A stretch of DNA of 64,000 bases from assembly GCF_004365635.1 (NCBI RefSeq), contig NZ_SOBH01000001.1:1178001-1242000 (forward strand), written 5' to 3'. Positions 1 through 64,000 of the stretch are shown one piece after another. Made by a program: the position numbers and the translations under genes. The notes beneath the pieces were generated by a model. That model did no database searches. It had not been told where the DNA came from and was given only the letters and a program-made list of their open reading frames with translations. Source of the DNA: Litoreibacter halocynthiae (GTDB lineage: Bacteria; Pseudomonadota; Alphaproteobacteria; Rhodobacterales; Rhodobacteraceae). Each line of letters begins with the position of its first letter. Within the stretch, counting starts at the first letter, position 1.

Positions 1-9
1 GAACAGTAA

Positions 10-624
10 ATGATGATATTCTTTAAAGAACGGCTGGCCTTCCTTGCTGTTCCCAAGACCGGTACATCAGCTCTGGAGAACGCACTTGGCCCGAAAGCAT
101 CGGTCATTTTTCGCGATCCGCCGGGAATCAAGCACACCAACGCCCGCAGTTTTGAAGCAAAATACCGCCAGCTTTTCGAGCGCGGAAATCTGCCTCCACT
201 CGAGACGATGGCGGTTATGCGCGAACCAGTGGAGTGGTTGGGAAGTTGGTATCGCTACCGGCAACGACCGGCATTGAACGGCCATCCGAATAGCACGGCA
301 GGTCTCAGCTTTGACGATTTTGTCACCGCCTATCTTGCAGACGTACAACCCGCATTTGCAAATGTCGGCCAACAGTCCCGTTTCGTGACAGACCAAAGCG
401 GGGATCTATTGATCAATCACCTGTTCTCTTATCATAACCTTGCCGCAGCAATCCGGTTTCTCGAAGACCGGCTGGATCGAAAAATCAGCCTCAAATCGAT
501 TAATCAGTCACCAAAACAAGATATTTCGCTGTCGCCTGCCTTGTCTGCGGAGTTACGCAAAACATGCGCGCTCGATTTCGAGATATATCAAGCGTTGCAA
601 GATGGCCCGCTCTCGATTGCCTAA
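10..624 (+). CDS. Sulfotransferase-family protein
   Basis: A 204-residue protein with the two nucleotide-binding signatures of PAPS-dependent sulfotransferases. Near the N-terminus (residues 15-20) is PKTGTS followed by an ALENAL helix, the 5'-phosphosulfate loop. Around residues 69-83 is MREPVEWLGSWYRYR, matching the 3'-phosphate motif. The protein is short for the family, but the ORF closes normally and ends 14 bases before the convergent cckA stop. Start is ambiguous between ATG at 10 and ATG at 13, and nothing upstream is visible, so a link to surface-polysaccharide genes cannot be judged. The acceptor is unknown. Family assignment is fairly sure; activity is inference. Confidence 0.7.
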   Translation: MMIFFKERLAFLAVPKTGTSALENALGPKASVIFRDPPGIKHTNARSFEAKYRQLFERGNLPPLETMAVMREPVEWLGSWYRYRQRPALNGHPNSTAGLSFDDFVTAYLADVQPAFANVGQQSRFVTDQSGDLLINHLFSYHNLAAAIRFLEDRLDRKISLKSINQSPKQDISLSPALSAELRKTCALDFEIYQALQDGPLSIA

Positions 625-638
625 GCCTTTTGGGCCGG

Positions 639-2993
639 TCAGGCAGCCGAGCTTAGATGACGTCTCACTGTTGAAGTCAGTTCATCAAGCGAGAAAGGTT
701 TGGGCAAAAACGCTGATTCTGGAATGGTGAGCTGCTCTTCTACCGTGCTACCATCCGCGTAGCCGGACATGAAGACGACCCTCAACTGCGGACGTGATTT
801 GCGGGCCTCTTTGACCCAGGTGGGACCATCCATACCAGGCATGATTACATCGGTCAGGACGATATCGATATCCAATGTCTCATCCCCAAGAAGATCCAGC
901 GCCGTCTCGCCACAATCGGCCTCGACGACCTGAAATCCACGGTATTGCAACGCGCGGCTTGCGAAGGCACGGACCGGCGCTTCATCTTCGACGAGAAGCA
1001 CAACACCGTCCGCAGGACCCACATCCAAAAGTATCGGAGCCGGTTCCGACACCTTGGCAATCTCAACGGGTTTATCATGTGTCGGGAAGTAGATTGTGAA
1101 GACGGTTCCCCGCTCCAATTCGCTGTCGGCAAAGATAAACCCGCCCGACTGCTTGATAATCCCGTAGGCGGTCGATAGGCCCAAACCAGTCCCCTCGCCC
1201 GTTTTCTTGGTCGTATAAAACGGCTCGAATATCTTAGGGAGCTTTTCGACCGGGATGCCGCACCCGTCATCACTGACTTTCACCAGAACATAGTCACCAG
1301 CAGGAACCACCGCGCGGTCGCGTCGCAATTCAGACGTGAGTTTGACATTGCGCGTTTCGATATTGATCTCGCCTTGCCCGTCTAATGCATCGCGTGCATT
1401 CACTACGAGGTTCATCAGCACCTGTTCCAACTGCCGACGATCCGCACGCACTGACATCAGGTTCGGATCATGCCGCAATGTCAGTGAAATCTGTGCACCA
1501 ACCAGCCTGTTCAGCAGGTGCGTCAGGTCCGATAACGTGTCCCGCATATCCAGAACTTCAAGCTGAAGGTTCTGTTTGCGCGAAAACGCAAGAAGCTGGC
1601 CAACCAACGACGCCGCACGGTTGGCGTTCTGGTTGATCTGTTCAAGGTCCGCGTAATCGGAATCGCCTGAATCATGGCGAAGCATCAACAAGTCGCAATG
1701 ACCCGAGATCGCAGTCAGCAAGTTATTGAAATCATGCGCAACGCCGCCTGCCAATTGACCAATGGCCTGCATTTTCTGGCTCTGCACAAACTGCTTTTCC
1801 AAGGACTTGAGCTCGGTGGCATCATTGACAAGCGCTATCAGAGAGACTTCACCATCATGGATCACACGGCCGAGCGTGACCTGAACATACATTTCGTCAG
1901 AACCGCGCCGGCATTTCAAAACTTCGGGACGGTGCAGCCCCCGACCTTCGGCCGCGTCAGAGAGCCAATCGCTCACCGGACGGCCAAGCCCCTCGATCAG
2001 GTCGTTCAAGCTGTCGGCCGGATCGTTGTCAAGCGCCAGCAAAGCCCGCGCGATACGGTTGGAATCACGCACCCGCCCGTCCCGCTCAAGCTCCAGCAGC
2101 GCGATCGGGAAATCCTCCAGTTGCGCCATCGTTGTTTTCGCGGCAATGACGTCGGAAATAGGTGCTAGGAAAAACTCGGTGCGGCCCAAAGCGCCATCCA
2201 AGATGACCACCATGACATCGACAAGACCGTTCGGGCCATTGACGACGGCATGCTCACCAGACGTCGTTGGCACCTCGGTGAAGATGCCACTCAGTGACTT
2301 TACCCGACCACCAACGAGTTTTCGCATCGCCTCGTTCATAAACAATACAGACCCCGACCCGCCAACGGTGAACATCGGTAGCGAAAGCCGTTCAGCAGCA
2401 TGCCCCTTGCCAGCTTGGTCCGTCTGACTATGAACCCGCCAGATAATATCTTCGGAATTTGCGACCCGATGCGCCGAGATGCGAAAGCTTCCGCGACGCG
2501 TAACGACGTCTTCATGCGCTGCGTTCGTCTTTTGCGCTTTGGCCTGAAGACGGAACACGATTGCTCCAGCGTTGCTCATCAGCTTTGAAAGCGCCTGTTC
2601 CAGCGCTTCACCGTCGGCGGTTGGCAGCAATTTTTGAGCCGCCGCGTTTCTAGACAGAACAACCCCGCTGGAGTCCGTCACAAAAACGGCCCGTTCGTCA
2701 TAGGCAATCAAATCCTCAACGGACGCCGCTGTTGGAACGTCCTGAGCCGTGCGCCTCTGTATCATACCCACGGCAATCCCCGCGAAAACGCAGATCGCCA
2801 GACCAATCAGAAGCCCGCGAACGTCAGGGACAAAGAGCAACGACATTCCGAGAACAACCGCAAGAAGCACCGGAAGCTTGGAGCGCGATGCAAATCCACT
2901 GCGTATCCGACGTGCAGCGCCGCTTGCCTCCACCAGTTGGTCCAAACCTGCACTCCCGTTAGAATCAATCCCTAAGACCATCCTCCAGAACAA
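639..2993 (-). CDS. cckA: CckA hybrid sensor histidine kinase of the CtrA phosphorelay
   Basis: A 784-residue membrane hybrid kinase. Two transmembrane segments lie at about residues 39-56 and 60-77, followed by PAS-like regions (about 95-185, 205-280, 290-395), a HisKA domain with phospho-acceptor H420 in GVAHDFNN, an HATPase domain (N-box 524-537, GTGLGLS at 601-607) and a C-terminal receiver domain with D715 and K765. This order is that of CckA, which phosphorylates CtrA through ChpT. The TTG at 2993 is chosen as start because AAGGAG (3006-3001) lies 7 bases upstream; the in-frame ATG at 2981 has GGAGG directly against it. It is the last gene of guaB-rsmB-cckA on the minus strand. A perfect TTAA-N7-TTAA box overlaps its ribosome-binding site. 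Confidence 0.93.
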   Translation of the reverse strand: MFWRMVLGIDSNGSAGLDQLVEASGAARRIRSGFASRSKLPVLLAVVLGMSLLFVPDVRGLLIGLAICVFAGIAVGMIQRRTAQDVPTAASVEDLIAYDERAVFVTDSSGVVLSRNAAAQKLLPTADGEALEQALSKLMSNAGAIVFRLQAKAQKTNAAHEDVVTRRGSFRISAHRVANSEDIIWRVHSQTDQAGKGHAAERLSLPMFTVGGSGSVLFMNEAMRKLVGGRVKSLSGIFTEVPTTSGEHAVVNGPNGLVDVMVVILDGALGRTEFFLAPISDVIAAKTTMAQLEDFPIALLELERDGRVRDSNRIARALLALDNDPADSLNDLIEGLGRPVSDWLSDAAEGRGLHRPEVLKCRRGSDEMYVQVTLGRVIHDGEVSLIALVNDATELKSLEKQFVQSQKMQAIGQLAGGVAHDFNNLLTAISGHCDLLMLRHDSGDSDYADLEQINQNANRAASLVGQLLAFSRKQNLQLEVLDMRDTLSDLTHLLNRLVGAQISLTLRHDPNLMSVRADRRQLEQVLMNLVVNARDALDGQGEINIETRNVKLTSELRRDRAVVPAGDYVLVKVSDDGCGIPVEKLPKIFEPFYTTKKTGEGTGLGLSTAYGIIKQSGGFIFADSELERGTVFTIYFPTHDKPVEIAKVSEPAPILLDVGPADGVVLLVEDEAPVRAFASRALQYRGFQVVEADCGETALDLLGDETLDIDIVLTDVIMPGMDGPTWVKEARKSRPQLRVVFMSGYADGSTVEEQLTIPESAFLPKPFSLDELTSTVRRHLSSAA

Positions 2994-3008
2994 TTAACTG
3001 CTCCTTAA
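2994..3008. promoter_or_regulatory. CtrA-type box at the cckA start
   Basis: TTAA (2994-2997), seven bases, then TTAA (3005-3008) followed by C. This is a perfect match to the full CtrA recognition site known from Caulobacter and Rhodobacterales. It lies directly before the cckA TTG start and contains the AAGGAG ribosome-binding site. Binding would affect an internal promoter within the guaB-rsmB-cckA operon. The match is seen; binding is inferred. Confidence 0.5.
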
Positions 3009-3029
3009 CGGGCGACTTGGGCTCGACTA

Positions 3030-4211
3030 TTAACTTGGTTCGGGTCTGGTCAAGTAAGCAATATAGAACCCGTCCCCGCCTTCCAGCGGTGAATATCTGC
3101 GTTCATACGAGCAGTGCCAGCCGTCATTCTTATCACAAAACTTGGCGATTTGGTCTTCGTTTTCACGTTTGAACACAGAGCAGGTTGCGAAAGCCAGAAC
3201 GCCGTCGGGGGCCACCAGAGGCGCAGCTTCACGCAGTATTTCCTGCTGAACGAGCAGTAAATCGGCAAACGCATCGTGGGTAAGTGCCCATTTGCCTTCG
3301 GGCGACCGCCGCCAGGCACCACTCCCCGAACAAGGGACATCACACAGCACCAAATCGAACGGTGCCGAAGTCTTGCAAGCATCCGTTGTTAATACCTGAA
3401 CTTTCAAACCCGCCCGCTTTGCGCGAGGCCCCAAATCCCGCAATCGTTGCGGTTTGGCATCATGGGCAAACAACGCAGCTTTGTTTCCATCCCCATAGGC
3501 CAACACTTTACCGCCGCCACCCGCGCAGTAATCAAGCATTCTGTTGGCCGCTGGAAGGCCTTCACACAAGGATTGAGAGGCCGCATCCTGCAACTCGACC
3601 AGTCCCGACATATACGCCGTGCTCGCCGCAACTTTTCTTGGATTTTCAACAACTTCTAATGCGGTCTTCGCTAAGTCATGTGGAATGGCGGTAACTCCGT
3701 CCTTCGCAAGCAGATCAATGGCATTTTGCAAAGACCCTCGCGAAAGATTAACTCGCAGGAACGTCGCCGCGCGCTCGGTCAATCCGCTCGCAATCGCTTC
3801 AGCATCGGCCCCGACAGAAGTTTTCAGCTCTTCGCCCAGCCATTCTGGCATGTTGTATACCGCTTCAACCGATTCCGTCGGCGAGGCGGGAAACAGCGCT
3901 GCTTTCTCCTCCGCCACCAACAGGGATGGGGCATGCCCCTCACCCGAGAAAAGGTTGCTAACCTCTTCAACTGACGTATTTTTCGCAGCAGCATGGCAAA
4001 TCACCAAACCGCGCCCCGTCAATCCAAGCCGTGCATATGATCCACGTTTCCGCAAGCAATCGAACACGATGTCACGCACCGCCGCGCGATCCTTGGATCC
4101 GGCAAAACGGGAACGCCGCGCCCAGTTGGTCAGAGCCTTCTCGGCGGCAGTGCCTGACAAGTACTGGTCAAGCACCTCAATCGCCGCCGACAGGCGTGCC
4201 GCAGGGGTCAT
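3030..4211 (-). CDS. rsmB: RsmB/NOP-family 16S rRNA cytosine-C5 methyltransferase
   Basis: A 393-residue SAM-dependent RNA methyltransferase. The N-terminal part resembles the RNA-binding NusB-like region of RsmB. The C-terminal Rossmann domain has LDYCAGGGGK (SAM loop), LCDVPCSGSG (motif IV, cysteine releasing product) and FATCSVF (motif VI, catalytic cysteine). These two cysteines define m5C RNA methyltransferases, and the likely target is 16S rRNA. The ATG immediately follows the guaB stop, so it is translated from the guaB message, and cckA follows 36 bases after it. Specificity for position 967 rather than another cytosine is not certain, because alphaproteobacteria carry several paralogues. 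Confidence 0.82.
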   Translation of the reverse strand: MTPAARLSAAIEVLDQYLSGTAAEKALTNWARRSRFAGSKDRAAVRDIVFDCLRKRGSYARLGLTGRGLVICHAAAKNTSVEEVSNLFSGEGHAPSLLVAEEKAALFPASPTESVEAVYNMPEWLGEELKTSVGADAEAIASGLTERAATFLRVNLSRGSLQNAIDLLAKDGVTAIPHDLAKTALEVVENPRKVAASTAYMSGLVELQDAASQSLCEGLPAANRMLDYCAGGGGKVLAYGDGNKAALFAHDAKPQRLRDLGPRAKRAGLKVQVLTTDACKTSAPFDLVLCDVPCSGSGAWRRSPEGKWALTHDAFADLLLVQQEILREAAPLVAPDGVLAFATCSVFKRENEDQIAKFCDKNDGWHCSYERRYSPLEGGDGFYIAYLTRPEPS

Positions 4212-5702
<1,491 letters not shown>

Positions 5703-5773
5703 TCATGGATTTCGCGGATGCGAAAGGGCAGATTTTGTGGCAAAGGGACGCAAACACGTCCGGAGCACCAAAT

Positions 5774-6229
5774 ATGCCCTCTATTCTCGTCGATGCAGAT
5801 GCCTGCCCCGTTAAGGAGGAGGTCTTCAAGGTTGCCTATCGTTTGAACACGCCCGTAACCTTGGTCGCCAACAGCTACCTGCGCACGCCGAACCATCCCC
5901 TGATCTCCATGCAGGTGGTCTCAGACGGGTTTGACGCCGCTGATGACTGGATCGCCGAGAACGCGACGCCATCCTGCGTGGTTATCACCGCCGACATCCT
6001 GCTGGCCGGCCGTTGTATCGAGGTCGGCGCCACGGTTTTAGGCCCAACCGGTAAGCCGTTCAACTCGTCCAACATCGGCGGAGCTATTGCGACCCGCGCC
6101 ATCATGGCGGACCTGCGCGCAGGGCTAGAGCAAACCTCCGGCCCCGCGCCGTTCTCCAACAAGGACCGCTCGCAATTTCTCAACGCTCTGGACCGCGAGT
6201 TGCAACGGCTCAAGCGCGAAGGTCTTTAG
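5774..6229 (+). CDS. YaiI/YqxD (UPF0178) family protein
   Basis: A 151-residue conserved protein beginning [16 protein letters not shown], the signature of the YaiI/YqxD family, whose PIN-like fold suggests a nuclease but whose function is not established. Later conserved parts include [22 protein letters not shown] and IATRAIM. The ATG at 5774 is chosen because family similarity begins there; a longer in-frame ORF from 5672 adds 34 unconserved residues. It diverges from guaB and its stop overlaps the end of rlmE by 4 bases. Confidence 0.85.
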
Positions 6230-6969
6230 CCGTCCCGCCCTTTGAACCCTTGGGCGACCACAAACTTCTCGGAACTGTCGGACCGGCTGGCACCCGGCTT
6301 GAAATTCGCCACTTTCTTAAAGCGCTGTTTCAGGATGTGCTGCAATTCACCTTCCGCACCACCGGCTAGAACTTTGGCTACAAAAACGCCGCCCTCTTCT
6401 AGCACGTCAAAGGCAAAATAGGCCGCCGCCTCGCATAGCGCGATGATGCGCATGTGGTCGGTTTGCTTATGTCCACAGGACGCCGCCGCCATGTCGCTCA
6501 TCACGACGTCGGCCGATCCGCCAAGCCATTCCTTCACCTTGTCGTCCGCGCCTTCGTCAAGAAAGTCGAGCACATGCAGCTCGCAACCCAGAATTGGCTC
6601 GACCTCTTGCAGGTCTACCCCAAGTACATAACCCTGCGCCTTGCCTGCGCGTTCTCCTAACGCGTTCACACGTTTGGCCGCGATCTGGCACCATCCACCC
6701 GGCGCACAACCAAGGTCGACCACCCGCTTGCCCGGTGTCAGGAAACGGTACTTGTCGTCAATCTCGGAAATCTTGAACGCTGCCCGCCCGCGCAGCCCTT
6801 CGGCCTTGGCGCGTTTGACATAAGGGTCATTCAACTGGCGTTGCAGCCACAGTGTTGAGGACATGGTGCGCCCGCGCGCGGACTTCACCTTGACCTTCAG
6901 GTCGCGCTGCCCGCGCCCCGAGGTATTGCCGGTCTTGCCGCCTTTTGGTCCGGTTGGTGATTTGGCCAT
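6226..6969 (-). CDS. rlmE: 23S rRNA (uridine-2552 2'-O) methyltransferase RlmE/FtsJ
   Basis: A 247-residue FtsJ-family enzyme that methylates the ribose of U2552 in the 23S A-loop, a late step of large-subunit assembly. The SAM loop is [11 protein letters not shown] at about residues 83-93. The K-D-K-E catalytic tetrad can be read as K66, D159 (VMSDMAA), K199 (FVAKVL) and E234 (SSEKFVV). The first 35 residues are a Gly/Lys/Arg-rich extension absent from the E. coli enzyme and probably bind rRNA. It follows ppx on the same strand with a 73-base gap. Confidence 0.93.
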
Positions 6970-7042
6970 GTTCTCAACTTCATCTTGGTAAAAATATTCC
7001 CGCCGGAGGCTTCCCTACCCTTCCAGCCGCGCAAAGGCCAGC

Positions 7043-8185
7043 TTAGTAAGGCCCTTCCTCCAAAACCCCGTCACTCGACATCTGGGCATAGAGCAGACCC
7101 TCACGTAAGCCGCGATCCGCCACAGACAAGCGGTCGGTCGGCCAGACCCGCAGCAACGCCTGCAAAATTGCCGCCCCCGACATGATCAGCGCATGGCGGT
7201 CCTTGCCGATACGCGGGTCGGTGCGGCGGCCCTCCGGCCCCATATGCAGATAGCTCTGGATCACGTGGTCAATCTGGTCCGACGTCATCCGCAGCCCATC
7301 GACCTTGTTGCGGTCGTAACGCTTCAACCCCAAATGGGACGCCGCCACGGTCGTCACAGTCCCGGATGTACCGACGATCTGGAACCCTGCCCTGACCTGA
7401 TCCGCGTCGATATACGGTGTAAACTCAGCTAAGTTCTCCTCGAAGAACCACGACATCAACGCGAACCGCGCCCCGTCATCATTCACATCGTTGAACTGGT
7501 CGCGCAAGGTGGCGACGCCCAACGGCACCGAAATCCAGTCCACCACCTTGGCGGCCGGAAACTCGCTGTCCTTGCTGTCAAATCCTGTATGCAATCGCAT
7601 GATTGCGCGCGGTCGATCCACTTTCGGTACGCGGCTCAGGTCGATCCACACCAGCTCGGTGGAGCCACCACCAATGTCGACCACCAGCAGCTGCTCCGTG
7701 TTCACCGACACCAAGGGCGCGCAAGAGATCACCGCAAAGCGGGCTTCCTCCTCAGGCTTGATAATTTCCAACTCCAGCCCCGTCTCGCGGGTTACCAGAT
7801 TCAGGAATTCTTCCGAATTGGTCGCGCGCCGACAGGCCTCAGTTGCGACGAGGCGCATCCGCTTCACCTCATGGTGGCGCAGTTTCTTTTGGCATATCTT
7901 CAGCGCCCCGACCGTGCGCGCCATGGAATTGCGCGACAGCTTGCCAGTGCTCTCAAGTCCCGCTCCAAGCTGCACCGATTTGGAAAAGCTGTCGACGACG
8001 TGAAACTGGCTGCCTTTGGGTTGGGCAATCAGCATCCGGCATGAATTGGTACCAAGATCCAGCGCCGCATAGAGGTCAGCCGGGTCTGGTTTGCCTGCGG
8101 GTGCAGGCTGGGTCGCGGGCCGCGCGGTCGGCACAAGGGCCGGTTTGACGAACGGGCCCGCACTGTGCGGCGGACGTTTCGCCAT
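7043..8185 (-). CDS. Ppx/GppA exopolyphosphatase-family phosphatase
   Basis: A 380-residue ASKHA-fold phosphatase that hydrolyses polyphosphate and/or pppGpp. The two phosphate loops are visible: ALDLGTNSCRMLI and LLVVDIGGGSTELVW. A Pro/Ala-rich stretch precedes the catalytic domain. The ATG at 8185 is chosen because AGGAGG lies 9 bases upstream; a longer frame to 8251 lacks such a site. It lacks the C-terminal HD-like domain of long Ppx enzymes, so it is closer to the short form common next to rlmE in alphaproteobacteria. Choice between Ppx and GppA activity is open. Confidence 0.87.
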   Translation of the reverse strand: MAKRPPHSAGPFVKPALVPTARPATQPAPAGKPDPADLYAALDLGTNSCRMLIAQPKGSQFHVVDSFSKSVQLGAGLESTGKLSRNSMARTVGALKICQKKLRHHEVKRMRLVATEACRRATNSEEFLNLVTRETGLELEIIKPEEEARFAVISCAPLVSVNTEQLLVVDIGGGSTELVWIDLSRVPKVDRPRAIMRLHTGFDSKDSEFPAAKVVDWISVPLGVATLRDQFNDVNDDGARFALMSWFFEENLAEFTPYIDADQVRAGFQIVGTSGTVTTVAASHLGLKRYDRNKVDGLRMTSDQIDHVIQSYLHMGPEGRRTDPRIGKDRHALIMSGAAILQALLRVWPTDRLSVADRGLREGLLYAQMSSDGVLEEGPY

Positions 8186-8450
8186 GGCGCAGGGCCTCCT
8201 AAACTCAGGGTTAACCTCAACGTAGGAGCGCGAACGCTTTGAAGCAAGCATAGACCTTGTTCCAACCTCATAAAAACCATGAGAAATATGAGACGGTTGA
8301 TAGCTGGCCCCTATTCGAAAAGCCCCTTAGCTAATGGCGCGACAGATCAGGGTCGCTCTGCCTTGTTCAAATGTCGAAAACGCACCTCGGCCACTACGAT
8401 CAGAGGCCTAGAGTCCGTAAAACAGCGCGCAATACGAAGGATTCGAACCC

Positions 8451-8750
8451 ATGCCTGATGTGACAATAGTTTACTGGCGCGACATCCCCGCTCAGGTCAT
8501 CGTGGGCAAGGGCCGTCGGGGCCATAAGGTGCAGCTTCCGGAACGCTTCGAGCAGGCGATCGACCGCGCCGCGATGAAGGTGGGCGCCAAGGATGCCGAC
8601 GCCTATCTGGCCGATTGGCGCAAGGCGACCCCTTACGAAGTCGATGGCGACCCTCAAGAGGTCGCAAAAGCCGAAGCGGCGCGGCTGGAGGCCGAATACG
8701 ACACCGACAGGATCAAGCAGCTGATCGCGAATGACGGCAATGCCGCCTGA
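8451..8750 (+). CDS. Small conserved protein of the 'virulence factor' (PF13769-like) family
   Basis: A 99-residue acidic/basic soluble protein with no membrane segment. It starts PDVTIVYWRDIPAQVIVGKGRR and resembles the short conserved family annotated 'virulence factor', which in alphaproteobacteria is encoded beside MetF-like reductases. A Shine-Dalgarno-like GAAGGA lies 9 bases before the ATG. The MetF-like gene follows after 31 bases, so the two are probably co-transcribed. Its proposed role as an accessory to the reductase rests on neighbourhood only. Confidence 0.65.
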   Translation: MPDVTIVYWRDIPAQVIVGKGRRGHKVQLPERFEQAIDRAAMKVGAKDADAYLADWRKATPYEVDGDPQEVAKAEAARLEAEYDTDRIKQLIANDGNAA

Positions 8751-8781
8751 CACGATCACAACGCGCATTAGGGAGGGGCTC

Positions 8782-9705
8782 ATGGCCTTGCTGAACTTTA
8801 AACGCACCGCACCGGCTCAAGAGGTCACGGTAAACCCGCAGGTGGAGACCTTCCTGAAGGATTACTCCATCGAGGTCATGCCCCGCACTGCCGAGAAGGT
8901 TGAAGACTTCCGCGAGCTGCTGCCCGAAGGCACACGCGTCTATGTCGCGCACATCGAAGGCACACCAATTGACGAGATGGTCGCCACCGCCGCGCGCCTG
9001 AACCGTGACGGCTACAAGGTCATGCCGCACTTCCCTGCGCGCATCATCAACGACAAGGCAACGCTGGTTGACTGGATCGCACGCTACCAGGGTGAAGCAG
9101 ACGTTAAGCAAGCCTTGCTGCTTGCTGGCGGTGTCGCGCAGCCGCATGGTGCGTTCGACAGCTCCATGCAGCTTCTGGAAACTGGCCTGTTCGGTGACTT
9201 CGACCGCCTGCACGTCGCGGGCCACCCTGAAGGCAACCGTGACATCGACCCCAAAGGTGGCATGAAGAACGTCGATGAAGCTCTTACTTGGAAACAGAAG
9301 TTTTCGGAAACGACTGATGCCAAAATGGCATTGGCCACGCAGTTCGCCTTTGACGCCAACCCGATTATCGCTTGGGCGAACTCCATCAAGGCGGCAGGCA
9401 TCGACCTGCCCGTCCATATCGGTATCGCCGGTCCCGCCAAGCTGCAAACGCTGATCAAGTTCGCCATCGCCTGCGGCGTCGGCCCGTCCCTGAAAGTGCT
9501 GCAAAAGCGCGCCATGGACGTCACCAAATTGTTGTTGCCCTACGAGCCGACCGAGGTGATCAACACCCTCGCCGCGCACAAGGCCGCAAACCCCGACTTC
9601 AACATTGAATCCGTTCACTTCTTCCCGCTTGGCGGCATCAAGACCAACGCCAACTGGGCCATCGCCAACGGCGGCGCCTCCGGCGTTCCAGCAGACCAAG
9701 CATAA
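8782..9705 (+). CDS. MetF-like methylenetetrahydrofolate reductase
   Basis: A 307-residue TIM-barrel protein of the MetF family, expected to interconvert 5,10-methylene- and 5-methyl-tetrahydrofolate with a flavin. Motifs include SIEVMPRTAEKVEDF near the start (the family's EFFPPRT-like opening), a middle QALLLAGGVAQPHGAF and a C-terminal FFPLGGIKTNANW. The ATG at 8782 is chosen because GGGAGGGG precedes it; an in-frame ATG at 8731 overlaps the previous gene. The next gene, 13 bases on, is a methyltetrahydrofolate methyltransferase. This suggests the reductase feeds or oxidises methyl groups from a corrinoid pathway rather than methionine synthesis alone. Confidence 0.83.
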   Translation: MALLNFKRTAPAQEVTVNPQVETFLKDYSIEVMPRTAEKVEDFRELLPEGTRVYVAHIEGTPIDEMVATAARLNRDGYKVMPHFPARIINDKATLVDWIARYQGEADVKQALLLAGGVAQPHGAFDSSMQLLETGLFGDFDRLHVAGHPEGNRDIDPKGGMKNVDEALTWKQKFSETTDAKMALATQFAFDANPIIAWANSIKAAGIDLPVHIGIAGPAKLQTLIKFAIACGVGPSLKVLQKRAMDVTKLLLPYEPTEVINTLAAHKAANPDFNIESVHFFPLGGIKTNANWAIANGGASGVPADQA

Positions 9706-9718
9706 GAGAGATCAGTTA

Positions 9719-10801
9719 ATGACCCGCACGATCGTCGAATCCAAAACCAAAACCGCCATTATCGGCTTTGACCAACCGTTCTGTGTGATCGGAGAGCGGA
9801 TCAACCCGACAGGGCGCAAGATCCTCAACGAGGAGCTGGAAAAAGGCGACTTCTCACGCGTCGAAGCCGATGCGATTGCGCAGACAATGGCGGGCGCGAA
9901 CATTCTCGACATCAACTCCGGTGCCGTATTCTCCAACAAAATGGCCGAAGACCCGCGCTATGCCGACAACAACTTTGTCGAGCCGACCTTGATGAAAGAA
10001 CTTGTTGAGCGTGTTCAAAAGGTTACCGACATTCCTTTATGTATCGACAGCTCGGTCCCCGGCGCGTTGGAAAACGGCCTTGCCGCCGCTGAAGGTCGCC
10101 CGCTGTTGAATTCGGTCACAGGTGAAGAAGAACGTCTTGAGCTGGTTTTACCATTGGTCAAGAAATACAACGTCCCTGTGGTTGCCATCTCGAACGATGA
10201 CACGGGCATTTCCGAGGACCCCGACGTGCGCTTCGCCGTTGCTAAAAAGATCGTCGAGCGCGCCGCTGACTTCGGTATCCCTGCACATGACATAGTGGTC
10301 GATCCTTTGGTGATGCCCATCGGTGCGATGGGCACAGCAGGCTTGCAGGTTTTCACCCTTGTACGCCGTTTGCGCGAAGAGCTGGGCGTGAACACCACCT
10401 GCGGCGCGTCCAACATCTCGTTCGGCCTGCCCAATCGCCACGGCGTCAACAACGCGTTCCTGCCCATGGCAATGACTGCTGGCATGACGTCCGCCATCAT
10501 GAACCCTGTCGCCTTGCCCGTCGGGCCTATCAAGATGCAGGAAAAGCTCGATGCGCTTGCTGCGGCCGGCATCATTGTCCCGGACGACATCGACCCAGAA
10601 CTGCTGGCACAGCTGACAGGTCTTGGCTCTACCAAACCGGGACCCGGCAAGGAGATGGAGGCAATTCGCGCCGCCAACTTCCTGATGAATCAAGATCCCT
10701 CCGGCAGTGCTTGGATCAACTTCAACAAGCCCAAAAACGCCGACGGCACTGACGCTGCTGCGCGTGGCGGGCGTGCGGGTGGCCGTCGCCGTCGGGGCTG
10801 A
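9719..10801 (+). CDS. Methyltetrahydrofolate:corrinoid methyltransferase (pterin-binding family)
   Basis: A 360-residue protein with the dihydropteroate-synthase-like TIM barrel used by MeTr/AcsE and the pterin domain of MetH. It opens with FCVIGERINPTGRK, followed by ANILDINSG and a phosphate-free pterin pocket (LCIDSSVPGAL). Known relatives move a methyl group between tetrahydrofolate and a corrinoid protein. The ATG at 9719 fits family length; a longer frame from 9605 overlaps metF. The C-terminal 15 residues form a Gly/Arg-rich tail ending GGRRRRG, which is unusual and is echoed in the activator encoded at 12157-14196. No corrinoid protein gene is adjacent. Confidence 0.82.
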   Translation: MTRTIVESKTKTAIIGFDQPFCVIGERINPTGRKILNEELEKGDFSRVEADAIAQTMAGANILDINSGAVFSNKMAEDPRYADNNFVEPTLMKELVERVQKVTDIPLCIDSSVPGALENGLAAAEGRPLLNSVTGEEERLELVLPLVKKYNVPVVAISNDDTGISEDPDVRFAVAKKIVERAADFGIPAHDIVVDPLVMPIGAMGTAGLQVFTLVRRLREELGVNTTCGASNISFGLPNRHGVNNAFLPMAMTAGMTSAIMNPVALPVGPIKMQEKLDALAAAGIIVPDDIDPELLAQLTGLGSTKPGPGKEMEAIRAANFLMNQDPSGSAWINFNKPKNADGTDAAARGGRAGGRRRRG

Positions 10802-10818
10802 GCCAATCCCAAACAACG

Positions 10819-10844
10819 GGCAAAGCGGCATATTTCGCTTTGCC
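10819..10844. repeat. Perfect inverted repeat between operon genes
   Basis: GGCAAAGCG (10819-10827) and CGCTTTGCC (10836-10844) form a 9-base-pair stem with an 8-base loop, 18 bases after the methyltransferase stop. No T-run follows, so it is more likely an mRNA-stabilising hairpin or attenuator than a full intrinsic terminator. Confidence 0.5.
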
Positions 10845-10895
10845 TGACTGCCAAGATGCGGCAAAACCCTGCTATTCTTTAAGGAGTTTGCCCCA

Positions 10896-12038
10896 GTGTC
10901 ATTTATCCGTCGTCTGAAAACAGAACTTGAACGCCCGCGCGAGGATCGTCCCTTTGGCAGCGGTTGGCTCTCCGGCGGAGGCGCATTGCTGGCGGGCCTG
11001 ACCTCGGCCGCCTTACTGGCGGTGATGTATTTTCCGGGGCTGTTCTCCACCCCCGACCTGTCGAAAGTCATTACGCCAGCACATCTGCAACTCTTGCTGC
11101 AAGTCGTGCTGCTCGTCGGGTACGCATTTGCGCTGGTGTCTCTGCTACTGTCTCGCGACAAAATCCTTGGCTGGACTGCTCTATTCATGATCGTCATCGT
11201 GTCGCTAATAGGCACGCCCGACGACGGCTCAACCCTGACAGCACCGCTTTATTTCGGCATTGATTTCTTCATCCTGAACGTCGTTTTCCTCGGCTTCCTT
11301 TTCGTCCCGCTGGAGCGTTACTTCCCGCAGGACCAAGACCAGACCGTCTTCCGCCCCGAATGGCAGGAGGATATGTTCTACTACCTCGTGTCCTCCCTAA
11401 TGGTTCAGGTCCTCACCTTCCTGACGCTGATGCCATCGAATCTGATAACCGGTTATTTCAACATGAGCGCCATTCAGGAGTGGATCTTCGCGCTGCCCTT
11501 CGTGGTGCAGCTTTTCCTTATCATCCTGTTCTCGGATTTCGTGCAATACTGGGTGCACCGCCTGTTCCATACTGTCCCCGCGCTCTGGCGCTTCCATGCG
11601 GTGCACCATTCCGCCAAAAAGCTCGACTGGCTGGCGGGCTCCCGTATGCACTTCATCGAAATCGCCATCCTGCGCGGCTTTACGGCCATCCCGATGTTCA
11701 CGCTCGGCTTTGATCCGGCGGCCATTCAGGCCTATGTCCTGATCGTCTATTTCTACTCGCATTTCATCCATTCCAACATCGGCTGGAACCTGAAACCCAT
11801 CGAGAGCACCTTCGCCACCCCCCGCTTCCATCACTGGCACCACGGCGCGGAGCGCGAGGCGATCGACGTCAACTACGCCATCCACTTCCCGATCCTCGAT
11901 CGCCTGTTCGGCACCTACCACATGCCCGAAGGCCGCTGGCCCCAACGGTACGGCGTGGCGGGAGAACAGGTTCCGCGTGGATTTGTGAAGCAGTTCCTGC
12001 ATCCGTTCACCAAGAAGAAGGTGCCGGAAGCGGAATAG
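10896..12038 (+). CDS. Sterol desaturase / fatty acid hydroxylase superfamily membrane protein
   Basis: A 380-residue polytopic membrane protein. Several hydrophobic segments fill residues 25-160. The di-iron histidine clusters follow: HRLFH, HAVHHS, HFIHSN and FHHWHHG, the eight-histidine pattern of the sterol desaturase/C-4 methyl oxidase/fatty acid hydroxylase superfamily. It would use O2 to hydroxylate or desaturate a lipid. Start is GTG with AAGGAG 9 bases upstream. It sits between the methyltransferase and the corrinoid activator. Whether it belongs to that pathway or is a bystander cannot be told. Substrate unknown. Confidence 0.8.
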   Translation: MSFIRRLKTELERPREDRPFGSGWLSGGGALLAGLTSAALLAVMYFPGLFSTPDLSKVITPAHLQLLLQVVLLVGYAFALVSLLLSRDKILGWTALFMIVIVSLIGTPDDGSTLTAPLYFGIDFFILNVVFLGFLFVPLERYFPQDQDQTVFRPEWQEDMFYYLVSSLMVQVLTFLTLMPSNLITGYFNMSAIQEWIFALPFVVQLFLIILFSDFVQYWVHRLFHTVPALWRFHAVHHSAKKLDWLAGSRMHFIEIAILRGFTAIPMFTLGFDPAAIQAYVLIVYFYSHFIHSNIGWNLKPIESTFATPRFHHWHHGAEREAIDVNYAIHFPILDRLFGTYHMPEGRWPQRYGVAGEQVPRGFVKQFLHPFTKKKVPEAE

Positions 12039-12156
12039 GCGCCGGACTGATCCCATTCATGATAACCATGCGTATTCTTGCAAGATCAGGTCGCAGACGG
12101 CCATTGCGGAGCGGGTTGAAAGCCCTACAACTCTAAGCAGAAACAACTGCTTCGGT

Positions 12157-14196
12157 GTGCCAATGTCCGACAATAATCCACTCGTGATCTTCACCCCCTC
12201 CGGCAAGCGCGGGCATTTTCCGGTTGGAACTCCGGTGCTGACCGCCGCGCGCCAATTGGGCGTTGATCTGGACTCGGTCTGTGGCGGGCGGGGTATTTGC
12301 TCGAAGTGCCAGATCACACCGTCTTACGGTGAATTTCCAAAACACGGCGTCACGGTCAAAGATGGCGCCCTGAGCGACTGGAACAGCGTCGAGCAACGCT
12401 ATGACGACAAACGCGGGTTGACCAAAGGCCGCCGCCTTGGCTGTCAGGCGCAGGTGCAAGGCGACATCGTCATTGACGTCCCTGAAAGCAGTCAGGTCCA
12501 CCGTCAGGTCGTCCGCAAACGTGCAGAGGCGCGTGACATTACCCTGAACCCGTCTACAAAGCTGTTTTATGTCGAGGTAGAGCAACCCGACATGCACGAA
12601 CCCTCCGGCGATCTGGAACGTCTGATCAAAGCGCTACGCCTTGATTGGGACCTGCCGGAATTGGAGGCCGATCTGGGTCTTCTGAAAACGCTGCAACCCA
12701 CCCTGCGCAAGGGAGAGTGGAAAGTCACCTGCGCTGTGCATCTGGGCGATGCCATGTTCGGGCCGCGCATCATGCATATCTGGCCGGGCTTCTATGAAGG
12801 CACGGTTTACGGGCTGGCGGTCGATCTGGGCTCCACCACCATCGCAGGCCATCTGTGTGACCTTGCGACGGGCGAGGTCGTGGCGTCCTCTGGCATCATG
12901 AACCCGCAAATCCGTTTCGGTGAAGATTTGATGAGCCGCGTCAGCTATTCGATGATGAACCCAGGCGGGGCCGAAGAAATGACCCAAGCCGTGCGCGAAG
13001 GCATGAACGCGTTGTTCGTCAATATCGCATCAGAAGCCGGTATCGACAGCAATCTGATCGTCGATGCCGTGTTTGTGTGCAATCCGGTGATGCACCACCT
13101 GTTCCTTGGCATCGACCCGTTCGAGCTGGGTCAGGCACCGTTTGCGCTTGCCACGTCTGAGTCATTATCGTTGCGGGGCATTGAGTTAGGTCTCAACCTT
13201 CATCCAGCCGCCCGCATCTATCTGCTGCCCTGCATTGCGGGCCATGTCGGCGCAGACGCCGCTGCCGTGGCACTGTCCGAGGCCCCCGACAAGTCCGAAG
13301 ACCTTGTGTTGGTCGTCGATGTCGGCACCAACGCGGAAATCCTGCTGGGGAATAAAAACAAGGTGCTGGCCTGCTCGTCGCCGACCGGACCGGCCTTCGA
13401 GGGGGCGCAAATCAGCTCCGGCCAGCGCGCTGCACCCGGCGCGATTGAGCGCGTGGAAATAGACCCCGTGACCAAGGAACCCCGCTTCCGCGTCATCGGC
13501 TCCGACGTCTGGTCCGACGAGGACGGCTTTGACGAGGTCATCGCCAGCACCGGCATCACCGGCATCTGCGGCTCCGGCATTATCGAAATGGTGGCCGAGA
13601 TGCGTCTGGCGGGTATCGTCGATGGTCCCGGCCTGATCGGATCACCTGAACAAACCGGCACAAGCCGTTGTTTTTTAGACGGAAGAACATTTAGTTACAT
13701 GGTCTATGATGACCCCGAGCGCCCAATCACCGTCACCAACCGCGACATCCGCGAAATCCAGATGGCCAAGGCCGCGCTCTATTCCGGCGCGCGCTTGCTG
13801 ATGGACAAGTTCGGCGTCGACAAGGTCGACCGCGTGGTGCTGGCTGGCGCGTTCGGGGCGCATATCAGCCCGAAACACGCCATGGTGCTGGGCATGATCC
13901 CCGACGCGCCACTCGACAAGGTCACCTCTGCCGGTAACGCCGCAGGTACAGGCGCGCGCATCGCGTTGCTGAACACCAAGGCCCGCCGGGAAATCGAAGA
14001 AACTGTCCATAACATCCACAAGATCGAAACCGCGATCGAGCCACGGTTCCAAGAGCATTTCGTCAACGCGTCAAACATTCCCAACGCGGTGGAGCCCTTC
14101 CCGATCCTGAATTCGATCGTGACCCTGCCAGAGGTGAACTTCAACACCGGTGGCGGGGATAAAGACGGCGGTCGCCGCAGGCGCAGACGCTCTTGA
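12157..14196 (+). CDS. RACo-like corrinoid activation protein (2Fe-2S ferredoxin + ASKHA domain)
   Basis: A 679-residue protein with an N-terminal plant-type [2Fe-2S] domain (C42, C48, C51 and C96), a linker, and a large ASKHA domain with phosphate loops AVDLGSTTIAGHL, VVDVGTNAEILLG and ACSSPTGPAFEGA. This is the layout of RACo/RamQ-type reductive activators, which use ATP to reduce inactivated Co(II) corrinoid proteins to Co(I). The C-terminus is a poly-arginine tail preceded by GGGDKDGG. Starts at GTG 12157 or ATG 12163 are both possible, with no clear Shine-Dalgarno. With the MeTr and MetF-like genes upstream it implies a functional corrinoid methyl-transfer pathway. Confidence 0.83.
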   Translation: MPMSDNNPLVIFTPSGKRGHFPVGTPVLTAARQLGVDLDSVCGGRGICSKCQITPSYGEFPKHGVTVKDGALSDWNSVEQRYDDKRGLTKGRRLGCQAQVQGDIVIDVPESSQVHRQVVRKRAEARDITLNPSTKLFYVEVEQPDMHEPSGDLERLIKALRLDWDLPELEADLGLLKTLQPTLRKGEWKVTCAVHLGDAMFGPRIMHIWPGFYEGTVYGLAVDLGSTTIAGHLCDLATGEVVASSGIMNPQIRFGEDLMSRVSYSMMNPGGAEEMTQAVREGMNALFVNIASEAGIDSNLIVDAVFVCNPVMHHLFLGIDPFELGQAPFALATSESLSLRGIELGLNLHPAARIYLLPCIAGHVGADAAAVALSEAPDKSEDLVLVVDVGTNAEILLGNKNKVLACSSPTGPAFEGAQISSGQRAAPGAIERVEIDPVTKEPRFRVIGSDVWSDEDGFDEVIASTGITGICGSGIIEMVAEMRLAGIVDGPGLIGSPEQTGTSRCFLDGRTFSYMVYDDPERPITVTNRDIREIQMAKAALYSGARLLMDKFGVDKVDRVVLAGAFGAHISPKHAMVLGMIPDAPLDKVTSAGNAAGTGARIALLNTKARREIEETVHNIHKIETAIEPRFQEHFVNASNIPNAVEPFPILNSIVTLPEVNFNTGGGDKDGGRRRRRRS

Positions 14197-14230
14197 CGCC
14201 ACCGCGCGGCGCACATAAATCAAGCGGTAG

Positions 14231-14304
14231 GCGGGTATGGTGAAAAGGTATCACGGCAGCTTCCCAAGCTTTAGTTACGAGTTCGATTCTCGTTACCCGC
14301 TCCA
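14231..14304 (+). tRNA. tRNA-Gly (anticodon CCC)
   Basis: Cloverleaf read by eye. The acceptor stem GCGGGTA pairs perfectly with TACCCGC; the discriminator U and genomic CCA end at 14304. D-stem GTGA/TCAC; anticodon loop TTCCCAA with CCC at positions 34-36; T-arm ACGAG-TTCGATT-CTCGT. The anticodon stem has one C-U mismatch and a terminal G-U pair under my alignment. It reads GGG glycine codons. A thioesterase gene begins six bases after the CCA. Confidence 0.92.
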
Positions 14305-14310
14305 AATCTT

Positions 14311-14784
14311 ATGAAAAATATTCCCTATCATACCCCGCTGGACGCCGACACGCTGCGTGCGATTGGAATTCCGGAGCCTTGGGCTTTCGGGGTCGCCGAT
14401 CGCACACGTTTCAGCGAGTTGGACCCCTTGGGTCACATCAACAACGCGGCCTATCTGGCTTGGTTCGAAAGCTTTCGCATCCAGTATATGCAAGCCTATG
14501 GCATCGGCTACACAGGGGCGGATGCACCGCAACTGGTCTTGCGTCAGGTACAAGTGGATTTCCTCGCCGAAATGAAACTGGCTGAGGACTACATCGTGAC
14601 GGGACGGGCCAGTGTGTTGCGCACCTCCAGCTTCAAGATGGACTATGCCGTATGGTCCGGTGGCAGTTTGCGCACCACCTCCCACGCCATCATCGTGTTG
14701 CTGAACGCGGACGGCACCAAGCGCTCAATCAGCCCCGAGCTACGAGACATGCTAAAGACCCGTGACGGCGCAACCGACGCCTAG
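14311..14784 (+). CDS. Acyl-CoA thioesterase, 4-hydroxybenzoyl-CoA thioesterase-like hotdog fold
   Basis: A 157-residue single-hotdog protein. The opening of the domain, [23 protein letters not shown], matches the 4HBT-type signature with the catalytic aspartate in the [12 protein letters not shown] segment. Such enzymes hydrolyse acyl-CoA thioesters; the acyl group is unknown. The ATG lies six bases after the tRNA-Gly CCA and has no Shine-Dalgarno, so translation may begin at a processed or near-leaderless 5' end. Its TAG stop overlaps the convergent pgi stop through a CTAG palindrome. Confidence 0.83.
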
Positions 14785-16379
14785 GTCGACCGAAGGTAGC
14801 TCAGTAGCAATCGGGTAGAGCTGTCTTTACCTTCTTCCGACGCCTCGCCACGCAGCACCGGCGTCAGCGCATTGGCCAATTCCTTGCCAAGTTCCACGCC
14901 CCATTGATCGTAGGAATTGATCCCCAGCATCACGCCCTCGACGAACACACGGTGTTCATAGAGCGCAATAATCTGGCCCAACACAAATGACGTCAGCTTT
15001 GGATAGACAAGCGTGGTGGATGGGCGGTTCCCCGGAAAAACCCGATGGCGCGCTTGGCGATCCAGCTCAGCTCCGGTCAGGCCACGCTTGGCCATAATCT
15101 CCGTCGCTTCTTCGAGGCTGCGGCCTACCATCAAGGCTTCTGATTGGGCCAGACAGTTCGCCACAAGCAACTCATGCTGATGAGCAAGCTCCGGCTCATG
15201 ACCTTCCCGCGCCACCATGAATTCGCAAGGTACCACCCGCGTACCTTGGTGGATCAATTGATAGAAAGCGTGCTGGCCGTTGGTTCCCGGCTCGCCCCAA
15301 ACGACGGGGCCGGAGTTCACCTCCAAGGTCGAGCCGTCCATCGCCACGGATTTACCGTTGCTCTCCATTTCCAGCTGCTGAAGATACGCCGGAAGCCGCG
15401 TCAGCCTTTGATCATAGGGCAGCACCGCGCGGGTGGCATGGCCGCAGCCTTGATTGTTCCAGACCCCGACCAAAGCGAGCATCATTGGCAAGTTCTGGTC
15501 CAGAGGTGCGTCGCGGAAATGGCAATCCATGTCGTAGGCACCGCGCAGGAAGGCATCAAAGTCATCCGCGCCGATGGCAATCATCAGCGACAGGCCAATC
15601 GGCCCCCACAAAGAATAGCGCCCGCCGACCCAATCCTCGAACCCGAACACCCGTTCCGGCGCGATGCCGAACTCGGCTGTCTTTTCTTCGGCGGTCGATA
15701 ATGCGGCAAACTGGGCACCTGTGTCGGTGACGCTCTTCGCCATCCACTCCTGCGCCGTTCTGGCATTGGTCATGGTCTCGATGGTCGTGAAGGTCTTGGA
15801 AGCCACGATAACCAGCGTGGTCGCAGGATCGAGCCCGCGCAACGTATCCGCGATATCAGCGCCATCCACGTTGGAAACAAAATGCACCCGAGGCCCGTCG
15901 TGATACGGCGCCAGTGCCAGCACAGCCATCGCAGGGCCAAGATCAGAGCCACCAATGCCGATATTGACAACATCCGTGATCGCGCCGCCCTGCCCTTTGA
16001 CAGCGCCAGATCGCACAGCCTCGGAGAAATCAGCCATGCGCGCGCGGGTCTCGCGCACGCCCTCCATGACGTCTTCGCCGTCAACTTCGACCGCGCCTTC
16101 ACTCATGTTGCGCAACGCAGTATGAAGCACTGCACGCCCTTCGGTCTCGTTAATCTTTACGCCCGAGAACATGGCTTCGCGCCGTTCCTCAATGCCAGCG
16201 TTCGCTGCCATTGATAAAAGCAACGCACGGTCGTCCGCGCCAATCTGGGTTTTAGAGTAGTCGAACAGCATGTCGCCATGTCGCACGGAATACGCCTGCG
16301 CACGGTCGGGGTTTTCACTGAAAAGATCTGCGAGCGTTGCGCGCTGTTCAGCACGGGTTTTCAGGTCGGTCCAACTCAT
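14781..16379 (-). CDS. pgi: Glucose-6-phosphate isomerase
   Basis: A 532-residue PGI of usual bacterial length. It interconverts glucose 6-phosphate and fructose 6-phosphate. Signatures include [13 protein letters not shown], the SKTFTTIET phosphate loop, the EMESNGKSV segment and the [14 protein letters not shown] active-site motif with catalytic glutamate. The ATG at 16379 shares one base with the pgl stop (TGATG), so translation is coupled. It is the last gene of zwf-pgl-pgi. In an Entner-Doudoroff organism it recycles fructose phosphate back into zwf. Confidence 0.96.
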
Positions 16380-17026
16380 CACGGCGCCCAATGCACGGTT
16401 GCATTCGAAAGGACGGTTCGGATCGGGGCTTCCATGCGGGTTGCGTGTTGCGCGCGCTCAAATGCTTCACGCTTGTCTTTGCCTGCTATCAGAACATGGC
16501 TGCTCATGGCTTCCTCCAACACGCGACCGCTTAGGGTAACGCGTGGCTCCAGCCCGTCGGAGGCCTCAACCAACATCAGGTCCGGCGCATCAGAGGCCAA
16601 CGCAGCCTCCAGATCGGGAGAGCCCGGAAACAGCGATGCGGTATGCATATCCGCTCCCATACCTACGACCAGCACCGACAAGGGCAGATGTGCCGAGATA
16701 TCGGGCAACGTATCCCCATCCGGCCTGATCGACACATAATTCGCAGCCGCCGCCCGCGACGTCAGGAGACGCGCGCGGATCATGCGCTCGTTCGACCGCT
16801 CGTGGTCCGCCGGCACCCGCCGCTCGTCCCCGACCAATACGGTCACGCGGCTCCAATCAAGGTTGGCCGCACACAGGGCATCAAACACCGGACCGGGTGT
16901 CGAGCCACCCGGTACAGCAAAGCTGACCTGATCATGGGTCATCAAAGCTTCGTTCAACTCCCCCGCCAGATGGTTGGCGAGGTCGATCATCATCATGTCG
17001 CGATCCGGATATTCGATAAATTCCAT
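16379..17026 (-). CDS. pgl: 6-phosphogluconolactonase
   Basis: A 215-residue DevB/NagB-type lactonase that opens 6-phosphogluconolactone. Motifs: [16 protein letters not shown] near residue 40, [22 protein letters not shown], and a later [18 protein letters not shown]. The ATG overlaps the zwf stop (TAATG) and the stop overlaps the pgi ATG. Position between zwf and pgi confirms the role. Confidence 0.95.
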
Positions 17027-18477
17027 TACTTAATCTCCCGCCAGCGCCGCCCGTCACGGTGCAACAGCATTAACGCATCTTCAGGACCTGTTGTTCCCGG
17101 CTCGTACTGAACCGGTTTGTCGCCTCGGTTCTGCCAGCCTTCGATAATCGGGTCGGTCCACGCCCACGCCGCTTCGACCTCGTCGCCGCGCATGAACAAG
17201 GTCTGGTTTCCACGGATCACATCCATAATCAGCCGCTCATAGGCGTCCGGCACGTCCGCGCCTTCCGGCCCAAGAGCTTCGGCAAATGTCATATCAAGTG
17301 GCACGTCAACCAAGCGCATACCGCCCGGTCCCGGCTCTTTGATCGTCACGCGCAAATCCATGCCTTCGTCCGGTTGGAGACGGATCGCTAACACGTTGGC
17401 TTTATTGCCGGCGTCTTCTTCAAAGATGGAGTGCGGCACTTCTTTGAATTGAATCACAATCTCCGACATCCGCCCCTTCAAGCGCTTGCCCGTGCGCAGG
17501 TAGAACGGTGTGCCCTTCCAGCGCCAGTTGGAGATGTCGACCTTCATCGCAATGAAGCTCTCGGTCTTGCTCGCGGGGTTCTCGGAATGCTCGATATAGG
17601 ACGCTTGATCCTTATCCGCCGCATATTGACCACGCACGATATTGTCTGTCTGCACTGGATCCAGCGCGCGGATCACTTTCAGTTTCTCGTCGCGCACAGC
17701 GTCAGGATCAAACCGTGACGGAGGTTCCATCGCCGTCAAACAAAGCAACTGCATCAGGTGGTTCTGGATCATATCCCGCATTGCGCCGGATTTGTCGTAG
17801 TAGCCTCCGCGCCCCCCGACACCCACCGTCTCGGCCACGGTAATCTGCACATGGTCGATATATTGGGCATTCCAGAGCGGCTCGAACAGCATGTTGGCAA
17901 AACGCACGGCCATAAGGTTTTGCACGGTTTCTTTGCCTAGATAATGGTCAATGCGGTAAATCTGGTGCTCGTCAAAGCTGGCTGCAAGAACAGCGTTTAG
18001 CGCTTTGGCGCTTTCCAGATCGCGGCCAAACGGCTTCTCGACCACGATACGGCTGTCCGGGGTCGCAATCTTGTGTTTGTGCAGCCGCGTCGCTAGATCA
18101 CCGAACAGGCTTGGCCCCACCGAGAAATAGAACGCCTGAACCACATCCTTGCGCACAAGTTTGGCAAGCGTAGCCCAGCCGGCCGATCCCTTCGCGTCGA
18201 TAGGCGTGTAATGCAGCTGTGCCAGAAACGCATCCACAGTTTTCGGTTTACGCTTCTTTTCCGACACGAATTCTTCAATGGACTCGCGTATAAGTGCCCT
18301 GAACCCGTCATCGTCCAGCTCGCTTCGCGCGGCCCCGATGATGCGCGCATCGTTGGGCATCTGCCCTGCCAGAAAGCGCCTATACAGCCCCGGCAGGATT
18401 TTTCGGCGGGCCAGATCACCGGTGCCGCCAAAGATCACAAGATCAAAGCTCTCTACAGGAATGACGCGTGAGACCAT
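17026..18477 (-). CDS. zwf: Glucose-6-phosphate 1-dehydrogenase
   Basis: A 483-residue dehydrogenase producing 6-phosphogluconolactone and NAD(P)H. The nucleotide loop FGGTGDLARRKILPGLY lies near residue 15 and the active-site motif RIDHYLGKE in the middle. The ATG at 18477 is preferred (AAGAAGG about 9 bases upstream); a longer frame to 18534 would translate through the operator. It leads zwf-pgl-pgi. A GTTAGCGCTAAC palindrome sits 38 bases upstream and is repeated before edd, so the first and third steps of the Entner-Doudoroff route are probably co-regulated. Confidence 0.96.
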   Translation of the reverse strand: MVSRVIPVESFDLVIFGGTGDLARRKILPGLYRRFLAGQMPNDARIIGAARSELDDDGFRALIRESIEEFVSEKKRKPKTVDAFLAQLHYTPIDAKGSAGWATLAKLVRKDVVQAFYFSVGPSLFGDLATRLHKHKIATPDSRIVVEKPFGRDLESAKALNAVLAASFDEHQIYRIDHYLGKETVQNLMAVRFANMLFEPLWNAQYIDHVQITVAETVGVGGRGGYYDKSGAMRDMIQNHLMQLLCLTAMEPPSRFDPDAVRDEKLKVIRALDPVQTDNIVRGQYAADKDQASYIEHSENPASKTESFIAMKVDISNWRWKGTPFYLRTGKRLKGRMSEIVIQFKEVPHSIFEEDAGNKANVLAIRLQPDEGMDLRVTIKEPGPGGMRLVDVPLDMTFAEALGPEGADVPDAYERLIMDVIRGNQTLFMRGDEVEAAWAWTDPIIEGWQNRGDKPVQYEPGTTGPEDALMLLHRDGRRWREIK

Positions 18478-18514
18478 CGGGATACCCTTCTTTCCGGTAT
18501 GACGTTGCCAACCT

Positions 18515-18526
18515 GTTAGCGCTAAC
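18515..18526. promoter_or_regulatory. GTTAGCGCTAAC operator upstream of zwf
   Basis: A perfect 12-base palindrome with the central CG typical of LacI/GalR-family operators, centred about 43 bases before the zwf ATG. An identical 12-mer lies before edd at 41792-41803. The regulator is not identified here; AglR has a different palindrome next to its own gene. Confidence 0.65.
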
Positions 18527-18669
18527 GAAGTCACAATTCCAGTGAAAATTATTCAAAGATATCCTAACACCCCACACGTTGGTCACAACCGTGTCAGATG
18601 ATACTTTGAGCACTTTCTCTTCACACCACAACGCGCTAGCCATAGCACGAAGGCCATGGAGAAGACCGG

Positions 18670-19629
18670 ATGAAAGACCAGATTGACGCCGCATTGCAGG
18701 CAAATGCGGGCAAGTTCACGGACCCGCTCGTCACGGCAAAGGGCGAAACCCGTGCGTCGGTGGCCTTGTCAAACCCGCAAACGCTTTGGTTCAACACCGG
18801 CACGCTGTGCAACATCGAATGCGAGAACTGCTATATCCTGTCGTCGCCCAGCAATGATGCACTGGTCTACCTAACCACCGCAGAAGTGGAGGACTATCTC
18901 GACCAGCTGGAGACCCGCAAATGGGGTGTTCGCGAGATTGCCTTTACCGGTGGCGAGCCATTCATGAACCCGGACATGTCCGATATGACCCGCGCCGCTC
19001 TCACGCGTGGCTATGACGTCCTGATCCTGACCAACGCGATGCGTCCGATGATGCGCAAAACCGTGCGCGCTGCGCTGACTGCGCTCATCGCAGAATTCGG
19101 TGACAAACTGACCTTCCGCATCTCGCTTGATCACTGGTCACCAGAGGTACATGACAAAGAGCGCGGCAAAGACGCGTTTGCAAAGACCATTGAGGGTATG
19201 GAATGGCTCCGAGACCAAGGTGCGCGCATGGCTGTCGCAGGTCGCTCCGTCTGGGCCGAAAGCGATGTGGCCGCGCGCGCTGGGTATGCCGGAATATTCG
19301 CAAAATATGACTTTAACATCGACGCTCAGCACCCTGTTTCCACTGTTCTTTTTCCCGAAATGGATGAAACCGTCGAGGTGCCGGAGATCACCACGGAGTG
19401 CTGGGATATACTTGGCAAGTCACCTGATGCGGTGATGTGTTCTTCATCGCGTATGGTGGTTAAGCGCAAGGGGGCCGACAAACCTGCCGTTCTCGCCTGC
19501 ACCCTGCTCGCCTATGAGCCGGAATTCGAGTTGGGTGCGACGCTGGAAGAGGCCGAGACCGAGGTGAAGCTGAACCATCCGCATTGTGCGAAATTTTGCG
19601 TCCTTGGCGGGGCCAGCTGTTCGGCGTAA
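18670..19629 (+). CDS. Radical SAM protein of unknown substrate
   Basis: A 319-residue radical SAM enzyme. The [4Fe-4S]/SAM cysteines are C47, C51 and C54 (CNIECENC), followed by GGEP at 94-97, and a SLDHWSPEVHDKERG segment resembling the family's substrate-side strands. Three further cysteines near the C-terminus (C306, C310, C317), plus earlier ones around residues 257 and 279, may hold an auxiliary cluster as in SPASM-like proteins. GGAGAAG precedes the ATG. The cation efflux gene starts ten bases downstream. No precursor peptide or partner enzyme is adjacent, so the reaction cannot be named. Confidence 0.8.
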   Translation: MKDQIDAALQANAGKFTDPLVTAKGETRASVALSNPQTLWFNTGTLCNIECENCYILSSPSNDALVYLTTAEVEDYLDQLETRKWGVREIAFTGGEPFMNPDMSDMTRAALTRGYDVLILTNAMRPMMRKTVRAALTALIAEFGDKLTFRISLDHWSPEVHDKERGKDAFAKTIEGMEWLRDQGARMAVAGRSVWAESDVAARAGYAGIFAKYDFNIDAQHPVSTVLFPEMDETVEVPEITTECWDILGKSPDAVMCSSSRMVVKRKGADKPAVLACTLLAYEPEFELGATLEEAETEVKLNHPHCAKFCVLGGASCSA

Positions 19630-19638
19630 GCACCTGCC

Positions 19639-20538
19639 ATGCCACATGACCATCATCACCACATAAGTCCGGAGGACGGCGACGCGCGGGTCGCTTGGGC
19701 CATCGCTGTCAATATGGGCCTCACCGTTTTGCAGGTTGTCGGTGGCATCCTTTCCGGCAGTCTCGCGTTGATTGCCGACGCGCTTCACAACTTCTCTGAC
19801 GCCATCGCTTTGATCATCGCTTTTGCAGCGCGCAAAATCGGTCGCAAACCCGCTGACGCCACGATGACCTTCGGCTACAGACGCGCCGAAACCGTCGCTG
19901 CCCTGATCAACTACACAACGCTGATCGTGATCGGCCTGTATCTTCTGTATGAGGCCACCCTGCGTCTATGGAGCCCCAGCCCCGTCGACGGCTGGTTGGT
20001 CGTGTGGATCGCGGTTGCAGCATTGGTCGTGGACCTCGTGACCTCGGCGCTCACCTACTCGATGTCCAAATCGTCGATGAATATCAGGGCCGCGTTTCTT
20101 CACAATCTGGCCGATGCGTTGGGTTCCGTTGCCGTCATCATCGCCGGTACGACCATTCTGTTGTTCGACTGGCCGTTGATTGATCCGCTGATTACCTTCC
20201 TGATCGCGGGCTACATCTTGTGGCAATCCATTCGCGAGATCGGCCCTGTGATCCGCGTCCTTATGCTCGGCACGCCACCGCAATTGGATATGGAGGCGTT
20301 GCTGTCGGATATCCGCGACCATGACGGCGTCGAGGATGTTCATCACCTGCATGTCTGGCAAATGGAAGAGGATCAGACAGCTTTGAGCGCGCATATCGTG
20401 ACGACCGACACATCAAAAACGCTGCGCAACTCATTGAAACTGCTTCTTAAGCAGAAACACGGTATATCCGAAATCATCCTGGAGCTCGAACACCCGTCCG
20501 ATGCCTGCGTGGGTGCCGAAACCATCGGCCACGCCTAG
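19639..20538 (+). CDS. Cation diffusion facilitator (zinc/cobalt-type efflux)
   Basis: A 299-residue CDF transporter that exports divalent metals in exchange for protons. The N-terminus is His-rich (PHDHHHHIS). Transmembrane segments run through about residue 200, with the metal-site motif LIADALHNFSDA in TM2 and HNLADALGSV in TM5. The C-terminal cytosolic metal-sensing domain contains VHHLHVWQMEEDQTALSAH. This is the ZitB/CzcD type, so zinc is the first guess. It follows the radical SAM gene closely and ends in a 4-base convergent overlap with the HNH gene. Confidence 0.9.
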   Translation: MPHDHHHHISPEDGDARVAWAIAVNMGLTVLQVVGGILSGSLALIADALHNFSDAIALIIAFAARKIGRKPADATMTFGYRRAETVAALINYTTLIVIGLYLLYEATLRLWSPSPVDGWLVVWIAVAALVVDLVTSALTYSMSKSSMNIRAAFLHNLADALGSVAVIIAGTTILLFDWPLIDPLITFLIAGYILWQSIREIGPVIRVLMLGTPPQLDMEALLSDIRDHDGVEDVHHLHVWQMEEDQTALSAHIVTTDTSKTLRNSLKLLLKQKHGISEIILELEHPSDACVGAETIGHA

Positions 20539-21119
20539 CTTTCGAGTTCAGCGTCCCAATACAGGAAATCTATCCAGCTTTCGTGCAAATGGTTCGGCGG
20601 GAATTTACGCCCGACATTCAACAACTGCCCTGCGCTCGGTCGCCCTGGTGGTTTGCGCAAGGACATGCCGGAGCGGTGCAACCATTGTGACCCTTTGCGC
20701 AGATTGCATTTGGAGCAAGCCGCCACCACGTTTTCCCACGATGTGATCCCGCCATGGGCACGCGGCACGACGTGATCGAAGGTCAAATCCCCCCGCGCAC
20801 CGCAATACTGGCAGCAAAATTCGTCACGTAGAAACAGATTGAACCGCGTGAAAGCCACCTTCTTTTGTGGCTTCACATAATCCTTCAACACCACCACGCT
20901 GGGGATGCGTATTTCCATCGAGGGGGAGCGGACAACATCGTCATACTCGCTCAGAATCGTGACGCGATCCAAAAACGCAGCCTTCACCGCCTCCTGCCAT
21001 GTCCATAAAGACAATGGAAGGTAGGACAAGGGCCGGTAGTCTGCGTTAAGCACCAGTGCCGGATTGTGCTTCAAACACCCCGGTTCATGTACAAAATCAT
21101 GCCTGAAGTCGCCGTCCAT
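20535..21119 (-). CDS. HNH endonuclease-family protein
   Basis: A 194-residue protein with an HNH domain: C103-x2-C106, the D115-H116 pair in LTFDHVVPR, N130 and C135-x2-C138, i.e. two zinc CxxC pairs around the catalytic core. The N-terminal half (ALVLNADYRPLSYLPLSLWTW) is the conserved region seen in stand-alone HNH proteins across alphaproteobacteria, whose biological role is unclear. The ATG at 21119 has AGGAGA 10 bases upstream and removes an unconserved 43-residue extension. The 5' leader holds a GCGGGG/CCCCGC hairpin. Confidence 0.85.
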   Translation of the reverse strand: MDGDFRHDFVHEPGCLKHNPALVLNADYRPLSYLPLSLWTWQEAVKAAFLDRVTILSEYDDVVRSPSMEIRIPSVVVLKDYVKPQKKVAFTRFNLFLRDEFCCQYCGARGDLTFDHVVPRAHGGITSWENVVAACSKCNLRKGSQWLHRSGMSLRKPPGRPSAGQLLNVGRKFPPNHLHESWIDFLYWDAELES

Positions 21120-21347
21120 AGAGAAGAGGTCTCCTGCTCTGTAGTGCCGTTGCGAACACCAGAGCGGGGAGCCCCGCCCCAGTCTTGAAAAACTATATAT
21201 CGTTATTCTCACCTGACAAGCCCCGCCATATGGCGGGTCACGGCGCAAGCAAGGCCTCCTTGAGTGACAGACATGTGACGATTCTGCACAGCGGATCAGG
21301 CAGCCAGACTCGCTAAGTTCAAATCACGCATCGACAGGGAACACAAA

Positions 21348-21863
21348 ATGCCATCTATTTCGACGCCACCCCTACCCGAAGACGCGCTGTTGCGCCGCTA
21401 TGAAAACGGCGTGGGTCATTATACTGATTGCTTTGTGGTCACCGTCCCCGAGACCGTCGAGCTTTCGCACTTCATCGACGCGTTCTACACAGCCCCATTG
21501 TTTCGCACCGAACGTGTCATCCTGAAATACGCCGCCAAAAGCCCGTCAACGGACAAGGATGCTGCCGACATCGCATGTGGCCGGACCGAGGCATTTGCCG
21601 CCTGGACTGTAGAAGCACGCACTGGAAACCAACTGCTGATGTGCGATATGGCTTCCAAGACAAGGTCGTGGTTCATGGTCGACCAAATACGAGACGGCAC
21701 GTGCCTTTACTTCGGCTCCGCCGTCACAGCCGACAAGAAAACAGGAAGGTTAGGTTTCCTGTTCAATGCCTTGCTTCCACTTCATAAACTATACGCCAGA
21801 GCCTTGTTGAAAGGCGCCGTCAATCGCCTCAGCCAAGGTCTAGCCCAAGCTGCTGCCCGATAA
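21348..21863 (+). CDS. Conserved hypothetical protein
   Basis: A 171-residue soluble protein I do not recognise with confidence. It opens DALLRRYENGVGHYTDCFVV, has a middle ILKYAAKSPSTDKDAADIA and a later TWTVE/LYFGSAV alternation of beta strands, ending in a helix (LHKLYARALLKGAVNRLSQG). The pattern is compatible with a DUF2867/START-like helix-grip fold, but that is a guess. AGGGA precedes the ATG. It overlaps the convergent esterase gene by 35 bases. Confidence 0.6.
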   Translation: MPSISTPPLPEDALLRRYENGVGHYTDCFVVTVPETVELSHFIDAFYTAPLFRTERVILKYAAKSPSTDKDAADIACGRTEAFAAWTVEARTGNQLLMCDMASKTRSWFMVDQIRDGTCLYFGSAVTADKKTGRLGFLFNALLPLHKLYARALLKGAVNRLSQGLAQAAAR

Positions 21864-22500
21864 ACGATAGCGCCACGCCAAGGCCGTCTGGTGCGATGCC
21901 GTGACCGGTGCCTTTCATGACATGACCATAAACGGGAAACCCAGCCTCTTGCAGCGCGTCGCCCGCTTCAGGCATGGAGATGGGCGGCACGACGTCATCC
22001 TGATCGCCGTGGATCAAGATCACCGGCGGTTTGGATTTCGCCTCATCGGCCAATAATTCGGGACGCAACAGGCGACCAGAGAACGCGACCACGCCCGCAA
22101 ACTGGTCCTCACGACGTGGTGCGATATGCAGGGCCATCATGGTCCCTTGCGAGAACCCGACCAGAATGGTCTCTGCCTCTGACACGCCCTCTTCTTGCAT
22201 GGTCGCGTCGATATAGGCGCTCAAGTCTTCGACCGCTTGCATCATGCCACGCTCGGATTCCTCCTCGGAGGAGCCGTCAATCCATGGAATCGGGAACCAT
22301 TGAAAGCCCATCGGGTTGCCTGTGCATTGCTCCGGCGCGTTCGGGGCCACGAAAACGGTATCCGGCAGATGCTCCGACAACGGGTCCGCAAGACCCAACA
22401 AATCGGCACCATCCGCGCCATATCCGTGGAGAAAGATCACCAGCGAGCTGTCCTCGCCCGATTTCGATGCCTTGCGGCTGCTTTCCAAAACCCGTTTCAT
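21829..22500 (-). CDS. Alpha/beta hydrolase, phospholipase/carboxylesterase family
   Basis: A 223-residue hydrolase of the carboxylesterase/phospholipase (YpfH/acyl-protein thioesterase-like) type. The oxyanion region is VIFLHGYGADGADLLGL, the nucleophile elbow GFSQGTM holds the serine, the aspartate is in HGDQDDVVP and the histidine in GTGHGIAPDG. The ATG at 22500 overlaps the stop of the DNA glycosylase gene (ATGA), and a GAAGGGATCAC Shine-Dalgarno precedes it. Natural ester unknown. Confidence 0.87.
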   Translation of the reverse strand: MKRVLESSRKASKSGEDSSLVIFLHGYGADGADLLGLADPLSEHLPDTVFVAPNAPEQCTGNPMGFQWFPIPWIDGSSEEESERGMMQAVEDLSAYIDATMQEEGVSEAETILVGFSQGTMMALHIAPRREDQFAGVVAFSGRLLRPELLADEAKSKPPVILIHGDQDDVVPPISMPEAGDALQEAGFPVYGHVMKGTGHGIAPDGLGVALSFIGQQLGLDLG

Positions 22501-23120
22501 GTGATCCCTTCTCGATCTTTTGCCACCCTGTAATAGGCCCACAAGATGCGCGCGGCAACGCTTTGCCATGGTGACCAGTCCAACGCCATCTGGCGCATCT
22601 CTTTTTCTTTGGGCCGATCGGGCAATTCAAACAAGATGCGCGCCGCCTCTTGCAAGGCCAAATCGCCCGACGCGAACACATCCGCATGGCCCAGCGAGAA
22701 CATGGCGTATATCTCTGCGGTCCAAGAACCGATGCCCGGCACAGCCGTCAATGTTTGAATGACTTCCGACGTGCTTTTGTCGCGCAAATCATTGAAATCA
22801 ATGCCGGAAGTGGCAAGCGCATGGGCGTATCGTATTTTCTGCCGTGATAGACCACAGGCCCGAAGCTCATCCTCACTCGCGGCTGCGACCGCGCGCTCGT
22901 CAACCAAACCTGCATCACGCAACCGCCCGTTAATGGCCGCCGCAGAGGCAATCGAGACCTGCTGCCCCATTATCGCGGACAACAGTTCTGAAAATCCCTC
23001 CGGCTTCAGCCTTAAGGGCAGCTTCCCTACCAGCGTCAAAGCCTGCGCAAACCGTGGCTCGCGCGCGGCCAGCCATGCTGCCCCTTCGGCGACGCAAGGA
23101 TCACCCTTGATAATGCGCAT
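22497..23120 (-). CDS. DNA-3-methyladenine glycosylase (AlkA family)
   Basis: A 207-residue HhH-GPD glycosylase that removes alkylated purines. It has IMGQQVSIASAAAI in the N-terminal helical domain, the helix-hairpin-helix LTAVPGIGSWTAEIYAMF, and the catalytic aspartate in VFASGDLALQEA. The ATG at 23120 lies within the end of cobK (20-base overlap) and is preferred over the frame's first codon because family similarity (IIKGDPCVAEGAAWL) begins there. It lacks the Ada-type N-terminal domain. Confidence 0.88.
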   Translation of the reverse strand: MRIIKGDPCVAEGAAWLAAREPRFAQALTLVGKLPLRLKPEGFSELLSAIMGQQVSIASAAAINGRLRDAGLVDERAVAAASEDELRACGLSRQKIRYAHALATSGIDFNDLRDKSTSEVIQTLTAVPGIGSWTAEIYAMFSLGHADVFASGDLALQEAARILFELPDRPKEKEMRQMALDWSPWQSVAARILWAYYRVAKDREGIT

Positions 23121-23838
23121 TGAGCCACTCCAAAGCCGCGTCCACGCTCGTGACAATCGGGCCGTCCGGCGGCGTTGTCCGGTTGATCATCAGCACGGGC
23201 AACCCAATCTGGCGCGCCGCGTCCAGCTTGGAGCGCGACATCACCCCGCCAGCGTTCTTGACCACTAACCAGTCAATTTTCAGGTTGGTGAACAACTGCA
23301 CCTCGTCTTCGATGGAAAACGGTGGCCGCCCGACCAGAAACTCCCCGTTCTCGAACGGGAACGGTCCTTCGGGCGGATCAATCTGGCGGCATATCAACGT
23401 GCAAGACGACAAGCCGGCGAACTGTTCCAAGGTCTGCCGGCCCGTTGCCAGAAACACCTTTGATCCGGCTTGGATCACGCTTTCCGCCTGCGCGGGATGG
23501 TCGATAAAGGTCCAGTTGTCGCCGTCAGCCGGCACCCAAGGATCACGCCGCAATTGCAGATGCTCAAGCCCAACTTCCGCGCAAACACGTGCCGTGCGGT
23601 CGGTGATTTGAACGGCGAACGGGTGGGTTGCATCAATGACCAGATCAACGGGATGCGCTGCCAGCCAGTCGCGAAAGCCCTGTTCACCACCAAATCCGCC
23701 AATCCGTGTCTCGCATCCCAGATCGCGCGGCGCACGAGTCGCCCCGACCAATGACGCGGTAACCTGATGGCCCCGTTCTACCAACGCGTGCGCCAAATCC
23801 CGCGCCTCGCTGGTTCCGGCCAGAAGTAGGATTCTCAT
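23101..23838 (-). CDS. cobK: Precorrin-6A reductase (CobK/CbiJ)
   Basis: A 245-residue NADPH-dependent reductase of corrin ring synthesis. It begins with the nucleotide loop RILLLAGTSEARDLA, followed by VIDATHPFAVQIT, a family signature. The ATG overlaps the cbiD stop (ATGA). Encoded beside cbiD, and divergent from cobA-cobB, so cobalamin genes cluster here even though the full pathway is not in the window. Confidence 0.93.
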   Translation of the reverse strand: MRILLLAGTSEARDLAHALVERGHQVTASLVGATRAPRDLGCETRIGGFGGEQGFRDWLAAHPVDLVIDATHPFAVQITDRTARVCAEVGLEHLQLRRDPWVPADGDNWTFIDHPAQAESVIQAGSKVFLATGRQTLEQFAGLSSCTLICRQIDPPEGPFPFENGEFLVGRPPFSIEDEVQLFTNLKIDWLVVKNAGGVMSRSKLDAARQIGLPVLMINRTTPPDGPIVTSVDAALEWLNAHYQG

Positions 23839-24878
23839 AGACCTGCCGTCGCCAACACCGTGCCAGCACGATCAATGATCACAATGCTTGGCTGCACGGG
23901 GGCGTCCTTCAATATCAGTTTCACTTGATGCAATGCCTCTTGCGCAACGCGGCTGGCCAATTCGGGTGCGATAGTAACAGCTTCCAGCGCCGTATTCGAA
24001 GATGAAATATCTTCTTCAACCCATTCATTCAAAGTCATAAAATCGACTTGCGACCTCTTGGAATGCAGGTCGCGCGCGCCTTGTGCAAGCTTGGTGATTT
24101 TGCCGATACCGCCACCGATGGTGATCCGCTCGATAGGATGGCGGGACAGGTATTTCAGCAATCCGCCTGCAAAATCGCCCATGTCCAGCATCGCGTGATC
24201 CGGCAAGCCCAGCATGTCTTGCACAACCCGCTCCGAGGTCGAGCCGGTGCAACCAGCTACGTGGGTTAAGCCCACTGCACGTGCAACGTCGATGCCACGG
24301 TGGATCGACGCGATCCATGCGGAGCACGAGAACGGCCTGACCACCCCCGTGGTTCCCAATATCGACAAGCCGCCCTCTATGCCCAAACGGGGGTTCCATG
24401 TCTTCTTGGCAATCTCTGCCCCGTTCACCACCGAAACGGTGATTTCCACATCCGGCATCTGTCCGAAATCGCTGGCCATCTCGGCGACAACCTCGTCCAT
24501 CATGGCACGCGGCACAGGGTTAATCGCTGGCTCACCCACGCCGATCGGCAAACCCGGCTTGGTGACAATCCCGACGCCCTCTCCTGCGCGAAACGTCACG
24601 CCACCCGACGAGGCCGAAACCCGTGCTTTGATTATCGCGCCGTGGGTTACATCAGGATCGTCGCCTGCGTCTTTCTCGATGCCAACCTCGACCCAGCCAT
24701 CGCCCTGAACCACCGAAGCCAACGCGAAGACAGGTGTTTCCCCTTTGGGCAAGGTTATGGTCACGTCAGGTGGCACCGTGCCGCCCCACAATATTTGCAG
24801 CCCTGCCTTGGTGGCAGCCGTGGCGCACGCGCCCGTGGTCCAGCCTCGGCGCAATTTGGGAAGGGTGTCGTCACTCAT
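23835..24878 (-). CDS. cbiD: Cobalt-precorrin-5B C1-methyltransferase
   Basis: A 347-residue CbiD-type protein beginning RRGWTTGACATAATKA, the family hallmark. CbiD methylates C1 of the corrin ring; it is typical of the cobalt-early route but replaces CobF in many alphaproteobacteria. The ATG at 24878 is preferred, since similarity starts right after it and AAGG lies 9 bases upstream. It is coupled to cobK by ATGA and divergent from cobA across a 97-base gap. Confidence 0.93.
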   Translation of the reverse strand: MSDDTLPKLRRGWTTGACATAATKAGLQILWGGTVPPDVTITLPKGETPVFALASVVQGDGWVEVGIEKDAGDDPDVTHGAIIKARVSASSGGVTFRAGEGVGIVTKPGLPIGVGEPAINPVPRAMMDEVVAEMASDFGQMPDVEITVSVVNGAEIAKKTWNPRLGIEGGLSILGTTGVVRPFSCSAWIASIHRGIDVARAVGLTHVAGCTGSTSERVVQDMLGLPDHAMLDMGDFAGGLLKYLSRHPIERITIGGGIGKITKLAQGARDLHSKRSQVDFMTLNEWVEEDISSSNTALEAVTIAPELASRVAQEALHQVKLILKDAPVQPSIVIIDRAGTVLATAGL

Positions 24879-24975
24879 GCGCGCGACCTTAGCGTCACGT
24901 CCCCGCGCCGCCAATGGCGATTGCGGCGTCGCTCTTTCGCTTTTGCACGGGCGGGTTACGGGTCATAAAGGCTCC

Positions 24976-25827
24976 ATGAGCGACTCGATGCCCCTTCCCC
25001 AAGGCCAATGGCCTGTTTTGCAGCCCGGCTGGGTCTGGCTGTGCGGTGCAGGTCCCGGCGATCCCGGCCTGCTAACCTTGCACGCACTCAACGCGCTGCG
25101 GCAGGCGGATGTGGTGATTTATGATGCACTGGTGCAGGAGGCGATCCTAGACTGGGCCCCTCAGGCCGAACATATTTACGCAGGCAAACGCGGCGGCAAG
25201 CCTTCGGCCAAGCAGCGCGACATTTCTCTGCGGCTGGTCGATCTGGCGAGTGAGGGAAAACGTGTGTTGCGGCTGAAAGGCGGCGATCCGTTCGTGTTCG
25301 GGCGTGGTGGCGAAGAGGCCCAAACCCTCGTTCAACACGGCGTCCCTATCCGGATCATCCCCGGCATCAGCGCCGGCATCGGCGGGCTGGCCTATGCGGG
25401 CATCCCTGTCACCCACCGCGACGTGAACCAGTCAGTAACATTTGTGACGGGCCACGACCAGTCGGGCAATGCCACGGGCAGTCTTGACTGGCAGGCGATC
25501 TCCAAAGGGTCGCAGGTCATCGTGATCTACATGGGCATGAAGCATATCGCCCACATCACCGCACAACTGCTTGCCGCAGGCCGCCCCGCCACCGAACCGG
25601 TTGCGATTGTCACCACCGCAACGACCGAGCATCAACAGGTGCTGGAAACCACCCTTGGCACCTGCGTTGCCGATATCGAAGCCTCCGGTGCCGAGCCACC
25701 GGCAATTATCTGCGTCGGGCGCGCTGTCGCCATGCGGCAGGTGCTGGACTGGCAAGGACAGATTGCAGGCGAGGCCCCGCGCAATCTGGACCCCTTGGGC
25801 CGAGGCCGTCCGGCAGAAAGCGCATGA
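24976..25827 (+). CDS. cobA: Uroporphyrinogen-III C-methyltransferase
   Basis: A 283-residue SAM-dependent methyltransferase that makes precorrin-2 from uroporphyrinogen III, the branch point to cobalamin and siroheme. Motifs: VWLCGAGPGDPGLLTL, VLRLKGGDPFVFGRGGEEA, PGISAGIGGLAYAGIPVTHR and VIYMGM. It is the single-domain CobA form, without the CysG dehydrogenase/ferrochelatase part. The ATG at 24976 follows AAAGG; a longer frame from 24745 would read back over cbiD. It overlaps cobB by ATGA. Confidence 0.95.
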   Translation: MSDSMPLPQGQWPVLQPGWVWLCGAGPGDPGLLTLHALNALRQADVVIYDALVQEAILDWAPQAEHIYAGKRGGKPSAKQRDISLRLVDLASEGKRVLRLKGGDPFVFGRGGEEAQTLVQHGVPIRIIPGISAGIGGLAYAGIPVTHRDVNQSVTFVTGHDQSGNATGSLDWQAISKGSQVIVIYMGMKHIAHITAQLLAAGRPATEPVAIVTTATTEHQQVLETTLGTCVADIEASGAEPPAIICVGRAVAMRQVLDWQGQIAGEAPRNLDPLGRGRPAESA

Positions 25828-27107
25828 CCCCGGGCCACGGGCTGTTGATCGCCGCCCCCGCTTCCGGCACGGGCAAAACCACCGTGACACTGGGGCTGCT
25901 GCGTGCCTTATCGCGGCGGGGAACCGTACGTGGCGCGAAATCCGGCCCTGACTATATTGATCCACGCTTTCATGAGGCCGCATGCGGGCAGCCCTGTGTC
26001 AATCTGGATGCGTGGGCCATGCAGCCCGACCGCATCCGCAAGTTGGCGCAAGGTCTTGGCAATGATTTTCTGGTCGTCGAAGGTGCCATGGGTTTGTTTG
26101 ACGGCGCTATGCCCGACGGCAAGGGCTCCGCCGCAGATGTTGCTGAAATCCTTGGAATTCCGGTTGTTCTGGTGATTGACGGCTCCGGCATGGGGCAAAG
26201 TGCGGCGGCAATTGCCGAAGGCTTTGCGCGACACCGTCCCAGCGTCACTGTTGCGGGCGTTATCCTCAACAAGGTTGCCAGTCCGCGCCATGAGGTCATG
26301 CTTCGTCGTCATTTCCCCGACCATCTGCCTGTTTTGGGCGCGCTGCCACGCCGCGCTGATCTTGCCCATCCGTCCAGACATTTGGGGTTAGTGCAGGCGT
26401 CCGAGCGGCCGGACCTCGACCAATGGTTGGACGACGTCGCAGACTTGGTAGAGGCGCATGTTGATTTGGACGCCCTCCCTTCAAATGCCGCCACCAGAAC
26501 CAAGCTTCATCCCGCCCGAGCTTTGCCCTATGCCCGCATCGCCGTAGCGCAGGACGAGGCCTTCGCTTTTGCCTATCCCCACATGCTGGAGGACTGGAAA
26601 ACCGCCGGATCCACGATCCACACCTTCTCGCCGCTCAAGAACGAGGCCGTACCTGCATGCGATTTTGTTTTTCTACCCGGCGGGTATCCAGAGCTGCATG
26701 CGGAACGTCTTGCAAGTAATTCAAATTTTATGAACAGCTTGAGAAATGCATCACAAACGGCTGATATGTATGGTGAATGTGGTGGTTACATGATATTGGG
26801 CGAAACCCTGACTGACGCCGAAGGTACCGTGCACAAGATGGCTGGACTCCTCGCGTTGCAAACCAGCTTTGCCGAACGAAAGCTGCATCTGGGTTATCGG
26901 AACTTAAACGCTGGCGACGGCCCAATGGCCGGACATTTCAAAGGCCATGAATTTCACTACGCAACGACGCTGAAAGCCCAAGGTGCGCCGTTGTTCCATG
27001 CCACGGACGCCGAGGGGACTGTCCTCGCACCGATGGGCCTGCGTCAGGGGCGGGTCTGCGGCTCTTTTGCGCATGTCATCGACCGTCTGGACACCCCCCT
27101 AAACTAG
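25824..27107 (+). CDS. cobB: Cobyrinic/hydrogenobyrinic acid a,c-diamide synthase
   Basis: A 427-residue glutamine-dependent amidotransferase that amidates the a and c carboxylates of the corrin ring. The N-terminal P-loop is LIAAPASGTGKTTVTLG. The C-terminal class-I glutaminase-like domain has FLPGGYPELH and the nucleophile cysteine in MYGECGGYMILG, with a late FKGHEFHY histidine. Translation is coupled to cobA. Confidence 0.95.
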   Translation: MTPGHGLLIAAPASGTGKTTVTLGLLRALSRRGTVRGAKSGPDYIDPRFHEAACGQPCVNLDAWAMQPDRIRKLAQGLGNDFLVVEGAMGLFDGAMPDGKGSAADVAEILGIPVVLVIDGSGMGQSAAAIAEGFARHRPSVTVAGVILNKVASPRHEVMLRRHFPDHLPVLGALPRRADLAHPSRHLGLVQASERPDLDQWLDDVADLVEAHVDLDALPSNAATRTKLHPARALPYARIAVAQDEAFAFAYPHMLEDWKTAGSTIHTFSPLKNEAVPACDFVFLPGGYPELHAERLASNSNFMNSLRNASQTADMYGECGGYMILGETLTDAEGTVHKMAGLLALQTSFAERKLHLGYRNLNAGDGPMAGHFKGHEFHYATTLKAQGAPLFHATDAEGTVLAPMGLRQGRVCGSFAHVIDRLDTPLN

Positions 27108-27123
27108 GCGTAGCGATAAGCGC

Positions 27124-28356
27124 ATGACCGACGTAACCAACGCCCCCGCACGCTCCGACCCCCGCACCCGCCGCAATGTGGCGGTTCTTGTCGGTGCTCA
27201 GGCCATTCTTGGCAGTCAGATGCCAATGCTGTTCGTAGTGGGCGGCCTTGTCGGCAATACGCTGACGCCAAACCCCTGCCTCGCGACGCTACCGATTTCG
27301 ATGATCGTCTTCGGCTCGATGACCACAGCGCCGTGGATTAGCCCCCTGATGCAACGCCAAGGCCGTCGCAACGGCTTTATCATTGGTGCACTTGCGGGTG
27401 CTTTGGGCGCCGCAATCGCGGGCTACGGCCTTTACATCGGCTCTTTCCTGATGCTGCTTTTAGGCAGCTATGTCAGCGGTATCTACATGTCCGCACAAGG
27501 TTTTTACCGCTTCGCCGCTGCCGATGGCGCGTCCGAGCAGTTCCGGCCCAAGGCGATCTCCTATGTGATGGCGGGCGGATTGATGTCGGCGATCATCGGT
27601 CCGCAACTGAACAAATTGATGTTCGACTTCAGCGTTATACCCTTCCTCGGCAGCTACGTTGCGATCGTGGTGCTGAACCTCGTCGGGTTGTTCCTGTTCT
27701 TCCTGCTGGACCTGCCCAACGCCGCCGCCCTGGCGGCTGCCAAAACCAACGACGCCGTGCGCTCCAAGCTAGAGCTGCTCAAGACCCCGCGCGTCGCCGT
27801 GGCGATCATCTGCGGCATGGTTTCCTACGCGTTGATGAACCTCGTGATGACCTCCACGCCGTTGGCGGTCATGGGTTGCGGTTTTGAGGCGGACAGCGCC
27901 AATGACATCGTCTCAGCCCACGTGCTGGCGATGTTCGTGCCGTCCTTCTTCACGGGCCACCTGATCAACCGCTTCGGGGTCGAGAAGATCGTCGCCACCG
28001 GCCTTGTGATCCTCGGCCTTGCGGGGGTCGTTGCGCTTACCGGCGTGACGCTCGCCAACTTCTTCATCGCCCTCATCCTGCTGGGCCTAGGCTGGAATTT
28101 CGGCTTCATCGGCGCGACCACGATGCTGGCCTCGGCGCACACCGTCTCCGAGCGCGGCGTTGTGCAGGGCCTTAACGACTCAATCGTGTTCGGCTGTGTC
28201 ACACTCGCGTCATTGGCGTCGGGCGGGTTGATGAACTGCTCCGGCGGCTCGGCGGTCGAGGGATGGAACGCGGTTAACATTGCCATGATCCCGTTTCTGA
28301 CCTTGGCAGGCGGCGCGCTGATCTGGCTGTCGCTGCGCCCGAAGCAGTCGGTCTAG
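27124..28356 (+). CDS. Major facilitator superfamily transporter
   Basis: A 410-residue membrane protein with about twelve hydrophobic segments in two halves (first half to about residue 190, loop with LELLKTPRVAVAI near 220). After TM2 is MQRQGRRNGF, equivalent to the basic MFS loop 2-3 motif. Substrate cannot be read from sequence. It lies 16 bases after cobB on the same strand, so a link to cobalt or corrinoid transport is possible but unproven. Its stop overlaps the convergent squalene-synthase-like gene by 4 bases. Confidence 0.83.
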   Translation: MTDVTNAPARSDPRTRRNVAVLVGAQAILGSQMPMLFVVGGLVGNTLTPNPCLATLPISMIVFGSMTTAPWISPLMQRQGRRNGFIIGALAGALGAAIAGYGLYIGSFLMLLLGSYVSGIYMSAQGFYRFAAADGASEQFRPKAISYVMAGGLMSAIIGPQLNKLMFDFSVIPFLGSYVAIVVLNLVGLFLFFLLDLPNAAALAAAKTNDAVRSKLELLKTPRVAVAIICGMVSYALMNLVMTSTPLAVMGCGFEADSANDIVSAHVLAMFVPSFFTGHLINRFGVEKIVATGLVILGLAGVVALTGVTLANFFIALILLGLGWNFGFIGATTMLASAHTVSERGVVQGLNDSIVFGCVTLASLASGGLMNCSGGSAVEGWNAVNIAMIPFLTLAGGALIWLSLRPKQSV

Positions 28357-29105
28357 CTGAGCAGCAATCGCCAGCGCTTGCCAAACTCGCTGAGACCCAA
28401 CGCCCCCTCCGCCACACGGGTGGGGTTCTTGATGCCCTGCTGCAAAAGCGCCCGTGTCTGCCAACCTTCAGTGATGACTGACGCGGCGTCCTTGCCCAGA
28501 CGGCGCTTGAGCGTGGTGGCTTTCGGCATGTCGCTCAACACGGTTTTGCACAACGCCCTGACGCCCTCTGGAGTCCCGTCAACCAGCGGCCTGCGGCCCC
28601 GCGCCTCCAACTCTGGCGCGGCTTGCAGGAAGCGGGCCAGTCCCGCCGCGCAGCCATAGGCGATCACATCAGCCTTCGCGTCCTCCGGAGCTCCAAGCGC
28701 TAAGGCCCCGACCCACATCAATAATCCGGCGGTGTTGTCCAGATAGGCCAGCAAAGCCGCCTCGTCGTCGAAACCGTCCTTGTAGATATCCCAGCGGCGG
28801 GCTTGCACCAACTGGTCCAACAGCGCTGCCTCCCTTGCGCCAATGGCAGTGCCTAGCGCTGTGGTGACCTCATGGGCACGTATAGGCTTGCCCTCCGCGA
28901 TTTCCTCCAGCGCATCGCGCCACCATTGCAGGCGCATTTCGGCAATCATCGGCTCTTGGGTCACCCATGGCGCGCGGCTCACTTCGACATTCATCGCATA
29001 GAGCGGCCAGAGCACCTTTTGCGCAGTTTCCGTACCCAGCTGGGCTGCGGAAAACCGTTCAGGATCAGCACGTTCCACCAAGGAGCGGCACGCCTCAAGA
29101 GACAT
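28353..29105 (-). CDS. Squalene/phytoene synthase-family protein, probably non-catalytic
   Basis: A 250-residue all-helical protein of the trans-isoprenyl diphosphate synthase fold: LWPLYAMNVEVSRAPWV and MIAEMRLQWWRDALEEI are the recognisable helices. The aspartate-rich DxxxD motifs that bind Mg-diphosphate in squalene and phytoene synthases are not visible where expected, which resembles the NDUFAF6 branch implicated in complex I assembly in eukaryotes. The ATG at 29105 lies inside the cimA end (11-base overlap). It is last in cysS-cimA-this gene. No carotenoid genes are nearby. Confidence 0.7.
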   Translation of the reverse strand: MSLEACRSLVERADPERFSAAQLGTETAQKVLWPLYAMNVEVSRAPWVTQEPMIAEMRLQWWRDALEEIAEGKPIRAHEVTTALGTAIGAREAALLDQLVQARRWDIYKDGFDDEAALLAYLDNTAGLLMWVGALALGAPEDAKADVIAYGCAAGLARFLQAAPELEARGRRPLVDGTPEGVRALCKTVLSDMPKATTLKRRLGKDAASVITEGWQTRALLQQGIKNPTRVAEGALGLSEFGKRWRLLLS

Positions 29106-30714
29106 GCGCGCCCTCTTGCACCAGCTTCCAGTTGATCGCATCCAGCAGCGCCTCGAACGAGGCATCGACGATGTTTGGTGACACGCCCACGGTGGACCAG
29201 CGTCGGCCCTTGCTGTCGGCGCTGTCGATGATGACGCGGGTCACGGCCTCAGTGCCGCCTTGGGTGATGCGGACCTTGAAATCGACCAATCGCATGTCGT
29301 CGATCAGCGCCGAATACGGCCCCAAATCCTTAGCCAGAGCTTTCGACAAGGCGTTCACCGGTCCGCGGTCTGAGCCGGTCTCGTCCATGCTCTCCGACAC
29401 CGATAACATCTTGTCTTTACCCACTTTTACCACGACGACGGCCTCGGACAGACTGATCATCTTGTTGTATTTGTTCTTCCGTCGCTCCACCGTCACCTTG
29501 TAGCGCTTGACCTCGAAAAACTGTGGCAGTTGGCCTAACTCACGGCGGGCCAGAAGTTCGAACGAGGCTTGGGCGGTGTCGTAGGAATAGCCCTCGTCCT
29601 CGCGCTGCTTGATCACATCAAGTATGCGCGGCAAAGCATTGGTATCAATGTCTTTAAACCCCATTTCTGCAAGGCGTTGGCGCAGGTTGGATTGCCCCGC
29701 CTGATTGCTCATCGGGATGATGCGGGAATTGCCGACGACGGCAGGATCGATATGCTCGTAAGTCGTTGGATCCTTTAGGATCGCCGACGCGTGGAGGCCC
29801 GCTTTATGCGCAAACGCGGAGGCGCCCACATAGGGCGCGTGTTTGTTGGGAACGCGGTTCAGGATGTCGTCCAGTTTGCGGGAGGCCAGTGTCAACAAGT
29901 GCAGGTTTTCTGCTTTGACACCAATAGCATAGCGGGACTTGTAGGGCTCTTTCAGCAGCAACGTCGGGATCAGAGAGGTGAGGTTGGCATTACCGCACCG
30001 CTCGCCCAGACCATTCAGGGTGCCTTGGATGTGGCGCGCGCCTGCGTCGACGGCGGCCAAGGAGCCTGCGACGGCGTTGTCTGTGTCGTTATGGGTGTGA
30101 ATACCAAGGCGGTCGCCGGGGATGCCGCTGGCGATAACTTTGCCAACGATTTCAGTTATTTCCGCTGGGAGGGTGCCGCCGTTGGTGTCGCAAAGAACCA
30201 CCAGCGCGCCTGCGTTGAAGGCCGCGTGGATGCAGGACACGGCGTAGTCGGGATTGGACTTGTAGCCGTCGAAGAAATGCTCCGCGTCGAACAGGGCTTC
30301 GCGGGATTGCGCGATGATATGCTGAAAACTTTTCTCAATGTTTTCAAGGTTTTCTTCGAGGGTGATACCGAGAGCGGTTTGGACGTGGAAGTCATGGGTC
30401 TTGCCGACAAGGCACACCGCCGTGGTATTGGCGTTCAGAACGGCAGCCAGAACGTCGTCATTCTCCGCCGAGCGGCCCGCGCGTTTGGTCATGCCGAACG
30501 CGGTCATCGTCGCTTTAGTCTTCGGCGCGTTCGAGAAAAACTCGCTGTCCGTCGGGTTCGCGCCGGGCCAGCCGCCTTCGATATAGTCGACGCCAAGCTG
30601 GTCGAGCATCTTGGCGATCTCAATCTTTTCAGGGGTCGAGAACTGCACGCCTTGCGTCTGCTGCCCGTCGCGCAGGGTTGTGTCGAACAGGGTGAGGCGT
30701 TCGCGAGGGCTCAT
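29095..30714 (-). CDS. cimA: (R)-citramalate synthase
   Basis: A 539-residue enzyme of the isopropylmalate/homocitrate synthase family. The start [19 protein letters not shown] is the citramalate synthase type, condensing pyruvate and acetyl-CoA in the threonine-independent route to isoleucine. The metal-binding HTHND and the GNANL regions follow in the barrel, and a C-terminal LeuA-dimer-like regulatory domain (about residues 400-520) probably gives isoleucine feedback. Its ATG overlaps the cysS stop (ATGA). Confidence 0.92.
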
Positions 30715-32129
30715 TTGAGGGACTCGAGCTTGGAGGGGTCGAAGCTTGAAGTTGCAATCAGAGCAACGTTGTCACTGCTCATTTGCACCTCAACACCAGC
30801 CTCAACGAGAAGCTTCTTCAAGCGATCCACTTCGGAGTAGTCTTTGGATGCCTTTGCATGACGCCTTGCGCCGTCCAGTTTTGCCGCCAAGCTTGCGAGC
30901 ATTTCGCTAGAGCCGCCCCCTGCGCGTGACTTCAAATACGCTGTGTTATGTTGCTCTCTAGCTTCATCACTCAATAGTCCGAGAAACCGAGCGTGATCCA
31001 AAAGTGCTTGAGGATCGGCTGACAGAGTCGAATTCAGGTAAGTCAGTGCTTTGTGGGTGTTTAAGTCATCAGACAACGCCATTTTCAATGGTGGCCTAAT
31101 TGAGAAGCTTGACGGCTCGCTGGGTTCGAGCCCTGTTGTTATGTCCATCCATTTCCGCAATGTCTTCTCTGCTTCTTGGCGTTTCTTCTCCGTCCAGTCC
31201 ATCGGCTTGCGGTAATGCGTGCTCAGCATCACAAACCGGATCACCTCGCCCGGCACGCCATCCTCCAGCAAATCGCGCACGGTGAAGAAGTTGCCAAGCG
31301 ACTTGGACATCTTTTTGCCCTCGACCTGCAGCATCTCGTTATGCATCCAGACATTCGCGAAATTGTGGCCTGCGCATTTGCTTTGCGCGATCTCGTTTTC
31401 GTGGTGCGGGAAGGTCAGGTCGTTGCCGCCCCCGTGTATGTCGAACGTGTCACCCAGCAGCTCGTAGGCCATGGCGGAGCATTCGATGTGCCAGCCGGGA
31501 CGGCCCCTGCCAATACTTTTGCCCCCCACAACCGGCCCGTCCCAACCCGGCAAATCGTCGGAGGACGGCTTCCACAGGACGAAGTCCATCGGGTCTTCCT
31601 TGTAAGGCGCCACCTCGACCCGCGCACCGGCGATCATGTCGTCAACCGAGCGGCCGGAGAGCTTGCCATAGTCCTTGTAGCTGCGGACCTTGAACAACAC
31701 GTGGCCTTCTGCGGCGTAGGCGTGGCCCTTGGCGATCAGATCCTCGATCATCGCGATCATCGGGGCGATGTATTGGGTGGCACGCGGCATATCCGTCGGC
31801 TCCAGCGCGCCCAACTCGCCCATGTCGTCTAGGAACCACTGGATCGTCTCGTCGGTGATCTCGGAAATCGGGCGACCGGTCTCGGCGGCGCGGGCGTTGA
31901 TCTTGTCGTCCACGTCGGTGAAATTGCGCACGTACTTGACGTTTTTCGCCCCGTATTCATGGCGCAGCAGGCGGTAGAGCATGTCGAAGACCAGCACGGG
32001 GCGGGCGTTGCCCAGATGGGCGCGCTCGTAGACGGTGGGGCCGCAGACATACATCGACGCCTTGCCGTCAACGAGTGGTTTGAAGACCTCTTTCTGCCGT
32101 GTCTTGGTGTTGTAGAGCTTGATCGTCAT
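30711..32129 (-). CDS. cysS: Cysteinyl-tRNA synthetase
   Basis: A 472-residue class I synthetase charging tRNA-Cys. The HIGH-equivalent region is [16 protein letters not shown]; zinc ligands include the CGP cysteine and [10 protein letters not shown] with the HHENEIAQS segment; the KMSKS loop is [10 protein letters not shown]. The ATG at 32129 has GAGG 5 bases upstream. The first two thirds match neighbours in composition, but the C-terminal third (roughly 30720-31150) is markedly more AT-rich, suggesting recombination. Upstream is a 13-codon peptide with a Cys-Cys-Cys run, so expression is likely controlled by cysteine supply. cimA is co-transcribed. Confidence 0.96.
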
Positions 32130-32153
32130 AGGAGCCTCGCGCGCGGGTGTTGC

Positions 32154-32216
32154 GGCGGGTTTAGCGAAACTGACCGGGGATGGAAAACGCAAAACGACCC
32201 GCCTGAGAAATCTCAG
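32154..32216 (-). promoter_or_regulatory. Candidate cysteine-responsive leader structure before cysS
   Basis: In the minus-strand transcript, CTGAG (32216-32212) pairs with CTCAG (32207-32203) across the leader peptide stop codon. The following GGCGGGT (32203-32197) can instead pair with ACCCGCC (32160-32154), 37-43 bases further on and just ahead of the cysS ribosome-binding site. A ribosome stalled on the cysteine codons at 32233-32225 would sit at the first stem. The two pairings share G32203, so they could compete. The pairs are seen; the switching is inferred. Confidence 0.45.
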
Positions 32217-32254
32217 ATGGTAATGCAGCAACAAATGATGGTGCGTGTCGTCAT
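32213..32254 (-). CDS. Leader peptide [13 protein letters not shown] with three consecutive Cys codons
   Basis: A 13-codon ORF (ATG at 32254, TGA at 32215-32213) ending 83 bases before the cysS ATG. Codons 8-10 are TGT TGC TGC, three cysteines in a row, flanked by isoleucine codons. Such a composition before the gene for cysteinyl-tRNA synthetase is the classic form of an amino-acid-sensing leader. No Shine-Dalgarno is evident, so it may be leaderless. Too short for normal gene callers. Confidence is based on codon content, location and the hairpin placed at its stop codon. Confidence 0.65.
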
Positions 32255-32375
32255 GGGGGCGTTGGTAGCAGGTCGGGCGCCGTTGGTCGAGCGTGGTTGT
32301 GTCCGCTATCACAAATTTCGATTTGACACGGGGCGCGCGGGCTGGCCCTGTCTGCGGACTTTGACGGAGGTGTGC

Positions 32376-33548
32376 ATGGAATTGTCGAACAGGATACAGG
32401 GGCTGACGGGTGGCGGCTCTGACGGGTGGGACGTGTTTTACAAGGCGCGGCGGATGATCGGCGCGGGCGTCGGCGTGACGGAGCTGACGATCGGCGAGCA
32501 TGACATTCGCACCGACCAGAGTATTCTGGACGCCATGCACCACTCTGCCAGTGGCGGGCATACGGGCTATGCCATGGTGCCCGGCACCGATGCCTTGCGC
32601 GATGCGGTGGCAGCTCGGCTGACCGCACGGACCGGCGTGCATACAACGCGCGACAACGTGGTGGTGACGCCCGGCGGGCAATCGGCGCTGTTCTCGGCCC
32701 ATCACGCGCTGTGCGACGAGGGCGACGTGGCGCTCTATTGCGACCCCTATTATGCCACCTACCCCGGCACCGTGCGCAGTGTGGGGGCGGTTCCGCGCGC
32801 TGTGCCTTGCCTGCCGGAGAACGCGTTCCAGCCAACATTTTCAGACATTGCGGCGAAATCCGAAGGTGCGAAATCGTTGCTGGTGAATACACCGAACAAC
32901 CCCACCGGCGTGGTCTATTCGCGGGAAACAGTGGAAGGCATCGCGCGGGCGTGTTGTGAATATGACATGTGGTGCATCTCGGACGAGGTGTATGACACGC
33001 AGGTCTGGGACGGCACCCATATCAGCCCGCGCACGCTGGACGGCATGGCGGAGCGGACGCTGGTGGTCGGCTCGATGTCGAAAAGCCACGCAATGACCGG
33101 CAGCCGGATCGGCTGGATCGTGGGACCGGAAGACGCAGTGGAGAACTTGATCAACCTGGCGACCCATACGACCTATGGTGTGCCGGGCTATATTCAGGAC
33201 GCGGCGGTGTTCGCCTTGGGCGAAGGGCTGGCGCTGGAGGAGAAGGTCGCGGAGCCGTTCCGACGCCGCCGCGCCATTGGCCAGAACATACTGGCGGAGC
33301 AGAATGTGGTTGGCTTGGTCCCGTCCGAAGGGGCCATGTATATGATGCTGGACGTGCGCAGCACAGGGTTGAGCGGTGAAGATTTTGCAGACAAGCTACT
33401 GGACGCGCACCACATCGCGGTGATGCCGGGCGAGAGCTTTGGCGCATCAGCGGCGGGGCATGTGCGGGTGGCGATGACGGTTGAAGACAGCGCATTCGAG
33501 GCGTCGCTGAAGACGCTGGTGGGCTTTGCCAAGGAGATACAGCCATGA
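32376..33548 (+). CDS. Class I/II pyridoxal-phosphate aminotransferase
   Basis: A 390-residue fold-type I aminotransferase. It shows the [16 protein letters not shown] cofactor region, [12 protein letters not shown], the aspartate in CISDEVYD, the Schiff-base lysine in [15 protein letters not shown] and the substrate arginine near the C-terminus. It is of the aspartate/aromatic type; the amino donor is not determined. GGAGG lies 5 bases before the ATG at 32376. It overlaps the next gene by ATGA. It diverges from the cysS leader. Confidence 0.88.
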
Positions 33549-34339
33549 GTTTTCGCGAGATGCACAAACCGGGCGACCCTTTCATTCTGGCGAATGCGTG
33601 GGATGTCGGCTCGGCCAAGATGCTGGCAGCGTTGGGGGCGCAGGCGATTGGCACGTCGTCCGCCGCCCATGCTTTCACCTTGGGCAAGTCTGACGGCGGC
33701 AAGGTGGAGCGGGACGTGGCGCTGGCCCATGCGCAGGATTTGATCGCAGCTGTGAGCGTCCCAGTTTCGGGAGACTTCGAAGACGGGTTCGGAGAAGCGC
33801 CGGAAACATGTGCCGAGACGGTGCGATTGTCGGGCGAGATCGGGCTGGCGGGGATCTGCATCGAGGACACGATAGAAGCCTCCAACCGCTTCTATGACTT
33901 CGATTTGGCCGTCGAACGTGTGCGCGCCGCGTCCAGCGCCGCACGGGCGTTGAAGAACGACTTCTTTTTCGTGGCGCGCGCTGACGGCGTGATGACGGGG
34001 GCCTATGACATTGACGAGGCGATCCGGCGCATCCGCGCCTTTGACGAAGCCGGTGCGGACGGCTTGTATGTGCCGATGCCCAAAAGCATGGACGACCTGA
34101 AGCGCGTTATCGACGCCACGGAAAAACCGGTGAACGTGTTGGTGGCGGGTGCCTATTCCAAACACGCGCTGGCGGAATACGCAGCTCTGGGAGCAGCGCG
34201 TATCTCGCTTGGCTCGGCTTTGGCACGGGCGACGCATCGTGTGATCCATGACGCTGGTCTGTCGATGTTCGGAAGTGGCGATTTCACACATTTGACCAAC
34301 GCAATTTCCGGTTCAGAGGTGGACAAACTCATAGGTTAG
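33545..34339 (+). CDS. Isocitrate lyase/PEP mutase-family protein
   Basis: A 264-residue TIM-barrel protein of the isocitrate lyase/phosphoenolpyruvate mutase superfamily. It begins FREMHKPGDPFILANAWDVGSAKML and has SGDFEDGFGEAPE (metal-binding aspartates) and GICIEDT. It lacks the KKCGH loop of isocitrate and methylisocitrate lyases, pointing to the oxaloacetate hydrolase/carboxyphosphonoenolpyruvate-like branch. Coupled to the aminotransferase, it could cleave or transform the 2-keto product, but this is inference. Confidence 0.83.
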   Translation: MSFREMHKPGDPFILANAWDVGSAKMLAALGAQAIGTSSAAHAFTLGKSDGGKVERDVALAHAQDLIAAVSVPVSGDFEDGFGEAPETCAETVRLSGEIGLAGICIEDTIEASNRFYDFDLAVERVRAASSAARALKNDFFFVARADGVMTGAYDIDEAIRRIRAFDEAGADGLYVPMPKSMDDLKRVIDATEKPVNVLVAGAYSKHALAEYAALGAARISLGSALARATHRVIHDAGLSMFGSGDFTHLTNAISGSEVDKLIG

Positions 34340-34381
34340 CGGGCATCTGGTCGTCAAAAGACATGTGACGAGGGAATTTTC

Positions 34382-35533
34382 ATGGTTCGGTTTCTGATTG
34401 TGCTGGTGTTCGCGCTGGTGCCGGGAGTTTGTTCGGCACAAGAAAAGCTCCCCTATCCGCAGCATTACACCGTCTTGACCAACGACTTTGCGGACATTTT
34501 GAGCCCCGAAGCCGAGGCTCAGATTAACGCGGTCCTGCAAGCCGCCCGCGACCAGATGGGCCGCGAAATGACCGTTGTGACCATCCGCTCGCGCGAGGAC
34601 TACCTGCCATCGGCCAATATCGGCAGCTTTGCCAAGGATCTGTTCAATGGGTGGGGTATCGGCAATGCGGCCCGCAATGACGGCCTGTTGCTTTTGGTAG
34701 CGATTGACGACCGTGAAATTCGTATTGCCCTCGGGGCCGGTTACCCTGCGCGACAAGACGGCATAGCGGCACGGATCATCCAAAGCGAGATCATCCCGGC
34801 CTTCCGCGAAGGCCGTGTGGCCGACGGCATTCTGGCTGGCACACGCGCCACGCTGAGCCAGATACAGCACCCCGACGACAAACCCGCCACGACGGCAGCG
34901 CCGCAAACGCAACCAGTGATCCGCCCTGCCCCGCAAATTCTCGAGCAAGCGCCGGAGCCGCGCAGAACTGGCCTGTTCGACCGCATTCTGACGTTCTTTG
35001 ATGGCAATCCCATCGGGTCTTTGATCATTGCGGCGGTGACCGCCGTTGCGGGCTTCTTTGGCTTTCGCGGCGTCCAACGCTACCGGCCCCGCAAATGCCC
35101 GCAATGCGGAAAGTTGATGTTGCGGCTGGGTGAGGCACAGGAAGACCAGTATCTGGACCACGGCCAGCTGATTGAAGAGCGCATCAAGTCAAAAGACTAC
35201 GGCGTCTGGTTCTGCCCTGACGACGAGCATGTCACGGTGATCGGCTACCCCAAGATGTTCTCTAAACACGCCGCCTGCCCGGAATGCAGCTACCACACCT
35301 ACGAGACCACGCGCACGGTTCTGTCGCATCCCAGCACTATCAGCATGGGGATCGCCCAACTTGATCATGCCTGCCGAAATTGCGGGCATACTGCGACGGA
35401 GAAAAAATCAATCCCGCGCGTGACGCAAAACAACACCAGCAGCGGTTCTTCTTCCAGTTTTAGTGGTAGTTCTTCCTCGTCGTCATTCGGCGGCGGGAGT
35501 TCGTCTGGTGGGGGCTCCTCCGGCAGCTGGTAG
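34382..35533 (+). CDS. TPM-domain membrane protein with zinc ribbons and Ser/Gly-rich tail
   Basis: A 383-residue exported protein. Signal peptide at residues 1-19 (cleavage after CSA), a TPM/Psb32-like domain at about 25-160 (DFADILSPEAEAQINAVL, ...NDGLLLLVAIDDREIRIALG), a Pro-rich linker, one transmembrane segment at about 213-230, then a C-terminal part with CxxC pairs (KCPQCGKL, CPECSYH, CRNCGH) and a low-complexity Ser/Gly tail ending in W. This is the YgcG layout, expanded by zinc ribbons. TPM proteins act in photosystem or membrane protein quality control in other systems; function here is unknown. Confidence 0.8.
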   Translation: MVRFLIVLVFALVPGVCSAQEKLPYPQHYTVLTNDFADILSPEAEAQINAVLQAARDQMGREMTVVTIRSREDYLPSANIGSFAKDLFNGWGIGNAARNDGLLLLVAIDDREIRIALGAGYPARQDGIAARIIQSEIIPAFREGRVADGILAGTRATLSQIQHPDDKPATTAAPQTQPVIRPAPQILEQAPEPRRTGLFDRILTFFDGNPIGSLIIAAVTAVAGFFGFRGVQRYRPRKCPQCGKLMLRLGEAQEDQYLDHGQLIEERIKSKDYGVWFCPDDEHVTVIGYPKMFSKHAACPECSYHTYETTRTVLSHPSTISMGIAQLDHACRNCGHTATEKKSIPRVTQNNTSSGSSSSFSGSSSSSSFGGGSSSGGGSSGSW

Positions 35534-35754
35534 CGTTTTGATGACGCAAACAGGCCGGATTGGCGCAAACAGGACAGAATGACACCCTCCCGAGGCCAAA
35601 GCTGGCTTAAGGAGGATAGGAATGCAGCACCTTGGATGCATTAACGTTCTGGTGGCGCGCACGATTGGCGCCCGCCGAGGCCGTGCCGCACGTGGGCGAC
35701 CAGCGCAGGTTTGACCGCAAACCTTGCCCTGATCTTTGCCCGAAAGCCCCTGAT

Positions 35755-37317
35755 ATGAACGACGAGACCCCAAGCTCTCCCCGCCGCGCCGGAGGCCGCG
35801 CCGCGCGCCGCGCCATGCGGGCCGCCCCCCTTGCCACCGACAAACGCCCCGTACGGGCCGGATTGGAGGGCGGGCAATTGCGCGTCCTGTCCGACATCGA
35901 CATCGCCAATATCCACGAAGCCGCGTTGACGGCATTGGAGGAAATCGGCTTGGCCGATGCACCCGAAAGCGGCGTTGAAATTCTGACGGCTGCAGGGGCA
36001 ATTTTAGGCGACGATGGGCGCATCCGTTTCCCACGCGCTTTGGTCGAGGACATGCTGGCGATAGCCTGCAAGGATATTACCTTGTACGGGCGCGATCCGG
36101 TCAATGATCTGCACCTGAACGGCAAGAAAGTTCATTTCGGCACGGCGGGCGCCGCGGTGCATGTGGTGGACGTCGCAGGGCGTGACTACCGCGAAAGCAC
36201 CGTGCAGGACCTGTTCGACGCCGCTCGCATCGCGGACCGGCTGGACAACATCCACTTTCTGCAACGCCCCATGGTGTGCCGAGACATCTCCGACAATTAC
36301 CAGATGGACCTGAACACCATCTACGCCTGTTGTCGTGGTACGACCAAGCATATCGGCACCTCGTTTACCGAGCCGGACTACGTCGCAGGCGCGTTGGAGA
36401 TGTTGCACATGATCGCGGGCAGCGAAGAGGCGTGGCGGGCGCGGCCCTTCTTGTCGAACTCCAACTGTTTCGTGGTTCCACCGATGAAATTCGCCACCGA
36501 GGCCTGCCGCGTAATGGAGGAATGTATCAACGGCGGGATGCCGGTGCTGTTACTGTCGGCTGGCATGGCAGGCGCAACCGCTCCGCAACCCGTGGCAGGC
36601 GCGATTGTGCAGGCGGTGGCGGAATGTCTGGCTGGCGTGGTCTATGTGAACGCCATCAAGCCGGGCCATCCGGCGGTGTTCGGCACGTGGCCGTTCGGGC
36701 TGGATCTGCGCACAGGGGCGATGTCCGTCGGCTCTGGCGAGCAGGCATTGCTGACGGCGGGCTGCGCGCAGATGCACCACTTCTACGGCATCCCTGGCGG
36801 GGCTGCTGCGGGCGCGTCCGATTCCAAACTGCCGGACATGCAGGCGGGTTGGGAGCAGATGTGCTCCAATGTGATGGCCGGGCTGTCGGGGCTCAACATG
36901 GTGTATGAAGCGGCGGGTATGCATGCCTCGCTGCTGGGGTTTTGCCACGAAAGCCTGATCTTGGGCGATGATCTGATCGGGCAGGCCCTGCGCTGCGTGC
37001 GCGGGATCGAAGTGACCGAGGAGACGCTGGCGCTGGATGTGATGCGCGCCACCTGCTTGGGCGTCGATGGGGCCAAGGGCGTTGGACATTATCTGGGTGC
37101 GGACCAAACGCTGAGCCGGATGGAAACCGACTACGTTTATCCCAGTTTGGGCGACCGGACCTCGCCCAAAGAATGGGCCGAGAAGGACAAACCGGACTTG
37201 TTGGAAAACGCCACAGCGAAGAAGGACGCCATTCTGGCGGAGCGGTCGTTAGCAGAGTTTGATCCGACCGTGGATGCGGCGATCCGGTCGCGGTTCAAGG
37301 TTCATTTGAAGCTCTAA
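35755..37317 (+). CDS. Trimethylamine methyltransferase (MttB) superfamily protein, non-pyrrolysine
   Basis: A 520-residue TIM-barrel methyltransferase of the MttB superfamily (motifs HIGTSFTEPDYVAGALEML, GGAAAGASDSKLPD, MVYEAAGMHASLLGFCHES). The frame runs without an internal TAG, so it does not use pyrrolysine, as in glycine betaine and related quaternary-amine methyltransferases (MtgB, MtpB). These demethylate a quaternary amine onto a corrinoid protein. The ATG at 35755 is chosen from similarity. The N-terminus is Arg/Gly-rich (RRAGGRAARRAMRAAP). It is about 21.6 kb from the MeTr and RACo-like genes that would complete the pathway, and no corrinoid protein gene adjoins it. Confidence 0.85.
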   Translation: MNDETPSSPRRAGGRAARRAMRAAPLATDKRPVRAGLEGGQLRVLSDIDIANIHEAALTALEEIGLADAPESGVEILTAAGAILGDDGRIRFPRALVEDMLAIACKDITLYGRDPVNDLHLNGKKVHFGTAGAAVHVVDVAGRDYRESTVQDLFDAARIADRLDNIHFLQRPMVCRDISDNYQMDLNTIYACCRGTTKHIGTSFTEPDYVAGALEMLHMIAGSEEAWRARPFLSNSNCFVVPPMKFATEACRVMEECINGGMPVLLLSAGMAGATAPQPVAGAIVQAVAECLAGVVYVNAIKPGHPAVFGTWPFGLDLRTGAMSVGSGEQALLTAGCAQMHHFYGIPGGAAAGASDSKLPDMQAGWEQMCSNVMAGLSGLNMVYEAAGMHASLLGFCHESLILGDDLIGQALRCVRGIEVTEETLALDVMRATCLGVDGAKGVGHYLGADQTLSRMETDYVYPSLGDRTSPKEWAEKDKPDLLENATAKKDAILAERSLAEFDPTVDAAIRSRFKVHLKL

Positions 37318-37408
37318 GCGCGCGGCACAAGGACGAGGCGGAAGGCTTTAAGTCCGGCCTATATGAGAGTACGCTTCGGGCGATGATGCCTCGCGAACAG
37401 GAGCTGAT

Positions 37409-38404
37409 ATGCCCGTTAAGATACGCCCGGCCGAACTGGCAGATATTGACGCAATGGGCGAGTTGCTCGTTCAGGACGGCAAACAGCGGCAGGCCACGGA
37501 TCCGATCCTGTGGACCTTGGCACCTGTTGCGCTGGAAAAGGTCACATCAACGATCAAAGCCGCGATGGAAAACACGTCGCCGCCCTTCCGGCAGCAATGG
37601 TTGTTAGCAGAGGACGGTGACACTGTTGTCGGCCTCACACATACCATCCTTCTGCCGGTCCCGCCGATCTATGCCGGCGAGTTTGGGCCGCCCGGATTGA
37701 TCATGGAAGACTGCTTTGTCACCGATGGGGCGCCTGCCGACACCGCCAAAGCCTTACTAGAAGCGGCAGAGGCTGATCTGGTCGAGGCTGGTGCGATAAT
37801 TCTGCTCGGCTCCTCTGCATCAGGTGGCGCTTGGGAACGCCTGTACCGAGCGGCTGACTATACCCCTTTGACATTGTATTTTGCCAAGACGGGCCTGACC
37901 GATGCGCCTGCGTCTGAGGATGTCCGCGAGGCAGTCGCCGATGATGTAGAGGCGATCGTCGCGTCCAGTGCGGTTAATCGTCAGGTTTTATATGACCTCA
38001 ATGACTTCTGGAAACCCCATCCCGACGCCGACGCGCGGTTCGGCGCTTGGATGGCCCGCAGCCTGACCCTTGCGGACCGCGATATGTTCGTCTCGGAGGC
38101 AGAGGGTGATTTTGAAGGCTACGTAATCTCGCAACCAGCTTCCGCACTACATTTCCCATCCGCCCATGACGTCACGGGCATCGGGTTCATTGATGACTAT
38201 TTCCACACAGATTACGAAAACCCCGATAGCTTGGAGGAGGACGGCCCCGCCGCCGCAGCCCTTCTGCATGCCGCAGAGGCGGCCCTAAAAGCACGCGGCA
38301 ATCGGGCTGCATTGATCGTCTGCCCCGCAGCTTGGTCCTCGAAAATCTCTTTGCTGCAAAATCTCGGATATGAGACCGCGATCACGTGGTTCATTAAGTC
38401 TTAA
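37409..38404 (+). CDS. GNAT-type acetyltransferase, probably two GNAT-like halves
   Basis: A 331-residue protein. The first half begins IRPAELADIDAMGELLVQDG, the usual beta1-alpha1 of GNAT N-acetyltransferases, and includes ALLEAAEADLVEAGAIILLGSSASGGAWERLYRAADYTPL-like acyl-CoA-binding helices. The second half (from about residue 172) repeats the pattern, ending in KISLLQNLGYETAITWFIKS. The substrate is unknown. AGGAG precedes the ATG. It stands alone after the MttB homologue. Confidence 0.68.
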   Translation: MPVKIRPAELADIDAMGELLVQDGKQRQATDPILWTLAPVALEKVTSTIKAAMENTSPPFRQQWLLAEDGDTVVGLTHTILLPVPPIYAGEFGPPGLIMEDCFVTDGAPADTAKALLEAAEADLVEAGAIILLGSSASGGAWERLYRAADYTPLTLYFAKTGLTDAPASEDVREAVADDVEAIVASSAVNRQVLYDLNDFWKPHPDADARFGAWMARSLTLADRDMFVSEAEGDFEGYVISQPASALHFPSAHDVTGIGFIDDYFHTDYENPDSLEEDGPAAAALLHAAEAALKARGNRAALIVCPAAWSSKISLLQNLGYETAITWFIKS

Positions 38405-38484
38405 ACCTGCGTGCTCTGCCCGTTGCTTGCGGTCACAGCTATCGGGATGTGTTCAGACAGTAGGATTTACGGAGGCAGAGCCCG

Positions 38485-39189
38485 CTAAATAAGCGTGTTC
38501 TCAATGCTCTCGATCAGTTGTGGCCCATCTTCACGCGCCCCGAACTTGGCCACTTTATGATGCCGGAATCTGCCGTCCCAATGCGTTCCAAAACTGGACC
38601 GGATTTGCGCGTCATTCTCAGCGTGTCCCAGCCATTGCTCCGCTTCTTCACCATTGAGGATGACGGGCATTCTAGGGTGAAGGTCTGATATTTCTGGCAA
38701 GGCTTCTCTTGTCAGTATCGTACATGTCCTGACACCATCCTTGCGCTGTGCCTGTAGTCCCGCAAACAGCATCACCGGTTGGTTCTGCTCCACATATATG
38801 CGGTGGGGTTGCTTGTTCGCTTTGGTCCCGCTCCATTCGTAATAGCCAGTCGCGAGGATCAGACAGCGACCATCCTTCCATGCATTCCGGAAAGTCGGTT
38901 TTTCATGGGCCGTTTCGATCTTCGCGTTGAAGGTCGTGGCTTTCCAGTCCTGAACGCTGCCCTTGTGCCACAGCGGCACAAACCACCAGCGGGCGGTGGT
39001 GGAGACCAGTTGCTGGCCCTCCTGCGGGTACAGCAAACAGACCTGCTGGGTCGGGGCAATGTTGTAACCAGTCTCCGGGTCGGGTGCGCCCGCGTCAATC
39101 TTGATCGGCTTGGACGGGTAAACGAAGCCCTCCACGATCGCCGTCATTTCGGCCTGAGTACGGCCGCCACCTATCAATCTTCCACACAT
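38485..39189 (-). CDS. SRAP/HMCES-family abasic-site DNA-protein crosslinking peptidase (YedK-like)
   Basis: A 234-residue SOS-response-associated peptidase. Cys2 directly after the initiator (MCGRL) is the residue that crosslinks to abasic sites. Other conserved parts are YNIAPTQQV, WWFVPLWHK, FNAKIET (Asn/Glu), GRCLILATGYYEW and HPRMPVIL (catalytic His). It protects abasic sites in single-stranded DNA. It stands alone between a GNAT gene and eda. Confidence 0.94.
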   Translation of the reverse strand: MCGRLIGGGRTQAEMTAIVEGFVYPSKPIKIDAGAPDPETGYNIAPTQQVCLLYPQEGQQLVSTTARWWFVPLWHKGSVQDWKATTFNAKIETAHEKPTFRNAWKDGRCLILATGYYEWSGTKANKQPHRIYVEQNQPVMLFAGLQAQRKDGVRTCTILTREALPEISDLHPRMPVILNGEEAEQWLGHAENDAQIRSSFGTHWDGRFRHHKVAKFGAREDGPQLIESIENTLI

Positions 39190-39235
39190 GTCACCAGCAT
39201 GAGAAGTCTGCGAGGGTTTGTCCAGTTAGCACGCG

Positions 39236-39877
39236 CTAGCGCGAAAGGGCCGCTGCAGCTTTGGCCAACGCGGTGATTCCGCCCCAGTCTCCGGCTTGCA
39301 CCTTGTCTTTCGGGGCGACCCAAGAGCCACCGGCGCAGACGACGTTGGAAAGGCTCAGGTAGTCGCTTGCATTGGACGGGCTGACGCCGCCTGTGGGGCA
39401 GAAGCTGACCTGCGGGATTGGCGCGCCGATGGCTTTCAGCGCCGGTGCGCCGCCGGATGCCTCGGCGGGGAAGAACTTGAGCATAGTGTAGCCGCGCTCC
39501 AGCAACCGCATCGCCTCTGTTGCGGTGGCCACACCGGGGAGCAGCGGCAAACCTGCCTCTTCGCAGGCGTCGAGCAAACGGTCTGTGGCCCCCGGAGAGA
39601 CGCCAAACTTCGCACCTGCATCGATGGCCGCGTGAACGTCGACTGGTGTCAGCAGAGTTCCAGCCCCAACAACACCGCCCTCGACCTTCGCCATTTCCGA
39701 AATGACCTCAAGCGCCGCAGGTGTGCGCAAGGTAACCTCCAACGCAGGCAAACCACCTGCGACCAGTGCTTTCGCCAAAGGCTGCGCATGAGCTGCGTCA
39801 TCGACCACCAACACAGGAACAATCGGGGCAAGTTCGCAGATTTCACGGGCGAGTTGGCTGGCTTGGAGCGGTGTCAT
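39236..39877 (-). CDS. eda: KDPG aldolase
   Basis: A 213-residue aldolase that splits 2-keto-3-deoxy-6-phosphogluconate into pyruvate and glyceraldehyde 3-phosphate. ALEVTLRTPAALEV holds the catalytic glutamate, VGAGTLL follows, and the Schiff-base lysine is in LKFFPAEASGG; FCPTGGVSPSN binds phosphate. The ATG at 39877 (AAAGGA 8 bases upstream) is preferred to the upstream frame start. It lies 75 bases after edd on the same strand, forming an edd-eda operon. Confidence 0.95.
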   Translation of the reverse strand: MTPLQASQLAREICELAPIVPVLVVDDAAHAQPLAKALVAGGLPALEVTLRTPAALEVISEMAKVEGGVVGAGTLLTPVDVHAAIDAGAKFGVSPGATDRLLDACEEAGLPLLPGVATATEAMRLLERGYTMLKFFPAEASGGAPALKAIGAPIPQVSFCPTGGVSPSNASDYLSLSNVVCAGGSWVAPKDKVQAGDWGGITALAKAAAALSR

Positions 39878-39952
39878 GTTTAGTGTCCTTTGTGGCGAGT
39901 GTGGCGAGCCGGAGGGGTCTCCGGCGGAGATATTCATAAGCGGTGCGTCAGA

Positions 39953-41758
<1,806 letters not shown>

Positions 41759-41780
41759 AGAGACCTCCGTAGTTTTGTCT

Positions 41781-41809
41781 TATATACGGCCGTTAGCGCT
41801 AACAGTAAA
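41781..41809 (-). promoter_or_regulatory. edd promoter with GTTAGCGCTAAC operator inside the spacer
   Basis: On the minus strand, TTTACT (41809-41804) is followed by exactly 17 bases and TATATA (41786-41781). The 12-base palindrome (41792-41803) fills the spacer from its first base. The operator is identical to that at 18515-18526 before zwf. The palindrome's near edge is 33 bases before the edd ATG at 41758. Confidence 0.7.
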
Positions 41810-41863
41810 GGCACATATGCGGCCCCCATTGTGCCGGAATGACGCAGACGCTAACCCTATCGA

Positions 41864-42313
41864 ATGGCAGATATTCACATCACCACAGCACAGCCTGCCG
41901 ATGCTACAGCGATTTTGCCGATGGTGCACGCCTTGGCGACCCATCATGGCGACCTCCCGCGCGTGACCGAAGCCGATCTTGAGCGAGACCTGTCCGGTGG
42001 ATGGCTTTACGGACTGATCGCCCGCAATGCAGACGGGCCAGTTGGATATTCCCTGTTAACCCCGCAAGCACAGGCGCAGTACGGTCTTCGCGGACTGGAC
42101 CTGCATCATCTCTTCGTACAACGCACCGCGCGGGGCAGCGGCGTCGGCACCGCATTGCTTAACGCGGCTGAATCTTTGGCGACGGACCACGGTGTGGCCT
42201 CCATCGTCATTGGCGCTAATTCGGACAACGAAAAGGCGCATGGCTTCTACAAAAGCCAAGGTTACGACATGCAACAGGCATCAGGGAAGCGGTTCAGAAA
42301 ATCCCTCGCCTAA
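41864..42313 (+). CDS. GNAT-family N-acetyltransferase
   Basis: A 149-residue single-domain GNAT protein: [16 protein letters not shown] at the start, the acetyl-CoA loop [15 protein letters not shown] (RGxGxG/A-type) in the middle and [15 protein letters not shown] near the end. Substrate unknown. No Shine-Dalgarno is obvious. Its stop overlaps the convergent aglK end by 4 bases, and it diverges from edd. Confidence 0.88.
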
Positions 42314-43408
42314 CGGTAAAGCAGCGACTTGCCGTCCGCAAACAGATGCACCTTCGAAGGGTCTGCGGTCATGCTAATGACCTTCCCGCGCACGTCCGTG
42401 TGGATGCCCTGCAGCTTGGCGATGACCGGCTCGCGTTCCGGCGCGGATTTGGCGAAGTAGAGCTGCGTCACTTCCCCCAATGCCTCGACGATGGCGACAG
42501 TGCCAGCATAAGCGTAGTTGTCGCCATCCGTGGCGATCATATCCTCGGGGCGAATACCGACATTCACCTTCAGGCCCATGTCGTCCGCATTGGTTGGGAT
42601 ATTGGCGGTGATGGTGCCTTTGCCTTCCGGTAGCGAAACAGTGGTCACCTTGCCCGTTTTCACAACCTCACCCGCCATCAGGTTCATCGCTGGAGAACCG
42701 ATGAATTGCGCCACGAATTCGTTTTCCGGCGTCTCGTACAGCTCCAGCGGGGAGCCGACCTGCGCGATACCCTTGTTCGCCAGCACCACGATGCGCGAGG
42801 CAAGCGTCATCGCCTCCACCTGATCGTGGGTCACGTAGATCATGGTGGAATTCGGCATCGACTCTTTCAGCTGCGCAATCTCAATGCGGGTGGCGACGCG
42901 CAAGGACGCATCCAGATTGGAAAGCGGCTCGTCGAACAGATAGACCTTGGGGTCGCGCACGATGCTCCGCCCGATGGCCACGCGCTGACGTTGACCGCCG
43001 GACAGGGCCTTGGGCAGGCGGTCAAGGTAGTCGTCCAGTTGCAGCACCTTGGCGGCGCGGTTCACCGCCTCGTCGATCTCGGCGGGCGTTTTCTTGGCCA
43101 GTTTCAAGGCGAACGCCATATTGTCGCGCACCGTCATATGCGGGTAGAGCGCGTAGCTTTGGAACACCATGGCGATGCCACGTTGCGCGGGGGGGGACGT
43201 CGTTCATCACCTCCCCGTCGATTTGCAACTCGCCGGCGGTGATCTTCTCCAGCCCCGCGATCATCCGCAAAAGCGTGGACTTGCCGCAGCCTGAGGGGCC
43301 GACGAACACGATCAACTCGCCCGTGGTGATATCGAGGTTGATGTCTTTCAGGACCTCGACCGAGCCGCCATAGGTCTTGCCGACGCCCGTGAGTTTCAGG
43401 TCTGCCAT
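42310..43408 (-). pseudogene. aglK: Alpha-glucoside ABC transporter ATPase aglK, broken by a +1 frameshift in a G8 tract
   Basis: A sugar ABC ATPase of the MalK/UgpC type split over two frames. The first frame (ATG 43408) encodes [12 protein letters not shown] (Walker A) and runs to about residue 74. After the run of eight G (43189-43196; C on the coding strand) similarity continues in the next frame with [27 protein letters not shown], the THDQ switch and the TOBE/regulatory domain. The span is 1099 bases; removing one base gives 365 codons plus stop, the normal family length, and restores [12 protein letters not shown]. It is either a real inactivating or slippage mutation or a sequencing error. 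Last gene of aglEFGAK. Confidence 0.9.
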
Positions 43409-43424
43409 GGTCGTTTCCTCCCCT

Positions 43425-45077
43425 TTACCGTTGCAGCGCGAAGCATGGCTGCCACGGCCCTAAATGTAGTCGTCCGTCCGATGCCGCGCCGGTGGAGCCA
43501 AGCTCCGTGCCGATGGCAATCCAGTTGCCTGCGGGCATGTCCAGCGTGGACGGCGTGTCCGACAGGTTGAAGGCGCAGAAGATGGTCTGGCCCTTGTAGC
43601 TGCGTGTGAAGCTGAGCACGTCGCCTTGCGCCATCAGGTTGGCATGGGTGCCCTTCACCAGCGCCGGATGGGTGCGGCGGAAGGCCAGCGCGCGGCGGTA
43701 GTGGTGCAGCGGCGCGGCGGGATCATGTTCCTGCGTCTCGACGGAGCGCATGACGTGGTCGTGGCTCACCGGCAGCCAAGGTTGTGCTGCGGAAAAGCCG
43801 CCGTTCTGGTTGGACGGCTCCCAGACCATCGGCGTGCGGCAACCGTCGCGGCCTTTGAACTCCGGCCAAAACTCGATGCCGTAAGGGTCTTGCAGGTCCT
43901 CGAAAGCGACATCAGCTTCGGGCAGGCCCAACTCCTCGCCTTGATACAGGCACAGCGAGCCGCGCAGGGCCATCATCATCGTGGTGTAGCAGCGATGTGC
44001 GGCGGGCGTCAGGTTCCAGCGGGTCGTGTGGCGGATCACGTCATGGTTGGAGAACGCCCAGCAGGCCCAGCCGTCCGGCGCGGCCTCGTCCAGACGCGTC
44101 ATGGTCTCCACAACGCGGGACGCGGTCAGCTTCTCGGCGGAGAGGAACTCGAACGCGTAGCACATATGCACATGGTCATCGCCCGCAGTGTACTCACCCA
44201 GAAGTTCCAAGCCGCGCTGCGCGTCACCGACCTCGCCCACGCAGGCGGCGGCGGGGTATTCGTCCAGCAAATCGCGGTAGCGTTCAAGGAAAGCGAGGTT
44301 CTCCGGCTGGTTCTTGGAATAGAGGTGTTCCTGATGGTTATACGGGTTCACCGACGGCGCGATATTGGAGTTGCGCTTCTCTGGCGGAAGCGCGGGGTTG
44401 TCGCGCAATTCCTTGTCGGCAAAGTAGAAGTTGATCGTATCGAGCCGGAAGCCGTCCACGCCACGATCCAGCCAGAAGCGGGTCACGTCCAGAAGTGCGT
44501 CCTGCACCTCCATATTGTGGAAGTTCAGGTCGGGTTGCGAGACGAGGAAGTTGTGCAGGTAATACTGCTCGCGCCGCGCGTCCCAGTGCCATGCAGGCCC
44601 GCCAAAGATTGACAGCCAGTTGTTGGGCGGCGTGCCATCCGGCTTGGGGTCGGCCCAGACATACCAGTCGGCCTTGTCATTGTCGCGGCTCGCGCGGCTT
44701 TCCTGAAACCACGGATGCTGGTCAGAGGTATGCGACAGCACAAGGTCGATCATCACCTTCAGCCCCCGCTCGTGTGCGGCCTCGATCAGCGCGTCGAAAT
44801 CGCTGAGCTGGCCGAACATCGGGTCAACGTCGCAATAGTCGCTAACGTCGTAGCCAAAATCCTTCATCGGCGAGGTAAAGAACGGCGAAATCCAGATCGC
44901 ATCCACCCCAAGCGAGGCGATGTAGGGAATGCGCGAGACGATGCCGAGCAGGTCCCCCACCCCGTCGCCATTGCTGTCCTGAAAGCTGCGCGGGTAGATC
45001 TGGTAGATCACCGCCCCGCGCCACCAGTCCTTGTCGGCGGCGGTCGTGGCGTTCAGTTTCGGGTCGATTTTGCTCAT
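43425..45077 (-). CDS. aglA: Alpha-glucosidase, glycoside hydrolase family 13
   Basis: A 550-residue cytoplasmic GH13 enzyme that hydrolyses imported alpha-glucosides such as sucrose, maltose or trehalose. It begins [22 protein letters not shown]. The family's conserved regions are visible: [24 protein letters not shown] with the nucleophile aspartate, ACVGEVGD with the acid/base glutamate and [11 protein letters not shown]. No signal peptide. It sits between aglG and aglK, as in the Sinorhizobium agl operon, with 12- and 16-base gaps. Confidence 0.93.
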
Positions 45078-45089
45078 ATCGGTCTCTTG

Positions 45090-46214
45090 TTATTTGACGG
45101 AGCCGGCCAACAGACCGCGCACCAGATAGCGTTGCATTGTGAAGAAGACGATCAGCGGCACCGCGATCGAGATGAAAGCCGCAGCTGCAAGAATACCCCA
45201 GTCGCCACCCTTGGACCCAAGCAGGTCGTCGGCGATCTTGACGGTCATCACCCAGCTTTCCGAGTTGGACGGAAGGAACACCTTGGCCACCAGCAGATCG
45301 TTCCATGTCCACAGGAACTGGAAGATGGCGAAGCTGGCCAGCGCGGGGAAGCTCAGGGGCAGTACGATCTTGGTGAACACCTGAAAGTCCGTGGCCCCGT
45401 CGACCTTGGCACTCTCGATAATGTCGCGCGGCAGGCCGACCATGTAGTTTCGTAGCAGGTATATGGCGAGCGGCAGACCGAAGCCGGTATGCGCCATCCA
45501 GATGCCAAGGAAGCTTTGCCCGATGCCCACCTTGTTGTGCAGCGTCAGCAGTGGCACCAGCGCCAGTTGCAGCGGCACGACCAGCAGGCCCACCACCAGC
45601 GCGATCAGAAAGCCGCGACCTTTGAAATCCATCCATGCCAGCGCATAGGCGGCGAAGGCCGCAATCAGGATCGGGATGATCGTGGCCGGAATGGTCACTG
45701 TCAGCGTGTTGATAAACGCGCGGTCCATGTTGTCGGAGGCCATGATGGTCCGGTAATTGTCCAGCGAGAAATCCGGCGGCGACGCGGCGGCGAAATAGAT
45801 CGACGGGTCGCGGGTGATCTCGGCGGGAGACGTGTAGATATACGAGCCGTCCGATTGCACGGTCAGGGTGCGGTCGCGGGTCAGCTCTGCCGTCTCTCCC
45901 GCCTTGAACTCGGTCGGGGCGGCGCGCTTGCCGCCGAAGCGGGACACTTTGCCTGAGCCCTCGCCGAACACATTGCCCGTGATGGTGTTCACCCCACCTT
46001 CCGGCGTGGCGTGGTCTGCGGGGGCCTTGACCTGATAGTTCTCTGACACCGGGAACGGCGACAGCCACCAGCCCGTCGCGCTGATCTGGTCGCGGTCGCG
46101 GAAGCTTGAGACCAGCAGGCCCACGGTCGGGATAAGCCACAACACGACCAGCAGAACGACCGAGATATTCACGGCCCACGAGAGGGAGGATTTGGTTCCG
46201 GCGATGCTATCCAT
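45090..46214 (-). CDS. aglG: Alpha-glucoside ABC transporter permease AglG
   Basis: A 374-residue MalG-like inner-membrane permease. One transmembrane segment at about residues 15-35, then about 100 residues of predicted periplasmic sequence, then five more segments. The EAA loop that contacts the ATPase is near residues 240-260 (ESAKVDGATDFQVFTKIVLPLSFPA region). The large periplasmic insert is longer than in MalG and typical of AglG proteins. Operon position is between aglF and aglA. Confidence 0.92.
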   Translation of the reverse strand: MDSIAGTKSSLSWAVNISVVLLVVLWLIPTVGLLVSSFRDRDQISATGWWLSPFPVSENYQVKAPADHATPEGGVNTITGNVFGEGSGKVSRFGGKRAAPTEFKAGETAELTRDRTLTVQSDGSYIYTSPAEITRDPSIYFAAASPPDFSLDNYRTIMASDNMDRAFINTLTVTIPATIIPILIAAFAAYALAWMDFKGRGFLIALVVGLLVVPLQLALVPLLTLHNKVGIGQSFLGIWMAHTGFGLPLAIYLLRNYMVGLPRDIIESAKVDGATDFQVFTKIVLPLSFPALASFAIFQFLWTWNDLLVAKVFLPSNSESWVMTVKIADDLLGSKGGDWGILAAAAFISIAVPLIVFFTMQRYLVRGLLAGSVK

Positions 46215-46241
46215 TATTTGCTTTCTTTTGGTCGCGGGCCA

Positions 46242-47219
46242 TTACTTCATCTCCTGACGGGCTTGGCGAATGTTCCAGATCATCACCGGCAGCACGATAA
46301 TCATGATCACGAAGGCCACCGCCGTGGCGCGCCCGTCATCGCGGAACATGTAACTCATCATGTAACTCGGCAGGATTTCAGTGCCGAAATTGCCCCCGGT
46401 CATGGTGTAGACGATGTCAAACACCTTCAGCACAAGGATGGTGATGGTGGTCCAGACCACGACAATAGTGCCCATGATCTGCGGCACCTTGATCTTGAAG
46501 AATATCTGGAACGGGTTGGCGCCGTCGATGATGGCGGCCTCGATGGTCTCTTCGGGGATGCCGCGCAGGGCGGCGCTGAGGATCACCATGGCAAAGCCGG
46601 TTTGGATCCACACGAGGATGAACATCAGGAAAAAGTTATTCCAGAACGGCAGTTGCAACGGATCCAGCGGGGCCGCGCCAAAACTGTCGCGGATGGCGTT
46701 GATCAGGCCGATATCGGGGTTGTTGGCATAGACGAATTTCCAGATCAACGACGCGCCCACAAAGGAAATCGCCATCGGCATGAAGATCAACGACTTGGCG
46801 ATGTTGCCCCATGACAGCCGGTCGGTCAGCTGCGCGACCAGCAGGCCAAGGAACGTGGCGGAGGCGGGCACCACCAGCACCCACAGGAAATTGTTGAGAA
46901 GCGCGGTCTGAAAGCCGTCATCCGCGAACATTGTTGTGTAATTGCCAAAGCCGATGAAGTCGTCGCCGCTACGGTTGAACAGCGATCGGTAGAAGGACCC
47001 AACCACTGGATAGACCAGATATAGCCCAAGCGCCGCCAGCGCTGGGAAAAGGAACAGCCACGGGCGCACCATGTTGGCGCGGTTGATGTTCTTTCCGGGA
47101 TTTTTCTTCTGTGGCGGAAAGATGATCTTGTCTAGGATCAGGTTCGACGCGAAGAAGTAGCCGACACAACCGCCCACACCGATAAGGATGGTGAGCATTC
47201 CTTGGATCATTGGTGACAT
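46242..47219 (-). CDS. aglF: Alpha-glucoside ABC transporter permease AglF
   Basis: A 325-residue MalF-like permease with about seven transmembrane segments; two N-terminal segments precede the transport domain. The EAA motif is seen as EETIEAAIIDGANPFQIFFKIKVP-type sequence at about residues 220-245. The ATG at 47219 is supported by GGAGG 8 bases upstream; a longer frame to 47282 would nearly reach aglE. Partner of AglG, AglE and AglK. Confidence 0.92.
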   Translation of the reverse strand: MSPMIQGMLTILIGVGGCVGYFFASNLILDKIIFPPQKKNPGKNINRANMVRPWLFLFPALAALGLYLVYPVVGSFYRSLFNRSGDDFIGFGNYTTMFADDGFQTALLNNFLWVLVVPASATFLGLLVAQLTDRLSWGNIAKSLIFMPMAISFVGASLIWKFVYANNPDIGLINAIRDSFGAAPLDPLQLPFWNNFFLMFILVWIQTGFAMVILSAALRGIPEETIEAAIIDGANPFQIFFKIKVPQIMGTIVVVWTTITILVLKVFDIVYTMTGGNFGTEILPSYMMSYMFRDDGRATAVAFVIMIIVLPVMIWNIRQARQEMK

Positions 47220-47296
47220 GGGGCAGTCCTCCGGTAGGGGCAATGGTCGAACTGCGAGGGACGTTTCAGCCCCTCGCAGCAATCACATTTTAGAGC

Positions 47297-48652
47297 TTAC
47301 TGGATTGCGTCCCAGCGGTCCTGAATACCCTTCGCAACATCGGCAGCGTCTGCTCCGGTGACGTAGTCCACCATGCCGGTCCAGAACGCGCCTGCCCCGA
47401 TTTCACCCGGCATCAAGTCAGAGGCATCGAAACGGAAGGTAGTGGCGTTTTGCAGGATTTCGCCCTGAGCCCGTGAGCTGTCATCGGCATATGTCGCCAG
47501 ATTGACACCCGCATGCGCTGTCAGGAAGCCACCTTGGGTCATCCACAGCTCATGCGCGATTGGAAGCTTCATGAACTCGATGAACGCATTGGCTGCATCA
47601 GATGGGTTGGTGATCGCAAACAGCGCCCCTGCCCCGAGTACGGGTTTGCCAAGGTCTTTGTCTGCGTAGGCTGGGAAGTAGAAGAAATCGACGTCCTCGC
47701 CCATCTCTGTGCCTTCAGGGAAGAACGCCGGAATGAACGATGCCTGACGGTGCATAAAGCACTTTGGCGGGATGGAGAACAAGCCCGCAGGGCTGTCGCG
47801 GAAGTCGGTGGAGGCCACAGCTTGCGAGCCGCCGTCCACATAGGCGTCATTGCGTGCGAACGCGCCGAATTCCTCGATTGCCGCGATTACCTTGGGGTCG
47901 TCAAACTTCATCTCGTTGGCGACCCACGCATCGTAATCTTCGGGCGAGTTCGTACGCAGCATCATATCCTCGACCCAATCAGTCGCAGGCCAACCGGTTG
48001 CAGCCCCCGATCCCAGACCGATGCACCAAGGCGTGCCGCCATCGGCGACGATCTGATCCGTCAGGACCTTCAGCTCTTCCATGGTCTCTGGGATGTCATA
48101 GCCACCCTCGTCAAACGCTTCGGGCGAATACCAAACCAGCGACTTTACATCGACACGGTAGAAGAAGCCGTACATCTGGTCTGCGCCGTCTTTGTCAGCG
48201 TAAGTACCCAGATCAACCCATGACTGGCCTGCCGCGAAGTTGTTGGCGACCCAATCGGCGGTGCCGTCAGCAAGCGGTGTCAACAAGCCTTGGCTTGCCA
48301 TATCGGCGGCCAAACCGGGCTGCGGGAACGCGGCCAGGTTCGGGGCGGAGCCGGAGCGCGCGGACACAACGATGTCCTGCTCGAAACTGTCAGAGCCGGA
48401 ATAGGTCACGTCAGCGCCAGTCGCCGCGTTGAAATAGGCGATGACCTTCTCGACTTTTTCTTTCTCGTTTCCGGTCCAAGCACCCGTGATCGTCAGCGAC
48501 TGACCGCTCAGATCGGTAGACTCTGCAAACGTGTTGTAGCTGTCCCACGAAAAGTCACCGCCTTCGGCGCCAAAGGCAAGATGACCGTCGGCAAATGCGG
48601 ATGAGCTGCTCAGTGCGATGATGGCCGCCGAGGTGTATAGGCTAAGTTTCAT
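47297..48652 (-). CDS. aglE: Alpha-glucoside-binding periplasmic protein AglE
   Basis: A 451-residue extracellular solute-binding protein (family 1). Signal peptide of about 22 residues ends in SAFA-DGH. The mature part opens with LSGQSLTITGAWTGNEKEKVEKVIAYFNAATG, typical of sugar-binding proteins. GGGAGG precedes the ATG. First gene of the agl operon. Upstream are a CAAAGCGCTTTG palindrome (66 bases before the ATG) and a TTGACA hexamer on the minus strand at 48768-48763. Confidence 0.93.
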   Translation of the reverse strand: MKLSLYTSAAIIALSSSSAFADGHLAFGAEGGDFSWDSYNTFAESTDLSGQSLTITGAWTGNEKEKVEKVIAYFNAATGADVTYSGSDSFEQDIVVSARSGSAPNLAAFPQPGLAADMASQGLLTPLADGTADWVANNFAAGQSWVDLGTYADKDGADQMYGFFYRVDVKSLVWYSPEAFDEGGYDIPETMEELKVLTDQIVADGGTPWCIGLGSGAATGWPATDWVEDMMLRTNSPEDYDAWVANEMKFDDPKVIAAIEEFGAFARNDAYVDGGSQAVASTDFRDSPAGLFSIPPKCFMHRQASFIPAFFPEGTEMGEDVDFFYFPAYADKDLGKPVLGAGALFAITNPSDAANAFIEFMKLPIAHELWMTQGGFLTAHAGVNLATYADDSSRAQGEILQNATTFRFDASDLMPGEIGAGAFWTGMVDYVTGADAADVAKGIQDRWDAIQ

Positions 48653-48717
48653 AAAATCCTCCCAGTTTCAGCGCGTGCTGCGCCTAAGTATCTTTCGCGC
48701 GTTTGAGAATCATTTTT

Positions 48718-48729
48718 CAAAGCGCTTTG
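48718..48729. promoter_or_regulatory. CAAAGCGCTTTG operator on the aglE side
   Basis: Perfect 12-base palindrome, LacI-type with central CG. It lies 34-45 bases downstream of a minus-strand TTGACA (48768-48763), i.e. about where transcription of aglE should start. A second copy is at 48895-48906. Confidence 0.75.
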
Positions 48730-48852
48730 GATAGCCTTAAAAATGACCTAGCGTCCTGCCTGTGTCAACAAATCGTAAAGGAGAGGTAATGTTTTCCTTA
48801 TCTTTTCTGCACATGCGAACACACATTCCGCGACGCAGCGTCCAAATCCCCT

Positions 48853-48881
48853 TTGACCGCACCCCGATCGCACCCTAATAA
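48853..48881 (+). promoter_or_regulatory. aglR promoter
   Basis: TTGACC (48853-48858), 17 bases, then TAATAA (48876-48881): a good sigma-70-type match on the plus strand. Transcription would begin near 48888, just ahead of the second CAAAGCGCTTTG operator, which implies autoregulation of aglR. Confidence 0.6.
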
Positions 48882-48894
48882 TTACCAAAATACT

Positions 48895-48906
48895 CAAAGC
48901 GCTTTG
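48895..48906. promoter_or_regulatory. CAAAGCGCTTTG operator on the aglR side
   Basis: Second copy of the palindrome, extended to 14 bases as TCAAAGCGCTTTGA (48894-48907). It lies 23 bases before the aglR ATG and just downstream of the aglR promoter. The spacing between the two operators (177 bases centre to centre) would allow looping by a tetrameric LacI-type repressor. Confidence 0.78.
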
Positions 48907-48929
48907 AAAGTTAAAACAGGAGCCGTCAG

Positions 48930-49958
48930 ATGAATTTGCGTGAACTGTCGGATCTTCTCGGCCTGTCTCAAACCACGGTCAGCCGCGCCTTGAACGGCTA
49001 CCCCGAGGTCAAGGAAGCCACACGCCTTCGCGTGACCGAGGCCGCACGAACCCATAACTACCACCCGAACACCCGCGCCAAAAGTCTGGCGACAGGTCGA
49101 ACGATGTCGATCGGCCATGTCATTCCCCTGTCGAACCAGCATGAGATGGTGAATTGCGTGTTCTCAGACTTCATCGCCGGTGCAGGTGAATCCTATGCCC
49201 GCCGCGGTTATGACATGCGCGTCTCTGTGGTGGATGACGCGGATGAAATCGAAGCCTACGAGCGGTTGGCGAGCACCGGAAAGGTTGATGGCGTCATCGT
49301 GCATGGGCCGCGCCTTGATGACGAACGTATCCCGCTTTTGCACCGGCTGGGACTGCCTTTCGTTGTCCACGGGCGGTCCAGCGATTGCACCACGCCTTAT
49401 AGCTGGCTGGATGTAAACAACCGCTCTGCCTTTCACCGTGCGACCAACTTCTTGCTGGACTTGGGCCACACCCGCATCGGCCTGGTCAACGGGATCGAAG
49501 ACATGGATTTCGCGATGCGCAGGCGCGACGGCTACAGCACAGCCCTTGAAGCGCGCGGGATCAAGGTCGATCCCGACCTCGCCCACGCGTTCGAGATGAC
49601 CGAACCTTTCGGCTACGCCAAAACCCGCGAAATGCTGGACTTGCGCGACCCACCCACTGCCGTGATTGCCTCCTCGTTGATCCCAGCCCTCGGCGTCCGC
49701 CGTGCGGTTGAAGAACGCGGCCTAACCATAGGGAAAGACGTATCTATTATCTGCTTTGATGACGCGCTTTCCTATCTACCAAACGGCGCAGGCTCCCCGA
49801 TTTTCACAGCCACACGCTCGTCGGTGCGCGACGCCGGACGGCGCTGCGGCGAGATATTGATGGACCAGATCGAAGGCCGCACCACTGACCCCGTTCATGA
49901 ATTGTGGGAGGCAGAACTTGTCGTGGGGCAATCCACCGGCCCAGCCCCAACCCGTTAG
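48930..49958 (+). CDS. aglR: LacI-family transcriptional regulator AglR
   Basis: A 342-residue LacI/GalR repressor. The N-terminal helix-turn-helix is LRELSDLLGLSQTTVSRALNGYPEV, with the hinge at about residues 45-60 and a periplasmic-binding-protein-like sensor domain to the end. It is divergent from aglEFGAK and flanked by two CAAAGCGCTTTG palindromes, its likely operators. CAGGAG precedes the ATG. The beta-glucosidase and glk genes follow in the same operon. The inducer is probably an alpha-glucoside or a sugar phosphate. Confidence 0.93.
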   Translation: MNLRELSDLLGLSQTTVSRALNGYPEVKEATRLRVTEAARTHNYHPNTRAKSLATGRTMSIGHVIPLSNQHEMVNCVFSDFIAGAGESYARRGYDMRVSVVDDADEIEAYERLASTGKVDGVIVHGPRLDDERIPLLHRLGLPFVVHGRSSDCTTPYSWLDVNNRSAFHRATNFLLDLGHTRIGLVNGIEDMDFAMRRRDGYSTALEARGIKVDPDLAHAFEMTEPFGYAKTREMLDLRDPPTAVIASSLIPALGVRRAVEERGLTIGKDVSIICFDDALSYLPNGAGSPIFTATRSSVRDAGRRCGEILMDQIEGRTTDPVHELWEAELVVGQSTGPAPTR

Positions 49959-49968
49959 AGGCTCGCTC

Positions 49969-51282
49969 ATGAAATATACCCGCGCGGACTTTCCCGAAGG
50001 CTTCCTGTTCGCCGCCGCGACCTCGGCCTACCAAATCGAGGGTCATAGCTTTGGCGGGGCGGGACGCACCCATTGGGACGACTTCGCCGCCACGCCGGGC
50101 AACGTGGTGCGCGCCGAGGACGGGGCCATCGCCTGTGACCACTACCACCGCTTCGAGGAGGATCTGGACCTGATGGCCGCCATGGGTCTGGACGCCTACC
50201 GCTTCTCGACTTCGTGGGCGCGGGTCATGCCCGACGGGCGCGGCGCGCCAAATCAACAAGGCCTCGACTTCTATGACCGCCTTGTGGACGCCATGCTGGA
50301 GCGAAACCTTAAACCCATGGCGACGCTCTATCATTGGGAACTGCCCTCCGCGCTCGCCGATCTGGGCGGCTGGCGCAATCCGGACCTGCCGAAGTGGTTC
50401 GGCGATTACACCCGCGTGATTATTGAGCGCATCGGGGACCGCATGTTCTCCGTCGCCCCGATCAACGAGCCTTGGTGCGTCGGCTGGCTCAGCCACTTCC
50501 TTGGTCACCACGCCCCCGGCCTGCGCGATATCCGCGCCACGGCCCACGCGATGCACCACGTCCTGTGCGCCCATGGCCGCGCGGTGGAGGTTCTGCGAGA
50601 TTTGAACGTCCCAAATATCGGGGCGGTGTGTAATTTTGAATACGCCCACCCCGCCACAGACAGCCAAGCCGACCGCGACGCGGCACAGCTTTATGACGGC
50701 TACTACAACCGCTTCTTTCTGGGTGGGTTGTTCAATGGCGCCTACCCCGACACCGTCATGGAAGGGTTGGAGCCTCATATGCCAAAAGGCTGGCAGAACG
50801 ATTTCCCGCTGATCGGCCAGAAGCTGGATTGGCTCGGGCTGAACTACTACTCTTGCAAGCGGATCGCTGCCACAGATGGTGCATGGCCCGCCCATAAAGA
50901 GGTAGAGGGGCCGCTACCCAAAACCCAGATGGGTTGGGAGATATACCCCGAAGGCCTGCGTCATTTTCTGACATGGGTGGATGAACACTACACCAACGGC
51001 TTGCCGCTCTACGTCACTGAAAACGGTATGGCCAATCCCGACACGCCAGATACCCCCGACACGGCGCGCATTGACTACCTCAACCAGCATTTGGGTGCCG
51101 CCAGACAAGCGATTGCTGACGGGGCACCGCTCAAAGGCTATACATTCTGGTCCCTGATGGACAATTACGAATGGGCTTTGGGCTACGAGAAGCGCTTCGG
51201 TTTGATCCATGTCGACTTCGATACGCTTGAACGCACCCCGAAAGCCTCTTACCACGCCCTTGCACGCGCATTGAAAGCCTGA
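49969..51282 (+). CDS. Beta-glucosidase, glycoside hydrolase family 1
   Basis: A 437-residue cytoplasmic GH1 enzyme hydrolysing beta-glucosides (or galactosides). It begins FPEGFLFAAATSAYQIEGH. The acid/base glutamate is in APINEPWCVG (TFNEP motif with I for F) and the nucleophile glutamate in YVTENGMA. The ATG at 49969 has TAGAGG 8 bases upstream; it begins 10 bases after the aglR stop. Co-transcription with aglR and glk places beta-glucoside use under the same regulator as alpha-glucoside uptake. Confidence 0.93.
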   Translation: MKYTRADFPEGFLFAAATSAYQIEGHSFGGAGRTHWDDFAATPGNVVRAEDGAIACDHYHRFEEDLDLMAAMGLDAYRFSTSWARVMPDGRGAPNQQGLDFYDRLVDAMLERNLKPMATLYHWELPSALADLGGWRNPDLPKWFGDYTRVIIERIGDRMFSVAPINEPWCVGWLSHFLGHHAPGLRDIRATAHAMHHVLCAHGRAVEVLRDLNVPNIGAVCNFEYAHPATDSQADRDAAQLYDGYYNRFFLGGLFNGAYPDTVMEGLEPHMPKGWQNDFPLIGQKLDWLGLNYYSCKRIAATDGAWPAHKEVEGPLPKTQMGWEIYPEGLRHFLTWVDEHYTNGLPLYVTENGMANPDTPDTPDTARIDYLNQHLGAARQAIADGAPLKGYTFWSLMDNYEWALGYEKRFGLIHVDFDTLERTPKASYHALARALKA

Positions 51283-51287
51283 CCGAT

Positions 51288-52259
51288 ATGAACCGTCCAG
51301 CAAATACCTATTGCCTCGTCGCCGATATCGGCGGCACCAACACCCGCGTGGCCTTGGCGGAGGGCACTCGGCTGTTGACCGACACCGTGACCCGCTACGC
51401 CAATGTGGACTACCCGGGGCTGGAATCCGTATTGAACGCCTATATCGACGCGCAGCAGGTCGACTGCAAAGCCGCCTGTGTGGCCTTGGCGGGGCCTGTC
51501 AAAGACGGGCGCGGCTCGATGACCAATCTTGATTGGGAACTGGACGAGACAACGCTGGCCCGCGCCACCCGTTCCGAAACTACATGCCTGTTAAACGACC
51601 TGCAGGCCCAAGGTCACGCCTTGGGGGCGTTGCCGGACGGGGCCGTGAAGCAATTGATCGCCTCTGCCGAGGCCAAGCACGACCCGAACGCGACGAAACT
51701 GGTCATCGGGGTTGGAACCGGGTTCAACATCGCCCCCGTCTACGAAACCCGCGGCGGTCGGCATGTCCCCCCTTCGGAAAGTGGTCACGCCAACCTGCCC
51801 TTGCGATCCGACCGCGAACTGCGATTGGCCCAGTATTTCGAAACCGCCCATGGCTTCCCCGCCGTTGAGGATATGATCTCCGGTCGCGGGCTGGAGCGGG
51901 TCTATGCGTGGTTGGGGATCGAGGCGAACGACCCGCGCGAGGCCCGCGCGGCCGAAATCATGGCGGCGTTTGAAAACGGCACCGATCCGCGGGCGCGCGA
52001 AGCGGCCGAGATGTTCGTTCGGATGCTCGGCACGGTCGCAGGGAACCTGTCTTTGATCCACCTGCCCTTTGGTGGCGTTTTCTTCTCCGGCGGCGTGGCG
52101 CGCGCCTTTGCGCGGCATTTCGTGCCGCTGGGCTTTGCCGAGGCCTTCCGCGACAAAGGGCGCTTCGCGGGGTTTATGCACAACTTCGAGGTTGGTGTCA
52201 TTGAAGACGACTTTGCGGCACTGACAGGCTGTGCGAACTATCTGGCAGGCTTGGAATGA
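51288..52259 (+). CDS. glk: Glucokinase
   Basis: A 323-residue Glk-type hexokinase phosphorylating the glucose released by AglA and the beta-glucosidase. The phosphate loop is LVADIGGTNTRVAL, the second ATP/sugar region is VIGVGTGFNIAPV, then ESGHANLPL and the C-terminal FGGVFFSGGVARAF. It starts 5 bases after the beta-glucosidase stop. It feeds glucose 6-phosphate to Zwf and the Entner-Doudoroff route encoded elsewhere in the window. Confidence 0.95.
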   Translation: MNRPANTYCLVADIGGTNTRVALAEGTRLLTDTVTRYANVDYPGLESVLNAYIDAQQVDCKAACVALAGPVKDGRGSMTNLDWELDETTLARATRSETTCLLNDLQAQGHALGALPDGAVKQLIASAEAKHDPNATKLVIGVGTGFNIAPVYETRGGRHVPPSESGHANLPLRSDRELRLAQYFETAHGFPAVEDMISGRGLERVYAWLGIEANDPREARAAEIMAAFENGTDPRAREAAEMFVRMLGTVAGNLSLIHLPFGGVFFSGGVARAFARHFVPLGFAEAFRDKGRFAGFMHNFEVGVIEDDFAALTGCANYLAGLE

Positions 52260-52410
52260 CGCCTTTTAGGTGATTCTCTGACCGCCGATATCTAAGCCAC
52301 CCAGTCTTCTCCAAACCCCGAAAATTAGTATCTTCACGGGTGTGAATTTGGTTTCACACCTTATTCACGCCTCCTAATGCATTGTTTTTATTAAATTTAC
52401 CCCCCAGCTC

Positions 52411-52425
52411 TTAACGTAGGGTTAA
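52411..52425. promoter_or_regulatory. CtrA-type box upstream of the eCIS operon
   Basis: TTAA (52411-52414), seven bases, TTAA (52422-52425) followed by C. Identical in layout to the box at the cckA start. It lies 361 bases before the tail sheath ATG and 151 bases after the glk stop. CtrA binding is inferred. Confidence 0.5.
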
Positions 52426-52459
52426 CTTGGGTCTTGCCCGATCTACGGGGAATAACGCA

Positions 52460-52509
52460 GAGTTTTCGTCATAAGCGAAGAGTGAACCGCTTATTTTTAT
52501 GACGTAACT
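52460..52509. repeat. Extended imperfect palindrome, possible glk terminator
   Basis: Nested arms: GAGTT/AACTC outermost, CGTCATAA (52467-52474) with TTATGACG (52497-52504), and ATAAGCG (52471-52477) with CGCTTAT (52488-52494). The last pair is followed by TTTTAT, so in the plus direction it could terminate glk transcription. The alternatives share bases and are mutually exclusive. Confidence 0.5.
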
Positions 52510-52587
52510 CTACTTGCCGCCCGGCCGCACTGCTCTCGACGAGGATTACCCCTTTGCAGGCTGTCGGGCACCGCAAGCTCCGCGTTA

Positions 52588-52675
52588 CGGCACGCTGAGG
52601 TGCCCCCCAGCACCGTCCCAATTCGTGCCGCAGCGTTTGGTCCTCTCGTGTGGTTCTCCCCCGCACCAGAGGACC
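52588..52675 (+). other. Candidate structured RNA in the eCIS leader
   Basis: CGGCACG (52588-52594) pairs with CGTGCCG (52624-52630) and encloses an inner hairpin GGTGC/GCACC (52599-52614). Directly after it, GGTCCTCT (52639-52646) pairs perfectly with AGAGGACC (52668-52675). Three strong stems in 88 bases, ending 95 bases before the sheath ribosome-binding site. It could be a 5'-UTR element or a small RNA on either strand. No known family recognised. Confidence 0.35.
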
Positions 52676-52785
52676 AGCGGGCTTCGCCGTACTGGCAAAC
52701 CAAACTAATGCCTCCTGTTCCGTGCCTGTCGGCTCGGAGCCGGACCAAATCTGCTGACATTCATGCTGCCAAGGAGCCAGAGCCC

Positions 52786-54381
52786 ATGTATCAACACCCC
52801 GGCGTCTACATCGAACACGTCCCCTCAAATGCGTTGGCCATAGAAGCGGCCTCGACCTCTGTCACAGCCTTCATCGGTCATGTGCGGCGCGGTGCGCCCG
52901 TGACCAAATCCGGCGGCACGCCCACCTTCATCACCTCGCCGTCTCAATACACCACGCTGTTCGGGCCCGGTGACGGATCGGCAAGCGGGGTGAAAAACCT
53001 TGCGGCAGACAAAGTGGATTACTTCGGGTTGGCCGTGAACGCCTATTTCGCCAATGGCGGCACCAAGGCCTATATCGTTCCGGTCCAAGGGTCAGGCGGC
53101 ACCAAAGCCTCCGCTCAACTGAAGATATCCGGCGCGACGGACCCGAAATCGGTGGCTGTCACCGCCAAGGACAACGGCACATGGGCCAATGATCTCATGG
53201 TGACGATGTCAAGCGACAAGGACGCCAAGACCTTCTCCATTACCGTTGGCACATGGGCCGCCCAGCCCGACGGAACCAAGAAGCTTGATCAGGTCATCGA
53301 AAGCTTTACCGGCTTCGATTGGGAAGTTGGCGACGGAACCGCCGCCGCAAAACTCAAAGCCGCGACAGATCTGGCAACCGAGACCATCAAGAAGGGCTCT
53401 ACCCTGATTGAGGTCGCCTTCGGTGCGGATGTCGACATGCCCTCTTCCGACAAAGAGGTAAGCGACATCACCGCAAGCGGTGCAGACACTGCAGCCCCCG
53501 CAAAGGCGCAATATACCGAAGCACTGGGACAGCTTGAGGACTACCGCGATGTCTCCATCATCGTGCTGCCCGATGTAAAACCAGATACCGCCGGCAAGGT
53601 CATCTACCAAGAAGCCATCGGCCATTCCGAAAAGATGCAAAACCGGATGGTCATCGTCGATCCGGGCGACGCGGCGATTACCACGCCCAAGGAAGCAAAG
53701 GACGCGGTTTTCACCAACTCGCCCTATGCCGCGCTGTATTACCCGCGCGTCAATATCGGCAACCCGCATTTCGACGCGGAGCTTGCCCCCGACCAACCCC
53801 GCAGCTTCCCCGTTGGCCCTGCTGCCGTGGCCGCTGGCATGTGGGCGCGGATTGATGGCACCCGCGGCGTCTGGAAAGCCCCCGCAGGTCTCGAGGCTGG
53901 TGTGCGTGGCACATTCGGCCCTGAACGGCTGATCGGCAATGGCGTGCAAGACAACCTCAACGAATGGGGCGTGAACTGCCTGCGCTCCATCACCGGCCCG
54001 ACGGTCATCTGGGGCGCGCGCACCACTGCGACGAAGGCCAAACCGCAATACCGTTATATCTCGGTCCGGCGGACGCAAAACATGATCGGCGAAAGTCTCT
54101 ACAATGCCTTGCAGGCCGTGGTGTTCGAGCCGAACGACCACAAGCTTTGGGGCGGATTACGCGCCTCGGTCGGCAATTTCATGGATGGGCTGCACCGCTC
54201 TGGTGCCTTCCAAGGTGAAAAAGCCAGCGACGCGTATTTCGTCAATTGCGGCTTGGGTTCCACCATGACGCAAGGCGACATTGACGCGGGGATCGTGCGG
54301 GTTGCCGTCGGGTTCGCCCCGTTGAAACCCGCCGAGTTTGTCGTTGTCCAGATCAGCCAGAAAGTCGGGCAGACGGCTTAA
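52786..54381 (+). CDS. eCIS contractile tail sheath protein
   Basis: A 531-residue sheath of the phage tail sheath/Afp2-4 family. The N-terminus YQHPGVYIEHVPS followed by STSVTAFIGH is the family opening that forms the inter-subunit linker arm. The C-terminal domain (from about 370) includes GVNCLRSITGPTVIWGARTT and ends in VGFAPLKPAEFVVVQISQ, also conserved. An inserted domain lies at about residues 110-260. AAGGAG lies 9 bases before the ATG. Only one sheath gene is seen, whereas Afp and PVC have three. Confidence 0.93.
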   Translation: MYQHPGVYIEHVPSNALAIEAASTSVTAFIGHVRRGAPVTKSGGTPTFITSPSQYTTLFGPGDGSASGVKNLAADKVDYFGLAVNAYFANGGTKAYIVPVQGSGGTKASAQLKISGATDPKSVAVTAKDNGTWANDLMVTMSSDKDAKTFSITVGTWAAQPDGTKKLDQVIESFTGFDWEVGDGTAAAKLKAATDLATETIKKGSTLIEVAFGADVDMPSSDKEVSDITASGADTAAPAKAQYTEALGQLEDYRDVSIIVLPDVKPDTAGKVIYQEAIGHSEKMQNRMVIVDPGDAAITTPKEAKDAVFTNSPYAALYYPRVNIGNPHFDAELAPDQPRSFPVGPAAVAAGMWARIDGTRGVWKAPAGLEAGVRGTFGPERLIGNGVQDNLNEWGVNCLRSITGPTVIWGARTTATKAKPQYRYISVRRTQNMIGESLYNALQAVVFEPNDHKLWGGLRASVGNFMDGLHRSGAFQGEKASDAYFVNCGLGSTMTQGDIDAGIVRVAVGFAPLKPAEFVVVQISQKVGQTA

Positions 54382-54436
54382 GGCCGCCTGCGTAAACTTT
54401 CAGACCTAAAGCATTTCCGAAAAAGGATTTTATCCA

Positions 54437-54949
54437 ATGCCAGCCCCTATGTTTCCTGCCAATGCCCACCGCTACGACCCTTACCGGACCTTTAAGTTCC
54501 AAGTTGTAATCGGAGGCAAAACCATCGCCGGATTGTCCAAAATGGGCGCCCTGAAAAAGACCACTGAAGTGGTCAACTGGCGCGCCGCCGGTGATCCCAG
54601 CTACCAACGCGCCATGCCCGGCGGCACTAAGTTCGAGAACGTCACGCTGGAGCAAGGCCTCAGCCACGACCCCGCGTTCGAAGAATGGGCCAATTCTGTG
54701 AACAACGTGGCCGATGGTGACGCAGGCATGAGCCTTTTGAACTTCCGCCGTGATGTGGTAATCAATGTGCTGAATCTGCAAGGCACACCGGCCATTTCCT
54801 ATGTGCTTCGTCGGGCCTTCGTGACCGAATACCAAGCCCTCCCTGAACTGGACTCAAACAGTATGAATGCTGTTGGAATTCAGTCGGTTACCCTCGCCTA
54901 TGAAGGTTTCACCCGTGACGCCGCTGTGGCCGAGCCCGCAGAGTCGTAA
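54437..54949 (+). CDS. eCIS inner tube protein (gp19-like)
   Basis: A 170-residue tail tube protein of the phage T4 gp19/Afp1-5 family: FKFQVVIGGKTIAGLSKMGAL near the start, then ALKKTTEVVNWRAAGDPS and KFENVTLEQGLSHDPAFEEW, the typical signature. It stacks in hexamers inside the sheath. AAGGA precedes the ATG. It lies 55 bases after the sheath gene, and its TAA overlaps the next ATG (TAATG). Confidence 0.93.
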   Translation: MPAPMFPANAHRYDPYRTFKFQVVIGGKTIAGLSKMGALKKTTEVVNWRAAGDPSYQRAMPGGTKFENVTLEQGLSHDPAFEEWANSVNNVADGDAGMSLLNFRRDVVINVLNLQGTPAISYVLRRAFVTEYQALPELDSNSMNAVGIQSVTLAYEGFTRDAAVAEPAES

Positions 54950-55737
54950 TGCCCGACCGCGCCCCAATTACCCTTGCCGTTGGTTTTCCAACTGCAACCC
55001 CCCGTGCCTTGACGGGGCGGGTCGAGCTTGCTTTGACCAACGCCTTGCGCCTGCCGACCCGTCCCGAGCAGGTGAGCGGCGTTTTGGGCGCGGTCTTTAC
55101 AACCATCGGCGGCCTGCCAGTAACCAGTGACCTAGTCGACCGTCTGGCCACCGGTGCCCGTGCGTGGTGTCTCATCCGCGCCGCACTCTCCTTCCTGCCG
55201 GGCATGCGCTGGTTTCAGGCCAGCTGCACGTCCTGCGGGGAGGCTTATGATCTGTCCGTCTCACTGGCCGACACCCCGCGCTCGGATATCCCGTCCGCGT
55301 TTCCGGTTGTTGAAGTCGACACCTCGCTTGGATCGTGCCGCTTCGAGGTACCGAACGGATCAACCGAGCGGGCCTTGGCCTGCGCAAAGGGCTCCGACGC
55401 CCCCCGCGTTCTGGCGGCATCCTGTGGACTGGGGCCTGATGCGGTTGCCCAAGCCGATCAATTCACCGCGTCCGATCTGGCATTGATCGACGCCCAGCTG
55501 GACGCCGCAACACCGGATATCCCTGACACGCTCACCACCCTTTGCCCCACCTGCGAGGCCGAAACCACGGCCCGAATTGACCCGCTCAGCTTCGCCTTCC
55601 CCGATGCGACCACGGTGCTGCGCCATGTCCATTCCTTGGCTTCCGCGTATCACTGGAGCGAGGATGCGATCCTCGACCTGCCCACTGGCCAACGCCAAGC
55701 ATACGCCAGTCTGATAGCGGAAGGGACACGCCGATGA
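54949..55737 (+). CDS. T4 gp26/gp51-like baseplate-associated protein with two CxxC pairs
   Basis: A 262-residue protein. The C-terminal helical part HSLASAYHWSEDAILDLPTGQRQ resembles the T4 baseplate hub chaperone/gp26-51 family that precedes assembly genes in contractile systems. Two CxxC pairs (C93/C96 and C199/C202) flank acidic beta-rich sequence and probably bind zinc. It overlaps the tube gene by one base and the repeat protein by ATGA. Role in assembly is inferred from position. Confidence 0.65.
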   Translation: MPDRAPITLAVGFPTATPRALTGRVELALTNALRLPTRPEQVSGVLGAVFTTIGGLPVTSDLVDRLATGARAWCLIRAALSFLPGMRWFQASCTSCGEAYDLSVSLADTPRSDIPSAFPVVEVDTSLGSCRFEVPNGSTERALACAKGSDAPRVLAASCGLGPDAVAQADQFTASDLALIDAQLDAATPDIPDTLTTLCPTCEAETTARIDPLSFAFPDATTVLRHVHSLASAYHWSEDAILDLPTGQRQAYASLIAEGTRR

Positions 55738-56675
55738 GCCTGTTGAGCCGCCTTTTGCCCCGTGCAGGGCATAACACCACTGCGTTGGCCCAGCCCAAAG
55801 GCATCGCCCGTCAACAAGAGCCTGCCGGATTGATGCATTCCATAAGCAGGATGGACGACGAAGAGGTGCAACCGCTGCGGCGTATCGAGGAAGACGACGA
55901 GGCCAGCCCGTTGCGCCGCATTCCAAGCGCCCCTTTGCAGCGGGCGGAGGAAGAGGACCCCGCGCAGCCTTTGCACCGTACGGAGGACGAGGGTATGCAG
56001 CCGCCGCACCGCGCGCCGGAGGACGAGGCGCAAGCCCTGCATCGCACAGTCGAAGATGAAGCCCAGCCCCTGCATCGCCTTGAGGAGGAAGAGGCTGCCC
56101 AACCTCTGCACCGCGCGGAGGCCTTTGACGAAGCACAACCGCTGCACCTAACGCAGGATGAAGAGGTGCAACGGCTGCACCGCGCGGAGGAAGACGACGC
56201 GCTACACCTTCGCCGCATGGAGGAAGAAGAGGCACAGCCACTCGCCCGCTTGTCGCCACCGGATGACCAGCAGCTTTCGGCGCAGAACGGCCCGAAACCC
56301 GCCGCGCTTTCCAGCATGGATGACCAGCCACCCGGGATGACCTTGCGCCGAGAGCAGGCAGCGAGCGCACCGATGGCCCCGTCCGCCGCGACACCGGTCG
56401 CACCGCCCATGACCGAAGCCGGCCCCTTGCCGCAAACCGAGCCGACCCCCGCGCAGTTTGATCAGGTCGAGCCAAACTTCACAGAGCCGGACCCGCAGCC
56501 CCCTGCTCGATTTGACCCGCCACAACAGTCGCCGCTCGCAGCCGAAGGCCCCGCCAAGGTGGTCATTGATCAGGTCGACGTGGTCATCCACGAACCTGCC
56601 CGCGCATCAGCGCCCGCAGCCCTCGTGGCGGACCTCTCCGCGATGGCGCGCCGCCGTTACCTAGGGGGGGTCTGA
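55734..56675 (+). CDS. eCIS-associated acidic repeat protein
   Basis: A 313-residue protein with three zones. Residues 41-175 hold twelve imperfect PLHR-x-EED units, spaced 11 or 12 residues except for one 8-residue step (starting at 47, 59, 67, 79, 90, 101, 112, 124, 136, 147, 158, 169). Residues 180-270 are Pro/Gln/Ala-rich. Residues 275-287 form a beta strand (VVIDQVDVVIHEP) followed by a helix ending RRRYLGG, a C-terminal type often seen in the gene just before DUF4255 in contractile systems. The repeat resembles the acidic PLQR-EEEE linkers of DUF4157 eCIS cargo proteins. Function unknown; tether, scaffold or cargo adaptor are all possible. Confidence 0.75.
   Translation: MSLLSRLLPRAGHNTTALAQPKGIARQQEPAGLMHSISRMDDEEVQPLRRIEEDDEASPLRRIPSAPLQRAEEEDPAQPLHRTEDEGMQPPHRAPEDEAQALHRTVEDEAQPLHRLEEEEAAQPLHRAEAFDEAQPLHLTQDEEVQRLHRAEEDDALHLRRMEEEEAQPLARLSPPDDQQLSAQNGPKPAALSSMDDQPPGMTLRREQAASAPMAPSAATPVAPPMTEAGPLPQTEPTPAQFDQVEPNFTEPDPQPPARFDPPQQSPLAAEGPAKVVIDQVDVVIHEPARASAPAALVADLSAMARRRYLGGV
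55854..56258 (+). repeat. Tandem hendecad-like coding repeat
   Basis: About twelve degenerate units of 33-36 bases encoding Pro-Leu-His-Arg followed by acidic residues. Arg/His at fixed positions and leucine every 11 or 12 residues are conserved more than the DNA. The tract is a natural site for slippage or unequal recombination. Confidence 0.8.
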
Positions 56676-56676
56676 G

Positions 56677-57636
56677 ATGGCGATTGATGCAAGCTCCCTC
56701 TCCGTCGCCATGCAGGGCTTCGCAGACCATTTGGCGGCGAATTTCACGCAGGATGTGACCGTCACTGTCGAAAACCCGAGCGCCGCCGCGGAGCAAGCCA
56801 AGGGATCCGATAAAGCCGTCCTCAACGTCTTTTGCTACCGGATTTCACCGTCGGGCATACACCCCGATCTGTCGCCGAACGAGCCGACCTTCATCCGTGC
56901 CCATGTGCTGCTGACCGCCTTCTCCAATGCCACCGATGCGGCGATCAAGGACAAGGATTTGCGGGTGCTCGGCCACGCCGTCCGCGTGCTGCAATCGCAA
57001 CCGGTGATCCCGACTATCCTACCCGGTGGTGTTCCGGCACCAGAAGTCAGCCAGTACCGCCTTCAAGCCGTGCTGCAAGCCACCGAGATGGAGGAGATGA
57101 ACCATATCTGGTCCATCCAAGGCAGCGAAATGTCTTACCGTTTATCAGTAGCTTACGAGCTGGCCTTAATCCCCGTCGAGCCACTAACATATCTGCCGCC
57201 ACCAGCCCCCGTGGAAAGCGTGGTTCTGGATCTGGGCGCGGACGCCCTACCCGACGCTGAAATCGGCGCGACCCCCATTGCCATCACCGCACCGGATGCG
57301 CCTGTGAACTGGCTGCCGTTCTCGATGATCCGGTCGGGCGACGCGTTGAGCTCCGATGTCACCGTTCCCGATGGCGCGGCGCAGGTGCAACTCGCCATCG
57401 CCGGCCCTAAGGGAGAGGCCGTCCAAGTCACCGTGGCATGGACCCGCGCCGATGGAACCCCCCAGTCGCAAGCGGCCCAAGCTGCGAGCGTTACGGCGAC
57501 GGCCCTCGATCTGGACACACCGACCGCAGCAATAACGCTCGACAGCGCGGCCAGCGGCGACGTGGCAACGCTTATCGTGCGGCCCGACGGGACCGACATG
57601 CCCGCAGGCAACACAGTCCGGGTGGTGGTGACATGA
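56677..57636 (+). CDS. DUF4255 (Pvc16/Afp16-like) tail terminator/cap protein
   Basis: A 319-residue protein. The N-terminal 200 residues match the DUF4255 family: SVAMQGFADHLAANF, LNVFCYRISPSG, RAHVLLTAFSNA, YRLQAVLQATEMEEMNHIW, and SYRLSVAYELALIPVEP. In Afp and PVC this protein caps the distal end and sets sheath-tube length. Residues 200-319 are an extra beta-rich domain of unknown role, probably immunoglobulin-like. DUF4255 next to an AAA+ ATPase is the best single marker of eCIS. It overlaps the ATPase ATG (ATGA). Confidence 0.9.
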   Translation: MAIDASSLSVAMQGFADHLAANFTQDVTVTVENPSAAAEQAKGSDKAVLNVFCYRISPSGIHPDLSPNEPTFIRAHVLLTAFSNATDAAIKDKDLRVLGHAVRVLQSQPVIPTILPGGVPAPEVSQYRLQAVLQATEMEEMNHIWSIQGSEMSYRLSVAYELALIPVEPLTYLPPPAPVESVVLDLGADALPDAEIGATPIAITAPDAPVNWLPFSMIRSGDALSSDVTVPDGAAQVQLAIAGPKGEAVQVTVAWTRADGTPQSQAAQAASVTATALDLDTPTAAITLDSAASGDVATLIVRPDGTDMPAGNTVRVVVT

Positions 57637-59018
57637 ATATCGAAGCCCCCACCCCCACAACCGCCGAATTGCTGTCCTCGGCTATGGATCTGGAATGGGC
57701 ACGGCTGCATGACATGCTGTCACTGGCCGAAGCCATGCGCACGGGTGCCGCCCTTGATAACGACTTCGCAAACCGTTTTGCCGCGCTCTCCGCCAGTGTT
57801 TCCGAAACCCGCGCGGCGGGCAGCTGGCAAAGGTTAAGCGCGATGATTTCCGGCGATGTGCTGGAGCAACTGACACCGCAGGACCTTGACCTGATGGCGC
57901 TTGCTCTGGCCCCTGTAGCCCGCCCCGCTTTCGCCCCGCGCATCCAGTCCTTGCAGCCCCAGCTTGGCACGCCATGGCCCGGCTTGGCCTTTGTCCAAGA
58001 GCTGCTGATGCTGGAAACCAGCGTCGAGATCGCCGCGTTGATCGCCCGCCTCACCCCCACATCGCCTTTGGTGGCATCCGGACTGCTCAAGATCGAAGGC
58101 ACGACACCGTCCCAAACCCTGCGCCCCGGCCCCGTTTTGATCCGCATAATGCTGGATCGCGACCCTGAACTGTCGCCCCCACCCGGCGCATCGCTTTCGA
58201 CTTTACGCGGAACATGGGATCAGCTGGTGTTGCCCGCCCCGACATTACGCCAACTCCGCGAGTTCGGCGCATGGGTGGAGCACCGCCACGCCATGACCCG
58301 CGATTGGGGCGCACGCGCTGTGCATGGACCGCTCGCGCTGTTCTCGGGTGCGTCCGGTACTGGCAAAAGTTTCGCGGCGACCGTTCTGGCCACTGAATTG
58401 GGCGAACGCACGGGCGAACCTTGGGCGCTCTACAGCCTCGATCTGGGGCGTATCATGTCGAAATATGTCGGTGAGACGGAAAAGAACCTCAACGCGCTGT
58501 TGGACAGCCTTGAAGGACGCAACGCCATCCTGCAAATCGACGAGGCGGACGGGCTTTTGGGCAAGCGCGGCGAAGTCAGCGACGCTCGCGACCGTTACGC
58601 TAACCTTGAGGTCAGCCACATGCTGGCGCGGTTCGAGCGGCATTCCGGCCCCGTGATCCTGACCACAAACCTGCGGGCCAATGTGGATCCCGCCTTCCTG
58701 CGCCGCTTCCAACTGGTCGTTGATTTTCCCACGCCCGATGACGTTGCGCGCGCTGCCTTGTGGAAGGTGCTTCTGCCTCCCAAAGCGCCGCTTGCAAAGC
58801 GGGTCGAGCTGGAGACACTCGGTGCGGCGGTGCGCTTGTCCGGCGGCTCCATCGCCAATGCGGCGACCTATGCCGCCGTGTTGGCCTATGCCGACGATGG
58901 CACCATTGACCTGCCGCATATCGCCCGCGCCATCTGGGCCGAGCTGACCAAAGACACGCGTCAGGTGCGTCCGTCAGAAATCGGATATCTTGCTGAATTT
59001 CTGGAGGCTACGCAATGA
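57633..59018 (+). CDS. eCIS AAA+ ATPase (Afp15/Pvc15-like)
   Basis: A 461-residue AAA+ protein. An N-terminal helical domain (about 1-190) precedes the ATPase: Walker A GASGTGKS (239-246), pore-loop region SKYVGETEKN, Walker B ILQIDEAD (299-306), sensor 1 TTN (344-346) and arginine-finger RRF (357-359). Afp15 relatives are needed for particle assembly or maturation, unlike ClpV, which recycles T6SS sheath. Coupled to the genes on both sides. Confidence 0.92.
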   Translation: MNIEAPTPTTAELLSSAMDLEWARLHDMLSLAEAMRTGAALDNDFANRFAALSASVSETRAAGSWQRLSAMISGDVLEQLTPQDLDLMALALAPVARPAFAPRIQSLQPQLGTPWPGLAFVQELLMLETSVEIAALIARLTPTSPLVASGLLKIEGTTPSQTLRPGPVLIRIMLDRDPELSPPPGASLSTLRGTWDQLVLPAPTLRQLREFGAWVEHRHAMTRDWGARAVHGPLALFSGASGTGKSFAATVLATELGERTGEPWALYSLDLGRIMSKYVGETEKNLNALLDSLEGRNAILQIDEADGLLGKRGEVSDARDRYANLEVSHMLARFERHSGPVILTTNLRANVDPAFLRRFQLVVDFPTPDDVARAALWKVLLPPKAPLAKRVELETLGAAVRLSGGSIANAATYAAVLAYADDGTIDLPHIARAIWAELTKDTRQVRPSEIGYLAEFLEATQ

Positions 59019-59227
59019 AGCTAAAGCGCCTTACCGTGAAACTGCCCGCCTCCATGGCCGCGACCGCCTCCCATGACGCCCGCGCCATTGCCGAAGCCGT
59101 GGGCCAAGCCTTGGCCAAGGGCGCGCAGCCCAATGGCCCGATCACCATCCAAAGCCACGGGCAAAATGGCGCGGTTCTGGCCGGTCAGGTCAGCTCCGGT
59201 TTGAAAGGCGGGCGCAATGGCGGTTGA
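59015..59227 (+). CDS. Small eCIS-operon protein
   Basis: A 70-residue protein, basic at the start (KLKRLTVKLPASM), with a helix DARAIAEAVGQALAKGA and a Gly-rich end. It is coupled to the ATPase by ATGA and overlaps the next gene by 11 bases, so it is clearly part of the operon. It matches no family I can name. Similar short ORFs sit at this place in other eCIS loci. Confidence 0.6.
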   Translation: MKLKRLTVKLPASMAATASHDARAIAEAVGQALAKGAQPNGPITIQSHGQNGAVLAGQVSSGLKGGRNGG

Positions 59228-59846
59228 GACCAAAGGCATGTTGTTCGAATACGGGCTGACGATCCCGCCGCTGGCGCTGATCTTCAAGTTCAACCCGCAA
59301 GAAATCAGCCGTTCGCGCACAGTAACCGTGAAGACCGGCGACGCCCCCGGCTCTCGCGGCGGCTATGACTTCCTGTCGCCGCTGGAAACCTCCCGCGTCG
59401 CGCAAGGCGTTGAAATGCAGGCTGAAAGCTTCTCTGTCACCATCCTGCTGGACGCCACCGACGCGCTGAATGACGGGGACGCAATCGCCAAGACCTTTGG
59501 CGTGCAGCCGCAGATCGACACGCTGCGCTCCATGGCGGAGCCGAAGGCGCAAGGCCCCGGTGGCGTGAAAGTGCTGGCCTCGCTCGGCCTGTCCGGCGCG
59601 CGGGCGTTCGAGCGGGATGAAACCGCCTCCGTGCTGGTCTTCGCGTGGGGGATGCAGTTGCTTCCGGTGTTCCTGACCGGCGTGACCCAGAAAGAGACGA
59701 TGCACCTGCCCAACCTGATGCCCTACCGCGCCGAAATGGGGCTGACGATGCAGGTCATCGAAAGTGCCAACCCGTTCTTCCTTGCCGACAAAGTGCGCCA
59801 GACCATCGGCACAGGACTGAACCTCGTATCCGGATTGGGGGCCTAG
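59217..59846 (+). CDS. CIS tube-initiation protein (Afp7 N-terminal-like)
   Basis: A 209-residue protein with the fold of the contractile injection system tube-protein domain found at the N-terminus of Afp7/Pvc7: LIFKFNPQEISRSRTVTVK, then FSVTILLDATDALND and VLVFAWGMQLLPVFLTGVTQKE. It connects the hub to the inner tube. The LysM part that is usually fused to this domain is encoded separately in the next gene, which begins 4 bases downstream. Confidence 0.82.
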   Translation: MAVETKGMLFEYGLTIPPLALIFKFNPQEISRSRTVTVKTGDAPGSRGGYDFLSPLETSRVAQGVEMQAESFSVTILLDATDALNDGDAIAKTFGVQPQIDTLRSMAEPKAQGPGGVKVLASLGLSGARAFERDETASVLVFAWGMQLLPVFLTGVTQKETMHLPNLMPYRAEMGLTMQVIESANPFFLADKVRQTIGTGLNLVSGLGA

Positions 59847-59850
59847 CGCG

Positions 59851-60186
59851 ATGGTATTTTTCAAAGGTAGTTATTACGAAACCACCGCCCTGTTCGAGCC
59901 ACCCGAAGACGGCACCCGAGGCTTTCGCGGCGTCCGAGGGCGCGCAATCGCGAACCCCGAAGCGGTGCTGGAGCATAGCGTCGCCGTGGGCGATCGTCTC
60001 GACCAAATGGCGCAAAATTACTACGCAAATCCTAGGGATTGGCGACGGATGGCAGATTGCAACGCCGAAGTGATGTTCCCTGAGGATATGGTCTACGGGC
60101 CGGATGGCCACCCCGACAAGCCCGAAGTCGCCGCCGAGAAAATCGGCACCACGCAGCTTGTCCCGCGTCGGCGGGAGGTGCGCTGA
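59851..60186 (+). CDS. LysM-like tail protein (gpX/Afp7 C-terminal-like)
   Basis: A 111-residue protein with a LysM-type core at about residues 42-85 (SVAVGDRLDQMAQNYYANPRDW... and TTQLVPR at the end). It matches small tail protein X/gp53-like LysM proteins of contractile tails. It lies between the tube-initiation protein and the hub gene, and its TGA overlaps the next ATG by one base. Confidence 0.78.
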   Translation: MVFFKGSYYETTALFEPPEDGTRGFRGVRGRAIANPEAVLEHSVAVGDRLDQMAQNYYANPRDWRRMADCNAEVMFPEDMVYGPDGHPDKPEVAAEKIGTTQLVPRRREVR

Positions 60187-61355
60187 TGGGCTTACTCGAT
60201 CAACTCCTTGACCCCGGTTTCCGGCAGGCCGCATCGGTGGAAATATTGGTCGGCTCTGCCAAGACGGATATCGGCTCGCTCGCCGCTCTGGTCTCCTCTA
60301 TCGAGGTCCGCGCCGCGCGCATGGAAGCAACCAGTGCGACGATCACAATCGACGACCGCCGCGACACCAATGGCGACTACATGGCCGCCGATGCGGGGCT
60401 GTTTGCGCGGTGGGAAACCATCGTCATCAACGCTGATTTCCAGACTCATATCGACGAAGTGTTTCGCGGCTACATCATGGAATTGAAGCCCAGCTACCCG
60501 CAAAATGGCGGCGAGGCGAAGCTGGTGATCGAATGTCTGGATGACAGCGCCGCCCTGTCGCGCGAACATCAACGCAAGGTCTGGGGCGACGAGACCGCCC
60601 CCATGACCGACCGCGCGATTGTGGAAGAGTTAATCAAACCCCTGCCCTTGAAGCTTCTCGACGGGCCGGACGGGGCAAGCGCCCGCGCGCTTACGCAGGA
60701 TTCCACCCCGATTGCCTTGCTGCAAGACCGCGCCAAGGCCAACGGGTTCGAGATGATCTTCGAGCGGGGCGAGGTCTATTTCGGCCCCAAACGGCTGGAG
60801 GCAGACCCGCAAGCGCCAATCATGGTCTATGCGGGCAGCGCCACGAATTGCCTGAACTTCGCCGTCTCGGACGAGGCCAACAAACCCGACGTCGTGGCGT
60901 GGGAGAAAGCCCCTGCGACCGACGGCGCAGAGGCTGTCACCGGCGAGGCCTTTGCCGACCTGCCTTTGCTGGGCAAGTACCCCGCCGCATCTGAAGGTGC
61001 GGGGCTGGGAACCCCCGCCATCGCCCGCATCAAAGGCGAAGGCGACGAGACCGAGGACGAGATCGAAGCCCGCGCCCAAGGCATGGTCAACGAGGCCAGC
61101 TTTCGCATCAAAGCAAATGGAGAGCTGGACGGCACGCTGTACGGCCATGTCCTGCGGGTCGGCGGCACGGTGACCGTCGACGGCGTCGGCGCGCGCAATG
61201 GCGGTGTTTATTACGTGGACACGGTCACCCACCAGTTCTCCCCCGACGGCTACCGCCAGCAGTTCCAACTGATCCGCAACGCTGTGGGTGAGACCGAAGC
61301 CGTGGGCGCGGCACCGCTATCACCCATCCTCTCTGCCATCCAAAACCTGTTCTGA
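60186..61355 (+). CDS. Late control protein D / gp27-like hub (Afp8 N-terminal-like)
   Basis: A 389-residue protein of the phage gpD/VgrG hub class: an N-terminal beta domain (EILVGSAKTDIGSLAALVSSIEV), a central barrel and a C-terminal region with DGTLYGHVLRVGGTVTVDGVG and FSPDGYRQQF, the conserved ending. Forms the trimeric hub above the spike. In Afp8 it is fused to gp5; here the gp5-like spike is a separate next gene. Confidence 0.88.
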   Translation: MGLLDQLLDPGFRQAASVEILVGSAKTDIGSLAALVSSIEVRAARMEATSATITIDDRRDTNGDYMAADAGLFARWETIVINADFQTHIDEVFRGYIMELKPSYPQNGGEAKLVIECLDDSAALSREHQRKVWGDETAPMTDRAIVEELIKPLPLKLLDGPDGASARALTQDSTPIALLQDRAKANGFEMIFERGEVYFGPKRLEADPQAPIMVYAGSATNCLNFAVSDEANKPDVVAWEKAPATDGAEAVTGEAFADLPLLGKYPAASEGAGLGTPAIARIKGEGDETEDEIEARAQGMVNEASFRIKANGELDGTLYGHVLRVGGTVTVDGVGARNGGVYYVDTVTHQFSPDGYRQQFQLIRNAVGETEAVGAAPLSPILSAIQNLF

Positions 61356-61365
61356 GGAGGCCACA

Positions 61366-62190
61366 ATGTCCGAAATATTCCAAGCCCTCGAGAGCACGAT
61401 CCGCAAGCAACAGCGCAGCTATTTCGGCAAATACCGCGCCTTCGTAGCCGATGTGGAGGACCCCGACCTACGCGGCCGCTGCAAGCTGGTGATCCCGTCT
61501 GTTTTGGGCACCGAGACCTCGGACTGGGCCTTGCCCGTTGTCCCTTATGGTGGCGGCGAAGGCTTCGGCATGCTCGCCGTGCCGCCTGTGGGATCGCAGG
61601 TCGTGGCGGAGTTTTTGGAAGGCGACGCCGCCAGCCCGATGTGGACAGGCACGTTCTGGCGCACGGGCGGCGAAGTGCCCGAGGAATATTCCGACCAAGC
61701 GGTGAAGCTGATCAAGACCGAAAGCGGTCATGTGCTGTCGCTCGACGACACTGACGGCACCGAGGTGTTAACTCTGAAATCCGCCGCCGATGCCTCGATG
61801 GTATTGGATCAGGACGGCTCCATGATCCTGACCGATGCGGCGGGTGCGACGGTGACGCTGGACGCCGCAGGCGGTGAGTTGACGGTGGCCGATGGCAACG
61901 GGAACGAGTTGGTCATGACCTCCTCAGGCATCACCTGCACGGATGCGAATGGCAATGAAATCAGCATGTCAGGTGGCGGTGTTGAAGTAAAATCCTCCGC
62001 CACAGTGAATATTGAGGGGTCCATGGTGACTGTGGCCGGATCAGGCGGCGAGCCGTTGATCAAGGGCTCCACATTCCTGTCGCTGTTCAACGCGCACACC
62101 CACAACGCGACCTCCATTGGCGCACCGACCTCGCCGCCGCTGGTGCCGCTCACCCCGTCCGTTTTAACCACGAAAAGCACGGCCAGCTGA
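61366..62190 (+). CDS. gpV/gp5-like spike baseplate protein (OB domain and beta-helix)
   Basis: A 274-residue protein. An OB-fold domain (about 15-110; DLRGRCKLVIPSVLG, GGGEGFGMLAVPPVGSQVVAEF) is followed by a repetitive beta-helix (residues 130-240, with GSMILTDAAGATVTLDAAG-type repeats) and ends in NAHTHNATSIGAPTSPP, the usual end of gpV spikes. It tips the tube. GAGGAGG lies 5 bases before the ATG at 61366. Confidence 0.9.
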   Translation: MSEIFQALESTIRKQQRSYFGKYRAFVADVEDPDLRGRCKLVIPSVLGTETSDWALPVVPYGGGEGFGMLAVPPVGSQVVAEFLEGDAASPMWTGTFWRTGGEVPEEYSDQAVKLIKTESGHVLSLDDTDGTEVLTLKSAADASMVLDQDGSMILTDAAGATVTLDAAGGELTVADGNGNELVMTSSGITCTDANGNEISMSGGGVEVKSSATVNIEGSMVTVAGSGGEPLIKGSTFLSLFNAHTHNATSIGAPTSPPLVPLTPSVLTTKSTAS

Positions 62191-62588
62191 TGTCACAATA
62201 CGAAAGCACCCTGCCGCGTGTCGGCTACATGGCCTTCCCCTTCCGCATGACGGAAAACGGGGCCGCACAGGTCGCACGGTTCGACCATATCCGCCAGCAG
62301 GTGGAGCAGGTTCTGTTCACCTCGCCCGGCGAGCGGGTGTTCCGCCCCGAATACGGCTTCGGCGCGCGCCAGCATGTGTTCGAACCGAACGCCGTGGGCT
62401 TGTGGGAACTGGCCCAAAACCGTCTTTACGGCGCGTTGTCGGAAGCGCTGGCCGGAGAGGTCGATCCGAAAACCATCCGCGTCGATATCGGAGCGCCACC
62501 GGACCAGCCCGAGGTGTTGATGGTCCAGATCAGTTACACCATCGCGGCGCTTGCCCGCGAAGAAACCCATAGATTTGAGGTGACGTGA
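62190..62588 (+). CDS. GPW/gp25-like baseplate protein
   Basis: A 132-residue protein of the gp25/GpW family: GAAQVARFDHIRQQVEQVLFTSPGERVFRPEYGFG is the conserved opening, with the ERVFRPEYG motif. It seeds sheath assembly at the baseplate. The ATG shares one base with the spike gene stop (TGATG) and its own stop overlaps the next ATG likewise. Confidence 0.94.
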   Translation: MSQYESTLPRVGYMAFPFRMTENGAAQVARFDHIRQQVEQVLFTSPGERVFRPEYGFGARQHVFEPNAVGLWELAQNRLYGALSEALAGEVDPKTIRVDIGAPPDQPEVLMVQISYTIAALAREETHRFEVT

Positions 62589-63796
62589 TGGCGGACCTTG
62601 CCGCAGCCAAACTGGTTTTCGACGGGACTTGCCCCGATTGCGGAACCCGCGAACAGGTGTTGCCGCTGCCCATTCCCGGTGTCGAGGACGATTTCGACTG
62701 GAAGGTGCGCGACTATGACAGCTTCCGGCTGTTCTTGATGCAGGAACTGGCCTCGCGCTACCCCGACCGTCGCCGTTGGACGCCAGCGGATATGGAGGTG
62801 GTGCTGGTCGAATTGCTTTCCGCCGCGCTGGACCGTGCCTCCCACGCGCTGGATCGTGTGCAGGCGGAACGGTTCTTGGACACCGCCCGCCGCCCCGGCT
62901 CCGTGCGCAGGCTGCTGGCGATGATCGGCTGGCAGGCTGATGATGCCGACATTGCGAAAGCGCGGCTTATGTACCGCCCGCTCGGGGCTGAACCCACGGA
63001 TGAGCAAGCGTTAGAACAATACTGGCAGCGCGTCCCTTCAGCGATGGAGCAAGCCCGCAAAGACGGCCCCAGCCAGATCGCAGCACAACACCGGATGGTC
63101 ACCTTGAACGACCACAGCGCGACCGTGCAAGGCCACCCGCTGGTGGCACTGGCGCAGGCGCGGCTGGTGTGGTCGGGGGCGTGGAACTCGATTCTGATCG
63201 CCACTTTGCTGGAGGATGATCTGCCGATGGATGCGCCCTTGCATGACGGGGACGTTGATGCACCCCGCCCCAACCGCCTGCGTGCGGAGCTTTGGGAGCA
63301 GATCGTTGCATTCCACTCCAACCGCAATCTGGCGCTGCCACCTATCGGGCCAAAACTCACGGGTCGTGCCATCCTGCGGGTGCTGGTCGACGCCTACCGG
63401 ATGATTGGCTCCGAGGTGTTCTTGGAACCCGCCCGCGCAGCGCCGATCAACGTCACCCTGTCCGTGCGTGCAAAACCCGGCTTCTTCCGCTCCGAATTGC
63501 GCCAAGCGGTTGCCGAAGTCTTCACCTCCGACCAGGGCGGTTTCTTCGAGCCGGGTCGCTTGGGGTTTGGCGAGGCGCTTTATGCCTCCGACATCATCGA
63601 GGCCGCGATGCAGATCGAAGGCGTGGCCGTGGCGTGCCTGAACCGCTTCCGCCGTGTCGGGCGCAGCTTCGAGGATCGCAGCGCCGAAGGCTTCATCATC
63701 GTCGACCCAGACACCTATGTGCTGTGTGCCGGTGACGCGCATGCCCCAGAACGCGGTGCGTTCCGCATCACCGTCCAAGGGGGGGAAACCGGATGA
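62588..63796 (+). CDS. Baseplate assembly protein (gpJ/Afp11-like)
   Basis: A 402-residue baseplate wedge protein. It begins with a CxxC pair (CPDCGTRE), then KVRDYDSFRLFLMQELASRYPDRRRWTPADMEVVLVELLSAALDRASHALDRVQAERFLDTARRPGSVRRLLAMIGW, a region strongly conserved in eCIS gpJ-like proteins. The C-terminus RITVQGGETG is encoded over a G7 tract. ATG at 62588 is preferred to GTG at 62585 because it forms TGATG with the gp25 stop. Confidence 0.85.
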   Translation: MADLAAAKLVFDGTCPDCGTREQVLPLPIPGVEDDFDWKVRDYDSFRLFLMQELASRYPDRRRWTPADMEVVLVELLSAALDRASHALDRVQAERFLDTARRPGSVRRLLAMIGWQADDADIAKARLMYRPLGAEPTDEQALEQYWQRVPSAMEQARKDGPSQIAAQHRMVTLNDHSATVQGHPLVALAQARLVWSGAWNSILIATLLEDDLPMDAPLHDGDVDAPRPNRLRAELWEQIVAFHSNRNLALPPIGPKLTGRAILRVLVDAYRMIGSEVFLEPARAAPINVTLSVRAKPGFFRSELRQAVAEVFTSDQGGFFEPGRLGFGEALYASDIIEAAMQIEGVAVACLNRFRRVGRSFEDRSAEGFIIVDPDTYVLCAGDAHAPERGAFRITVQGGETG

Positions 63797-64000
63797 GCCA
63801 CCTGATGCCCACCGACCTGACCCGCTGGAACCGTGCAGGCATGAGCCGGTTCGACTATGTCGACGGCGACGCCGCCATCTGGCTGGAACGCCTGCGCGAG
63901 ATTTTGACGGGGCTTTACGCCAAAGGCGTTCCGGTCGAGATGCGCCAGCCCGAGGCCTTGCGCGACCTGTTTCTGACCGAAACCTCCGATCTGGAGCGCG
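63793..64000 (+). CDS. Second baseplate component, N-terminal fragment cut by the window end
   Basis: An open frame with ATGA overlap to the preceding baseplate gene and no stop before 64000 (69 codons visible). It begins LTRWNRAGMSRFDYVDGDAAIWLERLREIL, resembling the start of gpJ/Afp12-type wedge proteins that follow Afp11. The assignment is by position and this opening only. Confidence 0.6.
   Translation, partial: MSHLMPTDLTRWNRAGMSRFDYVDGDAAIWLERLREILTGLYAKGVPVEMRQPEALRDLFLTETSDLER

Follow-up and report, generated by a model that had tools for sequence, protein, structure and literature searches.

The contractile injection systems (CIS) that have been characterised come from few branches. 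The reports on those of Streptomyces and of haloarchaea describe them as something other than particles set free outside the cell (PMC10066040, PMC11566945); the same reports present CISSc of S. coelicolor as having no typical Afp14 tape measure (PMC10066040), and the Halogeometricum borinquense system as having no homologue of a plug or tape measure (PMC11566945). Tme of S. davawensis is introduced in its report as a DUF4157 tapemeasure-related effector, and the Tme group spans distant phyla, Proteobacteria included (PMC11126660). Among the better-known systems, AlgoCIS carries two DUF4157 cargo proteins. Our literature search found no paper that links Litoreibacter with contractile injection, nor any bench study of the branch described here; the supplements of eCIS catalogues, which may list the cluster, lay outside that search.

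The window that we analysed is a stretch of 64,000 nucleotides from Litoreibacter halocynthiae. The initial annotation had proposed that it ends in an operon of 14 genes encoding a sheath, tube, baseplate, spike, DUF4255 cap and AAA ATPase without any gene for a capsid, terminase or integrase, and the Pfam matches and conserved gene order confirm this. The operon starts at 52786, and the open reading frame listing with translations gives 14 + strand ORFs up to the window edge at 64000, with gene overlaps at 9 of the 13 junctions among them. It continues past the edge to approximately 80763, for a total of 20 genes (g1 to g20; coordinates beyond 64000 are the contig coordinate minus 1178000). 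We consider it probable, at roughly 77%, that the locus is a complete-looking chromosomal CIS of the eCIS class, maintained under selection in a lineage that is mostly alphaproteobacterial, that it works through the fibre, loading and injection steps proposed below, and that the cassette closing the operon is accessory.

To assign families we counted Pfam matches as significant only above their curated cut-offs, and matches below cut-off are marked as such throughout. The set above cut-off in the window comprises Phage_sheath_1, Phage_sheath_1C, Phage_T4_gp19, Pvc16_N/DUF4255, AAA, CIS_tube, Phage_base_V and GPW_gp25. The gene order is kept in 14 other clusters (15/15 overall, with SAR324 the most divergent), and the DUF4255 family was detected in 0 of 14 control genomes; because the order recurs and the controls are empty, we regard the gene set as lying beyond chance. 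Whole-gene dN/dS values fall between 0 and 0.315 for the 20 genes in four comparisons (synonymous sites are close to saturated in many of them), and by this measure all 20 genes are under purifying selection. Although the initial annotation called the layout minimal and divergent, there are 20 genes and the arrangement is standard for its lineage. That lineage has relatives in Halomonas, Zixiibacteriota and SAR324, and the named isolates that carry this branch belong to Litoreibacter, Shimia, Sedimentitalea, Mesobacterium and Kordiimonas. By sequence, the parts conserved in order are the sheath, tube, hub assembly factor, terminator, ATPase, split Afp7 and Afp8, gp25, two wedges, a DUF6519 fibre-type protein and a large DUF4157 protein.

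As far as the available description of eCIStem goes, an eCIS locus holds at least ten clustered core genes, includes Afp16/Pvc16_N, and is not a phage, R-pyocin or T6SS (PMC8213781). The Litoreibacter operon holds tube, sheath, CIS_tube, gpD hub, OB spike, gp25, two wedges, DUF4255, AAA and DUF4157 together, as judged by Pfam, PHROG and TIGR-type matches; its DUF4255 match is above cut-off at 1.9e-19. No Pfam family of a capsid, portal, terminase or integrase, and none of the T6SS membrane complex, matched in the operon proteins scanned or in nine flanking proteins. We therefore treat the operon as a new representative of the already known eCIS class, assigned by gene content. Weighing against the reading, lysis families did not appear among the operon's matches. 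A promoter scan returned 0 sigma-70-type sites upstream of the sheath gene.

The sheath gene (g1, 52786..54381, 531 aa) matches Phage_sheath_1 at 5.1e-10 and Phage_sheath_1C at 1.2e-8. Its top match among solved structures is the haloarchaeal chain 9ezm (2.2e-57, best stretch 240-528), and the full-length matches are to the Streptomyces CIS chains 8bky and 8bl4, with 8bky aligning at 2.9e-56 over residues 2-525 of 531. Chains of Pvc, Afp and other eCIS-type sheaths align only from residue 297-341 onward. The initial annotation was right to call an eCIS-class CIS over a prophage or T6SS, and its further statement that the locus fits Afp/PVC/MAC is not supported, since alignment to those sheaths starts at residue 297 at the earliest. 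It was correct in counting a single sheath gene, a single tube gene and a split spike. The inner tube gene (g2, 54437..54949, 170 aa) matches Phage_T4_gp19 at 1.2e-36 and is 66-100% identical in the 14 other clusters. Further along lie the tube/sheath terminator or cap (g5, 56677..57636, 319 aa; DUF4255, Pvc16_N 1.9e-19), the AAA ATPase (g6, 57633..59018, 461 aa; AAA 1.4e-19, with a WHD match of 8.8e-4 below cut-off), which by its position we take to be of the Afp15/Pvc15 type, and a small conserved ORF (g7, 59015..59227, 70 aa) with homologues in 12 of the 14 other clusters.

The baseplate and spike are encoded mostly downstream of these. The CIS_tube protein (g8, 59217..59846, 209 aa; 4.3e-7) is 43-100% identical in 14 clusters and presumably corresponds to the N-terminal part of Afp7; the following probable baseplate protein (g9, 59851..60186, 111 aa), with a weak match to the phrog_7145 baseplate wedge (7e-4), we assume to be the LysM/gp53-like C-terminal part. 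Afp8 is likewise divided, into a gpD/VgrG-like spike hub (g10, 60186..61355, 389 aa; phrog_196 baseplate hub 5.7e-9, VgrG_rel 3.7e-4 below cut-off, no match to solved structures at 0.01) and a spike OB-fold protein (g11, 61366..62190, 274 aa; Phage_base_V 1.9e-17). Three wedge genes follow: gp25 (g12, 62190..62588, 132 aa; GPW_gp25 8.8e-14), wedge 1 (g13, 62585..63796, 403 aa; TIGR02243 1.1e-16, below the family cut-off) and wedge 2 (g14, 63793..66795, cut by the window edge at 64000, 1000 aa; TIGR02243 4.6e-23, below cut-off, and phrog_6 3.2e-13). Next comes g15 (66788-68422); of 5 relatives, 2 match Tail_P2_I with scores under the cut-off, and the L. halocynthiae copy has no match.

Two genes near the start of the operon are less familiar. 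The first (g3, 54949..55737, 262 aa) encodes a Zn-Cys protein whose cysteine pairs C93, C96, C199 and C202 are invariant in 20/20 members. The T4_baseplate family matches 2 of the 20 members (best 6e-5) and not the window's own, and an AF2 model (pLDDT 91.9) points, through a Foldseek match in a viral library to "Baseplate hub assembly protein, bacteriophage T4-like" (3.3e-12, TM 0.65), to a hub assembly factor like T4 gp26. The second (g4, 55734..56675, 313 aa) is a charged-repeat protein with AEEDEAQPLHR-type repeats between conserved ends; in a 17-row alignment the repeat length varies and both ends are kept, the C end reading V.I.Q.DV ... RYLGGV. We considered whether these repeats are an in-trans copy of N-terminal repeats of the DUF4157 cargo and rejected the idea, as a loose form of the motif occurs in just 2 of 37 distinct DUF4157 proteins from the relatives (two copies in SAR324 and one in Shimia R10_1), several of the 37 being cut at locus ends. 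A search of a wider set of loci (L099-L147) for a different motif gave no consistent pattern.

Because its tail proteins have phage homologues, and because g3 is predicted to fold like T4-type hub assembly proteins, the operon might be taken for a contractile-tail prophage, defective or satellite (a tailocin). We find this extremely improbable and regard it as largely refuted. DUF4255, AAA and DUF4157 are eCIS markers, the whole set is under purifying selection, and the capsid, portal, terminase and integrase families are absent from the operon proteins scanned and the nine flanking proteins. Phage records yielded 33 sheath relatives, but all are below 60% identity and one covers at least 80% of the query, and viral contigs yielded 0 confirmed relatives of the tube and two of the sheath, at 33-35%. 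The initial annotation had stated that portal, capsid and terminase genes directly downstream would make the locus a tailed prophage; the genes found there encode baseplate, fibre-type and cargo-type proteins, and the neighbours of the operon belong to ordinary metabolism.

The initial annotation also predicted that cargo, tail fibres and a tape measure would lie downstream, and we recovered the first two but no tape measure gene. The fibre-type gene (g16, 68436-71822) has a DUF6519 match above cut-off (4.1e-6) that spans just 45 of 593 profile positions. DUF6519 is identified in one report as the fibre baseplate-anchoring domain eBAP5 (PMC12923769). Measured per 100 columns, g16 is 78-89% identical to its L. 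meonggei counterpart over the first half but only 22-23% at the C-terminal end; successive blocks of 200 codons have dN/dS values of 0.23, 0.07, 0.17, 0.30, 0.36 and 0.71. With this domain and this C-terminal divergence g16 resembles a baseplate-anchored eCIS fibre, its anchoring being predicted; comparison with solved structures gave no meaningful match. We propose that DUF6519 would hold the protein at the baseplate and that the fast-changing C-terminus would contact the target.

Behind it lies the cargo-type gene (g17, 71838-75734, 1298 aa; eCIS_core 9.3e-24). A large DUF4157 protein is present in 15/15 clusters at 1263-1355 aa. In g17, DUF4157 is followed by a central hydrophobic domain and by a conserved C-terminal third in which an [F/Y]E.DH.I.K motif recurs. 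The protein has two strongly hydrophobic stretches at corresponding positions in 13 of the 15 clusters, Halomonas having one and SAR324 two elsewhere. In two g17 relatives the C-terminal third has no Pfam match at 0.1, and its effector activity therefore stays putative; g17 has no match among solved structures. Also weighing against the reading, 19 of the 20 operon proteins gave no Pfam match to a PAAR tip, to a plug or to any typical family of tape measures; g17 was scanned by proxy through a 96% identical L. ascidiaceicola relative.

No separate Afp14 gene was seen in 15/15 clusters, g17 is the best candidate, and it may be asked whether it serves as tape measure and cargo in one, like Tme. 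We think this unlikely. Like Tme, g17 is the largest ORF of its cluster, with an N-terminal DUF4157 and a hydrophobic centre, but in 15/15 clusters it comes after the baseplate genes and the fibre-type gene, and so does not lie directly upstream of the baseplate genes. Its near-constant length would suit a ruler, though it may merely reflect a fixed domain set. Of the 15 natural g17 proteins 10 were scanned, and 3 of these match tape-measure PHROGs with E-values no higher than 1e-3 (best 1.7e-11). The L. halocynthiae g17 has no such match, and one of two reversed g17 centres also matches (1.8e-6), so composition explains part of the signal and these matches are weakened as a means of identification. 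The centre matches 36 plasmid records, which favours the cargo reading; among 15 listed, at 28-44% identity, 3 are annotated as DUF4157, 1 as a DddA-like deaminase toxin, and the rest as hypothetical or not at all. Against a ruler, this central domain is also present in proteins that lack CIS neighbours: two of four plasmid loci that we read have no match to any other window CIS protein within 6 kb, and the remaining two have, respectively, a sheath match of 75 aa that lies within the very gene and an AAA match.

The operon closes with a cassette of a patatin (g18, 75759-76925), a metallopeptidase-like protein (g19, 76922-79135) and an MBL-fold protein (g20, 79132-80763), which we place outside the machine itself, as an accessory. 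Its position directly after g17 on the same strand, repeated for the peptidase/MBL pair in Mesobacterium, a Paracoccaceae MAG and G816, could suggest an injected effector set. The peptidase is also enriched alongside this CIS: in the family, the CIS (DUF4255 at least 43%) occurs in 2 of 4 peptidase-bearing genomes and in 2 of 390 others (Fisher p 0.0005; 0.023 without the window's genome). Against this, the cassette is kept at the same site without any CIS gene in two genomes (G171, G800), the peptidase is found as well in G082, where no DUF4255 match reaches 1e-10, 10 of 15 clusters lack the cassette, and Pfam finds no DUF4157 in g18-g20; an effector role thus seems to us rather doubtful. In a defence scan of the three proteins, the MBL-fold one alone matched (LmuA 2.1e-15, RTasMBL 1.1e-6, PDC-M48B 2.8e-6, Avs1a 0.0015), which we read as probable generic MBL likeness. 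Within Litoreibacter the same site is full, carries the cassette alone, or is empty. A bolder synthesis strikes us as quite improbable. In it, the fixed-length protein of about 1300 aa would both replace the tape measure and serve as the payload, g4 would be devoted to scaffolding this protein in the lumen or to loading it, and the machine would sit at a chromosomal site that Litoreibacter species variously occupy, leave vacant or reduce to a stand-alone lipase/peptidase/MBL cassette.

For the machine itself, we propose that the AAA ATPase would load the DUF4157 cargo into the tube, that contraction would push tube and cargo through the target membrane, that the central hydrophobic domain of g17 would aid entry into or across a membrane, and that its conserved C-terminal third would carry the activity. 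Because a fibre-type gene is present, we lean towards free release of the particle. The word extracellular is here a class name given by genes, and the closest sheaths come from systems described as not free particles. A machine that remains cytoplasmic, like that of Streptomyces, or attaches to the membrane of the cell that makes it, like that of haloarchaea, and whose effect falls on the producer itself or requires contact, is accordingly a serious contender, if the less likely one: the sheath best matches 9ezm and 8bky, those systems likewise are described as lacking a typical Afp14 (PMC10066040, PMC11566945), and the cargo has two strongly hydrophobic stretches. However, the DUF6519 gene with its diversifying C-terminus resembles a target-recognition protein, and family scans identified no anchor in the producer's membrane.

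The Litoreibacter branch is compact, chromosomal and present in several named isolates, and within a single genus some natural strains have the machine, others lack it and still others keep just the accessory cassette; such strains are ready comparisons for length setting without a classical tape measure, for the target of the DUF6519 fibre and for the function of DUF4157 cargo. With Afp, PVC, MAC and AlgoCIS (clades Ia and Ib) the locus shares sheath, tube, DUF4255 cap, AAA, gp25 and spike, and differs in its partial sheath likeness, single sheath gene, split Afp7/Afp8, and absence of a detected Afp14 or PAAR. With CISSc it shares a single sheath that is similar over nearly its whole length, but CISSc carries two tube genes and lacks a conventional fibre (PMC10066040), whereas the Litoreibacter operon has a single tube gene and adds a DUF6519 gene, the repeat protein g4 and a DUF4157 protein of about 1300 aa. 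The H. borinquense CIS/T6SS provides the best sheath match and also has DUF4157 proteins, but is membrane-bound with genes in two subclusters (PMC11566945), unlike this bacterial system in one operon. S. lividans likewise pairs a DUF4157 protein with a CIS and has a remote effector-tape-measure link, with DUF4157 (Sle2) and effector (Sle1) as separate proteins (PMC13277306), while g17 joins DUF4157, hydrophobic centre and C-terminus in one. Tme also is a large protein with an N-terminal DUF4157, hydrophobic segments and a C-terminal effector part (putative in g17), but it has 2247 aa, an EndA-like nuclease end and a place upstream of the baseplate genes (PMC11126660), whereas g17, at 1298 aa, is encoded after the fibre-type gene and ends in an apparently different C-terminal third.

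The initial annotation's 14 coupled genes at window positions 52786-64000 are real, and beyond the edge six more genes follow on the same strand, which takes the contractile injection system (CIS) operon to position 80763 (20 genes, g1 to g20, + strand). The genome (3.68 Mb, 9 contigs) encodes a sheath (g1) that shares 99% identity with the sheath of L. ascidiaceicola DSM 100566 and 91% with that of L. meonggei. Pfam families above their curated cut-offs in the operon were Phage_sheath_1/1C, Phage_T4_gp19, Pvc16_N (DUF4255), AAA, CIS_tube, Phage_base_V, GPW_gp25, DUF6519, eCIS_core/DUF4157 and Patatin. From PHROGs and NCBIfam we called the baseplate hub (g10, 60186-61355, + strand), a weak wedge match in the 111-aa protein g9, and two wedge proteins (g13 and g14) related to TIGR02243 below its cut-off. 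The "Afp" equivalents that we use for these genes are presumed from position.

Two genes behind the tube gene (g2) lack such family names. The g3 protein carries two Cys pairs, invariant in all 20 members; T4_baseplate was matched in two of these (best 6e-5) and DUF6760 weakly in six (best 0.016), in neither case in the window's own protein. Its structure model is confident (pLDDT 91.9), and 46 matches to T4-like baseplate hub proteins at 0.001 or below were found among viral structures (best 3.3e-12, TM 0.65). In g4, both ends are conserved and the acidic repeats vary, as seen in an alignment of 17 rows that leaves out three loci (L021, L022 and L036) whose ends are unclear or missing.

Is this a prophage? 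The initial annotation had argued that it is not, and its view held: portal, capsid and terminase genes were sought in the downstream operon genes and the neighbours, and none was found. Families for capsid, portal, terminase and integrase were likewise absent from the operon proteins scanned and nine neighbours, g17 being scanned through a 96% identical relative. The flanks are of metabolic type: to the left stand a GH1 glycosidase and glucokinase, and to the right an FAD-binding protein, an AlkZ-like protein, a class II aldolase, a TIM-barrel isomerase-like protein, an MmgE/PrpD protein, an IclR regulator and a class V aminotransferase. The sheath has two relatives in viral contigs (33-35% identity) and 33 matches in phage records, every one below 60% identity, and the tube has no confirmed relative in viral contigs. 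On these grounds a prophage is very unlikely.

The gene order is that of a conserved lineage. One scan of genome contigs gave 26 loci, and we compared order in 15 clusters, namely the window's own and 14 of these loci, each in full. The order, with some detection gaps, is sheath-tube-g3-g4-DUF4255-AAA-g7-CIS_tube-g9-hub and then OB-gp25-wedge-wedge-g15-DUF6519-DUF4157. By blastp g4 was undetected in 3 clusters and g7 in 2; its ends later revealed g4 in Woodsholea and SAR324, and a profile did so in Pseudoroseomonas. Each cluster has one sheath gene except that of SAR324, which has two. Directly 5' of g17, one or two extra small DUF4157 genes stand in 11 of the 12 non-Litoreibacter clusters and in none of the three Litoreibacter clusters; SAR324 has one such gene, ahead of the sheath. 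Seven other scan loci (34-37%; Myxococcota, Deltaproteobacteria, Proteobacteria and one Streptomyces) have nearly no other CIS genes within 10 kb. Among solved structures, the sheath best matches haloarchaeal 9ezm (2.2e-57, best stretch 240-528), followed over residues 2-525 by S. coelicolor 8bky (2.9e-56), whereas alignments to Pvc, Afp, All3325 and other eCIS-type chains begin only at residue 297-341.

The sheath occurs at 76% identity or more in 7 of 21 genus genomes, and three further ones have a distant type only (41-44%, C-terminal part). A second, distant CIS-type sheath (39-44%, C-terminal part) is present in G806, G807, G809, G811 and G816, and G807 and G816 hold both types. We inspected the site between glucokinase and the FAD-binding gene in 12 genomes, five of which belong to the 11 genus genomes that lack a sheath match altogether. 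Six (the window's, L. ascidiaceicola, L. meonggei, G802, G804 and a Paracoccaceae MAG) carry the CIS with the three-gene cassette of patatin, metallopeptidase-like and MBL-fold genes (g18-g20); in G816 only peptidase and MBL accompany the CIS, G171 (L154) and G800 (L170) have the cassette without any CIS gene, and G799, G810 and G813 have neither. Among 394 sampled family genomes, a related DUF4255 was found in six (at 43% or more in four of these, the window's included) and the cassette peptidase in four, two of them without this CIS.

Behind glucokinase lies a conserved intergenic element (52330-52700, core 52430-52690), a candidate small RNA directly 5' of the sheath gene. It occurs in seven genomes of the Litoreibacter genus, of which three lack the CIS, and in one of the 394 family genomes, the window's own. 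Hairpins are predicted; 15 of 89 pairs are kept with both sides changed, the covariation term is small (-0.31), other pairs break, and Rfam gave no match at gathering score. Elsewhere, an Rfam PYLIS_3 match (36814-36913, + strand, 40.6 bits, cut-off 38) lies inside an open 561-aa methyltransferase-like frame (35632-37317) with no stop codon at the match, and probably reflects resemblance to mttB genes rather than the use of pyrrolysine.

Nei-Gojobori dN/dS for the 20 genes against four relatives was 0-0.315, values that are rough in many comparisons because dS exceeds 1 there. In the comparison with L. meonggei (L070), the genes sheath to DUF4255 have a dS of about 1.0-1.3 and the cassette genes g18-g20 one of about 1.0-1.2; between them, AAA to wedge 2 show 0.22-0.57, g15 0.68, g16 1.10 and g17 0.57. 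Because of this drop relative to both sides, the baseplate block at 57633 to about 66795 has likely recombined between species.

The DUF6519 match in g16 (4.1e-6, 26.1 bits, cut-off 22.4) covers 45 profile positions. A 2026 catalogue of receptor-binding domains lists this domain as "eBAP5", a baseplate-anchoring fibre domain, and has eBAP3/5 systems using Tail_P2_I adaptors (PMC12923769). Directly 5' of g16, g15 has Tail_P2_I below cut-off in two of five relatives, and the window's own g15 gave no Pfam match to it. Identity of g16 to L. meonggei, per 100 columns, runs 89, 78, 87, 85, 83, 58, 53, 67, 61, 40, 22 and 23%, against a steady 80-95% in g15 and 75-99% in g17; dN/dS by 200-codon block is 0.23, 0.07, 0.17, 0.30, 0.36 and 0.71. 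A fibre with an anchor and a tip would be expected to show such a gradient.

The cargo-type protein g17 (1298 aa) has DUF4157 with a HELTH motif near residues 180-252 and a hydrophobic centre whose two strong stretches (583-601 and 637-655) are matched in 13 of 15 clusters; Halomonas has only one, and SAR324 two elsewhere. An [F/Y]E.DH.I.K motif occurs twice in the C-terminal third (profile-profile E 1.1e-6, probability 91%), and plain BLAST of the two halves found no match. Relatives of 1263-1355 aa are present in all 15 clusters. The C-terminus is the least conserved part, and it is kept within the lineage, since the blastp match extends to it in 14 clusters; that of SAR324 lies only around DUF4157. 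Of 10 natural g17 proteins, 3 gave PHROG tape-measure matches, on which the reading of g17 as the tape measure is based; one of two reversed g17 centres, run as a control, also matches. The centre (about residues 275-697) further matched 36 plasmid records, none spanning 80% of the query; the annotation of one match calls it a DddA-like deaminase toxin, and no CIS gene is annotated within 6 kb of it. When four plasmid loci were compared with the other window CIS proteins, two had no match, one matched AAA, and one matched the sheath over 75 aa that lie within the gene carrying the centre. Because these loci carry the centre with few or no CIS neighbours, it is better read as a putative delivery module of DUF4157 proteins.

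Judged by its anatomy, as read from the genes, the operon would work like an extracellular CIS (eCIS), and the sequence features that mark the class were found in it. Unlike Afp, PVC, MAC and AlgoCIS, it has a single sheath, Afp7 and Afp8 in split form and the additional g4, and no separate tape-measure gene was found. Because a CIS group bearing tme, the gene for a DUF4157 tapemeasure-related effector of S. davawensis, is described as spread over phyla in an earlier report (PMC11126660), we rate the operon as an additional member of an already known kind of CIS.
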